Assembly: GCA_001799735.1 (NCBI GenBank)
Contig: MGUA01000027.1
Location: forward strand, 1 to 64,000
Reading direction: 5' to 3'
DNA: 64,000 nt
Source: Elusimicrobia bacterium GWB2_63_22
Lineage (GTDB): Bacteria; Elusimicrobiota; Elusimicrobia; Elusimicrobiales; UBA9959
Part shown: positions 1 through 64,000 of the stretch, piece after piece
Numbering within the stretch: position 1 is the first letter of the stretch
Layout of the letters: every line of letters starts with the position of its first letter
Translations under genes and position numbers: made by a program
Notes under the pieces: model-generated
Databases searched by the model: none
Told to the model about the DNA's origin: nothing
What the model saw: only the letters and a program-made list of their open reading frames with translations

Positions 1-741
1 TGTTGATGGTGCTGTACTCCAGCTCGCCGGGCAGCAGCTTCTTCTCGTCGACGAGGCGGAAGATCTTGGGCACGGGCCAGGTGATCTTGGCGTTCTGCTC
101 TTCCATGCGCTTGACGGCCTTGGGAGAGAGGATGATGACGCCGTGCGCGGCTTCGCCGCCCAGCACTTTCTGCCAGGAGAAGGTGACCACGTCGAGCTTG
201 GTGAAGTCTATGTCCATCGCGAACACACCGGAGGTGGCGTCGCAGATCATGAGGCCTTCATGGTTCTTCGGGATCCAGTTGAGGTCCGGCACTTTTACGC
301 CGGAGGTGGTGCCGTTCCAGGTGAAGATGATGTCGTTCTGCGCGTTGGCCTTGGACAGGTCGGGCAATTTGCCGAAGTCGGCCTTGTACTCGTTGACGTT
401 CTTGAGCTTGAGGTATTTCACGGCGTCGGTGATCCAGCCTTTGCTGAAGGCTTCCCAGCCGAAGATGTCCACGGACCGGGGCCCGAGCAGGGTCCACATG
501 GCCAGTTCCACAGCGCCGGTGTCGGAGCCGGCCACTACGCCTATGCGGTAGTCGGCGGGCAGTTTGAGCACGGCCTTCATGCGGTCGGACACTTCCTGCA
601 GGCGGGCTTTGCCTTCCTTGGAGCGGTGGGAGCGGCCCACCAGGGCGTTCTTCAGCGCGTCCACGGTCCAGCCGGGGCGCTTGGCGCAGGGGCCGGAAGA
701 GAAGTTGGGGCAGTTGGGTTTTACTGTGGGTTTTTCCATGG
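1..741 (-). CDS. serC: Phosphoserine aminotransferase (partial, C-terminus beyond window edge)
   Basis: Minus-strand reading from ATG at 741 gives [58 protein letters not shown]...[24 protein letters not shown], typical of PSAT; open to base 1, so missing from the ORF track. Confidence 0.85.
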
Positions 742-775
742 TTAAGGATCTCCTGTTCGTATTCTTAAAGCCGGT

Positions 776-821
776 GATTATATATAAACATAATTAAATT
801 CTTTTGACAACCCCGGCCGGG
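776..821 (-). promoter_or_regulatory. Putative sigma70-type promoter of serC
   Basis: Minus strand TTGTCA...TATATAAT in an AT-rich intergenic stretch directly upstream of the serC start. Confidence 0.35.
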
Positions 822-880
822 ACCCCCGGATCGGGCCGTTTGGCGGGCACGGCCCCCGTTGCGTTTAGTAAAATATCAGC

Positions 881-3826
881 ATGCCCACTACCAGGAAACC
901 CAGCGATTTCGAGATAGAGTTCGGCGGCTTTGAAAAACTGATGCCCCACAGGATCAAGCACGTCCTGATGGTGGCTTCCCTCTACGACTCCTTCCTGCTG
1001 GCGGACGACGACCGGCTCAACGAGGCCCTTTTCGGCGAGATGACGGACACGGGCCGGGCCACCCCCAAGATAACCCGGGTGGCCACCGCGGAGCAGGCCA
1101 TGGAGAAGCTCAAGCGCGGCAACTACGACCTGGTGATAGCCATGATCCAGGTGGGCGAGACCGACATGGCAGATTTCTTCCGCGGGCTCAAGGCAGGGCG
1201 GCCGGACCTGCCGGTGGTGCTGCTCTCCTTCAACGTGCAGGACATCAAGAACATGCTCGACGAGGCCAGGGAGCTGGCCGACGGCATCTGCCTGTGGAGC
1301 GGCGACACCCGCATCTTTTCCGCCATCATCAACATCATCGAGGACGAGAGGAACTGCGACCAGGACTCCAAGGTGGGCGTGCAGGCCGTGCTGCTGGTGG
1401 AGGACAACATCAAGTTCTACTCCACCTACCTGCCCCTCATCTACAGCGAACTTATGAAGCAGACGCAGATAGTAATGGCCGAAGAACTTAACCCGGCCAA
1501 GAAGAACCTGCGCCTGCGGGCGCGCCCGAAGATACTTTTCTGCAGCACCTACGAGGAAGCCTGGGCCCTTTACGAAAAATACAAGGACAACCTGCTCGGC
1601 GTGATCAGCGACATAGAGTACCCCATGGGCGGCGCCTGCCACAGCGAGGCCGGGCTGGAGCTGACGAGAAAGATCAAAGCCGACAAACCCGACATGCCGG
1701 TGCTGCTGCAGTCCTCCAACGCCCGCATGGCCGGCCGGGCCGCCGAGCTGGGCGCCGCCTTCGTGCACAAGGCGGCGGCGGACCTGTCCAAGCAGCTGCG
1801 CGCCTTCATCCTGCGCTATTTCGGCTTCGGCGACTTTATCTTCACCGACACCCACGGCATGGAGATAGCCAGGGCGGCCGACCTGCACACCATGCTTAAA
1901 CTGCTCAAACTGGTGCCGGTGGAGTCCATCCTGTACCACGCCGGGTGCAACCATTTCTCCAAGTGGCTGCTGGCCCGCACCGAGTTCGAGGCGGCCTACA
2001 ATATCCGCCCCAAGCGCATCTCCGAGTTCGGCAACCCCGAGGGGCTGCGCAAGTACCTCATCGAGACGCTGCACCAGTTCATCTATAAGACCCAGCTGGG
2101 CACCGTGCTGAAGTTCGACCGCAAACAGTTCGACGACACCACGCCCCTGGTAAAGATAGGCGCGGGCTCGATAGGCGGCAAGGCCCGCGGGCTCGCCTTC
2201 GTGGACTTCCTCCTCAGCAAGACCGACCTGGAGAACCGCTGGCCCGGCGTCACGGTGAACGTGCCCAGCACCATAGTGATAGCCTCGGACGTCTTCGATT
2301 TCTTCATGGAGCAGAACGCGCTGGACTCTGTCGCCTGCGACAGGCATACGAGCGAGCAGGTGGCCGCGGCCTTCGAGAAGGCCCGCCTGCCGGATTATGT
2401 CGCGCGCGACCTGGAGGCGGTCATCGAGAAACTGGAAGGGCCGCTGGCGGTGCGCTCCTCCTCGCTGCTCGAGGACTCCAAGACCCAGCCCTTCGCCGGC
2501 GTGTACAAGACTTACATGCTGCCCAACAACCACCCGGACCCGGCCGTGCGGCTGGAGGAACTGAAGCGGGCCATAAAGTTCATCTACGCGTCGGTCTTCT
2601 CCGCCGAGGCCTGCGCCTACCGCAAGCTCAACCCCTTGATCCCGGACGAGGAAAAGATGGCCGTTGTCATACAGCGGGTGGTCGGGCGCCCCTATGGCGG
2701 CGGGCGCTTCTATCCCGCTTTCTCCGGCGTCATGCAGTCCTACAACTACTACCCGGTACCGCCGCTGGAAGCCGAGGACCCGATAGCGCACATAGCGCTG
2801 GGCCTGGGCAAGACCATAGTGGAGGGCTACACCGCGCTGCGCTTCTCCCCCGCCCACCCGCAGAACCTGCACCAGTTCTCCACGCTGGGCGACTTCCTGG
2901 CGAACTCGCAGAAAAAGTTCATGGCCCTCAGCCAGGACCCCGCCACCGGGCCCCTGCGCTATGACGAGGAGCCGGCCCTGCTGACCGCCGGCATCGAGGA
3001 GGCCGAGGCCGACGGCTCCCTGGAGCTGGTCGGATCGAGCTACTCCGCCGAGAACGACCGCGTCTACGACGGCATCTCCACCCCCGGCCGGCGCCTGGTG
3101 ACCTTCGCCCCGATCCTCAAGAACGGCGAGCTGCCCCTCTCGGACATCCTGATGGAGATCTCCGCCCTGGGCAAGGAAGCCATGGGCTGCAACATCGAGA
3201 TAGAGTTCGCCTGCGACTACGACAGCGAATCCGGCAAGGCGGCCTTCAACATCCTGCAGATGCGGCCGATGGTCTCGCGCAGCCCCGTAAAGAAGGTCTC
3301 GCTCAAGGACCTCAAGCCGGAAAGCCTGCTCTGCCTGAGCCGCCAGGCACTAGGCAACGGCGCCCACCGCGACGTGCGCGACCTGGTCTACGTGATCCCG
3401 GAAAAGTTCGACGCGCTCAAGACCCGCGATATCGCCGAGGAGATCAACGTTCTAAACGCGCGCCTGCGCGCCGAGGAGCGCCCGTACATCATCATCGGGC
3501 CCGGGCGCTGGGGGTCCAGCGACCCGCTGCTGGGCATCCCGGTCAAGTGGAACCACATCTCCGGGTCCAGGATCATAGTGGAGGCGGCTTACGGCGATTT
3601 CATCGTGGACCCGTCCTACGGCACGCATTTCTTCCACAACGTCACCTCGCTCGGCCTCGGCTACCTGACGGTGCACGAGACCGCGCCGGACTCCTTCATC
3701 AACTGGGATATGATAAAAGCCACCAAGCCCGTCAGCGAGGCGGCCTACATCCGCCACGTGCGCTTCGATACCCCCCTGGACATCCGCATCGACGGTTCGG
3801 AGGGCAGGGGCGCCGTGTCGGTCTGA
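881..3826 (+). CDS. Two receiver-like domains fused to PEP/pyruvate-binding (PEP synthase N-terminal-like) domain
   Basis: 981 aa; N-terminal response-regulator-like segments (second has VISDIEYP), then GSIGGKARGLAF...LAVRSSSLLEDSKTQPFAGVYKTYMLPN typical of PPDK/PEPS ATP-grasp nucleotide-binding domain. Confidence 0.75.
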   Translation: MPTTRKPSDFEIEFGGFEKLMPHRIKHVLMVASLYDSFLLADDDRLNEALFGEMTDTGRATPKITRVATAEQAMEKLKRGNYDLVIAMIQVGETDMADFFRGLKAGRPDLPVVLLSFNVQDIKNMLDEARELADGICLWSGDTRIFSAIINIIEDERNCDQDSKVGVQAVLLVEDNIKFYSTYLPLIYSELMKQTQIVMAEELNPAKKNLRLRARPKILFCSTYEEAWALYEKYKDNLLGVISDIEYPMGGACHSEAGLELTRKIKADKPDMPVLLQSSNARMAGRAAELGAAFVHKAAADLSKQLRAFILRYFGFGDFIFTDTHGMEIARAADLHTMLKLLKLVPVESILYHAGCNHFSKWLLARTEFEAAYNIRPKRISEFGNPEGLRKYLIETLHQFIYKTQLGTVLKFDRKQFDDTTPLVKIGAGSIGGKARGLAFVDFLLSKTDLENRWPGVTVNVPSTIVIASDVFDFFMEQNALDSVACDRHTSEQVAAAFEKARLPDYVARDLEAVIEKLEGPLAVRSSSLLEDSKTQPFAGVYKTYMLPNNHPDPAVRLEELKRAIKFIYASVFSAEACAYRKLNPLIPDEEKMAVVIQRVVGRPYGGGRFYPAFSGVMQSYNYYPVPPLEAEDPIAHIALGLGKTIVEGYTALRFSPAHPQNLHQFSTLGDFLANSQKKFMALSQDPATGPLRYDEEPALLTAGIEEAEADGSLELVGSSYSAENDRVYDGISTPGRRLVTFAPILKNGELPLSDILMEISALGKEAMGCNIEIEFACDYDSESGKAAFNILQMRPMVSRSPVKKVSLKDLKPESLLCLSRQALGNGAHRDVRDLVYVIPEKFDALKTRDIAEEINVLNARLRAEERPYIIIGPGRWGSSDPLLGIPVKWNHISGSRIIVEAAYGDFIVDPSYGTHFFHNVTSLGLGYLTVHETAPDSFINWDMIKATKPVSEAAYIRHVRFDTPLDIRIDGSEGRGAVSV

Positions 3827-3843
3827 ACCGCGCTAAAAAAAAG

Positions 3844-3874
3844 AAGAGCCGCTTTCGGGCGGCTCTTTTTTTTG
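3844..3874 (+). terminator. Rho-independent terminator
   Basis: AAGAGCCGCTTTCGGGCGGCTCTTTTTTTT hairpin plus T-run. Confidence 0.85.
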
Positions 3875-3887
3875 CGCGCGGCGCGGG

Positions 3888-4517
3888 TCAGCGGCTTATA
3901 TAGTCCAGCCCCTGCCCCGTCTCCCTGACTACCGGAACCCCGTAATCCCAGATCCCCAGCGAAAGCACGTCCTTCATGAACGCCTTGCGGCCGGACTGGC
4001 CGGCCCGCTCCCATTCCGGGGACAGGTCTTTGAGCGAGCTGCGCAGCAGGAAGTCGCGCAGGCCCTCGTCGAAATTGCGCTTGATGTCGTCCACCAGAGG
4101 GGAGATGGAAAGGCGCACCCTCTTGCGGTATTCCGGCGTGGCCGGAGAGACCACCCCCCCGCCGCCGGGCGCCGCCGGCGCGCTCTTTTTTTCCCTGGCG
4201 ATTATCAGCCGCCAGGGGTTGGTCCTGAGACCGTAATAATTAAGCCGAGTATTCTCGGTTATATCCCAGGAAACTATGGCCCTCACCCCTTCGGTAATGA
4301 GCCCGAGGCGGGGCCGGAAAGAGAGCAGGTCGGAAAAATCCCAGCGCAGGGAATAATCCAGCCCGACCCTGGAATCATAGGAGTCTTTGGTAATGTTCAG
4401 CGTGAGGGGGCTCTGCGCGGCAGGAGCGGTGGAAACCTCCATGGCCGGCTGCGCCACGGCGGCGGCCGGGAGAAGGAGCAGGGCGCAAAGCCCCGCCAGG
4501 CCCCGGCGGCCGGCCAC
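3888..4517 (-). CDS. Hypothetical secreted protein
   Basis: Signal peptide MAGRRGLAGLCALLLLPAAAVAQ; beta-rich body; directly adjoins the lipoprotein gene at 4518. Confidence 0.6.
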   Translation of the reverse strand: MAGRRGLAGLCALLLLPAAAVAQPAMEVSTAPAAQSPLTLNITKDSYDSRVGLDYSLRWDFSDLLSFRPRLGLITEGVRAIVSWDITENTRLNYYGLRTNPWRLIIAREKKSAPAAPGGGGVVSPATPEYRKRVRLSISPLVDDIKRNFDEGLRDFLLRSSLKDLSPEWERAGQSGRKAFMKDVLSLGIWDYGVPVVRETGQGLDYISR

Positions 4518-5732
4518 CTAGAACCCTTCCCGGTTATACCGGTCGAGCAGCTCGCCGGCCAGGCGGCCTTCGGGATTGAGCTTCAGGGCCTCGTCCAGGG
4601 CCGCTTTGAACTCCGCCTCAAGCTTGGTGGTATTCCTGAGCCTACCCCCCTCAACGGCCCGCAGCGCGGCCAGGTCGGCCGCCTTGAGGGCGTAAACTTC
4701 TCCCAAAAATTTTTCGGGCTTGACGAACGGCAGCACGCTGCCGCTCCCGGCCTCTATAACTTCCCGCGCGCCGCCGTAGGCCCTGTAGAGCAGCCCGGAG
4801 GCGGTCTTGCGGTCGCCGCCGACGGCGGCCAGCGAAGCCCCTTCCTGGAAATCGGTTTCGGCCAGCTGGCGCCGGGCGTCGGTCAGGCCGGGGTAGTGGT
4901 TGAGCGCGCCCTGGTAGAAAGCGCGGGCCTTGGAATACTCTTTCTTCACCAGGGCGGCGTTGCCCTGCACGGACAGCTCTACCGCCTTGCGGAAAGGCTC
5001 CTCAGCGGCGGACCTGGCGTTGAAGTCCAGGACTCTTTTGAGCGCCTGCGGGTCGCGCAGGGCGTCGGCGGACGCCACCTCGGCGGCGGAACTCAGCGCC
5101 TGCGGGGCGGAGCTCTTGAGCGACGGGTCGGAGGCGGCCAGGCGCTGCGCTTCGGCCTTCAGGGCCTGTACGCTGGCGGCCGCGGCGGAGTAGGCCGCGG
5201 CCTTCTCCAACAGCACTTCCGGAGATTTGTTGAGGGCCAGGTAGCCTTCGGACTCGAGCCAGGGCAGGGCCGAGGACCGGGCGGTGAGCGCGGCCAGCAG
5301 GCCGCAGTAACGGGCGGCCGCCTCCCCTGGCACGCCCTGGGCCTGCGCGGCCTGCGCCTCAAGGCCTCCGGTATCTCCGCGCGCGGAGAGAAAATCTATC
5401 ATGGCCAGCCGGGCGTGCCAGTTGGCCGGGTTGGCGGCCAGGACTTTTTTAAGAGAGGCGGCCTCCAGCTCCTGCGCCCTGGCGTAGCCGTTCCTGGCCG
5501 CGGCGGCCGAAAGCTCCTCGAGCAGCTCCACCGCGCGGTCGGAACCCGGCGCGTAGGAAAGGGCCTTGTCGATGCTGGCGAAAGCGGCCTCAATGTCGGC
5601 CGGGGCGGGGCTGGAGGAGGCGATAGTCCGGCGCGCCTTGCCGAGATGGTATTCGGCGGCTTTCTGCTTGAGTATGCCGCACCCGGAGAGGGCGGCCGCC
5701 AGGAACAGCAGGGAAAGTTGCCTGAATTTCAT
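4518..5732 (-). CDS. TPR-like lipoprotein
   Basis: Lipobox LFLAAALSGC; alpha-helical repeat body. Confidence 0.65.
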   Translation of the reverse strand: MKFRQLSLLFLAAALSGCGILKQKAAEYHLGKARRTIASSSPAPADIEAAFASIDKALSYAPGSDRAVELLEELSAAAARNGYARAQELEAASLKKVLAANPANWHARLAMIDFLSARGDTGGLEAQAAQAQGVPGEAAARYCGLLAALTARSSALPWLESEGYLALNKSPEVLLEKAAAYSAAAASVQALKAEAQRLAASDPSLKSSAPQALSSAAEVASADALRDPQALKRVLDFNARSAAEEPFRKAVELSVQGNAALVKKEYSKARAFYQGALNHYPGLTDARRQLAETDFQEGASLAAVGGDRKTASGLLYRAYGGAREVIEAGSGSVLPFVKPEKFLGEVYALKAADLAALRAVEGGRLRNTTKLEAEFKAALDEALKLNPEGRLAGELLDRYNREGF

Positions 5733-6232
5733 TTAAAGTGTTCCGCCTTTATGATTTTCCCGAAGTAGAGCGTATGAGGGACTTCGCCGGGCTGGTAATA
5801 CTTGGCAAGGGCCTGCGGCGACAGCGCTTCGCGGCTGAGCCCGGAGGCGCCATACATAGCGCACTGGTAGACCAGGGCGCAGCCGTCGAGATATTTCACG
5901 CCTTTCACGGCGCCGTCTTTCAGCTTCAAGCCGCAGACGCGCAGCTTGTCGTACTCGCGGCCTGACTTGGTGCCGCAAAAGGCCAGCTCTTTTTTAAGTT
6001 CGCCGGAACGCGGCACGCAGACGGAGAAATGGGTGGCGGTCTTGAGCATGTCGAAGGTGTGGCGGGAAGGGCGCACCAGCACGCTCATTATGGGTTCCCC
6101 CCAGATGACGCCGAGCTGGGCCCAGCCTATGGTCATGGCGTTCACGCGCCCCTTCGCGTCCTCCACCACGAGGAAAGCCCCCGCTCCCTCGAGCGCGGCG
6201 CACAGCTCTTTAAAATTATCGTCGTATCTCAT
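5729..6232 (-). CDS. Flavin reductase-like (FMN-binding split barrel) protein
   Basis: NAMTIGWAQLGVIWGEPIMSVLVRPSRHTFDMLKTATHFSVCVP pattern of the flavin reductase-like family. Confidence 0.75.
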   Translation of the reverse strand: MRYDDNFKELCAALEGAGAFLVVEDAKGRVNAMTIGWAQLGVIWGEPIMSVLVRPSRHTFDMLKTATHFSVCVPRSGELKKELAFCGTKSGREYDKLRVCGLKLKDGAVKGVKYLDGCALVYQCAMYGASGLSREALSPQALAKYYQPGEVPHTLYFGKIIKAEHFK

Positions 6233-6247
6233 AAGTTATAGCGAAGA

Positions 6248-6411
6248 TGCGGTTTGCCCGGAGGTCCGGGCCGGGACATCCCCCACAAACCCGTTGGGGA
6301 AGGGGGGCCCCGCTTCGGGGGGGAACCGCGCAACGGTTCCCTGCAGTCCGGGTTTGAGGGGGATGCCCCGGCTTGGACCGACTTTGCATCCCGCGGTCCC
6401 GGCAAACCGGG
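6248..6411. repeat. Long nested inverted-repeat intergenic element
   Basis: CGGTTTGCC (6250-6258) pairs with GGCAAACCG (6401-6409); GGGCCGGGACATCCCCCACAAACCCG (6268-6293) pairs with CGGGTTTGAGGGGGATGCCCCGGC (6349-6372); internal GAACCG-CGCAA-CGGTTC hairpin. Confidence 0.7.
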
Positions 6412-6413
6412 AA

Positions 6414-7448
6414 CTAGCGGATCGTAGTCCAGTCGAGGATGATCTTGCCGGATTTGCCGGAGGACATGATCTCGAAGCCTTCCTTGAAGTCCTTGGCCGC
6501 GAAGCGGTGCGTGATGACGGGCTTGATGTCCAGGCCGCTGGTCAGCATGGCGCACATCTTGTACCAGGTCTCGAAGATCTCGCGCCCGTAGATGCACTTG
6601 AGCGTGAGCGCCTTGAAAATGACGTTGCTCCACGGGATGGTGGTGTTGGGCGGCAGGATGCCGAGCAGGGCGAGCTTGGCGCCCATCTTCACGTTGGCGA
6701 TCATGTCGTTGAAAGCCTGCGCGTTGCCGCTCATCTCCAGGCCCACGTCGAAGCCTTCGGTCATGCCGAGCCGCTTCATCACCTCGGGCAGTTTTTCCGT
6801 CCTCGAGTCTACGACCGTCTTTATACCAAGCCGGCGGGCCAGGTCCATGCGGTAGTCGTTGACGTCGGTGATCACCGTGTGGCGCGCGCCCACGTGGTTG
6901 GATATGGCGCCGGCCATAATGCCTATCGGGCCCGCGCCGGTTATCAGCACGTCCTCGCCTATCAGGTCGAAGGAGAGCGCGGTGTGCACCGCGTTGCCTA
7001 GCGGGTCCAGGATGGCGGCCTCGTCGTCGGAAACGCCCTCGGGCAGCGGGAAGACGTTCTCGGCCGGGATGGAGAGGAATTCGGCAAAGCAGCCGGGCAG
7101 GTTGACGCCCACGCCCTTGGTGTTGATGCAGAGATGGCGGTGGCCGGCCTTGCAGTTGCGGCAGTGGCCGCAGACGATGTGGCCCTCGCCGGAGACCCGC
7201 TCGCCGACGAAATGCCCTTTGACGTTCTTGCCGAGGGCGGCGATCTCGCCCACGAACTCGTGGCCCACGTGCATGGGCACCGGGATGGTCTTCTGGGCCC
7301 AGTCGTCCCACTGGTAGATGTGGATGTCGGTGCCGCAGATGGCGGTCTTCTTTATCTTGATCAGGACGTCGTTGTCGCCGTGTACGGGCTCCGGCACGTC
7401 CTCCAGCCACAGGCCTTTCTCAGCGTGTTTTTTTACGAGGGCTTTCAT
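6414..7448 (-). CDS. tdh: L-threonine 3-dehydrogenase
   Basis: 344 aa zinc [67 protein letters not shown]. Confidence 0.92.
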
Positions 7449-7564
7449 AAATTCGGTCTCCTTGCGGCGTACGGCCCGGGGCCCGGGCCTTTTTTACATT
7501 ATACCGATTTAATATACATCCCAAAAGCCGGCAGGCGCGGGCAAAAATGCTAATCTGTACTCCT

Positions 7565-10312
7565 ATGAAGCTCCTCGTGCTTCTCCTCGCCGCTCTCATT
7601 GGGACGCTCCCGGCCCCGGCCCAGGGCCGTACCGCCTCCATCTACTATATAGACCACGAATACGACCTCAAGAGCGACCTGGCCTGGGCCATGGCCGAGG
7701 TCATCACCTCGACCCCCGCCATGAAGCTCAACAGGGCTACTACGGAGATCACTTATACCAACGGCGCGCGGTTCGTGCTGGACCGCCCCGAGGACCTGAC
7801 CGCCGACGAGCTCAACCGCACCACCGACTACGCCGACGCCGGCCAGGCGGAAATAATAGAGGGCGGCTACTCCATCCTGCTCCCGCCGCAGGACCTGCTG
7901 GACTCCTTCACCGCGGCGCTGGAGGAAAAAGCGCAGGCCTATTTCAGCGTGGAGCGCCGCCCGGCGCAGCTGCTCACCGGCACCTCCCCTTCCGGCATAA
8001 AGTTCACCGCGGTCCGCCTCCCCCACCTGGAGGAGAAGCCGCTCTGGGAACCGACGCTGATACTGCGTCACTTCGTTTCCCTGGAGGAGCGGCAGGTGGT
8101 TTTCACCAGCATCCCCATACCGCTGGGCCTCAACGGCATAAACAGGCGGACGGCGGAACTGGCCGCGGACAAACGGTCGGGCGCGCTGCTCAGCCTGGGG
8201 GCGGGCGGAACCCTGGCCGGCAGCGTTATCAACGCCGGCCTCCCCGCGGCTTACGGCTACATGAGCAAGACCGGCGCCGACATCGCTTCGCTGGAGATCC
8301 CGGACCTGAAGAATTTCTGGCGCTGGTCCCGGGAAGGCGGCATCAAAACCTCCACCGCGCCCATGGAGTTCATCTGCTCCAACCTGAAGGTCTCCGACCC
8401 GGACCTGGAGAGGATCATCAAGCCCTACGCCCTGCGCAGCGTCGGCGGGTCTGTGGTCGCTTTTATTTCCCTGGTGCCGTACAACGAGGCGGTACGCGCG
8501 GAACTGGCCGGCTCCCCGTTCGAAGTGACGGACCCCGCCGACAAGCGAGCGCTGCACGCGCTGATAACGGAGCTGCGCGGCGCGAAGAAGGCCCGGCTGG
8601 TGGTGGCTATCTCCTCTCTCGGCGACGAGGACCTGGGCCGCCTGATGAGCCTGCGCGGCGTGGACGCGCTGATCGGGCCGAAGACCTGGGACAGCGAATC
8701 CGGCAGGCGCACCCGGGTGGAACTGCGCAAATGGGAGAAGGAATCCCATACCGGGCCGGCGCTCACCATCTTCCCGGATTCGCGCGGCTCCGGAGAGCTC
8801 CGCGCCGAATTCGGCGCGCGCGGGACGCTGACCGCGCTGGAATCCCTGCCGCCGCCGCCGGACGCCAGGGAACCGCTGCTGTACCGGGAGAACATCTACA
8901 TGAAGGAGCGCATTGTGCGCCACTTCATAGGGTCCGGCGACACGCTGCTGCCGGACATCAGCAGCCGCGGCATGGGGGTCTTTTTCGGCATCCCCGATTT
9001 TTTCAATATGGCGGCCGCCGTCACGCGCAAGACTTTTCGCGCCGAGCTGGCGGTGCTGAAGGTGGCGCCGTTCACCAGCGGCGTCGCCGGGGACACGCCG
9101 GCGGCCATGGTAAAAAGCTGGCTGGGCCCGGACGAGCCGCTGGCGCTGGTCCTGGCGCCCGGCTTTTTCCTGAGGGACTTCATAACCAAAAGGGCCCCGC
9201 CAAGCGAGCCCGGGGATTACTATTCTCCCCAGGCGTATTTTGAGACGGAGCGCTACGCGGTCTCCGGGCTGGACTCCGCCGGCCTGGTGGCCGGCCTGCC
9301 CCTGAACGACCCGGAACTGTACCTGGCCGTCATGCCCGAAAGCCTTATAAAGGACAGGCCGTTCATACGCCGTCTCAAGACGCCGCGGGGGGCCCCCGCC
9401 ACGCTGCACGACACGGTGACCGGCGGCCTGAAGGCCATCAAGGAGGCGCACCCGCTGCACGCGGACTGGGAAGCCGCGGCCTGGGCGGAAACCAGGAACG
9501 TCACCCCCCCGCGCGACATCTGGCGCCTGAACCTGCGCAACCTCTCCCTGGAGGCCGTCAATACGTCCATCACCGGGCCGGCCGGTTACGCCAACGTAAG
9601 CGAGTCCCGGCTGAGCGCGGACAGCCAGACCCGCTTTCAGGGCTCGGCCAGGCTTTTCTCCGAATATTATTCCGGCAGGTTCAGGCTGGACGCCGGCATC
9701 GCGGCCGACTACGGCAGGACCGTGCTGCGCCCGCGCAACGCGCCGCGCCTGACCACGGAAAGCGTGGACCAGCTGGTTTACCAGGGCGAACTGGTATACC
9801 GCATGAAGACCTATAACGGCCGGCTCGGCCGCCTGCTGATAGGCCCTTACGCCTCGGCCGCCTACGACACCGAGTTTTCCCGGGCGGACGGGGTTCCGCT
9901 GAGGAAAGTGCTGCGCGGCAGCGGCGGCCTGAAACTTTTCGAGGGGGCGGTGCTGCAGGAGCTGTACGCCGGCCTCACCACGGAACAGGTTTACACCTAT
10001 ACCCCGGGGCGCACCAAGCACGCGCTCGAGGCCGGGTTCCGGCTTTCCACCCCGCTGCGCGGCACAGCGCTGATGCTCACCGCCGACGGCAATTACCGCC
10101 GGTTCGCCCGCAGCCGCTTCGACACGGTCTACGACCTTAAAGACAGGCTGGACCTGAACCTGAAGGTGAGCACCCGGCTCTACGGCGATATCATGATCAG
10201 CCCCTTCGTGAACTATTTCTACGCCACCGGCAAAAAGCTCACCGGCGCCGGCGCCAACCTGACCACCGGCTTCGCCCTGGAATACTCCCGCCTCTTCAAG
10301 CTGAAGCGTTAA
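7565..10312 (+). CDS. Secreted protein: 5'-nucleotidase/metallophosphatase-like N-terminal region plus probable C-terminal beta-barrel
   Basis: Signal peptide from ATG 7565; LVVAISSLGDEDLGRLMSLRGVDALIGPKTWDSESGRRTRVEL resembles UshA-type segments; alternating beta-strand pattern in last ~250 aa. Confidence 0.45.
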   Translation: MKLLVLLLAALIGTLPAPAQGRTASIYYIDHEYDLKSDLAWAMAEVITSTPAMKLNRATTEITYTNGARFVLDRPEDLTADELNRTTDYADAGQAEIIEGGYSILLPPQDLLDSFTAALEEKAQAYFSVERRPAQLLTGTSPSGIKFTAVRLPHLEEKPLWEPTLILRHFVSLEERQVVFTSIPIPLGLNGINRRTAELAADKRSGALLSLGAGGTLAGSVINAGLPAAYGYMSKTGADIASLEIPDLKNFWRWSREGGIKTSTAPMEFICSNLKVSDPDLERIIKPYALRSVGGSVVAFISLVPYNEAVRAELAGSPFEVTDPADKRALHALITELRGAKKARLVVAISSLGDEDLGRLMSLRGVDALIGPKTWDSESGRRTRVELRKWEKESHTGPALTIFPDSRGSGELRAEFGARGTLTALESLPPPPDAREPLLYRENIYMKERIVRHFIGSGDTLLPDISSRGMGVFFGIPDFFNMAAAVTRKTFRAELAVLKVAPFTSGVAGDTPAAMVKSWLGPDEPLALVLAPGFFLRDFITKRAPPSEPGDYYSPQAYFETERYAVSGLDSAGLVAGLPLNDPELYLAVMPESLIKDRPFIRRLKTPRGAPATLHDTVTGGLKAIKEAHPLHADWEAAAWAETRNVTPPRDIWRLNLRNLSLEAVNTSITGPAGYANVSESRLSADSQTRFQGSARLFSEYYSGRFRLDAGIAADYGRTVLRPRNAPRLTTESVDQLVYQGELVYRMKTYNGRLGRLLIGPYASAAYDTEFSRADGVPLRKVLRGSGGLKLFEGAVLQELYAGLTTEQVYTYTPGRTKHALEAGFRLSTPLRGTALMLTADGNYRRFARSRFDTVYDLKDRLDLNLKVSTRLYGDIMISPFVNYFYATGKKLTGAGANLTTGFALEYSRLFKLKR

Positions 10313-10334
10313 ATTTATATACTAGTTAACTCTT

Positions 10335-10964
10335 ATGGACCTGCTTAATTTCGCGCTGATGAGCGCAGGGGCGCTGTTCGCCATCATCAACCCGCTCGCC
10401 GCGGTCCCTACCTTCTTTGCCATGACCCCGGAGAACACCGAGGCCGAGCGCCTGCGCATGGCCCGCACCGCCTGCATCACGGCCACCGGGGTGCTGATCC
10501 TGTTCGCGGCCACCGGCAACGCGCTGTTCAAAGTGTTCGGGATAACCATAGCGGCCTTCCAGATGGCCGGCGGCCTGCTGCTGCTGCTGGTCTCGCTCGA
10601 CAACCTGCGCGCCAAGCGTTCCGGCGTGCAGGAGACCGAAGAGGAAAAAGCCGAGGGCGCGGCCAAGGCCGACGTCTCCATCACCCCGCTGGCCATCCCC
10701 ATGCTGTCCGGCCCCGGCGCCATCACCACGGCCATCCTGCTGGAATCCAAGGCCAGGACCGCGGTCTACGACGCCGTCCTGTTCCTGCTGTTCCTGCTGG
10801 TGGGCCTGGCCTGCTACCTGATCTTCCGCTTCGCGATCAAGAAGGCCTCCAAGATAAATCCCATCGTCATGAACATCACCACCCGCCTGATGGGCCTGAT
10901 GCTGGCCGCCACCGCGGTGCAGTTCATCATAGACGGCGTGAAGAAAGCTTTCTTCCCGCAATAA
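10335..10964 (+). CDS. MarC family integral membrane protein
   Basis: IINPLAAVPTFFAMTP...TPLAIPMLSGPGAITTAILL hallmark of MarC/UPF0056. Confidence 0.9.
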   Translation: MDLLNFALMSAGALFAIINPLAAVPTFFAMTPENTEAERLRMARTACITATGVLILFAATGNALFKVFGITIAAFQMAGGLLLLLVSLDNLRAKRSGVQETEEEKAEGAAKADVSITPLAIPMLSGPGAITTAILLESKARTAVYDAVLFLLFLLVGLACYLIFRFAIKKASKINPIVMNITTRLMGLMLAATAVQFIIDGVKKAFFPQ

Positions 10965-10968
10965 AAAA

Positions 10969-10997
10969 AACGGCCGGGCTGCCCCGGTCGTTCTGTT
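10969..10997 (+). terminator. Putative terminator hairpin
   Basis: AACGGCCGGGCTGCCCCGGTCGTT hairpin with A-run before it. Confidence 0.5.
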
Positions 10998-11014
10998 CCT
11001 ACCCGCCAAAAACT

Positions 11015-13498
11015 TTAGACTATAGCCTCCAGCGCGCTGCGGAACTCCTCGGCGCTGCGGAAGCGGTTGGCCGGCTCCGGCGCCAGGCAGCGCGCCACCA
11101 GCTCGTCGACGCCCTTGGGCAGGCCGGGCAGCATGTCCGACAGCCGCTGGTAGGCCATGCGGGTCTTCTGCGTGTGGAAGTCCGGGCCCTGGAAGGGCAG
11201 CACGCCGCTGAGCGACTCGTACAGGCAGACGCCGAGAGAATAGATGTCCGACTCCACGGACGAGGCGCCCAGCTCCTGCTCGGGGGCCATGTAGGCGGGC
11301 GAACCCACCACTTCCTTGTTGGAGAAGCGGGCCACGGATTCCATCGCGCGGCGCGCCAGGCCGAAGTCCATCACCTTCACGCCCCCTTCGGTGGAGAGCA
11401 TGATATTGGAAAGCTTCAGGTCCCGGTGCACCACGTTCTTGGCGTGGGCGTAGGCCAGCGCGCCCGCGGTGCCGGAGATGACGGAGCGGGCCTTGTCGAA
11501 GGAGAGGCGGGCTTCCTTGTCCAGGGTCCTGTCGAGCGTCTCGCCGTCCACGTGTTCGAACACCAGGTAAATGTTGTCTTCTTCCTCGAAGATGGTGTAG
11601 ATCTCCACGATGTTCGGGTGGTGCAGCAGGGCCACGGTGCGGGCCTCGTCGAGGAAGCGCTGCTTCTCGCGCTCGTTGACCTTGATCTCCTCGTTCATCT
11701 TCTTGATGGCCACTTTGCGCCCCAGCGACTGGTCGGTGGCCTCGTACACTACGCCCATGCCGCCCTCGCCGAGCTTGCGCTCTATCTTGTACTTGCCGGT
11801 GGCCACGCCCTCGTAGAACACCGAAGGCGACAGCACGTCCGGGTGCGTGATGCGCGCGCCCGCTGCCTCCTCGGCGCGCCTGCCGCCCAGGATGTGGATC
11901 AGGCCCATCGCCACCAGCGCGCCGCCGGTGAGCGTAAAGAAAAGCAGCATCAGGAACCTGCGCATCGGGCTGGGGGCAGGCGCCGCGGCCGCGCCGGCCT
12001 CGCCCCGGGCGGCCGGGTGGACGGAAGCGTAGCCGGGCACCCGCGGCCCGTACTGCGCCACGGCGTCCTGGTAGCGGCTGGAATAGGCGCCCGAGAGCGC
12101 CGCCGCCTTCTTGAAATCGTCCAGCATGCGCTTGTAGTCGCCCTGCTTCTCGTAGGCCAGGGCGCGGTTGAACCAGGCGTCGGCGAAATTGGGGTTAAGA
12201 CCTATGGCGCGGCTGGCGTCGGTAGCGGCGTCCTGGGAGCGGCCGTTGCGGTTCAGGGACCAGGCCCGCATGTTGAAGGCCTGCATGTTGGCCGGGTCAG
12301 CCTCTATCACGTGGGTGGCGTCGCGCACGGCCTCGTCGTAACGGCCCATGAAATTATAGGCGTTGGCGCGCTCCAGGTAGGCCTCGTTATTGGCGGGATC
12401 CTTCTCTATGGCCAGGGAGGCGTAGCGGGCGGCGCTTTCGTAATCGCCCAGGCGGTTCTTGGCCAGGGCGGTCTTGAGGTAGGCTTTGGACTTGGAAAAA
12501 TCGGGCGCGGCCAGGTCCGCCGCCGACTCCGACTTGGCATTGAAAGACCCGGCCAGGGCCTGGCCGGAGCTGACGGCCTCGGCCCCTTCGTCCGAGGCGC
12601 CGAGGGCGCGCTTGATCTCGTCCACTGAAGAAATGGTCTTGAGCGAAGGCACGTCCTTGCGGCTCTCCAGCAGGGTGGACAGCAGCTTGGCCGATTCGTC
12701 CTGCGGGTTGATAGCCATCGCCTTCCTGATGTCCGCTATGGCCCCTTTGCGGTCCTCGAGCGAGGCCCTGGCCAGCGCCCGGGCCTTATAGGCGTCCGGG
12801 TCGGAAGAGTCCAGCGCTATGGCCGCGCCGGCCGCCTTTTCGGCCAACCTGTGGTTGCCTATCTTGTTGTAGGAATCGGCCGCGGCGCCCTGCACCCAAG
12901 CCGTCTCTGGATAATCGGCGGTCACCTTGGCCAGTTTATTTTCCGCCTCGGTCTTGTCGGCCGGCGCGCTCTCCCGGGAGAAGACCCGGGCGCTGGCCGT
13001 GACCATGGCGTTGACCGCCGTCTGCCCGTCGCGCTTGCCGCCGTCCGCGCGCCGTAAGGCGGCGGGCGGCTCGCGCCCGTCCATGGTATGAAAGCCCAGC
13101 TCCAGGATCCTGCCGGCGAACTCCTCGTATTTCTCGCGTGGGATACGCCCCTCGTCCGTGGCGCTGTCCAGGTAGCGGAGCATGAAATAGATGCGCCCGC
13201 CGTTCTCGTTGCTGAAAGCCCTCCGCTCCTCGGCGTTCATGGAGGAATAGGCGCGGTGGAAAGCTTCGAACGCCTCTTCAGGCTTGGCGCGCAGGACGCC
13301 GCGCGCGGTGAAGAACGCTATATCCTGCAGGCGCATCTCTTCGGTATAAGGGCCGCTCCCCACTTCCGCGGGGGCGACGTCGCCCTTCAGGGGGATGTCA
13401 AAAGAACGTGACGCATCCCCGCTCCTTTCCGCAAAGGAGGGCAGCGGCAGGGCCGCGGTCAGGGAAAAAAGAAGAAAAGCAGAAAGTATCTTCCTCAT
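11015..13498 (-). CDS. Membrane-anchored TPR-Ser/Thr protein kinase
   Basis: Signal peptide, multiple TPRs, TM segment (FLMLLFFTLTGGALVAMGLIHIL), then kinase motifs GEGGMGVVYEATD, HRDLKLSNIML, DFGLARR, GSPAYMAPEQ. Confidence 0.92.
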   Translation of the reverse strand: MRKILSAFLLFSLTAALPLPSFAERSGDASRSFDIPLKGDVAPAEVGSGPYTEEMRLQDIAFFTARGVLRAKPEEAFEAFHRAYSSMNAEERRAFSNENGGRIYFMLRYLDSATDEGRIPREKYEEFAGRILELGFHTMDGREPPAALRRADGGKRDGQTAVNAMVTASARVFSRESAPADKTEAENKLAKVTADYPETAWVQGAAADSYNKIGNHRLAEKAAGAAIALDSSDPDAYKARALARASLEDRKGAIADIRKAMAINPQDESAKLLSTLLESRKDVPSLKTISSVDEIKRALGASDEGAEAVSSGQALAGSFNAKSESAADLAAPDFSKSKAYLKTALAKNRLGDYESAARYASLAIEKDPANNEAYLERANAYNFMGRYDEAVRDATHVIEADPANMQAFNMRAWSLNRNGRSQDAATDASRAIGLNPNFADAWFNRALAYEKQGDYKRMLDDFKKAAALSGAYSSRYQDAVAQYGPRVPGYASVHPAARGEAGAAAAPAPSPMRRFLMLLFFTLTGGALVAMGLIHILGGRRAEEAAGARITHPDVLSPSVFYEGVATGKYKIERKLGEGGMGVVYEATDQSLGRKVAIKKMNEEIKVNEREKQRFLDEARTVALLHHPNIVEIYTIFEEEDNIYLVFEHVDGETLDRTLDKEARLSFDKARSVISGTAGALAYAHAKNVVHRDLKLSNIMLSTEGGVKVMDFGLARRAMESVARFSNKEVVGSPAYMAPEQELGASSVESDIYSLGVCLYESLSGVLPFQGPDFHTQKTRMAYQRLSDMLPGLPKGVDELVARCLAPEPANRFRSAEEFRSALEAIV

Positions 13499-13613
13499 AA
13501 GGATACACTTATCTGTCGCTATCATAGGATAAAAGGCCGGCGGCGTTTTGTCAAGGGCCCAGCGGCCCCTGGACCCGGGCCCTTTACCGCCTCCCGCCTG
13601 GGACCTAAGGCGC

Positions 13614-13641
13614 TTGCCTTCCGGCGCGCTTCAGCTAAACT
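13614..13641 (+). promoter_or_regulatory. Putative promoter TTGCCT-N16-TAAACT(ATA)
   Basis: Shared motif with 15170, 22252 and 55578 regions, identical 16-nt spacer. Confidence 0.5.
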
Positions 13642-13659
13642 ATAACCACGGAACCATTT

Positions 13660-14358
13660 ATGAACGCACGCAACACCATTCTAACCGCAGCGCTGGCCCT
13701 CCTGGCCGCCGCCCCCGCGCGTGCAGCGGCCTTCGGCCTCAACCTTTTAACCTCCGAAGATATTAAAGCCTCCAGCTTCTCCTCCGGGACGCCCGTGCCC
13801 GAGGCCGTGCTCTCCGCCATGGGCGACGGAGAAACGGCGTCCTACCTGGCCGACAGGGAGCCCGGCGCCGGCAGCGATGACAGGGCGGCCGCCCCCGGGA
13901 GCGAAAGCCTGGGCGGCGACGGCACCGTCAAGCTTTACCACCAGTGGCACAGGGAAACCCTGGAGATCCGCTACCGCGACGAGCGCGGCCGCGTGATCCC
14001 CGAAGCCCTGGCCAGGGTCAGGCATTTCATGCGCTGCCGGCTCACCGGCCGCGAAGTCGAGATCCCCGTAAAGCTCCTGGAACTGATAGACGCCATACAG
14101 GAGCGGCACGGCGGCCGCACGGTGACGGTGATCTGCGGCTACCGCAGCCCCGAGCTGAACGGCGCGCTGGCTTCCGATTCCGGCGGCGTGGCCAAGAAGA
14201 GCCTGCATATGCGCGGCCTGGCCGCCGACATAAAGGTAGACGGCGTGCGCACCTCCGCCCTGCGCAATACCGCCCGCTCGCTGCTGGCCGGCGGCGTCGG
14301 CTACTACCCCTCTGACGGCTTCGTCCACGTGGACGTGGGCCCGGTACGCTCCTGGTAA
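13660..14358 (+). CDS. YcbK/DUF882-type peptidase M15A family protein
   Basis: ICGYRSPELNGALASDSGGVAKKSLHMRGLAADIKVDGV...GGVGYYPSDGFVHVDVGPVRSW. Confidence 0.85.
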   Translation: MNARNTILTAALALLAAAPARAAAFGLNLLTSEDIKASSFSSGTPVPEAVLSAMGDGETASYLADREPGAGSDDRAAAPGSESLGGDGTVKLYHQWHRETLEIRYRDERGRVIPEALARVRHFMRCRLTGREVEIPVKLLELIDAIQERHGGRTVTVICGYRSPELNGALASDSGGVAKKSLHMRGLAADIKVDGVRTSALRNTARSLLAGGVGYYPSDGFVHVDVGPVRSW

Positions 14359-14361
14359 ACC

Positions 14362-15129
14362 ATGACTACAAAAAAATTCGCCCCCCTCTTCCTTTCCCTT
14401 ATACTGCTCGCGCCGGCGCTCCCGGCCCGCGCCGCGGCCCCCGACACCGACACCCGCACCGAACTGCTTGAAGAAACCTCCGTCCCCCTCTCCCGGGCCG
14501 AAGCCGCGGCCTTTTTCGGCGGTCCCGCCAAGGACGACAGGGTACTGGTGATCCCGGCCATCCTTATAGTCATGGCCGGGGCCAAGGTCTGGAACGTCAT
14601 CATGGACAACCGGCCCACCGCCGACCTGGACTCGGCCTACGCCAGCGCCATCCCCGGCTTCGATTTCAACTGGGACGACCTGGCCGCCTGGCGCAAGGTC
14701 ACCAGGCGCTACCGCTTCACCATCGACAAAAAACTGCAGGGCCGCGCGGTCGACATCGTCTACGAGGTCTCGTTCTACCACGGCGCCATTCCCTCCCCGC
14801 AGAACCCCGCCCTGAAAGGGCGCTACATCGCTAATTTCACGGTGAAACCCCTGGACATAAAGCTTAAATGGGGCTGGAAGGTCTCCCTGCAGGCCGCCAT
14901 GTCCAACCCGATGAACATCGGGACGGCCGAGGAACCGGTAGCCTGGCTCAACGCCGACCTGACCTGGCGCTACGCCAAACCGCTCAGCACCGACCCGGAA
15001 ATAGGCGTAAACTCCCTGGCAGTGGACGGCTATGGCAAGCTCGCGGAAGCCGCCTACGGCCAGTTGGATATTTCCCCGGTGCCCGTAGCCGAGTACAGGG
15101 AGGACGCCCCCGCCCTCGGCTGGAATTAA
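14362..15129 (+). CDS. Secreted protein, paralog of next gene
   Basis: Signal peptide; shares SYASAIPGF.FNW, KWGWK.SL...MS.PMNIG with 15229..16023. Confidence 0.65.
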   Translation: MTTKKFAPLFLSLILLAPALPARAAAPDTDTRTELLEETSVPLSRAEAAAFFGGPAKDDRVLVIPAILIVMAGAKVWNVIMDNRPTADLDSAYASAIPGFDFNWDDLAAWRKVTRRYRFTIDKKLQGRAVDIVYEVSFYHGAIPSPQNPALKGRYIANFTVKPLDIKLKWGWKVSLQAAMSNPMNIGTAEEPVAWLNADLTWRYAKPLSTDPEIGVNSLAVDGYGKLAEAAYGQLDISPVPVAEYREDAPALGWN

Positions 15130-15169
15130 GGGACAGATAGGCCCAGACGCGGCGTAGGCCCTAAAGCCC

Positions 15170-15197
15170 TTGTGTTATTCCGGGGCTGAGCTAAACT
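15170..15197 (+). promoter_or_regulatory. Putative promoter TTGTGT-N16-TAAACT(ATA)
   Basis: Same motif and spacer as three other upstream regions. Confidence 0.5.
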
Positions 15198-15228
15198 ATA
15201 TACGTAAGGGATCAAGGAGAACTCGACT

Positions 15229-16023
15229 ATGAAAAATATACTTCTCGCCGCTACCGTCCTCGTCTCATCCTCTTCCTTCCTCTCGGCCCAGGGGGCCGCG
15301 ACGGATGAAAACTATTTCAAGACCGGCAACGTCACCGTCACCGCGGAGGAGACGGTACGCGACCTGACCGACAAGGATATTTTCCCCGCCCCGCTCGGCG
15401 GCGGCGAAAAGGTGGCCGCGGCCGCCATCGTAAACGGCGGCGTGCAGGCCTGGAACGTCATCAACAGCGGCGCCCCGGACGCCAACCTCTCCAGCTCCTA
15501 CGCCAGCGCCATCCCCGGCTTCTCTTTCAACTGGGCCAACTTCAGCGGCTGGAAGAAGAAAGAAGTAGTCTACACCTACACCATCACCAACCTGATGCAG
15601 GTGGACGTGATAAAGGTAAAGTACGCGGTCTCCTTCTTCTACAACGGCCAGAACCTGGCTCCCGCCAGGGAAGCCACCGACCCCATCAGCTCTCTGGCCC
15701 AGCGCAACCAGATAAAGGGCCACTACATCACCAACTTCACCGTGCGCCCGCTGACCATGAACATAAAGTGGGGCTGGAAATTCTCCCTGAACGTGCGCAT
15801 GTCCGACCCGATGAACATCGGCAACGCCGACAACCCGGTGGCCTACCTGCAGTCCGACCTGAACTACATAGTCTCCACCCCGTTCTCCACCAACGGCAGC
15901 ATGCAGACCTTCGGCGTGGACGGCCTGGGCAACTTCAAGGACCTGACCTCGCGGGACGAGAAAATGACCAAGAGCATCCCCGCCATCGAGCCGGTCGACG
16001 GCTCCACCGTGGCCTTCAACTAA
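15229..16023 (+). CDS. Secreted protein, paralog of previous gene
   Basis: AAGGAG Shine-Dalgarno, signal peptide, aligned motifs with 14362..15129. Confidence 0.65.
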   Translation: MKNILLAATVLVSSSSFLSAQGAATDENYFKTGNVTVTAEETVRDLTDKDIFPAPLGGGEKVAAAAIVNGGVQAWNVINSGAPDANLSSSYASAIPGFSFNWANFSGWKKKEVVYTYTITNLMQVDVIKVKYAVSFFYNGQNLAPAREATDPISSLAQRNQIKGHYITNFTVRPLTMNIKWGWKFSLNVRMSDPMNIGNADNPVAYLQSDLNYIVSTPFSTNGSMQTFGVDGLGNFKDLTSRDEKMTKSIPAIEPVDGSTVAFN

Positions 16024-16027
16024 AGAA

Positions 16028-16058
16028 GGGGACGTTCATTCCTAATTCCTAATTGTTC
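16028..16058 (+). repeat. REP-like repeat copy R1
   Basis: GGGGACGTTCATTCCTAATTCCTAATTGTTC. Confidence 0.9.
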
Positions 16059-16077
16059 GCCAATAGCAGACCTAATC

Positions 16078-16105
16078 GAAAACCCCGGGAAAACCCGGGG
16101 TTTTT
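16078..16105 (+). terminator. Terminator hairpin between R1 and R2
   Basis: AAAACCCCGGGAAAACCCGGGGTTTTT. Confidence 0.75.
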
Positions 16106-16110
16106 GATTA

Positions 16111-16141
16111 GGGGACGCTCATTCCTAATTCCTAATTGTTC
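16111..16141 (+). repeat. REP-like repeat copy R2 (contains RAYT stop codon)
   Basis: GGGGACGCTCATTCCTAATTCCTAATTGTTC; CTA at 16132-16134 is the TAG of the minus-strand transposase. Confidence 0.9.
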
Positions 16142-17037
16142 CCGGCCAGCAGCTCGCGGCCCTTCGCTATAAGCTTGGATATCCCGCTCTGCTTTATCTC
16201 CAGTTCATCCATTAGCTCCTGGCCGTTGGCCCCGGCCTGCTCACGGCACAAATAGCAGTAGATTGCCCGCGCCTTGGCCGCCGCCCTTATGTGGCTCGGA
16301 CGGAGGATATCCCCGCAGGCCACACCTGTCAGCCTGGACGCCTCCGCAAGAAGCTCCGCCCGCGGCCGGAGAGGGCGCTCTTCAACCTTTTCAGCTTTTC
16401 TGAGAATATCCTCTACGAGATCTTTCGTCTCTCCCGTGAATTGCGGTATATGCCGGCGGCCTGCCGCCTTTTCGCGCTCCAGTTCCGCAGCCTTTACCTC
16501 CATAGCCGCGATGTAGCGCGCCAAGGCTGCCTCGCCGCCGCCGTAATGCTCCAGCAGTCCAGACGCGCAAAGTATGCCGTCAGGTTCGCCGGTAACCAGC
16601 GCCCTGTGGCCGCACCAGGGATAGTTCTCCAGGTCCCGCAGGTCCTTCACCAGCCCCGCTCTTAGCGGATTCAAGTGTATGTATGGCGCTGCCTCCAGAA
16701 AATAATCTTCAGAGCAGCAGAGGATGGCTTTATACCGGTTCTGAAACAGATGCCCGCACCGGTTGCGGCGCAGGTTGTATTTGACCGCGTAGCCGGTCAT
16801 CACGTGATGCATAAGCTCGCTGAGAGGGCGCTCCCCGCGTAGCAGCAGGAAGTGGAAGTGGTTCGGCATCAGGCACCAGGCCAGGCACTTGCCGCCGCAG
16901 CGCTTCAGCCAGGCCTCTAACCGTTCAAGGAAGTCCGCGTAATCCTCGTCCTGCGAGAAGATCTCCCGGCGCTCTATCCCGCGGGAGATCACGTGGTAAT
17001 ACTGCCCCAGCACGTCTATCCTGGCTTGTCTTGGCAT
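16132..17037 (-). mobile_element. REP-associated tyrosine transposase (RAYT, Y1/HUH) with C-terminal helical DNA-binding-like extension
   Basis: YYHVISRGIERREIF, HUH motif MPNHFHFLLL, YIHLNPLRAGLV; flanked by inverted REP-like repeats. Confidence 0.92.
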
Positions 17038-17105
17038 AGTTTCCCCCTAACCTATGCCAATAGCTTAGCAGACCAGCCCGACAAGGGCCTGTCGACTTCC
17101 AAAAC

Positions 17106-17160
17106 AGAACCGCCGGGCTTCCCCGGCGGTTCAATTAGGAATTAGGAATGAACGTCCCCT
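17106..17160 (-). repeat. REP-like repeat copy R3 with adjoining hairpin
   Basis: GAACCGCCGGGCTTCCCCGGCGGTTC hairpin followed by AATTAGGAATTAGGAATGAACGTCCCC. Confidence 0.9.
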
Positions 17161-17168
17161 ATTCGCGC

Positions 17169-18233
17169 CTAGTGCTTCGTCTTATTAAGACTGTATACCC
17201 CAACTTCTTTTTTTGTTGCGGAATCATACCAGTAGACCGAATCGCTTGATATCTTGAAACCAAAAAAATTCAAATCAGGGCTATAAACACATCCCCCACT
17301 GCAATAACCGAAGCTGATAACATCAGAGTACGCATCGATCAAATAGCTTTTTACGATATCATCTTTAATATCTTCTGGTGGCTTGCTTAAAAAAGTCGCA
17401 TCGGCGAAATAATTGAGACATATGTCTTGAAACGTATAAATATTTGGACAGAGAATATCAATCTTCGGATAGCTTGCCGATACGCGATTTTGCTTCAAAT
17501 TATAGAGCACTACTCCAGCATATTCCACCGTGCTATCAAGGCGCAACTTTTTATTAAGAACTCTATCATACTTGCTATGCCGAACCTCGACCTTGCTCAG
17601 GTTCAATGACTCGGCATTGATTCTTTTAGCGGCAGTAGTATCTACCCATACGTAAAAACCAATCCGATTCTCATCGTCTGCAAATACAGGTTTGCGTACA
17701 GGAATACCGGCTAAATACTTATTTATTTGCTTAGTTCTGGTATCCATTACGGAAAGTCCGTCAGATTCCCCCCAAGCCAAATAGTTGCCAGTTTTAGAGA
17801 ATGTGAAATCTAATTTCCCTTTGCGGGGGAAACTTATCAAAAGTTCTGGCTGATTCCCGGTATGCTCCAGGTAATAAAAGGAAGCATCTTGCGATGCCGG
17901 ATATGACCCTATAATTCTGTCTTTTCCAATAGGGTAGATAATGTTCCAATTGGTCTTTTTAAAAACAGAAACAGGTTCATCAGCATGATAAACTTTCGTA
18001 TCATAATATTCGGGATAAACATCAACCCCGGTAGGTATAGGACCCGCCCCGGCACCACTTCCAACATATTTTCGACCCCATGGTTTCCTGACAAAGACCA
18101 CAGGCTTCCCATCCTGATCCCATCTCGCGGACCTTATGCTTTCAGTCCACATTTCTTCATGAACCCGCACGCAGGCGCTTAACGCCATAACCGCCAAGAC
18201 ACCAAAAAGAATCTGTGCTGTGATATGTTTCAT
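17169..18233 (-). CDS. Hypothetical lipoprotein
   Basis: MKHITAQILFGVLAVMALSAC lipobox; ATG at 18233 directly abuts repeat R4. Confidence 0.65.
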   Translation of the reverse strand: MKHITAQILFGVLAVMALSACVRVHEEMWTESIRSARWDQDGKPVVFVRKPWGRKYVGSGAGAGPIPTGVDVYPEYYDTKVYHADEPVSVFKKTNWNIIYPIGKDRIIGSYPASQDASFYYLEHTGNQPELLISFPRKGKLDFTFSKTGNYLAWGESDGLSVMDTRTKQINKYLAGIPVRKPVFADDENRIGFYVWVDTTAAKRINAESLNLSKVEVRHSKYDRVLNKKLRLDSTVEYAGVVLYNLKQNRVSASYPKIDILCPNIYTFQDICLNYFADATFLSKPPEDIKDDIVKSYLIDAYSDVISFGYCSGGCVYSPDLNFFGFKISSDSVYWYDSATKKEVGVYSLNKTKH

Positions 18234-18258
18234 GGGGACGTTCATTCCTAATTCCTAA
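18234..18258 (+). repeat. REP-like repeat copy R4
   Basis: GGGGACGTTCATTCCTAATTCCTAA immediately upstream of the lipoprotein start codon. Confidence 0.88.
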
Positions 18259-18365
18259 AAGGGCGGTGCTGTTCTCGGCAAGTGAGAAATTTTAATAATT
18301 CCAAGACACCCCCCATGCCTTTATTATAGAGCATAGGTCCATGCAGATGCCAGCCCGGAAAGAGA

Positions 18366-18393
18366 CAATTAGGAATTAGGAATGTGCGTCCCC
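18366..18393 (-). repeat. REP-like repeat copy R5 (variant)
   Basis: CAATTAGGAATTAGGAATGTGCGTCCCC. Confidence 0.85.
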
Positions 18394-18403
18394 TGCCAAA
18401 AAA

Positions 18404-18457
18404 AGAACCGCCGGGGAATCCCGGCGGCTCAATTAGGAATTAGGAATGAACGTCCCC
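18404..18457 (-). repeat. REP-like repeat copy R6 with adjoining hairpin
   Basis: GAACCGCCGGGGAATCCCGGCGGCTCAATTAGGAATTAGGAATGAACGTCCCC, nearly identical to R3 unit. Confidence 0.9.
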
Positions 18458-18459
18458 CT

Positions 18460-18951
18460 CTACTTACCGCAGCATTTCTTATGCTTCTTGCCGGAACCGC
18501 AGGGGCAGGGGTCGTTGCGGCCCACCTTGGGCTCTTCCCTGCGGACGGTCTCCACCTTAATGGTCTCGCCGCCCTGCAGCACCTCGGGATGCTTCTGCAT
18601 CCATTTCTTTACCTCTTTGTCGTCGCTCACGTCCACGCCGGCCACCAGCATCTTGCGGTAGATGCCGATGATCAGCGAGCGCATCTGCGGGTCCTTGGCC
18701 TGCGCCAGGATCTGCGGCGACATCTTGTCCAGTTCTGCCGCCAGTTCGTCGTCGGTCTTTTCCGAGGCCGGCTTATCTTTAGCCGGGGCCGGGGACGCCT
18801 TCGGGGCCGCCGGGGCCTTTGCCGCTTTGGGGGCGGCCGGGGCCGGCGCGTGGGCCGGCTTCTGCGCGGCGGGGGCCTGGGCGAGGGCGTCTTCCGGCCT
18901 CTTACCCTCTTCCTTGCCGCCAACTATCTTCTTTAAGAAATCCCATGACAT
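18460..18951 (-). CDS. SEC-C metal-binding motif protein
   Basis: C-terminus [28 protein letters not shown] upstream of ATG 18951. Confidence 0.85.
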
Positions 18952-18963
18952 AGACAATTCTCC

Positions 18964-19896
18964 TTATTTGGCCAGCACGCCGGCTTTGTCCTTGAGGTAA
19001 CAAGCCAGGGCGATGGAATGCAGTTTGGTCATCGGCGAGTCCGTGCGGGACGGCAGGATGACTGGGATATTGGAACCGGCCAGCAGGGTGGCCGACTTCA
19101 TTCCGGCGCCGAAGAAACTCAGGCACTTGTAGACCGGGTTGGCGGCGTCCAGGTCGGGGAACAGGGCGATGTCGGTATTGCCGGGCACCACCGCGCCCTT
19201 GATGCCTTTCTCGGCCGCCAGTTCCTTGGAGAAAGAGATGTAGACGTCGTAGGGGCCTTCCACCACGCAGTTCTTTATCCGGCCTTCCTTGTTCATGTTC
19301 GCGAGCGCCTGGGCGTCCAGGGTGCTGGGGATCTTCTCGTTGACCTTCTCCACCGGGCAGACCACGGCCACGTTGGGCTTCTCCACGCCCAGCATGCGCA
19401 TCATGTCCACCGCGTTGTTGACGATCATGGCCTTCTGGTCCAGCGTCGGGGCTATCATGATGGCCGCGTCGGTGACGGCGAAGAGCTTGTGGTAGTTGGC
19501 CTGCTCGAACAGCACAAAGTGGGAGAGCACGGTGCCCTCGGCCACGGCGCCGATCTCCTTGCGCAGGATGGCCTTCATGTAGAACTTGGTGTCCACGAGG
19601 CCCTTCACCAGGAAGTCGCCCTTGCCGGCCTTCACCAGGTCCACGGCCAGGTTGCACATCTCGGCGTAGTCGGACTTGTCTATGACCTCGAAGATACCGA
19701 GGTTCAGGCCCACTTTCTTGGCCATCTCCTCCACCTGGGCTTTCGGCCCGATCAGGATGCCGCCCGAGATGATCTTGTGGTCCACGCCCATCTTGCAGGC
19801 GGTCAGCACCTCGTCGTTGTTGGCGCCGGGCACCACTATGCGGTTGGTCTGCCCCCGCACCAGGCCTAAAAGCTCGTCAAAGTTCTTGAATTTCAT
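18964..19896 (-). CDS. ptb: Phosphate butyryltransferase
   Basis: 310 aa phosphate acyltransferase: DAAIMIAPTLDQKAMIVNNAVDMM...GNTDIALFPDLDAANPVYKCLSFFG; adjacent to butyrate kinase. Confidence 0.85.
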   Translation of the reverse strand: MKFKNFDELLGLVRGQTNRIVVPGANNDEVLTACKMGVDHKIISGGILIGPKAQVEEMAKKVGLNLGIFEVIDKSDYAEMCNLAVDLVKAGKGDFLVKGLVDTKFYMKAILRKEIGAVAEGTVLSHFVLFEQANYHKLFAVTDAAIMIAPTLDQKAMIVNNAVDMMRMLGVEKPNVAVVCPVEKVNEKIPSTLDAQALANMNKEGRIKNCVVEGPYDVYISFSKELAAEKGIKGAVVPGNTDIALFPDLDAANPVYKCLSFFGAGMKSATLLAGSNIPVILPSRTDSPMTKLHSIALACYLKDKAGVLAK

Positions 19897-19931
19897 CTGT
19901 TTCCTCCGGTGTAAGTTTAAGTTGGAACAAA

Positions 19932-21050
19932 TCAATACTTCTTTATCAGGGCCGGGTGCCTGAGCGCCGTCTCGGCCGCGGTGCGCAGCGCGGTCATCTC
20001 GTCGCCGCCCGGGTAGGAGAGGATCTGCGCTATCCAGCCCACGCGCCGCTTTATCTCCGGCACCAGCACCTTGTCGTAGGCCAGCCCGCCGGTGAGCACG
20101 ATCGCGTCCACCCTGCCTTCCAGCACCGCCGCCATGGCGCCTATCTCCTTGCAGATCTGGTAGCCCATGGCGTGCACCGCCTCGCGGGCCTCGTCGCGGG
20201 TCATCTTGTCCGGGTCGATGCCGCTGCCGGGCTTGATCTCGCCGGTCAGGATGTATTTTTCCAGCGCCACGCAGTCGGAGGTGCCGGTATAGGCCACCAG
20301 GCCGCCCTGCCCCTTGAGCTTGAGCATCATGTCCTGCTTGGTGTACTTGCCGGAAAAGCACATGGCCACCAGGCCGCCGGCCGGCACGCCGCCCGAGCGC
20401 TGCGGGGTGAACGGGCCGTCGCCGTTAAGGGCGTTGTTGACGTCTATCACGCGGCCGCCCATATGGGCGCCCACGGACACGCCGCCGCCACCGTGCATGA
20501 CGATCAGCCGGCATTCCTCATAAGGCTTGCCCAGCTGTTTGGCCGCGTGGCGGGCGCAGCGCTTCTGGTTGAGCGCGTGGAAGATGGAGATGCGGGGATT
20601 TTCAGGCATGCCGGAATAGCGGGCCAGCGGCAGCATTTCGTCCACCACCACCGGGTCCGCGATGAAAGCTTTTATGCCGTTGGCGACGGCGATGTCGTGG
20701 GCGATGATGCCGCCCAGGTTGGAGGAGTGGTCGCCCAGCACGCCTTCGCGCAGGTCCGCCAGCAGGGTCTCGTCCACCGCGTAGACGCCGCCCTCTATGG
20801 GCTTTACCAGGCCGCCGCGCCCTATCACCGCGTGCAGCTCTTTCACTTCTACGCCGTGCTCCGCCAGGGCTTCCAGCGCCATCTTTTTGCGCAGGTAGAA
20901 CTGGGCGGTGATCTTCTCCCGTTCGTAGGGCTTCAGGTCTTCGGGGCTGTAGCGGACGGTCTTGTGGAAGACCTCTTTTTCGCCGCGGAAGTAACTCACT
21001 TCGTCGGAGGTCGAACCAGGGTTTATAACGAGTATATTGTAGTCGGCCAT
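19932..21050 (-). CDS. buk: Butyrate kinase
   Basis: ILVINPGSTSDEVSYF..., GRGGLVKPIEGGVYAV, HALNQKRCAR, MHGGGGVSVGAHMGGRVIDVNNALNGDGPFTPQRSGGVPAG. Confidence 0.93.
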   Translation of the reverse strand: MADYNILVINPGSTSDEVSYFRGEKEVFHKTVRYSPEDLKPYEREKITAQFYLRKKMALEALAEHGVEVKELHAVIGRGGLVKPIEGGVYAVDETLLADLREGVLGDHSSNLGGIIAHDIAVANGIKAFIADPVVVDEMLPLARYSGMPENPRISIFHALNQKRCARHAAKQLGKPYEECRLIVMHGGGGVSVGAHMGGRVIDVNNALNGDGPFTPQRSGGVPAGGLVAMCFSGKYTKQDMMLKLKGQGGLVAYTGTSDCVALEKYILTGEIKPGSGIDPDKMTRDEAREAVHAMGYQICKEIGAMAAVLEGRVDAIVLTGGLAYDKVLVPEIKRRVGWIAQILSYPGGDEMTALRTAAETALRHPALIKKY

Positions 21051-21058
21051 TTTATCCC

Positions 21059-22147
21059 CTATTTGAATTCCACGCCGTAAAGGTAGGGCGCGTTCTTTTT
21101 TTCCAGCGTCAGGAATATCTTTTTTCCGCCCTCCGCCGCGAAGCCCGGCTGTTCCTTGGCGCCATAGCAGTACTCCTCCCTGGCGCAGGCCAGCAGGACC
21201 GAAGGCTCGCCCCAGGGCCCCCAGGGGGCGGCGGCCTGCCTGGCCGCCACGCGCCCGGAGCCCGCCTCGTAATAGACGGCCAGGTAAGCTTTCAGGTAGT
21301 CGTTGTAGGAAACGGAAAATTCTTCCGGCATGTCCCCCAGCACTTCGGAAGCCTCGGACACGTCGGCGGTCCAGGCGGCCGAGGAGCCTTCAGCCGTGTA
21401 GTACTCGTATTTTTCGCGCGCCAGCAGGTGCTCCGGCTTTACGCGCGCCAGTTCCGCGCCGTACTCGCCCGGGGAAACGGAGGCGCGGCCGTAGACGTAA
21501 ACCCAGCCGTCCTCGTCCGCCCAGAGCGCAGAACCGAAGGCCGGCTCGATGTCGTTCCACAGGGAATAGCGGCCGTCGCGGCGCGCTTTGGCGTAAGGCC
21601 CGGCGGGGTTTTCCGACGAGGCCAGACCCTGGCCCACGCGGAAATAATCGTACGGGTCGGGGCCGAAATTATTCATGATGGAATAAAAAACGTAGCAGCG
21701 CCCGCCCGCGCAGAGGCCGGAGCGGGGCCAGAACTTGCGCACCTGGGTGTACTCCTTGAGGTCGCCCGAGAGCAGCGGCAGCGGCCAGTTGTTCTCGTCG
21801 GCGACGTAGCGGAAGTCGCCGGCCTGGGAGTAAGGGTCGGTGGATGCGGCTATGGCCGCGGCCCCGTCTATGATGCCCCACACCGGGGTCTGGCCGTCGG
21901 CCTTCACTTCCCCGGCCCAGACGTTATTGAGCAGCCAGAGCGTGCGCCCGTCAGGCAGCGGCATGGAGAAGTTGCCGCCCCGGCCCACCACGGCGCCGGT
22001 GGAAACGACGGCCGGCAGCAGCGCCGTGCCGCTGGAAACCGAGAATTCCGGCAGGCCGCTCTTCTGGGCGGCGCGCGCCTGGGCGCAGCAGAACAGCAGC
22101 GCGAGGGCGGCGGCGCCGGGAACGGCTTTTTTAAGGTCGAACCGCAT
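21059..22147 (-). CDS. Secreted protein with beta-propeller (DUF4185/GH43-like) character
   Basis: Signal peptide from ATG 22147; GRGGNFSMPLPDGRTLWLLNNVW, YVFYSIMNNFG, DEDGWVYVYGR. Confidence 0.5.
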   Translation of the reverse strand: MRFDLKKAVPGAAALALLFCCAQARAAQKSGLPEFSVSSGTALLPAVVSTGAVVGRGGNFSMPLPDGRTLWLLNNVWAGEVKADGQTPVWGIIDGAAAIAASTDPYSQAGDFRYVADENNWPLPLLSGDLKEYTQVRKFWPRSGLCAGGRCYVFYSIMNNFGPDPYDYFRVGQGLASSENPAGPYAKARRDGRYSLWNDIEPAFGSALWADEDGWVYVYGRASVSPGEYGAELARVKPEHLLAREKYEYYTAEGSSAAWTADVSEASEVLGDMPEEFSVSYNDYLKAYLAVYYEAGSGRVAARQAAAPWGPWGEPSVLLACAREEYCYGAKEQPGFAAEGGKKIFLTLEKKNAPYLYGVEFK

Positions 22148-22251
22148 TTTTTCTCCGGGACTGGGACAGAACGTCTTACTAGAATACAATTTATAATATA
22201 ATAGAAACCGCGGCCCTTGCAAATTGGGCCTTTTCTGTAACATATTAGTCA

Positions 22252-22279
22252 TTGATTTTTAACCGGGCTCTGATAGACT
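22252..22279 (+). promoter_or_regulatory. Putative promoter TTGATT-N16-TAGACT(ATA)
   Basis: Same architecture as three others; -10 ends 6 nt before the ATG. Confidence 0.5.
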
Positions 22280-22285
22280 ATAAAC

Positions 22286-25200
22286 ATGTTCCCGCGGATA
22301 AAGACCCTTATTGCGGCCGCCTGCCTCCTGGCAGCGGCTGTTTCCGCGCGCGCGACTAACCTGGCCCCCTATACTTCCGCCACCAGCACCGGCAGCGCCA
22401 ACTTCGCCTGGTCCGCGGGGGCCGGCGGCCCTTACACAGCGGTGATCTCGGACACCAACACCTTCATAACCTACATCTCCAGCAATAACAATGTCGCTTC
22501 CACCTCCATCGGCTACCCGGGCCTCGTCAAAGATGTCACGTACTACTTCAAAGTCAGGAGGACGGCCGAACTCGAAAGTGAGTACGCACAGACCTCCACC
22601 GCCACCTGGGCCAGCGCTCCTTCCGGGATCTTTTCGGCCCCGGTCTTTTTCAGCGCCTACGCCCCGTACAGCGCCACGGCCAGCATAGGCTGGAACGTCA
22701 ACGGCAACCCCGAATGGACCAACTACGAACTCGCTTTCGCGGATAACGCCTCCTTTACCGGGCAGACCGTCCGCCAGTACATCAGCCCGCACGGGGCCCC
22801 GCTGGCCGTAGGCGGGCTCGACGCCAATTCCGTCTACTATTTCAAAGTCAGGACCCGCGCGGCAAGCGGGACCATAAGCGCCTACACCCCGTACATCTCC
22901 ACCGCCACCCTCTCCATAGTCCCGGACAACATCGCCGGCTCCGTCTTCGAGAGCAGCGCCGCCGTCTCCTGGGTCCCGGTCGACGGCACGGGGGCCGAAA
23001 GTTCGGAGGGCTACCGCCTGATCGTTTCCACCTCGGAGCTGCTGGACCCGCTGGTTATAAACTGGTCCACTCCCGACGACACCCTCGCCTCCACCGCCAC
23101 GGCGGCCGGCTCCCTCAACCGCAACACCACCTACTACTATAAAATGGGGTCCCTGAACGTGGCCGGGGAGCCCAACTACGACGAGATGCGCTATTTCACC
23201 ACGCTGGCGGCGAAGCCGGCTAACCTGGCCCGTCTCGCCATGACCGACGCCGAGGCTACGCTGGGCTGGACGGCCCTGCCGCCGGGGGCCGGTTCTAATT
23301 CGGCGCTGGGCTACAGGCTGGAAGCCTCTACCACTAATTTCAACGGGACCGGCGTGCTGCACTCCTCGGTGTCCTACGGCGTGGCCCTGAGCACGCTGAC
23401 CATAACCACCTTGGAGGCCAACACCACCTACTACCTCAGGACCTCCTCGCTGAACCTGGCGTATAACCCCAACCACACGGCGTCAGTTTCCTCCATAACC
23501 CTGGCGCTGCCGCTGGACCCGCACCCTTCGCTGACGGCCGTCTACCCGGACGCCCAGTACATGCTGATAGACTTCACCCCGCTCGAGGTCACGCCGCAGG
23601 CCTTCTCCTGCCAGGGCTACAGGGTGGAGGCCACCACCGGGACTTTCGGCGGCACGGCGCCCGTCTTCTCCTCCACCACCTACGACAACCAGGCGGAATT
23701 CCTGCGGATAGAGGGCCTGGCCCCGAACAACGTCTACCAGCTGCGCATCGCGACCCTCAACTGGGAGCGCACGCCCAACTACACCTCGCTGACCTCCACG
23801 CGCACCCATATCCCCGGCTACCTGCAGAACGTCACGCTGGACCATGTCTGGAGCTCCAGCGCCGTGGTGAGCTTCGATTCGGGCATAGCCAACGAGGGGC
23901 ATGTGGCCCAGGCCTCGCCGGACCGCTTTTTCGAGAGCCAGAACATCACCGTGACCACGCCGAACACGGCCGCCACGACCATGAACATCATCGGCCTCGA
24001 TCCCAACACCACCTACTACTACAGGGTGGGCGCCCTGTACAACGGCGCCACCGTCTACACCAACACCACCCCGGATATGCGCCAGACCCTGCCGGTGCGG
24101 GTTACCGGCGTAAACGTCAGTTCCGTGTTCTACTCCAGCGTTACGGCCTCGTGGACCCCCCTCTCGCAGGCGTCCCAACTGCTGGACGCGAACAGCTACC
24201 TGCTGGAGGTCGCCGCCACGCCCGCCTTCTCCACGGTACTCTCCTCTTCACGCACCTTCGAGATCCCCCTGGGCAGCCTTACCATAAGCGGCCTCGCGCC
24301 CAACACCACTTATTATTTCCGGCACGGCAGCGTCAACGAACAGGGCTACGCCAACTATACCGCGGTCCATTCCACCGCCACGCTGGCCAACCCGCCGACC
24401 CCGCAGGCCTTCGGCCTCACGCCGGCCTCCATTAACCTGACCTGGCTGGCCAACTCCAATCCGGCCGACACCCTCTACTATGTGGAGATGGCCGACAACC
24501 CGGGCTACGCCCCGGCGGAAGTCTCTTCCACCACGGCGCTTTCCTCCGCCACTTTCTCCGGCCTGGCGCCCAACACAATCTACTACTCGCGCGTTACGGC
24601 CATAAACAGGATGCAGCGCCGCACCCCCGTGGTTAACTTCTCGCCCATGGCCACCGGCGCCCACCACCCGGCGGCGGCGGCCACCACCGGGGTAGGCGTG
24701 ACCGGCCTTACGGCGAACTGGACCGAGGGCGGCAACACCCCCCTCATCACCAGCTACCAGGCGCAGATCTCCTCCTCCTCCGATTTCTCCGGCCTCATGC
24801 TGTCCTCGGTCACCAAGAACCTCTACGCCTCCTTCGAAGGCCTGGTCTCGGACGCCAGCTATTACCTGCGCGTCTCGGCCCTGAACCTCAGCGGCGTGCC
24901 TACCGACCCGCCGGTCTCGCTGGGCAACGCGCTGACGCTGCCGGCCACCGCCTATATACTGCCCTGGCAGGACACTTTCTCCGGTCTCCTGACAGACGGC
25001 TTCACGTTGAACTGGGCCTCCAACGGCAACTCCTCCCACACCGTCTACCAGGTGCAGGCCTCCACGGCGCCCGACTTCTCGGTCATAAATTCCTCCATCG
25101 CCGCGCAGGGGCTCGCCTGCTCCTTCGCCGACCTGCAGGTCTACACCACCTACTGGGTACGCCTGCGGGCCATGGGCCAGAGCGGCGTCCTTTCGGCTTT

Positions 25201-25942
25201 CGAGGAGGCCGGCTCCACCCGGACGCTCCTGTCCTCCCAGATGAACGTCAGCGCCCAGCTGAACAACCTTATCACGCTGGAAACCTCCTACGGCACCATC
25301 TCCGTTCTGGTGCCCCGCGGCGCCATCGGCGGCGCCACGCGCCTGACCATCATGCCGTCCACGTTCACCCTGCCGGGGCCGCAGTCGGCCGTGGCCGAGC
25401 TCACGCCCACCGGCATAGGCCTGATAGTGAACTATTTCCCGCCGACCCTGGTCCTCAACACCATCACCATCACCCTGCCCTACAGGATCGCCGACCTGCC
25501 GGCCGCGATGCAGTCGGACAGGTCCAAGCTCATCCTCGCCCTCTACGACGAGGTCCACGGGATATGGGTGCCGCTGCCTTCCGTCTCCGACACGGCCAAC
25601 AACCAGGTGATAGCCCAGACCTGGCACCTGTCCACTTTCCAGATCATGCAGACGCAGCCGGCGGCCGCGCTCTCCAACGTAAAGATCTACCCCAACCCCT
25701 ACCGGCCCAACTCCGTGTCCGACGTCATGCATTTCATCAACATGCCCCCGCTGGCGAAGGTGAAGATCTACACTTTCGTCGGGGAGCTGGTGCGCGAGAT
25801 CAGGGCGGACGTCAACGGCATGGCCCACTGGGACGGGCTCAACGACGCCGGCCGCAAGGTGGCCAGCGGCGTCTACATAGCTTTCATCCAGTCCAGGGAC
25901 AAGAGGAGCCAGAAGAGTTTTAAAGTGGCGATAGAGAGATAA
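22286..25942 (+). CDS. Giant secreted fibronectin type III repeat protein with FlgD-Ig-like C-terminal domain
   Basis: 1218 aa; repeated GL.PNTTYY.R...LN units; C-terminus NVKIYPNPYRPN...VKIYTFVGELVREI...WDGLNDAGRKVASGVYIAFI. Confidence 0.88.
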   Translation: MFPRIKTLIAAACLLAAAVSARATNLAPYTSATSTGSANFAWSAGAGGPYTAVISDTNTFITYISSNNNVASTSIGYPGLVKDVTYYFKVRRTAELESEYAQTSTATWASAPSGIFSAPVFFSAYAPYSATASIGWNVNGNPEWTNYELAFADNASFTGQTVRQYISPHGAPLAVGGLDANSVYYFKVRTRAASGTISAYTPYISTATLSIVPDNIAGSVFESSAAVSWVPVDGTGAESSEGYRLIVSTSELLDPLVINWSTPDDTLASTATAAGSLNRNTTYYYKMGSLNVAGEPNYDEMRYFTTLAAKPANLARLAMTDAEATLGWTALPPGAGSNSALGYRLEASTTNFNGTGVLHSSVSYGVALSTLTITTLEANTTYYLRTSSLNLAYNPNHTASVSSITLALPLDPHPSLTAVYPDAQYMLIDFTPLEVTPQAFSCQGYRVEATTGTFGGTAPVFSSTTYDNQAEFLRIEGLAPNNVYQLRIATLNWERTPNYTSLTSTRTHIPGYLQNVTLDHVWSSSAVVSFDSGIANEGHVAQASPDRFFESQNITVTTPNTAATTMNIIGLDPNTTYYYRVGALYNGATVYTNTTPDMRQTLPVRVTGVNVSSVFYSSVTASWTPLSQASQLLDANSYLLEVAATPAFSTVLSSSRTFEIPLGSLTISGLAPNTTYYFRHGSVNEQGYANYTAVHSTATLANPPTPQAFGLTPASINLTWLANSNPADTLYYVEMADNPGYAPAEVSSTTALSSATFSGLAPNTIYYSRVTAINRMQRRTPVVNFSPMATGAHHPAAAATTGVGVTGLTANWTEGGNTPLITSYQAQISSSSDFSGLMLSSVTKNLYASFEGLVSDASYYLRVSALNLSGVPTDPPVSLGNALTLPATAYILPWQDTFSGLLTDGFTLNWASNGNSSHTVYQVQASTAPDFSVINSSIAAQGLACSFADLQVYTTYWVRLRAMGQSGVLSAFEEAGSTRTLLSSQMNVSAQLNNLITLETSYGTISVLVPRGAIGGATRLTIMPSTFTLPGPQSAVAELTPTGIGLIVNYFPPTLVLNTITITLPYRIADLPAAMQSDRSKLILALYDEVHGIWVPLPSVSDTANNQVIAQTWHLSTFQIMQTQPAAALSNVKIYPNPYRPNSVSDVMHFINMPPLAKVKIYTFVGELVREIRADVNGMAHWDGLNDAGRKVASGVYIAFIQSRDKRSQKSFKVAIER

Positions 25943-25943
25943 T

Positions 25944-26927
25944 ATGCTGACCAGGAGGGACCAGAGCTACGTTGGGGCGGCTTTAATGCCGGCCCTGCTG
26001 CTTTGCGCCGCCCTGCTGCCCGCCCCCGCCGCGGCCCAGGGCTTCGACGCCGGCTCGGCCGGCACCGCCTCCGCCCAGTTCCTCAAGGTCGCCTCCGGCG
26101 CCCGCGGCGCCGCCCTGGGCGAGGCCTACTCCGCGCTGGCCGACGACGCTTTCGCGCTGGACTGGAACCCGGCCGGCCTGATAAACGTGAAGAGCAACTC
26201 CATGGTCTTCATGCACTCCCCCTACCTGGCGGGCACCTTCGTGGACTACTTCGCCTACGCCGAAACCGCCGGCGACGTGGGCGCCTGGGGCGTTTCGTTC
26301 AAGTACATGAACTACGGCAAGATCAGCGAGACCGATTCGAGCGGCCTGGAGATAGGCACCTTCAGCCCTTACGACTCGGCCCTCAACGTCGGCTTCTCCT
26401 GCTACATCACCGGCTTCAACAAGGACCCGGAGGAGCGGTTCGTGCTGGGCGCCACCGGCAAGTTCGTGCGCTCGCAGATCAAGGGCTCGGACAACACCGT
26501 CTCCGCCGACATCGGCCTGATAATGCCCTACATGTTCGACAACCGCTTCCGCCTCAGCCTGGCCGCCCAGAACATAATGGGCACCCTGCGCTACGACAAG
26601 GAGGAGGCCACCCTCCCCCTCATCCTCCGGCTGGGCAGCGCCACCAGCCTCACCGATCATTTCACGATCACCGCCGATGTGGTGGCTACCCGGGACAACC
26701 TGCCGTTCCTGGCCATGGGCGGAGAGCTGAAGCTGCCCGCGAGCGAAGAGACAGACGTCTTCCTGCGCAGCGGCTTCAACACAAGGGCCATCTCCGATAT
26801 AGGCGGCACCCGCAACGTCGCCATGGGCGCCGGCGTGCGCTACAAGGCCTACTGGGTGGACTACGCTTTCTCCCCGTTCGGCGACCTGGGCTCGGTGCAC
26901 CGCATCTCCGCCGCTATCACCTTCTAA
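25944..26927 (+). CDS. PorV/PorQ (UPF0164-like) outer membrane protein
   Basis: AQFLKVASGARGAALGEAYSALADDAFALDWNPAGLINV; 1-nt gap after the FN3/FlgD-Ig gene. Confidence 0.88.
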   Translation: MLTRRDQSYVGAALMPALLLCAALLPAPAAAQGFDAGSAGTASAQFLKVASGARGAALGEAYSALADDAFALDWNPAGLINVKSNSMVFMHSPYLAGTFVDYFAYAETAGDVGAWGVSFKYMNYGKISETDSSGLEIGTFSPYDSALNVGFSCYITGFNKDPEERFVLGATGKFVRSQIKGSDNTVSADIGLIMPYMFDNRFRLSLAAQNIMGTLRYDKEEATLPLILRLGSATSLTDHFTITADVVATRDNLPFLAMGGELKLPASEETDVFLRSGFNTRAISDIGGTRNVAMGAGVRYKAYWVDYAFSPFGDLGSVHRISAAITF

Positions 26928-26942
26928 GCTGCTCCCGCCAAT

Positions 26943-26975
26943 AAAAAAGCCCGGCTGACCCGGGCTTTTTTATTT
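26943..26975 (+). terminator. Rho-independent terminator (bidirectional-looking)
   Basis: AAAAAAGCCCGGCTGACCCGGGCTTTTTTATTTT. Confidence 0.85.
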
Positions 26976-26987
26976 TGGTCGGCCGGC

Positions 26988-28238
26988 CTAGCGCCCGGCT
27001 TCCCCCTCGCGTTTGGCGGTAAGCGGGAAGGACATTATGAGCCAGGCCCCGGAGAAGACCACGCCCAGCGCGGGGTAGAAGCCGGGCGCTATGGAGCCGG
27101 CGGCTTTCAGCGCGGAAACCCAGAACGCGGTCACGCCCTTGGCGAAGCGGTAGGTGAAGGCGTCCGCCACCTGCTTGGCGCGGTAGCGCGTGTCGTAGGA
27201 GAACGGGATGTAGAGCGTCTCCTTGGACGCCCGGAAGATGGAATAGTCCATGCCCTTGAACAGGAGGAAGGCCGTGGAGGCCAGGCCGAGCGAGGGGTAG
27301 AGGAACAGCAGCAGGCAGGAGACTATATGCACCGCCGGGATGGCGGTGAGGATGCCGCGGCGCGGGATGTAGCGCAGCAGCAGCGGCGTGAGCAGGAACT
27401 GCATGGAGAACGAGAAGATGTTCACGTTCATCCAGAAAGTGCCCATGTAGGCCGTCCGCTCGTCCTTGCCCGGGATGAAGTCCTGCACCAGCTGGGTAAA
27501 GCGGAAGTCCAGCGCGGTGGCCACCACCTGCGCGGAGAAGATGATGAAGGCGATGAACAGCACGGTGCGGTTCTCACGCAGGATGCTCAGGTGCAGGTGG
27601 CCTTTCTTGCCGCCGGCCTCGTCCGCGGCCGGCTTGGGCTCCCCGGCTTTGCCGTAGGCCAGCCAGAACAGCGCGGCGGCCGGCAGGATCATAACGGCCG
27701 CGAAAAGGACAAACAGGTCGGTGCCGAGCCCCATGACATAATGGCCGATCAGCCAGCCGCCGGTGAGGGACCCCAGCGCCCCGAGGCCGGCCACGGGGCC
27801 GTTGAAGACCTTCCCCTCCTCGTCCTTCAGGACGCTGTTGATGAAGGACCAGTACTGTTCGGAGATGATCACCACGTAGGATTCTTTGAAGACGAGCAGG
27901 AAGAAGGCGAACCAGCGGCCGGCTACCCCGAGCAGGGCCCAGGCCAGCGCGAAGAAGGCCGCGCTGCCGAGCATGGAGACGGCCATGGCTTTTTTTGCGC
28001 CGTAAGCCGAGAGCATGCGCCCGTAGCCGTAGATCATGGCGGCCATCATGAACGGCACGCAGGCGATGGCGTAGGGCTTGTACTCGGCCCCGAAGTGCTC
28101 CATGAAGATGGCTTCGGCGGGCGAGCGGATGAATTCGTAGCCGCAGAAAAGGAACATGGCCGACAGGCCGCCCAGGAAGACCGCCACGGCCACGTGCCGG
28201 CCCCGTTCAGTTCTTAACGCCGCGAGAAGTGTGCTCAT
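26988..28238 (-). CDS. NTT/Npt-like nucleotide carrier or related MFS transporter
   Basis: About 12 TM segments; FRASKETLYIPFSYDTRYRAKQVADAFTYRFAKG resembles the KE.LY.P...YKAK..ID motif of the ATP/ADP carrier family. Confidence 0.65.
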   Translation of the reverse strand: MSTLLAALRTERGRHVAVAVFLGGLSAMFLFCGYEFIRSPAEAIFMEHFGAEYKPYAIACVPFMMAAMIYGYGRMLSAYGAKKAMAVSMLGSAAFFALAWALLGVAGRWFAFFLLVFKESYVVIISEQYWSFINSVLKDEEGKVFNGPVAGLGALGSLTGGWLIGHYVMGLGTDLFVLFAAVMILPAAALFWLAYGKAGEPKPAADEAGGKKGHLHLSILRENRTVLFIAFIIFSAQVVATALDFRFTQLVQDFIPGKDERTAYMGTFWMNVNIFSFSMQFLLTPLLLRYIPRRGILTAIPAVHIVSCLLLFLYPSLGLASTAFLLFKGMDYSIFRASKETLYIPFSYDTRYRAKQVADAFTYRFAKGVTAFWVSALKAAGSIAPGFYPALGVVFSGAWLIMSFPLTAKREGEAGR

Positions 28239-28392
28239 TGTTCTGATATTATCCCAAATAAGCCCCCCGCCCACAAAACTCCCTGGCGGCACAAGCCTGA
28301 AAAGCAAGAGCCCGCGGACACCCGTATTATAAGGGGCCGCGGACTCAGTGATATTCTAGCAGACGCCGGGCTATTGTCAAGCCCCCCGGGGG

Positions 28393-29595
28393 TCAATACT
28401 TGAACTGGCCGCCTTCGTAGATCGTGACTTTCTTGCCGTTCTTCAGCGTGGCGGTCACTTTTTTATCCTCGGTGTTCACCAGGTCCCAGTGCACGGCCGA
28501 CTTGTTGTAGCCGAGCTTTTCCTTCAGGGCGGGGGTGAGCTTGCGGATGTCCCCGGCGTAGGTATCGCTGTAGGAGGAGCCCACGGCTATGTGGGAGTTG
28601 CCGTACTTGCCGCCGTGGTTCTCGTCGAACAGGGTGTCGGCCATGAACTTGTCTATCTTGGAGAAGCGGCGGTCGGTGAGCGAGTACTCGCCCACCTGAC
28701 AGGCGCCGTGGTCGGTGGCCAGCGTGCCGCGCACGAACTTCTCGCTCTTCTCCGCGGTGATCTTCACCGCGCGGCCGCCCTTGAACTCCAGGCGCACGCC
28801 CTCCACGTAGTTGCCGTCCTTGAACGACGGGAAATTGGCGTAATAGACGCCCTTGGTGCCGCGCCAGTCGGGCGAGGTGAACAGCTCGAAGCTGGGGATA
28901 TTGTGGCCGCTGACGCCTATGAAGTTGCGCTTCTCGCCGAACTTCACCTCCAGGTCCATCGACTTCGACTCGGTGCGGATGGTGTCGATGCCGAGCGTGT
29001 TCAGCCACTTCTTGATGCGGCCGCTGTCCCGCTTGATCTCCCCCCACTTCTTGACCGGGTCCTTCTCGTCGAGGTAGCAGGCCTTGGCCACCTGGCGGGC
29101 GTATTCTTTCAGCGAGAGGCCGGCCTGCTTCGCGAGCTCCTCGGTGGGATAGGTGCACAGCGTCCAGCCGGCCAGGCCCTTCTCCTCGTTGGCCACGCGG
29201 ATGCTGCGCAGGTCGTTCCTGGTCAGCGTCGTGTCCATCAGGCTGGCGGCCGGGGCGTCCTTGAGGTGGGTCAGGGAGGCGGGGGCCCTTATGACCATGT
29301 CGCCGTTTATCGAACCCCAGAACTCCTTGTCCCCGGCGAAGAGGAACCGGCGCTGCTCATGGGTGCTGTCGTTGTGCAGGGCCACTTCCATCATCGGCGT
29401 GGGCAGGAACCTCAGGAAGACGTTGAAGCCGCGTTTTACCAGTTTGGCGTAGAGCACCTCGGCCAGGTCCAGGCCGGGCGCGTCGAAGCGCAGCTGTATG
29501 GTGTCGCCCCTCTTGAAGCCCGGGCGGGCCGTGGTAACGCCCCAGATGAGGGCCTCGGCGTAGTTCTCAAGCTGTTTTTTAGAATAGATGGCCAT
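28393..29595 (-). CDS. Aminopeptidase, M29-like family
   Basis: LCTYPTEELAKQAGLSLKEY, GHNIPSFELFTSPDWRGTKGVYYANFPSF, NSHIAVGSSYSDTYAG. Confidence 0.8.
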   Translation of the reverse strand: MAIYSKKQLENYAEALIWGVTTARPGFKRGDTIQLRFDAPGLDLAEVLYAKLVKRGFNVFLRFLPTPMMEVALHNDSTHEQRRFLFAGDKEFWGSINGDMVIRAPASLTHLKDAPAASLMDTTLTRNDLRSIRVANEEKGLAGWTLCTYPTEELAKQAGLSLKEYARQVAKACYLDEKDPVKKWGEIKRDSGRIKKWLNTLGIDTIRTESKSMDLEVKFGEKRNFIGVSGHNIPSFELFTSPDWRGTKGVYYANFPSFKDGNYVEGVRLEFKGGRAVKITAEKSEKFVRGTLATDHGACQVGEYSLTDRRFSKIDKFMADTLFDENHGGKYGNSHIAVGSSYSDTYAGDIRKLTPALKEKLGYNKSAVHWDLVNTEDKKVTATLKNGKKVTIYEGGQFKY

Positions 29596-29680
29596 GTTTT
29601 CCTCCGTGAAAGTCTTAAAGCCGCTGGCTAAATTATATGTAATTTTTTGTACCATATGCGGAGAAGTACAAGGAGGGCAT

Positions 29681-30835
29681 ATGGGCGGCTATCCCGACAG
29701 AAAGAAAATTTTAAAAAGCATCCTGGCCGAACTGCACGCCGGGCTGCCGCTGGAGCAGGCCAAGGAGAAGTTCGAGGCCGAAATAGGGCCGGTAACCTCC
29801 AAAGAGATCTTCGAACTGGAGCAGTCCCTGCTGGAGGACGGCGTGCCGCCGGAGGAGATAAAGAAATTCTGCAACGTGCACGCGCTGCTGTTCGACGGCT
29901 CGCTGGAGAAGAGCATGGAGGACCCGGCCGACCCCAACCACCCGGTGGCGCTGTTCAAGGCCGAGAACGCCGAGATCAAGCGCCGCGTGGAGTCCGCCAA
30001 GGCCCTGCTGCCGGCCCTCAGGGACGGCAAAGGCGCCGACTGGGTGCGAAACATCATAGAGGAGCTGCGCGCCGTAGTGAAACATTACGAGCGCAAGGAG
30101 CAGCTGCTGTTCCCTTACCTTGAAAAGGCGGGCTTCTACGGGCCGTCCAAGGTAATGTGGGGCAAACACGACGAGGTGCGCGGGCTCCTGAAGCGGGCGC
30201 TCGCCGCCGGCGCAGAGGACTTCCCCGCCGCGGCGCAAGCGCTGCTGGAGGAGGTGGACGGCATGATCTTCAAGGAGGAGAGCATCCTCTTCCCGGCCGC
30301 CCTCGAAAAGCTCAAGCCCGCGGACTGGGCCGAGATCTTCCGCGAAAGCGCGCAGGCCGGCTACATCTTCATAGAGCCGCCGGCCGCCGCGGCGGAGGCC
30401 CTGGACATAGCGCAGAACGCCACCTCCCTGGCGGGGGCGCTGGTCACCCTGCCCAGCGGCAACCTGTCGCTGACGGACCTGACCGCGCTGCTCAACGCGC
30501 TGCCGGTGGACCTGACCTTCGTGGACGCGGACGACACCGTGCGCTACTTCTCGGAGGGCGCCGACCGGGTCTTCCTGCGGACCCGCTCCATCATCGGCCG
30601 CAAGGTGCAGAACTGCCACCCGCCGGCCAGCCTGGGCGCGGTAGAAAAGATCCTCGCCGGCTTTAAGGCCGGCACCAAGAGCTCCGAGGAGTTCTGGATA
30701 AACATGAAAGGCCGCGTGATCCACATCCGCTACTTCGCGCTGCGCGACCCGGCGGGCCAGTACCTGGGCTCGCTGGAAGTCACCCAGGACATAACCGGCA
30801 TACAGCAGATCAAAGGCGAAAAAAGGCTGGCTTAA
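29681..30835 (+). CDS. DUF438 / hemerythrin / PAS domain protein
   Basis: AAGGAGGG RBS before ATG 29681; DUF438-like N-terminus, VVKHYERKEQLLFPYLEKAGFYGPSKVMWGKHDEVR hemerythrin motif, PAS C-terminus. Confidence 0.88.
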   Translation: MGGYPDRKKILKSILAELHAGLPLEQAKEKFEAEIGPVTSKEIFELEQSLLEDGVPPEEIKKFCNVHALLFDGSLEKSMEDPADPNHPVALFKAENAEIKRRVESAKALLPALRDGKGADWVRNIIEELRAVVKHYERKEQLLFPYLEKAGFYGPSKVMWGKHDEVRGLLKRALAAGAEDFPAAAQALLEEVDGMIFKEESILFPAALEKLKPADWAEIFRESAQAGYIFIEPPAAAAEALDIAQNATSLAGALVTLPSGNLSLTDLTALLNALPVDLTFVDADDTVRYFSEGADRVFLRTRSIIGRKVQNCHPPASLGAVEKILAGFKAGTKSSEEFWINMKGRVIHIRYFALRDPAGQYLGSLEVTQDITGIQQIKGEKRLA

Positions 30836-30836
30836 T

Positions 30837-31067
30837 ATGGCTCAAAAGACCGCTGACCTCAATAAGACCCTCTACGAACTCACCAAAGAATACCCGGAGC
30901 TGGTGGAAATCCTGTTCGGCCTGGGCTTCATGGGGGTCAAGAACCCCGTGATGCTGGAAACCCACGGCCGACAGATGACCGTGAAGACCGGCTGCGGGCA
31001 CCTGGGCCTCAACCTGGGCAAGGTGGCCTCGGTGCTGCGCGAAGCGGGCTTCGAAGTCATAGAATAG
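30837..31067 (+). CDS. DUF1858 domain protein
   Basis: 76 aa LYELTKEYPELVEILFGLGFMGVKNPVML...VTVKTGCGHLGLNL-like; 1-nt gap after DUF438 gene. Confidence 0.8.
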   Translation: MAQKTADLNKTLYELTKEYPELVEILFGLGFMGVKNPVMLETHGRQMTVKTGCGHLGLNLGKVASVLREAGFEVIE

Positions 31068-31165
31068 CCCCGGCCGAAGGGCCCAGGCCGGCCTGGGAAC
31101 ATTGCCGCCAGAAAGGGGGCCCTTGGCACCTGCTATAGGGGAGCCGTATGCGCTATCCTATAGAC

Positions 31166-32257
31166 ATGATAAAGACCCTTTTCCTGACCGCCGCCTTAGC
31201 CGTGCCCGCCGCAGCCCAGACCGCAGATTTCTCAGCCTTGCAGAACTTCGACGCTTCGCAGCTCCAGGAGATACAGCTCCCCGCCGACAAGAGCTGGGGC
31301 GTGAACTACATACTCAAAGGCATTGTCTCCGTCAGCGAGGCCGGCCCCTTGCTCAACACCGTGGACGGCCGCCTCTTCAGGCTGGACCTGAGCGCCAGGA
31401 AAGCCGCCAAATTCGACGGCAAGACCGTGCTGGTAGAAGCCCAGGCCAAACAGGCCGACGACCTCGCCCTGCTGAAGGTAGTGGAAATTTCGGAGTACGA
31501 GCCCAAGGCCGGCGAAGTGGTGCCCGCCCCGTACCAGCCCCGCCGCCGCACCGCCACCCTGCTGGAGAACAAGGACGGCCGCATGGTGATGGGCAACGTC
31601 CGCATGTCCAGTTCCGAGGTCCCCGCCGTAAATTCCTACGAGTGGACCACCATGACGATCAAGCCGGAGCTGATCAAGAACATCTACCTCATCAAGAAGC
31701 CTTTCAAGCCGGAAGTCGTAGCCGCGCATTCCTTCTTCGTCTTCACCTTCGAGAAGGGAGGCCTTAAGGACGCGCAGGGCAATGAACCCATGGCGCTGGC
31801 CCTGAGCATAGAGGGCAAGACCCGCGTGGGGCAGAGCTTCTCCCCGCTTACCGGCCTCAAGAACAGCTTCGGCATCAACTGGTCCCTCTCTACCTGGGAA
31901 GAATACGCCGCCCGCACCATCCACGAAGAGAAGGGCCACCTGGTGCCCTACCCGGTGCTGCTCTCCCACGCCGAAAAGGCCGCCCTGCTGCGCGAGTCCA
32001 TGACGCAGGCCGCCGTGGACCGCGAAGGCGAGTTCTACCACACTGTCAAGAACAACTGCACCAATAACCTGCTCATCCTGCTAAACCGCGTGCTGCCGCA
32101 GGACAAACAGATAAAGCTGTGGACCATCCCCTACATGGTCTACAATGTAAAGGCCACCATGCCGCTGATGGTGATCAGCAACCTGCAGAAGAAGGGCATA
32201 CTCGGCGCCGAGTTCACCGACATCAACGCCGCCACCCTCAACACCAGGCTGCCCTGA
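31166..32257 (+). CDS. Secreted protein with DUF4105-like C-terminal region
   Basis: Signal peptide MIKTLFLTAALAVPAAAQ; YHTVKNNCTNNLLILLNRVLP motif. Confidence 0.6.
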   Translation: MIKTLFLTAALAVPAAAQTADFSALQNFDASQLQEIQLPADKSWGVNYILKGIVSVSEAGPLLNTVDGRLFRLDLSARKAAKFDGKTVLVEAQAKQADDLALLKVVEISEYEPKAGEVVPAPYQPRRRTATLLENKDGRMVMGNVRMSSSEVPAVNSYEWTTMTIKPELIKNIYLIKKPFKPEVVAAHSFFVFTFEKGGLKDAQGNEPMALALSIEGKTRVGQSFSPLTGLKNSFGINWSLSTWEEYAARTIHEEKGHLVPYPVLLSHAEKAALLRESMTQAAVDREGEFYHTVKNNCTNNLLILLNRVLPQDKQIKLWTIPYMVYNVKATMPLMVISNLQKKGILGAEFTDINAATLNTRLP

Positions 32258-32267
32258 CCGCCACCCC

Positions 32268-32310
32268 AAAAAAAGAAAAGGCCCGGGAAACCGGGCCTTT
32301 TTCTTTTTCA
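32268..32310 (+). terminator. Rho-independent terminator
   Basis: AAAAGGCCCGGGAAACCGGGCCTTTTTCTTTTTC. Confidence 0.85.
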
Positions 32311-32320
32311 GGGCGCGTCC

Positions 32321-34963
32321 TTACAGCTTGACGCGCTTGTCTATGACCTTGCGGATCTTGCCGGTGCGCAGCACGCGCTCTATGGAGCCGGGCTTGAGCA
32401 CCTCTATCTCCGGCTTGTCCAGCCACTTCATGCGCACGCTCTCGTGCAGGTCCTCGCAATGCTTCTCTATGGCGCGCCACAGCAGGTCGCCCAGCTCGCC
32501 CGCGCGGGCCAGCGCCGCCGGGTCCTTAACCTCCACGCGGAGTTTCAGTGTGTCGCGGTGGCCTTTCTTGTCTATCACCGCCTGGAAGTTGAAAGTCAGG
32601 TCCGGCACCCGGCCCAGCGCCTCCTGCAGATCGTTGACGAACAGGTGAGCCCCGCCCACGTGGATGCGGTCGTCGCAGCGGCCCAGGATCTCGAACAGCT
32701 TTTCTTTGCGGCCGCAGGCGCAGGGCTTCAGCACCCAGCGGCCCAGGTCGCCCACGCGGTAGCGGATGATGGGCATGTGTTTCTTGGAAAGCCCGGTCAC
32801 CACCAGCTCCCCCACCTCGCCGGGACTCACCGGCTTAAGGGTATCCTGGTCCACGAACTCTATGAACTGGCTGTGGGCGAACAGGTGGTGCTCCCCCTTC
32901 ACGCAGGCCGGGCACTGGAAGCCGATCACGCCGGCGTCGGCCGTGGCGTAGCCGCCGGAGCGCACGTCCACCCCGGGAAAAACGGACTTGAAGAACTTCA
33001 CCATCTCGTCGCCCACGTACTCGCCGCCGTAGAAGATCTTCTTGATAGCCAGCCGGTGTTTGCCCTTATTGGCTTTAACGTACTCCGCCAGCTTCACCAG
33101 GAAGGACGGCAGGCCTATCACGGCCGTCACCTGGAAATCCTCCAGGTAACCCGCGATGTTTTCCAGCGGCAGGTTGCTGCCCACCGGCACCGAGATGGCC
33201 TTGGTGTAGGCTATCGCTTTCTCTACTGAAAGCCAGCTGGACCAGAGGTTGCCGGCGATGAAGAGGTTGGCGATGGTGTCCTTCTCGTTAAGGCCGGCAG
33301 CCTCGTACGTGAAGGCCAGCATCCGGCAGGTATGGTCGTACTCGTGCTGGTCGTAAAAAACGTATTTCGGCTGGCCGGTGGAGCCGCCGCTGGCGAAGAA
33401 GATGCCGCGCTGCACCTTGGAGGTCAGCAGGTCGGAGCTGTCGGGCGGGGTGTTCTCCAGCACGTGGTGTTTCTCCAGGAACGGCACCTTCTGGAAATCC
33501 TCCAGCGACACAATGCGAGGCACGCCTTTAAAATGCCGGCCGTAGAAAGGGCTGCGCTTGCGGGCGTGGTCCACCAGTTCGCTCAGGCGGTCCAGTTGGG
33601 AGGGCTTCTCTTCTATCGGCACCCAGTTCACCAGCGACATCATCGGGTAGATGCCGTCGTGCGGCGAGCCGTTGGCTTCCTCGAGCATCTTGCCGAGCTT
33701 CACCACCCGGGCTATCCCGACGGGGCCCAGCGTTTCCAGCACTTTCTTGCGCTCTATGGAGCCGCCCACGCCCACGGTCTGGATATAGCCGCGCATCGGC
33801 ATCAGCAGGTCCCGGACGGCCTCTATGCTTTCCACGGTCTTGACGTAGAGCACGCGGTTGAGGGGCGAGACCCGGTACACCGGGTCCTTCTCATAGATCA
33901 CCGTCCAATCGGTTTTCGGCGCGGAACTTTCGTAAGCGGCGGCGCCCAGCGCCATGTCCACGCGGGCCAGCTGACGGGCCCTGTTTATCTCCACCTTTTC
34001 GTCGGGGGAAAGCTTGCCCTGCGGCAGCTCGGCCGCCAGGTCGGAGAAATGTTTCTTTGAATATTTGAGGAAATCCGAGGCCAGCGCCTTATGCTTTTTG
34101 GCCGGCGCGATAATATAGAGAGTATGCAGCGACGAGCAGGCCGCCTGGTCCCACAGCGAGGCGTCCACGGCCGCGCGGCGGGCCACGTTGTCCATGCCCT
34201 CGTACTCTATGCAGCTGTCGAACACCACGCCCACGCTGGTCTTGGGGCCGAAACCCTCCACGCGCACGTCGATAGGCGCGATCCTGCGGTAGCTCTGCAC
34301 CGCGTCGTAGCCGCCCCAGACGAACACGGCGTTGACGTGCTTCAGCGCGGCCTCCTCCAACCCCTGGCTGCCGCCCTTCCAGCTGACGATGGCGGCGGAC
34401 TTGGCCAGCACGCCCTTCTCGTCCACTTCGTTGAGGGCGTCCATGAAAAGGTTAATAAAGTTGGACCCGCCCGAGGCGAGCTTCACTATATTTACGTTCT
34501 TGGTCAGGAAGCCGATCACCATGGAGTCCAGGATGCCCAGGAACACGTTGCCGGCACCTACGTGCAGCACCACGCCCTTGGGCAGCGCGCGCACCAGGCC
34601 GGAGTAGCCGCGGCGCTCTACCGGGGCCTCCAGCGCGTAGGGGATGAACAGCTCCATGTTCATGCGCTTGATAAGCGTCTGTTTTTCAAGGATCTCGGGG
34701 ATGACGTCCAGGCTCTTCTCTATGACCGGCCCGGAGAAAGTGATGTGTTCCTTAAGGTGGGCGAGCGCGGCCTTGCGGTATTTCCCGCCCTTGTCGAACA
34801 GCCGGCCGGCCCTGGCCAGCGTGTCGGCGATGTAGTCGCGCGATACCCCGCGCAGCAGCCCCCTGGCCGCCTGGGCCTGCAGGCCGAGCCGTTCCAGTTC
34901 GGCGGGCGTCCAGGCCGTCTTATCCAGGGCTTTCCCGAAAAGGTAGGTGTTGTGTATCTTCAT
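32321..34963 (-). CDS. LuxC acyl-CoA reductase fused to PaaK/F390-synthetase-like adenylate-forming domain
   Basis: 880 aa from ATG 34963. N-half LHVGAGNVFLGILDSMVIGFLTKNVNIVKLASG...SWKGG...GFGPKTSVGVVFD (LuxC-like); C-half FFASGGSTGQPKYVFYD...RYRVGDLGRW...ILGRCDDRIHVGGAHLFVNDLQEAL (PaaK-like). Confidence 0.88.
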   Translation of the reverse strand: MKIHNTYLFGKALDKTAWTPAELERLGLQAQAARGLLRGVSRDYIADTLARAGRLFDKGGKYRKAALAHLKEHITFSGPVIEKSLDVIPEILEKQTLIKRMNMELFIPYALEAPVERRGYSGLVRALPKGVVLHVGAGNVFLGILDSMVIGFLTKNVNIVKLASGGSNFINLFMDALNEVDEKGVLAKSAAIVSWKGGSQGLEEAALKHVNAVFVWGGYDAVQSYRRIAPIDVRVEGFGPKTSVGVVFDSCIEYEGMDNVARRAAVDASLWDQAACSSLHTLYIIAPAKKHKALASDFLKYSKKHFSDLAAELPQGKLSPDEKVEINRARQLARVDMALGAAAYESSAPKTDWTVIYEKDPVYRVSPLNRVLYVKTVESIEAVRDLLMPMRGYIQTVGVGGSIERKKVLETLGPVGIARVVKLGKMLEEANGSPHDGIYPMMSLVNWVPIEEKPSQLDRLSELVDHARKRSPFYGRHFKGVPRIVSLEDFQKVPFLEKHHVLENTPPDSSDLLTSKVQRGIFFASGGSTGQPKYVFYDQHEYDHTCRMLAFTYEAAGLNEKDTIANLFIAGNLWSSWLSVEKAIAYTKAISVPVGSNLPLENIAGYLEDFQVTAVIGLPSFLVKLAEYVKANKGKHRLAIKKIFYGGEYVGDEMVKFFKSVFPGVDVRSGGYATADAGVIGFQCPACVKGEHHLFAHSQFIEFVDQDTLKPVSPGEVGELVVTGLSKKHMPIIRYRVGDLGRWVLKPCACGRKEKLFEILGRCDDRIHVGGAHLFVNDLQEALGRVPDLTFNFQAVIDKKGHRDTLKLRVEVKDPAALARAGELGDLLWRAIEKHCEDLHESVRMKWLDKPEIEVLKPGSIERVLRTGKIRKVIDKRVKL

Positions 34964-36129
34964 AGCATCGTAGCGGCGGAGATGGCGCAGCCCTTTAATT
35001 TCTTCACGCCGGCGCGGCCGTGTATCTCCAGCAGCGGGCCGGGCAGGCCGCAGGCGCACTTCGGCCGCACCAGCCCGAAATCCGAGGACAGCACCGACAG
35101 CGACGGGTAGCTGGTGAGGTAAGGGGTGATGAACTGCAGCAGGCCGACCTTGTTGAAGCCCAGCGGCTCCAGCGTGCCGGGGTCGCGGGCGATGACGCGG
35201 CCGTAGTTGGGGATGTGGAAATTGCCCAGGCGGCAGTCCACGTAGGGCACGCCGTGCTCCACCATGCCGAACAGGTCGCGCACGTTGGCCACCGGGACAC
35301 CGAGGTTGTCGGCGAGGATCTTGCGGTAGACCTTCTTGTCCACGGCCTCGTCGGCCAGCGTTTTCCACCCGCCGCCGGTGACCACGCTGCTACCTGGATT
35401 CAGTTTAGGATAGCGGCCGTGCCGTTTTTTAAATTCTTCGGTCAGTTTCAGAGCGAAGGCCGGAAAACCGACCAGCCGCACCAGCGAGCCGGCGGCTTCG
35501 AAGCGCGCCATGGCGTCCACGGCGCCGTCGAGGTCGAAATAAAAATCTTTCTTTTCTTTGCTCCAGCGGAAGGTGTAGAAGATCTCGCCTTTTTTAGTGA
35601 AGCCGCTGAGCAGCTTGTCGGTCCAAGCGGTGCCGAGGTCTTTGGCGACTTCCGGATCGTAGGTAAAGCAGATATAGTCGTGCGCCCGCGCCAGGTCCGT
35701 CAGGCCCAGGCCCTCGAAGACCCGCCAGGCCATGCGCCGCACGCGCATCAGCGAGCCTTTATCCAGCTGCATGCGGGAGCGCTGCCCCGAAGTGCCGCTG
35801 GACTTCAGCTCCAGCACTATCTTCGAATACGGCAGCGTGGTAAGGTCGCGCTCCTTCAGCGCGGCCACAAAAACATACGGGATCTTAGGCACATCGTTCT
35901 CGGTCTTCACCGAGGCGGGGCAAAAGCCTTCGGCCTTGTAGAGCGCCTTAAGCACGCTTGCGTTCCCGCCCTGGAAGTCCAGCGCGGCGCGCATGGCGGC
36001 CAGGAAGGCGCGCGAGGTTTTCGGAGAATACTCGAAAGCCGGCGTTTCGAACAGCGCGTCGAGGGCGCTTCGGCTCTTGAGCGGCTGGTGGAAGGGCGGC
36101 AGCTTGTCCTCTACGGAAAGATCGGCCAT
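34960..36129 (-). CDS. LuxE acyl-protein synthetase family protein
   Basis: MADLSVEDKLPPFHQPLKSRS...LELKSSGTSGQRSRMQLD...DLFGMVEHGVPYVDCRLGNFHIPNYGRVIARDPGTLEPL; 4-bp ATGA overlap with the LuxC-PaaK start. Confidence 0.88.
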   Translation of the reverse strand: MADLSVEDKLPPFHQPLKSRSALDALFETPAFEYSPKTSRAFLAAMRAALDFQGGNASVLKALYKAEGFCPASVKTENDVPKIPYVFVAALKERDLTTLPYSKIVLELKSSGTSGQRSRMQLDKGSLMRVRRMAWRVFEGLGLTDLARAHDYICFTYDPEVAKDLGTAWTDKLLSGFTKKGEIFYTFRWSKEKKDFYFDLDGAVDAMARFEAAGSLVRLVGFPAFALKLTEEFKKRHGRYPKLNPGSSVVTGGGWKTLADEAVDKKVYRKILADNLGVPVANVRDLFGMVEHGVPYVDCRLGNFHIPNYGRVIARDPGTLEPLGFNKVGLLQFITPYLTSYPSLSVLSSDFGLVRPKCACGLPGPLLEIHGRAGVKKLKGCAISAATML

Positions 36130-36136
36130 GTAGTTC

Positions 36137-37333
36137 CTATTTCTGCTCGGTCTCGAATACCAGTTCGATGTAGTTCTCACGCCAGAGCTTCAGGTATTCC
36201 TTCAGGAAGTTCCGGTACAGCGAGATGATCTTGACGTTGCGGAAGTCCAGGATGTCGAAGGTCCTGGAGAAGACCACGCAGTCGTAACGCTTGTCCTCCA
36301 TGCGCTTGGCGCACGGGAAATAGGCGCTGGGGATAAAGCGCGCGTCCAGCGCGTCGCGCTGGATGGCCGGGGAGTAGGCGTCTATTATCACCTCCACGTA
36401 GGCCATGTCCATCTGGCTGACCTTCTGCGCTATGCTTTCAAGCACCACGGCGAAGCTTTTTTCATTGGTGACGCCGCCCACGACCACGCTGTACTTGTCC
36501 TTCTGGTTGAAGGTCAGGTACACCTCGGTGCCCTGGTCCGGCGTGATCAGGATCAGGTTGGGCTCATGGAAGGGCATGAAGATGCGCTCGAAGAAGCTGT
36601 TGCTCTTCGTCTTCTTCCAGCGGTTCTTGATGAACTCCGGAGCGGTGATCATCTCGAAGTTGAGCAGCGGGATCTTGCTCTTGTGCTCGCTGTACTCCCC
36701 CTTCACGTCCTTTACCTGCGCCGCTTCCAGCTTGATCTGCTTGCGGACTATCTCGTAGAACGGCGCGATCTCCGGGATCACGACCGGCGTCTGCCGGCGG
36801 CGGCCCAGGGCCTTCTCCGTAAAATAGCCGGTCAGGCAGTGCGTCTCGTTATACTGCAGCCGGTTGGAATTGGGGAAGATGCCCAGCTTTATGAAGCCCA
36901 GGCTTTCGGTCAGCTTCTGCGGGGCGTAATTGGCGGTACGGGTGGTGGCGTAGACTATGTCGACGAGGTCCTTGGTCTCGGTAATGTCGTCGAGCACCAG
37001 TTTCATCATCGTGAAAGCCAGGTCGTGCTTGCGGAACTCCTGGCTGACCACGGCGCCGAAGGCCTTGGAGTTGCGGTAGAACAGGTCCAGGGCGTACACC
37101 AGGCTGCCTATCACGCGGCCCTCGCATTCGGCCACCAGCCAGTAGTACTCGTTGTCCTCTATGGCGCGGCGCATCTTCTCCTTGTCCGTCACTATCGGAA
37201 TGGAGTAGTTGCCGCCGTAAACCTCGGCGTAGAGCATCTGGATGCGGCGCATGTCCGGGGTCTTGGCCAGCCGGATGATGATATCCGGCTTGCCTTCGGT
37301 TTTAATTATCTTTTCTATTTTTTTGAGCGCCAT
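36137..37333 (-). CDS. GNAT-family acetyltransferase-like protein
   Basis: N-terminal GNAT-like fold: RRAIEDNEYYWLVAECEGRVIGSLVYALDLFYRNSKAFGAVVSQEFRKHDLAFTMM; 7-nt gap to LuxE. Confidence 0.78.
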   Translation of the reverse strand: MALKKIEKIIKTEGKPDIIIRLAKTPDMRRIQMLYAEVYGGNYSIPIVTDKEKMRRAIEDNEYYWLVAECEGRVIGSLVYALDLFYRNSKAFGAVVSQEFRKHDLAFTMMKLVLDDITETKDLVDIVYATTRTANYAPQKLTESLGFIKLGIFPNSNRLQYNETHCLTGYFTEKALGRRRQTPVVIPEIAPFYEIVRKQIKLEAAQVKDVKGEYSEHKSKIPLLNFEMITAPEFIKNRWKKTKSNSFFERIFMPFHEPNLILITPDQGTEVYLTFNQKDKYSVVVGGVTNEKSFAVVLESIAQKVSQMDMAYVEVIIDAYSPAIQRDALDARFIPSAYFPCAKRMEDKRYDCVVFSRTFDILDFRNVKIISLYRNFLKEYLKLWRENYIELVFETEQK

Positions 37334-37399
37334 ATAATATAATATAGTAAAAATCGGCCTCTTTTGATAATGACCGATATCAGCAATCCGGCGAAAACG

Positions 37400-38176
37400 A
37401 TGAAAACAAACAAACTGCTACTGCTCCTGGCCGCCCTCCCCGCCTTCTGGGGCTGCGCCTCGTTCAACCACGGCGACATCCTGGTGGAGCGCTCGGCCGC
37501 CAAGGCCATGCTGGAGGACGCCTCCATCAGGCCCTTCTCCGAGGTAAAGCTTTCCTGGAAGAACTTCCCCTACCGCTCGGCCAGCGACCTGATAGGCGAG
37601 GGGTCCGTCTCCCGCCCCAAGAAGCCGAAGACCGTCCCGGCGCCCCCGGAGGACTCGGCGGACCTAACCCGCCAGGCCAGGGAGGTCTTCGCGAAGGCCG
37701 GCCTTTACGACAGCCAGAAAGGCTATGGCACGCTCACGCTGGAGATGACCACCTTCGGCCGCTGGACCTACAGGGAGCTGCTGCGCTCCTACCTGGTAGA
37801 CACCAGCTTCATTTTCATCATCCCCTCCGCCCTGCGGGTCAATTATTTCCTGACCGCGGATTTCCAGACCTCTACCGGCACGGCGCGCGTAGAGACCGAG
37901 GCCACCAACAAGACCACCTTCCACCTGCTGCTGGCCCCGCTCTACCCTTTCACCGCCCCTGGCGGCAGGGAGAATAAGCTGCTCAAACAGATGCTGTGGC
38001 GTTCGGCCACCGACGTTTACACAAAGCTGAAGGCCGCGGGGCAGGCCGTACCCGGCGCCGTTCCGGCCGCGCCTGTTGTCCCCGGGGCGGCCGCGCCGGC
38101 GCAGGAAGAGGACCCCGTCCTGGTGCCCCCCGACGAGCCGGCCCGCGACTGGAGAGAAGAGCCGCAGGACGACTGA
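37400..38176 (+). CDS. Hypothetical lipoprotein
   Basis: MKTNKLLLLLAALPAFWGCASF lipobox. Confidence 0.6.
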   Translation: MKTNKLLLLLAALPAFWGCASFNHGDILVERSAAKAMLEDASIRPFSEVKLSWKNFPYRSASDLIGEGSVSRPKKPKTVPAPPEDSADLTRQAREVFAKAGLYDSQKGYGTLTLEMTTFGRWTYRELLRSYLVDTSFIFIIPSALRVNYFLTADFQTSTGTARVETEATNKTTFHLLLAPLYPFTAPGGRENKLLKQMLWRSATDVYTKLKAAGQAVPGAVPAAPVVPGAAAPAQEEDPVLVPPDEPARDWREEPQDD

Positions 38177-38195
38177 GCCCCGCGCGCCAAAAGAA

Positions 38196-38223
38196 AAAGC
38201 CCCGCAGGAGCGGGGCTTTTTCT
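38196..38223 (+). terminator. Rho-independent terminator
   Basis: AAAAAGCCCCGCAGGAGCGGGGCTTTTTCTT. Confidence 0.85.
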
Positions 38224-38236
38224 TGTCCTGGCGCCT

Positions 38237-38752
38237 TTAGTCGGCGGATTTTTCCGGGGCTTTCTCCGCGGGTTTCTCTTCCGCCGGAGCGGCCTTGGTC
38301 GCTGCGGCCGGGGCGGCCGGCTTCACTTCTTCGGCGGGCGGCAGGCTCTCCAGGCCCTCTTTGGCTTCCTGGACATACACGCTCTCCGGGTTTTCCTTGA
38401 TGAACCTGGCCATGGCCGCGCGTCCGGCGGCCAGGTCGCCGTCGACCACCAGCTGCACCGCGTCGGTCAGCTGCTTCTTCTCGGTCTCGAGCTTCTTGCG
38501 GGCCGCGTCGGAAACGCCGCCTTTCCAGTAGAGGGCCTTGGGATCGCCCCCCTGCTTGGCGCCGCGCACGGCGGCCACGGCGGAAACGCGGGTCTTGGAC
38601 TCCAGTTTCTTATCCACCTTGGACTTCAGGCCCTTGAGCATGTTGGAATACCAGGTCTTCCAGTCTTTTTTCGCGGGCTTCTCGATCGCGTCAGCGGCGT
38701 AGACCGCGTTGAACGAAAATACCAGCACCAGCGCTATAAGAAGTTTTTTCAT
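38237..38752 (-). CDS. Hypothetical secreted protein, Pro/Ala/Lys-rich C-terminus
   Basis: Signal peptide MKKLLIALVLVFSFNAVYA. Confidence 0.6.
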   Translation of the reverse strand: MKKLLIALVLVFSFNAVYAADAIEKPAKKDWKTWYSNMLKGLKSKVDKKLESKTRVSAVAAVRGAKQGGDPKALYWKGGVSDAARKKLETEKKQLTDAVQLVVDGDLAAGRAAMARFIKENPESVYVQEAKEGLESLPPAEEVKPAAPAAATKAAPAEEKPAEKAPEKSAD

Positions 38753-38787
38753 AAGTCTCTCCTTTTCCCTCTCCCCTCACTTTCCCC

Positions 38788-41700
38788 TTATTTCAGAAGC
38801 TTGTCCCCGGTGGACTTCACCGAGGGGTCTATCTTGGCCGCGCGCTCGGCGAAGGCCTTAACGTCGTCCTTCTTTTCGAGCTTGTCGGAAACCCGCGCCA
38901 GGTTAAGCCAGATCTCCGCGTCGTACGGGTCGGCCTTGGCCGCGTCGAAATAATACTTCTTCGCCTCGTCGTAGCGCTTCTGGCCGTAAGACAGGTTGCC
39001 CACGTTATTGAGCGCGGCGGCGTTGAACGGTTCTTTGGCCAGCACGGCCTTGAAATACTTCTGGGCCTCGTCGGTCTCTCCGTTCTGGGCGGTCAGCATG
39101 CCGAGGTTGATGTTGGCGTCGACATCGTCGGGGTTGGCCGCCAGCACTTTGCCGAAGTAGTCCTTGAAGTAGGCGTAGCGGGCCTTCTGCAGGCCGGCGG
39201 CGGCCTCTTTTACGCGGGCGACGAATTTGGCCTTGTCCGGGTAGGAATCCATGTCGCCCTCGGGCAGCGTCACGGGCTCGAATTCAGCCCAGGCGTCGCG
39301 CACCTCTATCACCCTCACGTCTTTTTCGTTCTGGCGGTAGAAGGAGGCGGCGTGCTTGACGGCGTCGTAGAAGTCCTTGCCCACCATCGTCACTTCCAGA
39401 CCCACCCAGAAGGTGTTCTTGTATTTTATCAGGTACTCCTCGGGGATGCCGACCTCGCGGGCGTCGGCGGAGCCGGTGTCGAACATCAGCGAGATATGCG
39501 CCGGGTAGTCCAGCAGCGCTGTCTTCGGGCCGGAGGCCTCCAGCAGCGTGGCGAACAGCGCGGTCAGATCGTCGCAGTCGCCGCTCTTGAGCTTGAGCGT
39601 GCTGCGCGGGAACTGCACCGTGTCCAGCACCATTTCCGAAGAGGATTTCAGGGAGGCGTAGGGGCTGACCGGGTCGGCCAGGTAGCTCAGCCCCTGCTCG
39701 CCCAGCGCTTCCCAGATCATCAGCGAGGTCAGAGTGTTCTCGTTGAGGAAAGGAGCGGCCTCCTCCAGTTTGCCCTTCTCGTTGAGCGCGAAGCGGCTGA
39801 AGCCGAACACCGGGGTGTCCTTGGGAGTGATGAAGTTGGCCAGGCGCGCCGGCTTGTCCCAGACGATGGCGTTCTTGGAGAGCACCTTTACCGGCTTATT
39901 GAGGGTGAAGGTCTTCTCCTCGCCGTCCTGGTAATAGGTCAGCGTCAGCTGGCACTGTATCGGGGTGTCCTCGGTGATGTTGAGGATGCGGTTGTTGAGC
40001 GTGGCGGACAGCGGCACGTCCACCTGAGAGCCGGCCTTCACCTCGGGCACCACGGTGTCGCTCGGGAAGTCCATGAAGTCCTTGAAGAAGAACGAGAGCT
40101 TCACGTTGGAGAAGTCGGTCTCCGTGTTGTTCTTCACGGCTATCTGGCCCACCGGGTTCTTCTGGTAATACTTGTAGTTGGCCGAGAAGATGTAGTTAAG
40201 CGCGGGCGCCACGATCTCCATGGGCGCCACGTTCTTGCTCCCGCCGGCGGCGGAGGCCTCGGCGGCCGGGGCTTCCGGCGGCTTGTAGTAGAAGCCGGCG
40301 GGCAGCGACAGGCCGCCCTGGGCCCCGCTCACGGACAGGCCCGCCACGTAATAGTAGTAGGTGGCCTCTTCGGTAAGCTTATCCTCGAAGGTCTTGCCCT
40401 TGGGCGCGCCGAGCTCTTTGAGTTCGCCGTCGGAACCCTTGGTGCGGTAGACCTTGAAGCCGCCGGTCCAGGCGTTGGACTTGGCGTTCCAGGAAAGGGC
40501 GGCGCCCTTCTCGGCCGCGGCGGCCTTTATGCCGAACGGCTCCTCGGGAAGGTAGCTGATATCGAAACCCAGCAGGCGGGAATTCTCCATGTCGGAGATA
40601 TAGACCTTGTCGTTGCGGAAAGCCAGGTACTGGGGAGCCCAAAGCTCGCGCTCGCCGCGGCCCTTGGCGAAGAAACTGGAAGTAAAGTTGCCGGCGGCGT
40701 CGAAGATCTTTATGTTGAAAGAGCCTTTGTCCAGGATGTAGAAGAAGCCCTTGTCGTCATAGGCGAGGCTGGCGGGGTCCTGCAAGCGCCCGGAATCGTC
40801 CCAGAGGCGCAGGAACTTGCCCATGGAATCCATGACTATAACCTTCTTGAGGACGGAGTCGAGGATATACACGTTCTTCGCCTCGTCGCAGTGCACGGCC
40901 ACCGGGTTGGCAAGGGTCACGTTGCCCATTTCCGGGCCGGCGGCGAAAAGGAACATGCCGTCGGCGCTGAAGGCCTTTATCTTCTTGTTCTTAGTGTCGG
41001 CCACGTAGATATTGCCCTTGGCGTTGACCGCCACGGAGGAAGGCTGGCGGAACTGGCCGTCGCCGGAGCCGCTCTCGCCGAACATATTGTTATAGGTGCC
41101 GTCCGGGTTGAAGATCTGCACCCGGTCGTTGCCGGTGTCGGCCACGTAGATCAGCCCCTTGGCGTCCACGAAGATGCCGCGCGGGGAACGGACCTGCCCC
41201 TGCAGCTTGCCTTCGCGGACCAGGGTCTTCTTGGTGCCCTTGTCGAACAGCGCGAGTTCTTTGGCCTCGGGCAGCCACGCTATCACTTTTCCGTCCGCAG
41301 TGACGGTAAAAAGGTCGGCCTTGGCGGCCTGTTTCTCGGAGGGACCGGTGATCATGAAGCGGTCCAGCAGGCGCGCCTTCGGCAGCTCCGGGCCGGTCTC
41401 GCCGCTCTCGATATTTATCGCTACGACCTTTTTATTATCGTCGTCGCTGAGGTAGACCAGGCCGGCGTCGTCCATGGCGATGTCGCGGAGGTTCTTGAAC
41501 TCCATCTTACCCTTGCCCTTGGTACCGAAAGTGGCGACAGCCTCGCCGAGTGCGGAATATTCGCGGACCTTGCCTTCCTTGGGGTTGATCAGGTAGATCT
41601 GTCCGCGGGCGTCGGCGACGGCCCCATTGTTGGCGGCTTGTATCTCCTTGAGCAGCTTGCCGGTCCTGTCGTATTTATGAAGCAGGGCCTTGTCGGGGTC

Positions 41701-42255
41701 CGAAACCAGCAGGTCGCCGGAGCGGCTAGCGAAGATGCTGGCGGGGCGGAGCTTGGTAACGCCGTCCTGGCGCACGGTAGGGAAACCGTAGAGGTAAATG
41801 CCGTCGGAGTTAAAGACCTCGACCCTGGAGCCGCCGGTGTTGGAAACGTAGACCCTGCCGTCGGGTCCGTAAGAAATGCCTTTCGGGCCGTCGATCTGGC
41901 CGGGGGCGGACCCGTCGCTGGAGAAGGTCCAGAGCAGCTTGCCCTCGGGGTCGAAGACGACGATACGGGAGTTGCCGGTGTCGGCCACGTAGAGCCGTCC
42001 TCCGCCGAAGCTTATGGCCGAGGGAGCCTTAAGGCTCCCCTCTATCTTCCTCAGCTGTTTTCCCGCGGCGTCGAAGACGAAGATCGCGTTGGTCTTCATG
42101 TCGGCGACGAAGACCTTGTCTTTGGACAGGGCTATCGCCGACGGCTTCTGCATGGCGGGGCTGGATATCAGCGCCTTGAACTCTATTTTTTCGTACGCGC
42201 CGGCCACGGAAGCCAGCAGGGTAAGCACAGCCGAATAAATTATAGCCCGCTTCAT
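38788..42255 (-). CDS. Secreted NHL-repeat / FN3-like / transglutaminase-like / TPR protein
   Basis: Many RVYVSNTGGSRVEVFNSDG-type NHL repeats; KLKSGDCDDLTALFATLLEASG...YPAHISLMFD...FWVGLEVT; C-terminal TPRs. Confidence 0.88.
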   Translation of the reverse strand: MKRAIIYSAVLTLLASVAGAYEKIEFKALISSPAMQKPSAIALSKDKVFVADMKTNAIFVFDAAGKQLRKIEGSLKAPSAISFGGGRLYVADTGNSRIVVFDPEGKLLWTFSSDGSAPGQIDGPKGISYGPDGRVYVSNTGGSRVEVFNSDGIYLYGFPTVRQDGVTKLRPASIFASRSGDLLVSDPDKALLHKYDRTGKLLKEIQAANNGAVADARGQIYLINPKEGKVREYSALGEAVATFGTKGKGKMEFKNLRDIAMDDAGLVYLSDDDNKKVVAINIESGETGPELPKARLLDRFMITGPSEKQAAKADLFTVTADGKVIAWLPEAKELALFDKGTKKTLVREGKLQGQVRSPRGIFVDAKGLIYVADTGNDRVQIFNPDGTYNNMFGESGSGDGQFRQPSSVAVNAKGNIYVADTKNKKIKAFSADGMFLFAAGPEMGNVTLANPVAVHCDEAKNVYILDSVLKKVIVMDSMGKFLRLWDDSGRLQDPASLAYDDKGFFYILDKGSFNIKIFDAAGNFTSSFFAKGRGERELWAPQYLAFRNDKVYISDMENSRLLGFDISYLPEEPFGIKAAAAEKGAALSWNAKSNAWTGGFKVYRTKGSDGELKELGAPKGKTFEDKLTEEATYYYYVAGLSVSGAQGGLSLPAGFYYKPPEAPAAEASAAGGSKNVAPMEIVAPALNYIFSANYKYYQKNPVGQIAVKNNTETDFSNVKLSFFFKDFMDFPSDTVVPEVKAGSQVDVPLSATLNNRILNITEDTPIQCQLTLTYYQDGEEKTFTLNKPVKVLSKNAIVWDKPARLANFITPKDTPVFGFSRFALNEKGKLEEAAPFLNENTLTSLMIWEALGEQGLSYLADPVSPYASLKSSSEMVLDTVQFPRSTLKLKSGDCDDLTALFATLLEASGPKTALLDYPAHISLMFDTGSADAREVGIPEEYLIKYKNTFWVGLEVTMVGKDFYDAVKHAASFYRQNEKDVRVIEVRDAWAEFEPVTLPEGDMDSYPDKAKFVARVKEAAAGLQKARYAYFKDYFGKVLAANPDDVDANINLGMLTAQNGETDEAQKYFKAVLAKEPFNAAALNNVGNLSYGQKRYDEAKKYYFDAAKADPYDAEIWLNLARVSDKLEKKDDVKAFAERAAKIDPSVKSTGDKLLK

Positions 42256-42437
42256 AGTACTCCCTCCTAAACGCCTTTTATGGTAGTACCTGCTATTTTA
42301 TTATATTTTTCCACCCCTTTTCCCGAAATCCCGGATATTAATTTATCTAATAGTCCCTTTACCAAATCGCCCTTGCCATCGTTACCGTTAATTTTTTACG
42401 ATAACAAGTACTCTATATATATTACGGGGAGTTTATA

Positions 42438-43121
42438 ATGGACATTAATTTTATAAAGAGGCTGGCAACCACCTCTATCGGCAGGAAGGCGGTGATGGCC
42501 GTTTCCGGCCTGCTGCTGGGCGGCTTCATGCTGGTGCACCTGGCCGAGAACCTGCTGCTCTTTAAAGGGGAGATATTCTATAACGGCTGGGTGGACCTGC
42601 TGCTGTCCAACCCGGTCACCATCTTCCTCGAGGTCGGCCTGCTGTTCATCTTCGTCGCCCACATCATAACCGGCGTCTGGGTGAGGGTGGAGGACTTTCT
42701 TAACGCCCCGCGCGGCTACGAGGCCCGCAAATGGCAGGGCGGCCGCACCATCGGCTCGGCCACCATGCTCTACACCGCGGCGGCCATCCTGGCCTACCTG
42801 GCCTACCACCTGCTGACCTTCCGCTTCGTGGACCACTCCATGGGTTTCTACCAGATGGTCACCGGCGCCTTCCGCAGCCCGGTCTTCGTTGCCATCTACG
42901 TGGCCGGCTCGGCCGCGCTGGCGCTGCATCTCAGCCACGGCATGCAGAGCGCCTTCCAGACGCTCGGCCTGAACCACCCCAAGTACACGCCGCTGATAAA
43001 GATCGGCGGCATGATCGTGGCCGTCTCCATGGTGGGCTTCGCGCTGATCTCCGTGTATTTTCTCGCGGGCATAGACCTGAAGGCCGCCGAGACCGGCTAC
43101 CAGGTAGTGGTCATTAAATAG
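42438..43121 (+). CDS. Succinate dehydrogenase/fumarate reductase cytochrome b subunit
   Basis: Multi-TM b558-type subunit, [28 protein letters not shown]...[17 protein letters not shown]. Confidence 0.9.
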
Positions 43122-43131
43122 GACGGAGGAC

Positions 43132-45048
43132 ATGATGAAACTCGACGCGCACATCCCCGAAGGCCCGATAGAGAAGAAGTGGGACAATCACAAGTTCAAC
43201 CTCAAGCTGGTCAATCCCAATAACCGCCGCAAGTACGACGTGCTGGTGATCGGCTCCGGCCTGGCCGGCGCCTCGGCCGCCGCCTCGCTGGGCGAGCTCG
43301 GCTACAACGTAAAGGTCTTCACCCTGCACGACTCCCCCCGCCGCGCCCATTCCATAGCGGCGCAGGGCGGCATCAACGCGGCCAAAAATTACCCCAACGA
43401 CGGCGACTCGGTCTGGCGCCTGTTCCACGACACCGTTAAAGGCGGCGACTACCGCGCCCGGGAGGCCAACGTCTACCGCCTGGCCCAGCTCTCGGGCCAG
43501 ATCATAGACCACTGCGCCGCCATCGGCGTGCCTTTCGCGCGCGAATACGGCGGCCTGCTGGCCAACCGCTCCTTCGGCGGCGCGCAGCTGTCCCGCACTT
43601 TCTACGCCAGGGGCCAGACCGGCCAGCAGCTGCTGCTCGGCGCCTACTCGGCGATGATGCGGCAGGTGGCGGCCGGCACCGTTACCGTAATGCCCCGCCG
43701 CGAGATGGCCGACATCGTCATGAAGGGCGGCCGCGCGCGCGGCGTTACCGTGCGCAACCTGGTGACCGGCGACCTCGAGGCCTATTCCGGCCACGCGGTG
43801 CTGCTGTGCACCGGCGGCTACGCCAACGCCTTCTACCTCTCCACCAACGCGGCCACCTGCAACGTCTCGGCCGCCTGGACGGCCTACAAGAAGGGCGCCG
43901 GGTTCGCCAACCCCTGCTTCACCCAGATCCACCCCACCTGCATCCCCCGCTCCGGCGAGCACCAGAGCAAGCTGACGCTGATGAGCGAGAGCCTGCGCAA
44001 CGACGGCCGCGTCTGGGTGCCCAAGGCCAAGGGCGACAAGCGCAAGCCGGGCGAGATCCCCGAGGACGAGCGCGATTACTTCCTGGAGCGCCGCTACCCC
44101 GCCTTCGGCAACCTGGTGCCGCGCGACATAGCCTCCCGCGCCGCCAAGACCGTGGTGGACGCCGGCTACGGCGTGGGCCCCAGCGGCCAGAGCGTCTACC
44201 TGGACTTCCGCGACTCGATAAAGCGCAAGGGCGAGACCAAGATCAAGGACGAGTACGGCAACCTGTTCGACATGTACTACCAGATCACCGACGAGAACGG
44301 CTACAAGGCGCCCATGCGCATCTACCCGGCGCCGCACTACACCATGGGCGGCCTCTGGGTGGACTACAACCTGATGACCACCATCCCCGGCCTGTTCGCC
44401 CTGGGCGAGGCCAACTTCTCTGACCACGGGGCCAACCGCCTGGGCGCCAGCGCGCTGATGCAGGGCCTGGCGGACGGCTTCTTTATCGCCCCCTCCACGG
44501 TGGCCGGCTACCTCGGCGCCACCAAGTTCGACCCCGCCACCACGCTGGACAAGGAATTCTCCGACTCCGCCAGGGAAGTGCAGGAGAAGATCAACCGCAT
44601 CGTCTCCATAAAGGGGACCCGGACCCCGACGGAGCTGCACCGGCAGCTGGGCAACGTGATGTGGCACGACGTAGGCATGGCCCGCAGCGAGGCGGCGCTG
44701 AAGAAAGCGCTCAAGAAGATCCCCGAGATCCGCGAGGAATTCTGGAAGAACGTCACCGTCTCGGGCGCCGAGAAGGACATGAACCAGACGCTGGAGAAGG
44801 CTATGAAGGTGGCGGACTTCCTGGAGTTCTCCGAGCTGTTCGTGAAGGACGCGCTGGAGCGCAGGGAATCCTGCGGCGGGCATTTCCGCGAGGAGTCCTG
44901 CACGCCCGAGGGCGAGGCCAAGCGCGACGACGAGAATTTCTCGCACGCGGCCGTCTGGGAATACCAGGGCGAGGGCAAGGAAGCCGCGCTGCACAAGGAA
45001 AAGCTGACCTTCGAGCACATAAAGATGGCGGAAAGGAGCTACAAATAA
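43132..45048 (+). CDS. Succinate dehydrogenase/fumarate reductase flavoprotein subunit
   Basis: [93 protein letters not shown]. Confidence 0.95.
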
Positions 45049-45049
45049 T

Positions 45050-45820
45050 ATGACCACCCGCACCAAGCACTTCAATGTCACCGTGCGCGTCTGGCGGCAG
45101 GCCGGCCCCAAAGAGCACGGCAAGATGGTGTCCTACAAGGTCAAGGACGTCTCGCCCGATATGTCCTTCCTGGAGATGCTCGACCTTCTCAACGAGGACC
45201 TGCTCAAGAAAGGCGAGAGCGCTATCGTCTTCGAAAGCGACTGCCGCGAGGGCATCTGCGGCTGCTGCGGCCTGGTGGTGAACGGCGACGTGCACGGCCC
45301 GGACGAGCATTCCACGGTGTGCCAGCTGCACATGCGGCGCTTCCGCGACGGGGACGTGATCACGGTGGAGCCGTGGCGCGTGAAGTCTTTCCCGGTGCTC
45401 AAGGACCTGGCGGTGGACCGCGCCTCGTTCGACCGGCTGATGGCGGCGGGCGGCTTCGTATCGGTTAATACGGGCGCGGCGCCCGACGCCAACGCTACGC
45501 CTATAGAGAAGGACAAGGCGGAAGAGGCCATGGACGCGGCGGCCTGTATCGGCTGCGGGGCCTGCGTGGCGGCCTGTCCTAACGGGGCGGCGATGCTGTT
45601 CGTGGGCGCGAAGATCTCGCAGCTGGCGCTGCTGCCGCAGGGCGGGCCCGAGCGGGCGGCCCGCGCGCTTAACATGGTGGCGGCGATGGACAAGGAAGGG
45701 TTTGGGAACTGTACTAACGAGTACGAGTGCGAGGCGGTCTGCCCGAAAGACGTGAAGGTGGCCAACATCGCCCGCATGAACCGCGAGTTCCTGTTAGCGA
45801 ATTTGCTCTCTAAGCGATAA
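45050..45820 (+). CDS. Succinate dehydrogenase/fumarate reductase iron-sulfur subunit
   Basis: SDCREGICGCCGLVVNG, CIGCGACVAACPNGAAMLF, CEAVCPKDV. Confidence 0.95.
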   Translation: MTTRTKHFNVTVRVWRQAGPKEHGKMVSYKVKDVSPDMSFLEMLDLLNEDLLKKGESAIVFESDCREGICGCCGLVVNGDVHGPDEHSTVCQLHMRRFRDGDVITVEPWRVKSFPVLKDLAVDRASFDRLMAAGGFVSVNTGAAPDANATPIEKDKAEEAMDAAACIGCGACVAACPNGAAMLFVGAKISQLALLPQGGPERAARALNMVAAMDKEGFGNCTNEYECEAVCPKDVKVANIARMNREFLLANLLSKR

Positions 45821-45854
45821 CCCAAACGCGGCTGGCGCCGCCGGGGCAGGAACG

Positions 45855-46032
45855 CAAAACACGCGGGGACCTGTCGCTTCGATCCATCCGGGCACACCGG
45901 CGGGCGTGGACCGGGGTGAGGGTTGGAAAAACCCTCCCGGAGGCCCGAGCTTGCATAAGCGCGAGGGCCGAGGGAGGAGGGGCGGGCACGGTGTGTCCCG
46001 ACCCCGTGTTTTTTCAGCCCTCACCCCGGGAC
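45855..46032. repeat. Nested inverted-repeat intergenic region between frdB and fumarase
   Basis: CCGGGGTGAGGG (45911-45922) / CCCTCACCCCGG (46018-46029); AAAACACGCGGGG (45856-45868 approx.) / CCCCGTGTTTT; inner CCCTCCC..GGCCC / GGGCC..GGGAGG. Confidence 0.65.
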
Positions 46033-46055
46033 GCGCCATACACTAAGGGGACTCC

Positions 46056-47681
46056 ATGTCTGAATTCAAATACACAGAACTATTTCAGCTCGCAAAACGC
46101 GATACGAAGTTTCGGCTGGTCTCCAGGGAAGGGGTCGTGATGTCGCGCGACGGGGGGCGGGAGATTTTAGAGGTGGAGGCGGGAGCGCTGACGAGGCTGG
46201 CGCGGGAAGCCGTCAGGGACGTTTCTTTCCTGCTGCGCAGGGGGCATAACGAGCAGGTGGCGGCTATTTTCAGCGACCCGGAAGCTTCGGAGAACGACAA
46301 ATTTGTGGCTTACTGCATGCTGGAGAACGCGGCTATCTCGGCGGGGTTCGAGCTGCCGTTCTGCCAGGACACGGGCACGGCCACGATAGTGGCTAAAAAG
46401 GGCGAGCAGGTCTGGACGCGCTCCGACGACGAGGAGAGCCTGGCCCGCGGGGTCTGGGAGGCCTACACCGGCGAGAACCTGCGCTATTCCCAGACGCTGG
46501 CCCTGGACATGTACCGGGAGAAGAATTCCGGGGACAACCTGCCGGCCCAGATAGATATCTACGCCAAGCCCGGCATGGCCTACGAGTTCCTGTTCGTCAC
46601 CAAGGGCGGCGGCTCGGCCAACAAGACCATGCTTTTTCAGGAAACGAAAGCCACGCTGACCCCTGAGAAGCTTAAACCCTTCCTGGTGGAGAAGATGAAG
46701 TCTCTCGGCACGGCGGCCTGCCCGCCGTACCACGTGGTTTTCGTGATAGGCGGCACCTCGGCGGAGATGTGCCTGAAGACGGTGAAGCTGGCCTCTACGG
46801 CCTGCCTGGACGGCCTGCCCGGAGATCCCGGGGACACCGGCCGCGCCTTCCGCGACAGGGGGCTGGAAGCGGAATTGCTGGCGGCCTCCCGCGGCTTCGG
46901 CTTCGGCGCCCAGTTCGGCGGCAAATATTTCGCCCACGACGTGCGGGTGGTGCGGCTGCCGCGCCACGGCGCCTCCGTCCCTATAGGCATGGGCGTCTCC
47001 TGTTCGGCCGACCGCAACGCGCTGGCCCGCATAGACCGGGACGGCCTGTGGCTGGAGGAGCTGGACCGCGAACCGGGAAACCTGATCCCCAAAGAGATCC
47101 GCGCCAAGTTCTCCTCCTGCTCGAGCTGCGTGAACATAGACCTCAACCGCCCGATGCCGGAGATCCTGGCCCAGCTTGCCAAGTACCCCGTCGGGACGCG
47201 CCTGGCGCTCAACGGCCGCATCATAGTGGCGCGCGACCTGGCCCACGCCAAGTTCAAGGAACTCCTCGACACCGGCCGGGACCTCCCCGACTACCTGAAA
47301 AAACACCCCGTCTATTACGCCGGCCCGGCCAAGCAGCCCGCGGGGAAGCCTTCCGGCTCTTTCGGCCCCACCACGGCCGGCCGCATGGACTCCTACGTGG
47401 ACCTGCTGCAGGCGCGGGGCGCGTCGCTGGTGATGATAGCCAAGGGCAACCGCTCGCTGGCGGTGACCGAGGCCTGCAAAAAACACGGCGGCTTCTACCT
47501 GGGCTCGCCCGGCGGCCCGGCCGCGCTGCTGGCCGCGCGCCACATAAAGAAAGTCGAGACCCTGGACTACCCGGAACTCGGCATGGAGGCGGTCTGGGCC
47601 ATAGACGCCGTTGATTTCCCTGCCTTCATCCTTGTAGACGCCAACGGCGGGGATTTCTTTAATCCCGCCGCCCCCCGATGA
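46056..47681 (+). CDS. Class I fumarate hydratase
   Basis: [91 protein letters not shown]. Confidence 0.93.
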
Positions 47682-48868
47682 AACGCCCCGCGCGGCCGCA
47701 GCCGCAGGCGGTAGATTCGCTGTTCCACTCCAGGGCCCGCGGCGGGGCCTTCAAGCAGGGGCCGCAGGACAAGCTGTACAAGCTGGCCGAGCTCTGCCGG
47801 GATTCCGGCATGACGGAGCGCATGCTCAACCTCCTCGCGGCCTACCTCCGTCTGAAGCCGTCGCGCCCGGAAGCCTCCGTAGCCCTGGCCCTGACCGGCC
47901 GCTACGCCGAGGCCCTGGCACGCTCGGCGGAGCACCTCGCCTCCGGGAAGCTCACCGCCGAAGAGACCTTCCTGCTGGGCAACCCCTGGCTCAACATCCA
48001 CGACAGGGCGATCATAGATAAGGCGCTCACCCGCGCCGCCGCGGCCAAACCGCCCGCCGCCGCCGCGCGCCTGCGGGACCTGCACCTTTTCATCCTGCGT
48101 TCCCGCGCCGGGCGGCCGGCGGGCTCGCCGCCCTTCATGAAAGGTCCCCTCTCCATCATGAACGCGCACTGCGCGGACGCGCTGCTGGCCGCGGGCAAGG
48201 CGCGCGAGGCCGTGCGCCTGCTTTCGGAAACCGTTAAGAATTTCCCCGCCGACGAGTATTCCTGCGGCAAGCTGGCGGAGGCCCTGCTGTGCCTGGGCCG
48301 CGGGAAGGAAGCCTTCGCGCTGATGACGCGCAAAGAGCCCCTGCTGCGCTCGCCCGGCTTTTACGCCTGGCACGGCCAGCTGCTGCTGCTGGCCGGCAGG
48401 TACGCCGAGGCGGAGGCCAAGCTGGAAAAGACCCCGGCAGCCTCCAGCCCGATGGCCCCCTGCTGGCTGGGCGCGGCTAAATTCAAACTGGGGAAAACCG
48501 GCGCCGCGCTGCGCCTGCTGCGCAAGGCCGCGGCCAACCGCTCCGACCTGGAAGCCGCCCTCTGGCTGGCCGAGGCCCTGCGCTCCTCCGGCGACAGCGC
48601 CGCCGCCCTGGCCGAAATACGGCGGGTACTCTCCGCCGACTCCGCCCACCCGTGGGCGCTGCTGGCGGGCGCCCTGCTTTACCACGCCGCGGGTCGCGGG
48701 CCGGAGGGAGAGCACCTCTTCTCAAAATTCAGTTCCGGCCCGGGAAAGGCGTTCAAGCCGCCGCGCTGTTTCTCCGCGGCCTGGGCCGCGGCCGCGCTGG
48801 AACGGGCCGGCGGCTGCCGCAGACCGGAGCGCCACTTTGTAAATATGGCCGCGCGACCCATGCGATAA
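47678..48868 (+). CDS. TPR-like repeat protein
   Basis: ATGA overlap with fumarase stop; helical repeats ([30 protein letters not shown]). Confidence 0.65.
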
Positions 48869-48925
48869 GCCTTGTGTCCCCGCGTATTTATTTATATATT
48901 TCTTGATTAAGCGCGTTCTACACTT

Positions 48926-49630
48926 ATGAGCAGCAGGAAAAAAATTTACATCTCAGCGCTCTTCTGCGCCTTAGCCCCGGTTTTTCTGACCGGCTGCGAC
49001 ATCCCGCTGGGTACGCCCCGGGAGCGCCTCTTCAAAGCCGCCAAGAACAACTACGAGCGCAACATGCGGCGCCTGCTCGACTCCGGGGTGGACCCGAACA
49101 GCGTAGATTCGGCCGGCTGGACCCCGCTCATGTGGGCGGCGGCCAAGGACAATGTGGACGTGATAAGGCTGCTCCTGTCGCGCGGCGCCCAGCTGGAGCT
49201 GCGCAACAAGAAAGGCGAGACCGCCCTGCATATAGCTTCCCGCTGGAGCCGCCTGGAGACGGTGAAGTTCCTGATGGACAACGGCGCCCGCACCGAGGCC
49301 CGCGACCGCCTGGGCTGGCCGCCGCTGATGTGGGCGGCCATGCAGGGCCGCACCGAGGTGATAGAAGCCCTGGCCGGCGGCGGCGCCAATCTGGAGTTCA
49401 AGGACACCAACGGCAACACCCCCCTCATGATGGGCGCCAACCGCGGCCGGACCGAAGCTGTTAAAACCCTGCTGGACCTGGGGGCGAATCCTTTTAAGAC
49501 CAATGCCGAAGGGCAGACCGCCGCGGAGCTGGCCCGTTTCAACGGCTACAGCGAACTGGCGGCTCTGATAGACGGCGGCGGCGCTGAACCCGCCCCCAAA
49601 CCCGCGGGGCGCCCGAGAAGCTCCAAGTAG
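48926..49630 (+). CDS. Ankyrin-repeat lipoprotein
   Basis: Lipobox VFLTGCDI; five ankyrin repeats (SAGWTPLMWAAAKDNVDVIRLLLSRGAQLE...). Confidence 0.92.
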   Translation: MSSRKKIYISALFCALAPVFLTGCDIPLGTPRERLFKAAKNNYERNMRRLLDSGVDPNSVDSAGWTPLMWAAAKDNVDVIRLLLSRGAQLELRNKKGETALHIASRWSRLETVKFLMDNGARTEARDRLGWPPLMWAAMQGRTEVIEALAGGGANLEFKDTNGNTPLMMGANRGRTEAVKTLLDLGANPFKTNAEGQTAAELARFNGYSELAALIDGGGAEPAPKPAGRPRSSK

Positions 49631-49657
49631 CCGCCCCACCTTAATAGCCCGCAGGAC

Positions 49658-51100
49658 ATGACCCCGCATATAAAAAGACTGGACCAGTACCGGCTGGAGA
49701 TCTCCCCTGCCTACAAGCCCGGCATGAACGGCTCCGCCATCATCTACGCCGACGCCGCCATAGAACGTTTCATAGAACCCGCCGCCCTGGACCAGGCCGC
49801 CAATACCGCCACCCTCCCCGGCCTCGCCGGCTCCGCCCTCGCCATGCCCGACATCCACACCGGCTACGGCTTCCCCATCGGCGGCGTGGCCGCCTACGAC
49901 GCGCACGACGGCGTGATCTCGCCCGGCGGCGTGGGCTACGACATCAACTGCGGCGTGCGCCTGCTCTCGTCCTCGCTGGAAGTAAAGGCGCTGGGCAAAA
50001 AGTTGGAAGACCTGGCGCACAAGCTCTACGCCGGCATCCCCGCCGGGGTAGGCGCCGGAGGCGGCCTGCGGCTGAACCGGCGCGAACAGGATTCCCCCCT
50101 CATAGACGGCGCGGCCTGGGCGGTAAAGAACGGTCTCGGCCGCCAGGAAGACCTGGAGCACGCCGAATCCGGCGGCGCCCTGGCCGGCGCGGACCCGCGC
50201 GCGGTGAGCGCCCGCGCTTTAGAGCGCGGCCGGGACCAGCTGGGCACCCTGGGCTCGGGCAATCATTTCCTGGAAGTCCAGGAAGTCACCGATATTTTCG
50301 ACGAGGACGCGGCGCGGGCCTACGGCATCTTCAAGGGCCAGCTCACGGTGATGCTGCACACCGGCTCGCGCGGCCTGGGCCACCAGGTCTGCACCGATTT
50401 CATCGGCTTGATGAAAGATGCCGCCCGCCGCTACGGCATAGCGCTGGCCGACCCGCAGCTGGCGGCCGCGCCCTTCCGCAGCGCCGAGGGGCAGCAATAC
50501 TTCGGCGCCATGCAGGCCGCCGCCAACTACGCCTGGGCCAACCGCCAGGCCCTCACCGGGCTCATGCGCGACATCTTTGAAAAGTCCCTTGGCCTGGGAG
50601 AGAACGCCCTCGGCCTGCGCCTGGTCTACGACGTGGCTCACAACATAGCCAAGCTAGAGGAGCACGAGGCCGGCGGCAAAAAAACAAGCGTGATAGTGCA
50701 CCGCAAGGGCGCCACGCGCGCCTTCGGCCCGGGCCACCCGGAACTGCCGGCGGCCTACTCCGCGACGGGGCAGCCGGTGATAATCCCCGGCGACATGGGA
50801 CGCTGCTCCTACCTGCTGGCCGGCACCGCCAAGGCCATGAGCGACACTTTCGGCTCCTGCTGCCACGGCGCGGGCCGCCTGATGAGCCGGGGCGAGGCCG
50901 TGCGCCGCGCGCGCGGCCGCCTCATAGCCGAAGAGCTGGCCGCCAAGGGCATCTGGGTGCGCTCCTCCGGGCACGAGACGCTCTCCGAGGAAATGCCCGA
51001 GGCCTACAAGGACGTGGAAGACGTAGTGGGGGTAGTAGCCGGCGCCGGCCTGGCCCGCCGCGTGGCCAGGTTCAGGCCGCTGATAGTTATTAAAGGTTAA
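49658..51100 (+). CDS. rtcB: RtcB family RNA ligase
   Basis: MPDIHTGYGFPIGGVAAYDAHDGVISPGGVGYDINCGVRLL; GTLGSGNHFLEVQ; HTGSRGLGHQV; HGAGRLMSRGEA. Confidence 0.96.
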   Translation: MTPHIKRLDQYRLEISPAYKPGMNGSAIIYADAAIERFIEPAALDQAANTATLPGLAGSALAMPDIHTGYGFPIGGVAAYDAHDGVISPGGVGYDINCGVRLLSSSLEVKALGKKLEDLAHKLYAGIPAGVGAGGGLRLNRREQDSPLIDGAAWAVKNGLGRQEDLEHAESGGALAGADPRAVSARALERGRDQLGTLGSGNHFLEVQEVTDIFDEDAARAYGIFKGQLTVMLHTGSRGLGHQVCTDFIGLMKDAARRYGIALADPQLAAAPFRSAEGQQYFGAMQAAANYAWANRQALTGLMRDIFEKSLGLGENALGLRLVYDVAHNIAKLEEHEAGGKKTSVIVHRKGATRAFGPGHPELPAAYSATGQPVIIPGDMGRCSYLLAGTAKAMSDTFGSCCHGAGRLMSRGEAVRRARGRLIAEELAAKGIWVRSSGHETLSEEMPEAYKDVEDVVGVVAGAGLARRVARFRPLIVIKG

Positions 51101-51103
51101 TCT

Positions 51104-53401
51104 ATGACCAGGACGCTTCTTCTTTCCGCGGCCTTAAGCCTCCTTCTCTCTGCACCCGTCCCGGCCGCGCCGGACGCCGGTACGGAGCCGGACCTGCGCC
51201 TGCGCAGCGCCGAAGTTTTTTTTGAGGCCCTGGCTTACGAGCTGAAGAAAGACCCGCAGGCGCGGGCGGCGCTGGACGCGCTGGCCCCCGGAGCCACGGC
51301 CGCGGCGCTTAAAGAGCAGGCCGCACGGCCGGGCCTTACCCAGGGAGAACTTTTTGACGCGGTCACGGCCCTGGTCCCCGCCGAGGGCCCGGCCCGGGAC
51401 GGCGTGCTGCGCGCCAGACAGGCGGCCCGGCTGTACCTGGCCCCGCCGGCGGCACCGGCCTGGGAGCGCCGGAACGCGCCCGAACCCGTCACGCCCCCCG
51501 CGGACCTGGCCTTCCACGCTGGCGGCTCGCCCGAGACCGCCGGCACCGACCCCGGCCTGGCGGACTGGAAGGACGCCGACGGTTACGCGGCCTCGCGCAT
51601 AGGCCCGCTCTCGGCCATGCTCGACAGGCTGTCTGCGGACGACACGATAGTTCTCTCCAACCTCCCGCTGGCGGCCCTGCTGCCTTCGCTGGGCCCGCAG
51701 GAGGAGTTGGCGGCGCTTAACCTCCCCATCAGCGGCTACGCCAAGAACCTCTGGCTGCTGCGCGGCCCCGGCGGGCGCGGTACGCTGCTGCTCAGCGATT
51801 TCCAGGGGCGCATCTACCTGCGGCATTTCGAGCTGCTGCTGCGGCGCTACTATTCCGGCAAAAAAGCGCCGGCCATAAAAGTCGCCGAAGCCCCCTCCGC
51901 CTACGAACCCTATTACCGCCCGCTGGCCCGGCTCTGCCAGGTTAACCGCCCCGCCTGCTCCGGCCTGGAGGCCGTGGCGGCCGGCTACGGCGAGTCCTTC
52001 AGGATCTACTGGTCCTCCTGGTCCGTGACCAGCCTGACCGACGCCGAGGGCGACTGGCGGCTTGATATCTATGGCCCGGACGGCGCAGGCCGCTGGGGCG
52101 TAATAACGGCCCGCTCCTCTTTCTTCGGCGAAACGCTGGGCGAGAACCTCAGCCGCCTCGTGCAGGTCTCCACCGGCATTCATACCGTGGTGCTGGCCGG
52201 CTCGGGCGGTTCGCTGGAAGCCAGGCCGCTCTACGACCTGGTCTACCCTTCCCATGTGCTCACCCCGGGCGGCCGCGAGGTCCCCAACGCCCTCGGCTCG
52301 GCGGCCGATTTCCGGGCCCACCGGAGCGCCCTCTCGCCGCTGGAAGAGACGCCCGCCTGGCTGGGGCGCGCGCTGGCCGACGGCGTCTCCACGGTGGACG
52401 TGGAGATGGGCCCCGCCGCGGAGCTGCTGGCCCCGCGGGGCCTGCGGCTGGGGTTCGCCGTGCTGGTAACCGATTTTCCGGTGCATCGCCCGGCCATAGA
52501 GAAAGCCCTGACAAAAACCAGTCTGGCCAGCCAGGACGCGGGCGCCAAATACCGCGGCATCGGCGCCTACGCGCGCGGCCTCGGCGCCTGGCTGTTGGGC
52601 GGCCCGCCGCCGGGCTGGCAGCCGGTGGAAAAGAAGATGGGCTTAACGCTAGGTGAAAAGTCCGCGCTCAACCTGGCCGCAGAAGAGCGGCGCCTGGCCC
52701 CGCTTTCCGCCGGGGAAAAAACCCTGGTGGCGAAGCTGGAGAAATTTTTCAAGGCCCACCCGCCGGCTTTCTCCGTCAGGATGAGCCGGGCCCGGGCCGC
52801 GCGGGTGCTGGAGGACGAGGCCTTCTTCTCCACGGAACTGGTGACGCAGCTCAAGGGCACCCCGGTCAGCCCTTTCACCCCGGATTACGAGCAGCGCTCC
52901 TACCGGGCCCTGCGCTACATCTTCGGCACCCTGTCCTACTGGGACGGCCCCGAAAAATACGGCGACACCGTGCTGCGCCTTAAAGAAAGCGCCTGGCGGC
53001 GCCGGGCCTGGGCCACGCGCCGCTCGGCCATGCGGGCGCTGGCCATAACGGCTGAAAAGAAGGGAAAGACCGTAGAGGCGGCCGCCGCGGACCCGGTGCT
53101 GGCCGGCGAGGCGGAAGAACTTTTTAATTCGTGGATAGTCGCCCCGGCGCAGCTGCCGCGGGCGCTGGCCCTGCAGGTGGCCGGGGAATTGCGCGCCCTG
53201 CCGCCGGCCGTGCTGGGCGAATTCCTGGCCGCGGCGGACGAGGAACTGCCGGGGCTCATTAAAAAGCACGACGTGGGCTGGCTGGAAGGCAGGCTGTGGG
53301 AAGCGGCCCGCACAGAGGATATAGACTGCGTTAAAACCCCGGCGCCGGCGGACGAAGCCATCACCCGGGCGGCGGCCAGGCTGGGGATAAAGGTTAACTA
53401 A
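51104..53401 (+). CDS. Hypothetical secreted protein
   Basis: Signal peptide TLLLSAALSLLLSAPVPAAP; 3 nt after rtcB stop; no recognised domain. Confidence 0.6.
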   Translation: MTRTLLLSAALSLLLSAPVPAAPDAGTEPDLRLRSAEVFFEALAYELKKDPQARAALDALAPGATAAALKEQAARPGLTQGELFDAVTALVPAEGPARDGVLRARQAARLYLAPPAAPAWERRNAPEPVTPPADLAFHAGGSPETAGTDPGLADWKDADGYAASRIGPLSAMLDRLSADDTIVLSNLPLAALLPSLGPQEELAALNLPISGYAKNLWLLRGPGGRGTLLLSDFQGRIYLRHFELLLRRYYSGKKAPAIKVAEAPSAYEPYYRPLARLCQVNRPACSGLEAVAAGYGESFRIYWSSWSVTSLTDAEGDWRLDIYGPDGAGRWGVITARSSFFGETLGENLSRLVQVSTGIHTVVLAGSGGSLEARPLYDLVYPSHVLTPGGREVPNALGSAADFRAHRSALSPLEETPAWLGRALADGVSTVDVEMGPAAELLAPRGLRLGFAVLVTDFPVHRPAIEKALTKTSLASQDAGAKYRGIGAYARGLGAWLLGGPPPGWQPVEKKMGLTLGEKSALNLAAEERRLAPLSAGEKTLVAKLEKFFKAHPPAFSVRMSRARAARVLEDEAFFSTELVTQLKGTPVSPFTPDYEQRSYRALRYIFGTLSYWDGPEKYGDTVLRLKESAWRRRAWATRRSAMRALAITAEKKGKTVEAAAADPVLAGEAEELFNSWIVAPAQLPRALALQVAGELRALPPAVLGEFLAAADEELPGLIKKHDVGWLEGRLWEAARTEDIDCVKTPAPADEAITRAAARLGIKVN

Positions 53402-54287
53402 CCGCCGGGGCGTCCTGTTTCTTTACCAGCAGCGTTACCCAGTAAGCCCCGGCAAGCGCCAGGCACAGGCCTACTATCTGGTAGGCCTGTATTTTTTCTA
53501 TACCGAAGGCGTGCGAGAGGATGGCGGTGAGCACCGGGTAGGACAGCACTATGGCCGTGGCCTTGCTCAGGTCCATATTGAGTATGGCCTTGTACCAGAG
53601 CACGTTGTTTAGCGCGGTGAGAGCCACGCCCCAGACCAGCAGTATCCACAACAGCCGCAGGCTGGGTTCGAAGGCGGCAACCGGCATGAAGAAGCCCAAC
53701 GCGAACACCGGCAGTATGCCCAGCGTGGCGAACAGGGTGCGGGCCGAGGCCACGAAGACGTGGTCGAGGTCCTTCGGCAGCTTCTTGCTGAACAAGTGCG
53801 ACACCTGGTACATCAGCGGCACGGCCAGCACTATCAGGTCGCCGGTCCAGCGCATGGTGAAGCGCTCCTTGAAAGCTATCAGGAGGGTGCCGGCCAGCAC
53901 CAGCGAAGTGCCGAAAAGCTGGCTGAGTGAAATGCGCTCCTTCAGGAAGAGCCGCGAGAGTATGACGGTGTACACCGCCTCCACCTGGCCCAGGATGGCC
54001 GCGTTGGCCGGGGTGGTATAGTTGAGCGCCAGCACCAGCGCCGCTATGGGCAGAGCGCTGCCGAACAGCCCCACGGCAAAAAGCCGGGGCCACAGGTCCC
54101 GCCGGAAATAGACGGGGAACATCCTGTTCTTTATTATCCACGGCACGAAACAGGCAAAACCCAGCGCCGAGCCGCACAGGGCGAACAGCGGCGGGGAAAT
54201 TTTTCCGGCGGCCAGGTAGCCCAGGATCGGGATGAAAGAATTTATGCAGACGGTCAGCCAGATGGCGCCCAGCGGGGTAATGGTCAT
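53394..54287 (-). CDS. EamA/DMT superfamily transporter
   Basis: About 10 TM; ALNYTTPANAAILGQVEAVYTVILSRLFLKERISLSQLFGTSLVLAGTLLI. Confidence 0.88.
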   Translation of the reverse strand: MTITPLGAIWLTVCINSFIPILGYLAAGKISPPLFALCGSALGFACFVPWIIKNRMFPVYFRRDLWPRLFAVGLFGSALPIAALVLALNYTTPANAAILGQVEAVYTVILSRLFLKERISLSQLFGTSLVLAGTLLIAFKERFTMRWTGDLIVLAVPLMYQVSHLFSKKLPKDLDHVFVASARTLFATLGILPVFALGFFMPVAAFEPSLRLLWILLVWGVALTALNNVLWYKAILNMDLSKATAIVLSYPVLTAILSHAFGIEKIQAYQIVGLCLALAGAYWVTLLVKKQDAPAVS

Positions 54288-54320
54288 CGGCTTAAATTAT
54301 ATAATTAGAACGGGACAACC

Positions 54321-55436
54321 ATGAAAACATATCATTTCCTTCCAGTTTTCCTCACGCTGATCGCCGGCTATGTAGGCACTCATTATTACGCCGCCCGCTG
54401 GCTGGTCAAAGGTTTCTCCCTGGCGCCTTCCGCCGCCGCCTGGCTGCGGATAGTCTTCCTGCTGGCGGCCTTCCTGTCGCCGTTTACGATGTTTCTCAAG
54501 CACAAGTACCACAGCCCCGCCATGGAGGCCGTCTACTCGGTCGGCTACGCCTGGATGGGCGTGATACTGATAGCGGGCTTTATCTTCTTCTGTTCCGACC
54601 TGGCCGCCTTCGCCCTGAAACGCTGGGGCCACGCCGCCACGCCGCTCTGGCTGCCCAAAGCTTACCTCGCCGTACTGGGCGTCATACTACTTTGGGCCGT
54701 TTACGGCGGCCTCAAGACCCCGCCTTTGAAAGAAGTGACCGTCCCCATCGCCGGCCTCCCGCCGTCCATGGAAGGTTTCCGCATAGCCCAGATCTCGGAC
54801 ATGCACGTGGACTCCGGCTGGAAGCTGCGCCAGTTCGCAGGCATTGTGGACAGGATAAACTCCGCCCAACCGGACCTGGTGCTGATCACCGGCGACCTGA
54901 TAGACCCGGGCATAACCTGCCGCGAAGGCCTTATGGGCCTGGCGGCTAGGATAAAGAGTCGGCTGGGGATTTACGGCTCGCTCGGCAACCACGAATATTA
55001 TTTCGGCCTCGACAAGGCCGCCGGCTGCTACAAGGCCTTCGGCATAAAACTACTGCGCAACGAGTCGGCCGACCTGGGGGATTTCAGGCTGACCGGCCTG
55101 GGCGACATCCACACCGAACACATGACCGAGCAGGACGTGGCCGCCGTGCTGGAGCGCAACAAGGGCGCTAAGTTCAATATCCTCCTGAGCCACCAGCCGG
55201 TATTCTATAAGGCCATAGCCGCGGCGGGCGACTACCTGGTCTTCTCCGGCCATACCCACAGGGGCCAGATCTTCCCCTTTAATGTTTTCACCAAACTGTT
55301 CTACCCTTATTTCTACGGGCTTTACCGTATAAGTAACAGCGCGTTTTATGTTACTTCCGGCACCGGCACCTGGGGCCCCCCCCTGCGCTGGCTGGCCCCG
55401 GCCGAGATCCCCCTCATCATCCTTAGAGGGACGTAG
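54321..55436 (+). CDS. Membrane-anchored metallophosphoesterase (YkuE-like)
   Basis: RIAQISDMHVDSG, LVLITGDLIDPG, SLGNHEYYFG, FSGHTHRGQIFPFN. Confidence 0.92.
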   Translation: MKTYHFLPVFLTLIAGYVGTHYYAARWLVKGFSLAPSAAAWLRIVFLLAAFLSPFTMFLKHKYHSPAMEAVYSVGYAWMGVILIAGFIFFCSDLAAFALKRWGHAATPLWLPKAYLAVLGVILLWAVYGGLKTPPLKEVTVPIAGLPPSMEGFRIAQISDMHVDSGWKLRQFAGIVDRINSAQPDLVLITGDLIDPGITCREGLMGLAARIKSRLGIYGSLGNHEYYFGLDKAAGCYKAFGIKLLRNESADLGDFRLTGLGDIHTEHMTEQDVAAVLERNKGAKFNILLSHQPVFYKAIAAAGDYLVFSGHTHRGQIFPFNVFTKLFYPYFYGLYRISNSAFYVTSGTGTWGPPLRWLAPAEIPLIILRGT

Positions 55437-55517
55437 CTGAGTTATTGAGTTTTTGGGCTATCTCTCTTTCCGCGTGCCAGGGGCGAGGCAATAACTCAAC
55501 AACTCAGCTACGTCCCT
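55427..55517. repeat. Inverted-repeat element with GGGACG ends, second body sequence
   Basis: AGGGACGTAGCTGAGTTATTGAGTT (55427-55451) / AACTCAACAACTCAGCTACGTCCCT (55493-55517), one mismatch over 25 bp; contains the upstream gene's TAG stop. Confidence 0.9.
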
Positions 55518-55577
55518 GCCCAAAGGGCCTACGCGGGCCTGGTCTATTTAACTCCGGCCTTCTGGGCCTACCGAACC

Positions 55578-55605
55578 TTGCCGTTTTTCACCCCTGTGAT
55601 AAACT
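55578..55605 (+). promoter_or_regulatory. Putative promoter TTGCCG-N16-TAAACT(ATA)
   Basis: Same motif and spacer as three other regions. Confidence 0.5.
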
Positions 55606-55635
55606 ATAGGTGTAGCCAGCCCAAGGAGGGAGTTA

Positions 55636-56835
55636 ATGAACGGCACTTTCAAAAACCTTACTATCAGCGCGGTCCTCTTATCCTTCTCAGTTTCAGCCTA
55701 CGCCTCGGGGGCCCTCCCCGTTGAGGACACGCAGCACAGATCCGAAACCACAGTTATAATGCAGCAGGCCATGGACCAGAACAGCGACTCCGCTACCCGC
55801 GAAGCCGCCGTCAACACGCTCCTGGCTAACATCGAAAATTACCAGTCGGCCGGTACCAGCGGCAACAAAGGCATCTACGAAGACAACCTTTCGGCCCGGC
55901 TTAAGGCCATCGACTCTATCTGGTCGCTGGGAGAAATAGGCGACCCCCGGCTGATGGGCAAGCTCTCCAAGTTCTACTCCGAATCCGATGACGTGCTCAA
56001 GATCAACCTGCTCATCAGCATGGGCAAGCTGAAGGCGAACACCAAAGCCGGCCCGTATATGTTCGACATAGCGGCCGACGCCCGCGAGACCGCCGTGGTC
56101 CGCGCCGCGGCCTTCGAGATGCTCGAGCATGTGGGCTACCCCTCCACCGTCATTAACCTTACTCCTTCCAAAGAGACCGGCATAGAGAAGGCCGACCTGA
56201 TCTACACGGGCGGCATTACCGGCACCATCAGCGGCTGGGTCAGCCCCGACCTGCCCATCGGCCACGCCGGCGTCTTCATCGGCACCGAAGTTAAGAACGG
56301 CAAGATCGGCGTGATCATAGCGGACTGCGTGCCGGACAACTTCAAGCCGGGCGGCGTGCGCAACATTGATTCCTGGGCCAACTTCACCCACCACTTCATG
56401 TACCCGTACTACGGCAACCGCACCACCTCCACCAAGCCTACCGCGGCGCAGCGCGAGCGCATAGCTAAACTGGCCGTGGCGATGGGCAAAAAAGGCCTTA
56501 CCTACAGCGACACTCACGGCTCCCAGAAGGGCCCGCTGAAGTTCGACTGCGTGGGCTATACCGAATTCCTCTACGAGGCCGTGGGCCTGAACCCCACCGA
56601 GAACAGCTACGAGACCGGCTGGGGCTGGCCGCTGACCCCCTGGGAACAGTTCATCGCGGTGAAGCCGGCGCCCGCCAAGCCCGCGAGCCCGATCTACGTG
56701 CCGAACCAGAACATCGTAATGCCCTCGCAGGCTATCATCACCAACGCCTTCGGCGCCCTGGGCGGCGCTTTCGGAATGGGCGGCGTGCGCGCCCCCGAAG
56801 TAAGCACCGACATCCAGCCCGAACTGATCAACTAA
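55636..56835 (+). CDS. Secreted HEAT-like plus NlpC/P60- or YiiX-like papain-fold protein
   Basis: IGHAGVFIGTEVKNGKIGVIIADCVPDN... and FDCVGYTEFLYEAVGLNPTENS; HEAT-like N-terminal helices. Confidence 0.6.
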   Translation: MNGTFKNLTISAVLLSFSVSAYASGALPVEDTQHRSETTVIMQQAMDQNSDSATREAAVNTLLANIENYQSAGTSGNKGIYEDNLSARLKAIDSIWSLGEIGDPRLMGKLSKFYSESDDVLKINLLISMGKLKANTKAGPYMFDIAADARETAVVRAAAFEMLEHVGYPSTVINLTPSKETGIEKADLIYTGGITGTISGWVSPDLPIGHAGVFIGTEVKNGKIGVIIADCVPDNFKPGGVRNIDSWANFTHHFMYPYYGNRTTSTKPTAAQRERIAKLAVAMGKKGLTYSDTHGSQKGPLKFDCVGYTEFLYEAVGLNPTENSYETGWGWPLTPWEQFIAVKPAPAKPASPIYVPNQNIVMPSQAIITNAFGALGGAFGMGGVRAPEVSTDIQPELIN

Positions 56836-56855
56836 GCCTCCCTCAAGGCACACGG

Positions 56856-56886
56856 AACGCCCCGGGCCCCCCGGGGCGTTCTTATT
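56856..56886 (+). terminator. Rho-independent terminator
   Basis: AACGCCCCGGGCCCCCCGGGGCGTTCTTATTT. Confidence 0.75.
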
Positions 56887-56887
56887 T

Positions 56888-56965
56888 AAATAGGGACAGC
56901 GCCCTATTTTCACACCAGTCCACCCGCCCAGAACATGGCCAGGAAACAGGGCGCTGTCCCTATTT
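56888..56965. repeat. Inverted-repeat element with GGGAC ends, third body sequence
   Basis: AAATAGGGACAGCGCCCTATTT (56888-56909) / AAACAGGGCGCTGTCCCTATTT (56944-56965), one mismatch. Confidence 0.9.
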
Positions 56966-56994
56966 TTGTTAGAATATAGAGGTCCCCAAAGGGG

Positions 56995-57087
56995 ACGCGG
57001 GGAGCTTGGGAGTGACCAGGCTGAGAGTTCCGGTGTTGCCGGAAGACCCTTATAACTTGAACCGGGTAATACCGGCGGAGGGAAAAT
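56995..57087 (+). ncRNA. TPP riboswitch (THI element)
   Basis: GGGGAGCTTGGG...GGCTGAGAGTTCCGGTGTTGCCGGAAGACCCTTATAACTTGAACCGGGTAATACCGGCGGAGGGAA, canonical thi-box core upstream of thiC. Confidence 0.96.
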
Positions 57088-57106
57088 GAAAGGGTACACG
57101 CAATTG

Positions 57107-57137
57107 CCGACTGCAGCCATGCAGCCGGTATTTTTTT
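57107..57137 (+). terminator. Riboswitch expression-platform terminator
   Basis: CCGACTGCAGCCATGCAGCCGG followed by TATTTTTTT, between riboswitch and thiC. Confidence 0.8.
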
Positions 57138-57164
57138 GTCATTTTTCCTCTCATAAAGGACAAA

Positions 57165-58436
57165 ATGACGCAACTCGAATCAGCCCGCAGGGGCGCCTTA
57201 ACGCCTGAGATAGTAAAAGCCGCCGCGCGCGAGGGCGCCGAAGCTGGCCTGCTGTTAAAAGAAGTGGCCGACGGCCGGGCCGTGGTGCCGGCGAACGCAA
57301 ATCACAAAGGCCTGTTCCCCGCCGCCATCGGCCGGGCGTTCAACTGCAAGGTGAACGTGAACCTGGGCACTTCCGGCCTGGGCTCCGGCCTCAGGCAGGA
57401 ACTTAAGAAGCTCGCGCTCGCGGCCGAGCTGGGCGCAGACGCGGTGATGGACCTGTCCACCGGCGGCGACCTGCCGAAGATAAGGAAAGAAATAATAAAG
57501 CGCAGCCCCATGCCGGTGGGCACCGTGCCGCTGTACGAGGCGCTCAAAAGGGCCGGGAGCGCCAAAAAGCTGACCGCCGCGCTGCTGCTGGAAGTCATCG
57601 AGGAACACGCGGAGGCGGGCGTGGACTTTATGACCGTGCACACGGGGCTGCTGCGCGCGCACCTGCCGCTGGTGAAAGGCCGCACCACCGGCATAGTGTC
57701 GCGCGGCGGCGCGGCGCTGGCCCGCTGGATGGAGCTTAACCGGGCGGAGAACCCGCTCTACGAGAACTTCGACGCCGTCTGCACCATCTTTAAAAAATAC
57801 GACGTCACGTTCAGCCTGGGCGACGGCCTGCGCCCCGGCTCCCTGGCCGACGCCTGCGACGCCGCGCAGTTCGCCGAACTGGACGCGCTGGGCGCCCTTG
57901 TGAAACGTGCCCGGGCCGCCGGTGTGCAGGTTATGGTGGAAGGCCCCGGCCACGTGCCGCTGGACAAGGTCTTCCTGAACGTGGAACGGGCGGAGAAGGT
58001 GTGCCACGGCGCGCCGTTCTACGTGCTGGGCCCGCTGGTCACCGACATAGCGGCCGGCTACGACCACATCAACTCCGCCATAGGCGGGGCGATCGCCGCC
58101 TGGGCCGGCGCGGCCTTCCTCTGCTACGTAACGCCCAAAGAACACCTCGGCCTGCCGGGGCTGGAGGACGTGCGGCAGGGCATAATAGCGTCCCGGATAG
58201 CCGCGCACGCGGCGGATATAGCCCGGGGCCGCCCCGGAGCGGCCGCGCGGGACCTGGCCATGTCGCGGGCCCGGTACGCCTTCGACTGGGAGAAACAATT
58301 CTCTTTATCCCTGGACCCGCGCCGGGCCCGCTGCTACCGCGGAGACGGGCAGAAGAAGAAGTTCTGCAACATGTGCGGCCCCGAGTTCTGCTCCATGCGC
58401 CAGTCCCGCAAACTCGGCCGGAAGGTAGCGGCATGA
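57165..58436 (+). CDS. thiC: Phosphomethylpyrimidine synthase
   Basis: VNLGTSGLGSG, MDLSTGGDLPKIR, DFMTVHTGLLRAHLPLV, SLGDGLRPGSLADA, EGPGHVPLD, FCNMCGPEFCSM. Confidence 0.96.
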   Translation: MTQLESARRGALTPEIVKAAAREGAEAGLLLKEVADGRAVVPANANHKGLFPAAIGRAFNCKVNVNLGTSGLGSGLRQELKKLALAAELGADAVMDLSTGGDLPKIRKEIIKRSPMPVGTVPLYEALKRAGSAKKLTAALLLEVIEEHAEAGVDFMTVHTGLLRAHLPLVKGRTTGIVSRGGAALARWMELNRAENPLYENFDAVCTIFKKYDVTFSLGDGLRPGSLADACDAAQFAELDALGALVKRARAAGVQVMVEGPGHVPLDKVFLNVERAEKVCHGAPFYVLGPLVTDIAAGYDHINSAIGGAIAAWAGAAFLCYVTPKEHLGLPGLEDVRQGIIASRIAAHAADIARGRPGAAARDLAMSRARYAFDWEKQFSLSLDPRRARCYRGDGQKKKFCNMCGPEFCSMRQSRKLGRKVAA

Positions 58437-59221
58437 CGCCCCGCGCCCTCACCATAGCGGGCTCGGACCCGGGCGGCGGGGCCGGCGTACAGGCGGACCT
58501 CAAGACCTTCACCGCCTTCAAGGTCTACGGCATGTCGGCGATCACGGCCCTGACAGTGCAGAATACCCTGGGCGTGCACGGCGTGATGGCCGTGCCGCCG
58601 CGTGTGGTTTCGCAGCAGATAGACGCCGTGCTGGAGGACATAGGCGCCCGCGCGGTGAAGACCGGCATGCTGGGCTCGGCCGGAGTGATAAAGGCCGCGG
58701 CCGCGCGGCTGAAAGCGCACGGGGTGCATAACCTGGTTGTGGACCCGGTGATGTACGCCAAGGGCGGCCACGCGCTGCTGCAGCCTTCGGCCGCCGGGGC
58801 GCTGATAAGAGAGCTGCTGCCACTGGCGCTGATAGTGACGCCGAACGCGCCCGAAGCGGAACGCCTCTCGGGCCTCAAAGTGCGCAGCCTGGACGGCGCT
58901 AAAAAAGCCGCCCGGTCCATACGCGCCCTGGGCCCGGCCTGGGTGCTGGTGAAGGGCGGCCACCTGGACGGCCCCGTCTGCGAGGACCTGCTTTATGACG
59001 GCAGGTCTTTCACCGTGTTCCGCGCGCCGCGCGTGGCCACCAGGAACACCCACGGCACCGGCTGCACACTGTCGGCGGCCATAGCGGCCGGGCTGGCCCT
59101 TGGCCTGCCGCCGCGCGCCGCCGTGGCCGGCGCGGTGGAGTACGTCGGAGGCGCCATCCGCCACGCCTTCGGCCTGGGCGCCGGGCACGGCCCGCTAAAC
59201 CACTTCTGGAGGGCCGGATGA
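58433..59221 (+). CDS. thiD: Hydroxymethylpyrimidine (phosphate) kinase
   Basis: TIAGSDPGGGAGVQADLKTFTAFKVYGMSAITALTVQNT; TRNTHGTGCTLSAAIAAGLA; ATGA overlap with thiC. Confidence 0.95.
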   Translation: MTPRALTIAGSDPGGGAGVQADLKTFTAFKVYGMSAITALTVQNTLGVHGVMAVPPRVVSQQIDAVLEDIGARAVKTGMLGSAGVIKAAAARLKAHGVHNLVVDPVMYAKGGHALLQPSAAGALIRELLPLALIVTPNAPEAERLSGLKVRSLDGAKKAARSIRALGPAWVLVKGGHLDGPVCEDLLYDGRSFTVFRAPRVATRNTHGTGCTLSAAIAAGLALGLPPRAAVAGAVEYVGGAIRHAFGLGAGHGPLNHFWRAG

Positions 59222-59838
59222 AAAAATTACCGAGCGGCCTCTACGTCATAACGGACGAACGCCTGATGCGCCGGAGCGACTTCATAAAGAAAGTGACCGA
59301 AGCCGCCGCAGCCGGGGCGGGAATAATCCAGCTGCGCGAGAAAGCGAGTTCCCTGCGCGACAGGCTGGAGCTGGCCAGGCAGGCCGTGCGGGCCGCCCAC
59401 GCCCACGGCGCTAAACTGGTCATAAACGACGACCCGGGCCTGGCCGCCGCCATAGGCGCCGACGGCGTGCACATAGGCCGCGACGACGCTTCCGTGGAGG
59501 AAGCCCGGGCGCTGCTCGGCAGGCGGGCCATCATAGGCGTAAGCTGCTACGGGGACGTGGATCTCGCAGTCCGGGTGCAGAAAGCCGGGGCGGACTACGT
59601 CTCCTTCGGCGCCTGCTTCCGCTCCCCTACAAAACCGAAGGAAGCCCTGGTCCCCCTTTCGGTATTCGCCGAAGCGCGGCGGCGCGTGAAGGTGCCGCTG
59701 GTGGCCATAGGCGGCATCACCCCGGCCAACGCCCCGCTGGTCTACGCCGCCGGGGCGGACCTGGTTTCGGTGGTCTCTTCGGTCTTCGCCGGTGCCGCCG
59801 GCCAGGCGGTAAAAAAATTCGATAGGAGAAAAAAATGA
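59218..59838 (+). CDS. thiE: Thiamine-phosphate synthase
   Basis: IIQLREKASSLRDRLELARQAV...VINDDPGLAAAIGADGVHIGRDD...VSFGACFRSPTKPK...VAIGGITPANAPLVYAAGADLVSVVSSVF. Confidence 0.94.
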   Translation: MKKLPSGLYVITDERLMRRSDFIKKVTEAAAAGAGIIQLREKASSLRDRLELARQAVRAAHAHGAKLVINDDPGLAAAIGADGVHIGRDDASVEEARALLGRRAIIGVSCYGDVDLAVRVQKAGADYVSFGACFRSPTKPKEALVPLSVFAEARRRVKVPLVAIGGITPANAPLVYAAGADLVSVVSSVFAGAAGQAVKKFDRRKK

Positions 59839-60914
59839 CTTTAACTGCGGAACTTCCCACTGAAGGCAAGATCAACCCGGCCGTGTTCGACGGCCTCATC
59901 TACCCGCGCCTGGGCGCGCCGTCGCCGGACATCCTGGCCGGGCCCATGCACGGCGTGGACTGCGGCGTGGTGCGCGTGGCCCCGGGCCGCGTGCTGGCCA
60001 TGACGGCCGACCCGTTCTTCATAGTGCCGGAGTACGGTTGGGAGCGGGCGGCCTGGTTCGCCTTCCATATCCTGGCCTCGGACATCACCACCACCGGCCT
60101 TCGGCCCTCGCATTTGGCCGTGGACCTGAACCTCCCCCTCTCCATAAAGAAAGAGGAGCTGGAACTTATGTGGGAGACCGTGCATCGCGAATGCGTAAAA
60201 TACGGCGTCAGCGTGGTGACCGGCCACACCGCCCGCTACGCCGGCTGCAATTACCCCATGGTGGGCGGCGCGGTGATGACGGCGCTGGGCGACGAGGACA
60301 AATATGTCACCACCAGGATGGCCCGCCCGGGAGATAAGGTGATAGTGACAAAGGGCGCCGCGGTGGAGACCTGCGGCCTGTTCGCCGCGGCAGCCCCCCG
60401 GCTGGTGGAAGCGGAACTAGGCCGTGCCGACCTGCGGGAACTGGAGAAGCTGTTCTACAAGATGAGCACCGTAGAGGACGCGCTGGCCGCGGCCGACGGC
60501 AACGCCCGCGCCGCGGGCGTTACATCCATGCACGACGCCACCGAATGCGGCATCTGGGGCGGCCTGTACGAGATAGCCCGCGCCTCGGGCACCGGCATGG
60601 CCGTGGACCGGGACGCCATAATACTGGACCCCGCCGCGGCGCGGCTCTGCGCCCGCTTCGGCATAGACCCTTACTCCGCCATCAGCGAAGGCACGCTCAT
60701 CATAACGGCGCGTCCCGCCGCGGTGCCGGCCATCCTGGCCCGCCTGGAGGGCAAAGGCATAGCGGCCTCGGTAATAGGCGAGGTGACGGAGCAGGCGCGC
60801 GGGATAAAGGTAACGGAGGACGGCCGCCAGCGCAGCCTGGCCCACCCCGTAACCGACCCCTTCTGGCCCGCCTTCACCGCCGCCATGGAGGATGAGAAAG
60901 CGCTTAAGAGATAA
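59835..60914 (+). CDS. AIR synthase/HypE-like protein in thiamine operon (candidate ThiL-like enzyme)
   Basis: PurM/HypE/ThiL superfamily pattern: MTADPFFIVPEYGWERAAWFAFHILASDITTTGLRPSHLAVDLNLP, GKV..TKGAAVETCGL, MHDATECGIWGGLYEIARASG; ATGA overlap with thiE. Confidence 0.8.
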   Translation: MTLTAELPTEGKINPAVFDGLIYPRLGAPSPDILAGPMHGVDCGVVRVAPGRVLAMTADPFFIVPEYGWERAAWFAFHILASDITTTGLRPSHLAVDLNLPLSIKKEELELMWETVHRECVKYGVSVVTGHTARYAGCNYPMVGGAVMTALGDEDKYVTTRMARPGDKVIVTKGAAVETCGLFAAAAPRLVEAELGRADLRELEKLFYKMSTVEDALAAADGNARAAGVTSMHDATECGIWGGLYEIARASGTGMAVDRDAIILDPAAARLCARFGIDPYSAISEGTLIITARPAAVPAILARLEGKGIAASVIGEVTEQARGIKVTEDGRQRSLAHPVTDPFWPAFTAAMEDEKALKR

Positions 60915-60981
60915 AGCATCAGGCAGGTGCCGGGAGTATGGGCCTTTCACCCGCCGTATCAATACCAAGCACAAATAAAGA

Positions 60982-61008
60982 AAAACCCCGCGGGGGCGGG
61001 GCTCTTTT
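60982..61008 (+). terminator. Rho-independent terminator
   Basis: AAAAACCCCGCGGGGGCGGGGCTCTTTTG. Confidence 0.75.
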
Positions 61009-61030
61009 GTGTTCATCGTTAACAGTTTAA

Positions 61031-61783
61031 CTATTTAGTTTTATGTTTTTTAATCAATGCCTCATTCGCAGCGGCGTATTTTAAAGCCACTTTGATGAAT
61101 TTCTTCAGTTCCGCTGCGCCTTCATCCGTAAGGTTGAGCTGCACGGTAAATCTTCCTTTTGCCTTTTCAGTTCTATTATGCGTGAAAGGCACCATGAAGC
61201 TGTATTTATTGGCTTTCAGGAGTCTGCGCATATTTTCAGGAGTCAGCTCAAAGGCAAGCTCCATACCCGCTCCAAAAGAGGCTACACCTATGCCAAGCCC
61301 TTTAGAGTTTAACGACACAATTCGCTTATCAGCTCGCACCAACAACGGGATACTTTTTTCATCAAAGAATATGCTCCCATTACCTTTTTGACGGACATTC
61401 ACTCTAACACTGAAATGAGAATACTGATAATCTTCGCCTCTTGTGTCATGTTCGATTTCCGCTGATAAATCCAATGGGAACACCAGCCCGTCAAATTTAG
61501 AATCCGGCTCACTTTTTTCCGCGATATAAGATAGCGGGACATAATGCACCTTGCCGAAATAGTCCATATAAGAATGGTCAGCAAAGATTAACCCTTCTTT
61601 CCGTTCGCAATTATCTTTTTTTAATGGCACTGACTCCCGCAAGGAACCAGAATATCCCACCACGGTTCTCGTATCCACATCCGCCCGATAGCTAGGCAGA
61701 CACTCAATGTCCATGGCTGCGACTATACTGGGACTAATTGCCCCCACACATACAAATACAATAGCAGTGATTAATTGTTTCAT
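61031..61783 (-). CDS. Hypothetical secreted protein
   Basis: Signal peptide MKQLITAIVFVCVGAISPSIVAA. Confidence 0.55.
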   Translation of the reverse strand: MKQLITAIVFVCVGAISPSIVAAMDIECLPSYRADVDTRTVVGYSGSLRESVPLKKDNCERKEGLIFADHSYMDYFGKVHYVPLSYIAEKSEPDSKFDGLVFPLDLSAEIEHDTRGEDYQYSHFSVRVNVRQKGNGSIFFDEKSIPLLVRADKRIVSLNSKGLGIGVASFGAGMELAFELTPENMRRLLKANKYSFMVPFTHNRTEKAKGRFTVQLNLTDEGAAELKKFIKVALKYAAANEALIKKHKTK

Positions 61784-61804
61784 GAACACCCCCCACCAGT
61801 CTGG

Positions 61805-62407
61805 TCAGCGGTATTTTACTTTATAGGCGTCGAAGGAGAGGCCGCCGATGGTGATGTGCTTGGAGTAGTCAGTGCGGAACTTTTTCTTGACCACTTCGTT
61901 TACCTGGGCGGTGATCATCAGCTCGTCCTTGCCCGCTATGTCCTCGCCCAGCTTGAAGGCCACGTTCACGGCGGGGCCGTAGGCGTCGTCGGCGAAGCGC
62001 AGCAGTTTGCCGTGGTGTATGCCCACGCAGATATTGTATTTCTTGTGCTCCGGCAGGCCCACGTTGCGGCGCTTGAGCCAGCGGTGCATCTCGATGGAAC
62101 AGGCCACCGCCTTCAGCGGCTCCTCGAAGATGAGCATCAGGTTGTCGGCCTTGTCGGAAAGGGTTATGCCGCCGTGGCGGGCCACTATCTTCTCCAGCGC
62201 GTCATGGCACTTCACCATGTTGTCCATGAACTCTATGATGCCGTGCTCGTGCGTTTTGCGGGAGAAGCCGGAGGAGTCGCAGGACACCACGGTCAGTTCG
62301 GCGCCGCAGGCCTTCTCTATGCGCGCGTCCAGCGCGGCCGCGCTGCGCGGAGTGCGGTGGCGCACCAGGTCGAAGAATTTCTTGGTCGTCATCGAGCTAG
62401 TTTTCAT
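61805..62407 (-). CDS. Class III adenylate/guanylate cyclase-like domain protein
   Basis: LTVVSCDSSGFSRKT, LSDKADNLMLIFEEPLKAV, VGIHHGKLLRF..DAYGPAVNVAFKLGE. Confidence 0.78.
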   Translation of the reverse strand: MKTSSMTTKKFFDLVRHRTPRSAAALDARIEKACGAELTVVSCDSSGFSRKTHEHGIIEFMDNMVKCHDALEKIVARHGGITLSDKADNLMLIFEEPLKAVACSIEMHRWLKRRNVGLPEHKKYNICVGIHHGKLLRFADDAYGPAVNVAFKLGEDIAGKDELMITAQVNEVVKKKFRTDYSKHITIGGLSFDAYKVKYR

Positions 62408-62476
62408 AAAAAAAGTATAACAAAAAAACCCGCCGGGGCGGGCTATGAACAGGCGGCTCTCAAAAGATGCCGGAGG

Positions 62477-63529
62477 TCAGTCGGCGAAGTGGAAGATGTA
62501 GCGGTTTATCGGCCCGGCAGCCATGGCGCCCACGAAGGCTATAGCCCAGGGTTCACCGGCTATGACGGCCTTGCCCACTTTGGAGAGCGGTATCGGCGCC
62601 AGCATCATGGCGAAAACGGCGGAGTGGAAAACCAGCTTGGCGGCGTCGGCGGCTATCACGCCGGCCCCGGCGCCCGCGCCCACGTCCCAGCCCAGGCGGG
62701 CCGCGGCGGTTTCCACATTATCGAGGTTGCTGAAATAGAGCAGGCCGCCGAAACCGGCGCCGGCGGCGGCTTTGGCGAAAGCTTTGGCTTTAGCCGCGCC
62801 TTTAAGGTCTCCGTTGCGGTAGGCTTCCCAGTTGGCTTTGCGCATGGCGCGCCAGTAGGCCATGGCCTGGTGCACCCTGCCGTCCTCGCCCAGGTTGGCG
62901 GGGCGCTCGGGGGGCGTTACGGCCTCGCGCAGGCGGCCGCCTATGGCGGGCACCTTGGAGGCCAGCGGCCTGGCCGAAGGCTTCGCGGCTGAAACGGCCG
63001 AGGCCGGCCCGGAGGGCGCGTTCCCCGCGGCAACAGCCTGCACGGCTCCGCCTTTAGCGGCGGAATTATGAAAGAACCTGGCGGCGCCTTCGGCGGTGGC
63101 CAGCTGACCGGAAGCCGCCAGCTCTTCCATGGCGCTGAGATCCATCTTTACAGCCGCGGCCTGGCCGGAGGCGGAACCGCGGAAGGCGGCGCAGCCGCCG
63201 TTAACAAAATAGGCCACCTCGGCTTTGAACTCGGGGGTGAAATACTTGTCGGCGGTCTTCAGGTCCTCGGCGTTGAGCGCGCAGTTCTTGAAGCGGCCCA
63301 GCAGCGCGGCTACCCGGGCCTTCTTCTCCGCCAGCGCCGCGGCCTCGGCGGGGCCTTTATAAACTTCTACCGCTTTAATAAAATCGGGGGTGATGGCCGG
63401 GGTCAGCGCCACGGCCTGTACGGCGTTCCAGCGCGCGGCGGCGGGGGCGTAGGCGGGGCCGGCAAAAACGGGCGCGGCCCAGGAGAGGGCCAGCGCGGCG
63501 GCAAGGAATATGTTTTTGCGGGATATCAT
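62477..63529 (-). CDS. Hypothetical secreted/membrane protein
   Basis: Signal peptide MISRKNIFLAAALALSWAAPVFA; hydrophobic C-terminal segments. Confidence 0.55.
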   Translation of the reverse strand: MISRKNIFLAAALALSWAAPVFAGPAYAPAAARWNAVQAVALTPAITPDFIKAVEVYKGPAEAAALAEKKARVAALLGRFKNCALNAEDLKTADKYFTPEFKAEVAYFVNGGCAAFRGSASGQAAAVKMDLSAMEELAASGQLATAEGAARFFHNSAAKGGAVQAVAAGNAPSGPASAVSAAKPSARPLASKVPAIGGRLREAVTPPERPANLGEDGRVHQAMAYWRAMRKANWEAYRNGDLKGAAKAKAFAKAAAGAGFGGLLYFSNLDNVETAAARLGWDVGAGAGAGVIAADAAKLVFHSAVFAMMLAPIPLSKVGKAVIAGEPWAIAFVGAMAAGPINRYIFHFAD

Positions 63530-63594
63530 CTACAGATATAGTTTAACGGATATCCCCCCGGCGCGGGAGCGGCCAAGTACCCAGGAGGGCAAGA

Positions 63595-63622
63595 AAAAAG
63601 GGCCTACCCGCAGGTAGGCCCT
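63595..63622. terminator. Terminator-like hairpin
   Basis: AAAAAAGGGCCTACCCGCAGGTAGGCCC. Confidence 0.6.
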
Positions 63623-63680
63623 GGGGACGCTGATTCCTAATTCCTAATTCAGAAATTAGGAATTAGGAATCAGCGTCCCC
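63623..63680. repeat. Perfect 27-bp palindromic copy of the REP-like repeat
   Basis: GGGGACGCTGATTCCTAATTCCTAATT (63623-63649) + CAGA loop + AATTAGGAATTAGGAATCAGCGTCCCC (63654-63680). Confidence 0.95.
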
Positions 63681-63686
63681 TCCTAA

Positions 63687-64000
63687 TTACAGCTGGTTGA
63701 ACATCAGCTTGTGGATCAGGCCCTTTATCGGCATATAGGGAATGCCCAGGTCTTTTACCTTGCTGGCCTTTTTGGCGAGCGAGCAGTCCTTGCGGAAAGC
63801 CGCATCCAGTTCGGCCACGGCCTGCCGGTCGGAGAAGTTCATGGTGATCTCCATTACGTAGCGGATGGAGCGGGGCTGCAGGTTGAAGGAACCGATGGTG
63901 CCGTAAGTGCCGTCCACCGTCATGAACTTGGAGTGCAGCCGGCTGGGCAGGCCGCCTTCCTTCAGGTACACGTTCGCGCCGGCCTTTACCAGCTCGGGGA
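63687..64000 (-). CDS. Phospholipase D-like/cardiolipin synthase-like protein (partial, C-terminus)
   Basis: HKD motif LHSKFMTVDGTYGTIGSFNLQPRS; frame stays open to window end (PELVKAGANVYLKEGG...). Confidence 0.85.
   Translation of the reverse strand, partial: PELVKAGANVYLKEGGLPSRLHSKFMTVDGTYGTIGSFNLQPRSIRYVMEITMNFSDRQAVAELDAAFRKDCSLAKKASKVKDLGIPYMPIKGLIHKLMFNQL

Follow-up and report, generated by a model that had tools for sequence, protein, structure and literature searches.

The window analyzed here, a 64,000-nucleotide stretch of contig MGUA01000027.1 from Elusimicrobia bacterium GWB2_63_22, carries a three-gene operon that encodes a tandem GNAT protein, a LuxE-family acyl-protein synthetase, and a fusion of a LuxC acyl reductase with a PaaK-like adenylate-forming domain (Table 1). 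All three genes lie on the minus strand and are tightly packed, with a 7-nt gap between the GNAT and LuxE genes and a 4-nt ATGA overlap between the LuxE and LuxC-PaaK genes, exactly as given in a preliminary description of this DNA. The putative promoter upstream and the strong terminator downstream, which sits between the operon and a convergent plus-strand gene (31148-32257), suggest that the operon is a single transcription unit. Within the window, no gene for a transporter or importer, an ACP, sugar metabolism, a glycosyltransferase, lipid synthesis, an acyltransferase, or an SDR adjoins the operon, and a Pfam search of its proteins revealed neither a PCP nor an NRPS reductase domain.

Table 1. 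Features of the operon, with positions numbered along the window
Feature	Position	Strand	Evidence
Bidirectional intrinsic terminator	32275-32302	both	11-12 pair GC-rich stem, T tails on each side
LuxC-PaaK fusion, 880 aa	32321-34963	minus	Pfam, NCBIfam, and PDB matches
PaaK-like adenylate-forming domain, aa 454-878	32330-33604	minus	NCBIfam PaaK 1.5e-44 (aa 454-877); PDB 4r1l PaaK 2.5e-37
Codon of C-terminal catalytic Lys869 of PaaK domain, RTGKIRK	32357-32359	minus	alignment of fusions
LuxC acyl reductase domain, aa 45-447	33623-34831	minus	PF05893 4.6e-66; PDB 7xc6 LuxC 3.7e-20
Codon of LuxC catalytic Cys276, WDQAACSS	34136-34138	minus	aligned with DQQACFS of 7xc6 LuxC
LuxE-family acyl-protein synthetase, 389 aa	34960-36129	minus	PF04443 3.8e-36
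Codon of LuxE acyl-accepting Cys381, KGC motif	34987-34989	minus	aligned with KGC cysteine of 7xc6 LuxE
Tandem GNAT protein, 398 aa	36137-37333	minus	Pfam PF00583 1.7e-6; AlphaFold2 model
Second, degenerate GNAT-like domain, aa 227-358	36260-36655	minus	model secondary structure and residue conservation
First GNAT domain, aa 18-171	36821-37282	minus	Foldseek and loop alignment
Promoter-like site TTATCA-18-TATATT, directly upstream of GNAT start	37341-37370	minus	consensus scan, 9/12 positions

Domains and catalytic residues of the three proteins

The GNAT, LuxE, LuxC, and AMP-binding/PaaK domains proposed in the preliminary description were all confirmed with Pfam and NCBIfam. The closest solved relatives of LuxE and LuxC are the enzymes of PDB 7xc6 (2.1e-18 for LuxE). 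LuxE retains an SSGTSG loop as well as Cys381, which is conserved in 34/34 homologues, and Cys276 of LuxC, within a DQxxC motif, is conserved in at least 90% of relatives. The C-terminal half of the fusion matches the Pfam families AMP-binding (PF00501, 4.3e-13) and AMP-binding_C_2 (4.9e-9) and retains the GGSTGxPK (A3) motif, a GD motif, and the C-terminal TGK lysine, Lys869, which is kept in every full-length fusion aligned, including those of Streptomyces and Salmonella. These catalytic residues have established roles in the LuxC/LuxE and ANL families. With the key residues intact, LuxE, LuxC, and the PaaK domain are predicted from sequence to be catalytically competent. The AlphaFold model of the LuxC-PaaK fusion (pLDDT 68) is too low in confidence to interpret.

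Despite these matches, the proteins score far below the corresponding NCBIfam equivalogs. LuxE reached 89.5 bits against a cut-off of 550 and LuxC 118 bits against a cut-off of 750 for the fatty-acid families, and the PaaK domain reached 151 bits against a cut-off of 646. The match of the latter to BagE/FevW (1.8e-14) is also well under the equivalog cut-off. Judged by its score, the fused ligase is not a true PaaK. The genome, which is 95% complete at 3.06 Mb, contains one LuxC and one LuxE; a LuxC-PaaK query matched only itself and no second PaaK. It also contains no match to the luciferase family (PF00296), and the preliminary description had likewise noted no luxAB; in the control, the luciferase profile matched in 10/14 genomes. 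Searches for LuxD (PF02273) and for wax synthase were without match, as were their control searches. Based on the missing luciferase and the sub-equivalog scores, the operon is not a lux operon.

The first protein had been described as GNAT-like, and its AlphaFold2 model (pLDDT 84.5) supports the fold and refines the description to a tandem GNAT, with two successive GNAT-type domains, each with its own sheet. The best Foldseek matches of the first domain are the amino-acid or amine N-acetyltransferases SpeG, RimJ/RimL, ArsN, and PAT (phosphinothricin), and the matches also include a histidine acetyltransferase whose alignment spans the entire model. As modeled, the tandem GNAT most resembles acetyltransferases of amino acids and polyamines. 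The second domain contains conserved PFxxPN, YxE, and P..D residues (26 homologues). A canonical GNAT acyl-CoA loop reads R/Q-x-x-G-x-G/A. The window's protein has R101-K-H-D104-L-A106 and its family R-x-x-D/N-x-A, so that Asp or Asn replaces the usual Gly in most members; the loop is canonical in a few distant relatives and gone in type II relatives. Because the loop is atypical and partly lost, the protein is best regarded as a putative acetyltransferase, and this part of the earlier label is uncertain.

Conservation in Elusimicrobiota and relatives in other bacteria

The trio was surveyed in a sample of 295 Elusimicrobiota genomes. The LuxC-PaaK fusion is present in 60/295 and the tandem GNAT in 63/295; 64 genomes have either and 59 have both, the exceptions being one genome with the fusion only and four with the tandem GNAT only. 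This strict co-occurrence corresponds to a Fisher p of ~5e-56, with kinship ignored. The two genes are at most 4 kb apart in 53 of the 59 genomes having both, and almost every related locus of sufficient length retains the order GNAT-LuxE-LuxC/PaaK. The synteny proposed earlier is therefore borne out and far beyond chance. Within the window's family, 41 of the 44 sampled genomes have a fusion match, and in the sister family most small genomes are without one. Almost every free-living member sampled from one Elusimicrobiota family has the operon. The best relatives at the DNA level are MAGs, most of which bear the title Elusimicrobia or Elusimicrobiota; several come from groundwater.

Tree distances of the three proteins are correlated with r of 0.96-0.99 (50 loci). 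In close relatives the trio also correlates substantially with a flanking NHL gene (0.66-0.70), so shared descent accounts for part of the correlation within the trio. The trio is under purifying selection and evolves more slowly than most neighboring genes (dN/dS ~0.10-0.20 versus ~0.2-0.5), although an MFS gene at 26988 has a dN/dS as low as that of the trio.

Two other genes recur near the operon. A predicted lipoprotein gene is divergent from it in most relatives and evolves much faster than the trio. An M29 aminopeptidase gene is found nearby in many relatives and, in locus L089, directly downstream of LuxC-PaaK. Since two opposite-strand genes intervene in the window and the aminopeptidase is less conserved, we did not count it as part of the operon.

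Larger versions of the set occur elsewhere. Diverged paralogue clusters of Elusimicrobiota encode, in order, a Cys-protease-like secreted protein, a stand-alone PaaK, a GNAT-like protein, LuxE, LuxC-PaaK, an MFS exporter, and a tandem GNAT. The GNAT-like protein of these clusters has an extra N-terminal domain, which scores as HATPase_c_2 in homologues from another bacterial group. A plasmid of Streptomyces NBC_00158 carries PaaK, MFS, tandem GNAT (27% identity to the window's over 94%), LuxE, and LuxC-PaaK, with an AraC regulator nearby. On the Salmonella plasmid CP054717, a four-gene set of 5.76 kb consists of LuxE, LuxC-PaaK, PaaK, and a GNAT of a different type from the tandem GNAT, and no exporter adjoins this set. 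Both plasmid clusters resemble the window in that LuxE adjoins LuxC-PaaK and a GNAT is present, but they add a stand-alone PaaK that the window operon lacks and, in Streptomyces, an MFS exporter. Further copies with the LuxC-PaaK fusion are present in ~5/395 genomes of a third bacterial group, in which extended clusters also occur. Taken together, these copies indicate a module with a patchy distribution across several phyla that has come close to fixation in one Elusimicrobiota family.

A candidate pathway and its alternatives

The usual annotation of LuxE and LuxC is that they supply fatty aldehyde for light production, and the preliminary description called the operon lux-type. That label is not supported, given scores of 89.5 versus 550 bits for LuxE and 118 versus 750 bits for LuxC and given that the relatives' neighbors, namely discrete PaaK ligases, GNATs, and an MFS exporter, point to amino-acid or peptide chemistry. 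Its broader suggestion, that the genes form a pathway dedicated to making an aldehyde or an N-acylated product, is supported. A peptide aldehyde pathway built from discrete enzymes calls for just such parts: adenylate-forming enzymes, an acyl-thioester reductase, an N-acyltransferase fold, and an exporter. From the recurrence of the trio with PaaK and an exporter in relatives, and from the description of the leupeptin route, we read the operon as a minimal one-ligase, non-NRPS pathway to an N-acyl-amino-acid or dipeptide aldehyde, as opposed to fatty-aldehyde lux chemistry, and we give this reading about an even chance of being correct. The intact domains and motifs, the co-occurrence and correlated tree distances of the trio, its low dN/dS, the resemblance of the first GNAT domain to ArsN, phosphinothricin, and SpeG acetyltransferases, and the missing luciferase also speak for it.

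The genes, domains, intact catalytic residues, strict co-occurrence, and purifying selection are observed, whereas the amino-acid substrates, the amide bond, the order of steps, and the product are all inferred in the scheme that follows. The fused PaaK domain would adenylate an amino acid, probably N-acylated, and couple it through a single amide bond to the amine of another building block. LuxE would then adenylate the carboxyl end of this product and bind it through Cys381 as a thioester. LuxC would accept the acyl group on Cys276 and reduce it with NADPH to the aldehyde, and the tandem GNAT would most likely cap the amino group. The simplest product would be an N-acyl-dipeptide aldehyde or an N-acyl amino aldehyde. 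The second PaaK and the exporter of the larger relatives are what one would expect for a longer, secreted product; with one ligase and no adjoining exporter, the window operon is predicted to make something shorter, which may remain inside or close to the cell and perhaps act as a regulator of proteases or as a precursor of a pyrazinone.

Several points count against the peptide-aldehyde reading. PaaK enzymes normally yield acyl-CoA, not amides. The single ligase, the missing exporter, and the unusual GNAT loop also weigh against it, as does the trio's almost universal presence and slow evolution within one family, which is unlike an accessory natural-product cluster.

That same presence in nearly a whole family would fit an envelope role, as expected under the main rival, a supply of fatty aldehyde or alcohol. 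Here LuxE and LuxC would reduce long-chain acyl groups as in lux, the PaaK domain would activate the acid, and the aldehyde or alcohol would be built into a lipid of the membrane or of storage material (an ether lipid or a wax), or into an N-acyl lipid that the GNAT produces. Characterized LuxC/LuxE enzymes do use tetradecanoyl groups, and the nearest solved structures are those of 7xc6. However, both proteins fall far under the fatty-acid equivalog cut-offs, the operon adjoins no lipid-synthesis gene, ACP, or acyltransferase, and the neighbors of distant relatives are ligases, GNATs, and exporters. We consider this explanation unlikely.

Distinctly improbable, in our estimate, is that the operon activates or reduces an acyl unit with which a surface glycan, a flagellin, or a lipoprotein would be decorated, the presumed role of LuxE and LuxC genes in flagellar glycosylation islands. 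In its favor, LuxE and LuxC occur in the flagellin glycosylation islands of Aeromonas (PMC7874193), and a predicted lipoprotein gene is divergent from the operon in most relatives. Against it, no glycosyltransferase, sugar, or ACP gene adjoins the operon, and the evolutionary rate of the lipoprotein is much higher than that of the trio. Very improbable is a carboxylic-acid reductase system that would degrade or detoxify an imported acid or peptide. It would fit the LuxE-LuxC pairs that accompany SDR reductases and ABC importers in Azospirillum and in Priestia, or an SDR and hydrolases in Pantoea, but these pairs have neither the PaaK fusion nor the tandem GNAT, and neither an SDR nor an importer adjoins the window operon.

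Returning to the peptide-aldehyde reading, a fuller version of it is possible but doubtful: the cassette may be a smallest non-NRPS peptide-aldehyde assembly line, a conserved physiological system of free-living Elusimicrobiota whose N-capped dipeptide aldehyde, or a pyrazinone derived from it, serves endogenous protease control or signaling, with larger versions in several phyla. The cassette suggests that LuxE/LuxC may be, in many bacteria, the reductive release module of a discrete-ligase small-molecule pathway, which NRPS-centered genome mining may miss. If peptide aldehydes are made, then this little-known and mostly uncultured phylum would have, as a conserved trait, an inhibitor of cysteine/serine proteases or a pyrazinone signal.

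Comparison with known systems

The window operon has homologues of LuxC (PF05893) and LuxE (PF04443) in common with the bioluminescence operon luxCDABE, but it lacks the luciferase subunits LuxA and LuxB, and its LuxC and LuxE are below equivalog level. With the bioluminescence enzymes of PDB 7xc6 it shares the families and the conserved KGC and DQxxC cysteines, and a thioester relay from LuxE to LuxC would be expected; it differs in the fusion of LuxC to PaaK and in having a tandem GNAT as partner. The fold, the A3 and GD motifs, and the C-terminal Lys of the ligase domain are common to PaaK-like ligases (phenylacetate-CoA ligase; BagE/FevW synthetases), from which it differs by its position behind LuxC and by scores well below the equivalog cut-offs.

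Among peptide aldehydes, NRPS-type systems such as antipain and livipeptin rely on an A-PCP-R protein, whereas the operon has no PCP or NRPS reductase domain. Livipeptin of Streptomyces lividans is a predicted acyl-capped peptide aldehyde made with an N-acyltransferase (PMC10548850); its synthesis relies on an NRPS-like A-PCP-R protein together with a tRNA-dependent transferase, and the window operon encodes neither.

The leupeptin pathway is a close counterpart, a lead and functional analogy drawn by description. According to PMC11212599, citing Li et al. 2020, separate AMP-dependent ligases form the amide bonds and a reductase forms the aldehyde. The leupABCD operon, as outlined in PMC8283571, is ~5.8 kb with an adjacent transporter, a length close to that of the Salmonella four-gene set, and PMC11212599, PMC8283571, and PMC11480411 place it in Xenorhabdus, Photorhabdus, and Klebsiella (Li et al. 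2020). Primer sites of Klebsiella leupA/leupB had no match in the Salmonella locus, which counts against the peptide-aldehyde reading, and nothing similar was found in E. coli genomes. We did not class the window operon as a leupeptin operon because stand-alone ligases for two amide bonds and an adjoining transporter are both absent; its one ligase is fused to LuxC. By these accounts, both pathways combine ligase(s) with an acyl reductase in a compact operon without an NRPS carrier domain, and the leupeptin product carries an N-acetyl cap. By this analogy the window operon most probably works like the leupeptin route, from which, as described there, it differs in having one ligase fused to the reductase, no adjoining transporter, and the standing of a conserved chromosomal set of a distant phylum.

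Other genes in the window

Divergent to the operon lies a predicted lipoprotein gene, whose product gave no match in Pfam and which has retained this position in most relatives despite its fast evolution. The NHL beta-propeller gene is a conserved operon neighbour, and a transglutaminase-like stretch was judged by eye in its product. The DUF438-hemerythrin-PAS protein is likely an oxygen or redox sensor.

A secreted protein and signalling-type domains at related clusters

The first gene of the extended Elusimicrobiota clusters encodes a secreted protein that weakly resembles a Cys-type glutaminase fold and could be a target or guard for a peptide aldehyde. At three other loci, a HATPase_c_2 (RsbW-like)-GNAT fusion adjoins LuxE/LuxC clusters, accompanied in L113 and L116 by a Cache-HAMP-SpoIIE phosphatase; we note this association of signalling-type domains with the LuxE/LuxC pathway.

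LuxE/LuxC genes in other contexts

On the Salmonella conjugative plasmid CP054717.1, transposase, recombinase, and toxin-antitoxin genes surround a LuxE/LuxC-PaaK/PaaK/GNAT cassette, which was found complete on just one further plasmid in the collection searched. A different conserved gene set, in Priestia and Azospirillum, combines LuxE and LuxC with an ABC importer and an SDR/3-oxoacyl reductase, which suggests that an imported acid is reduced. On the Streptomyces europaeiscabiei plasmid NZ_CP109155.1, a DUF692 (MNIO) gene is directly followed by LuxE and LuxC, with a divergent YcaO gene close by, and the set is possibly a ribosomal-peptide pathway that ends in a C-terminal aldehyde.

Coordinates of the features discussed (L-handles denote loci from other genomes)
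Feature	Location	Strand
DUF438-hemerythrin-PAS protein	window 29588-30835	+
Predicted lipoprotein	window 37364-38176	+
NHL beta-propeller protein, 1155 aa, C-terminal TPRs	window 38788-42255	-
Secreted protein, weakly glutaminase-fold-like	L074 944-2020; L076 14298-15431; L077 5132-6196; L078 5243-6262	
HATPase_c_2-GNAT fusion beside LuxE/LuxC	L113 10679-14784; L115 815-2257; L116 713-2668	
Salmonella plasmid cassette and surroundings	L070 1-19923	
LuxE-LuxC-ABC importer-SDR/3-oxoacyl reductase	L102 5697-11533 (Priestia); L104 5696-11549 (Azospirillum)	
DUF692-LuxE-LuxC with YcaO	L094 3986-12444
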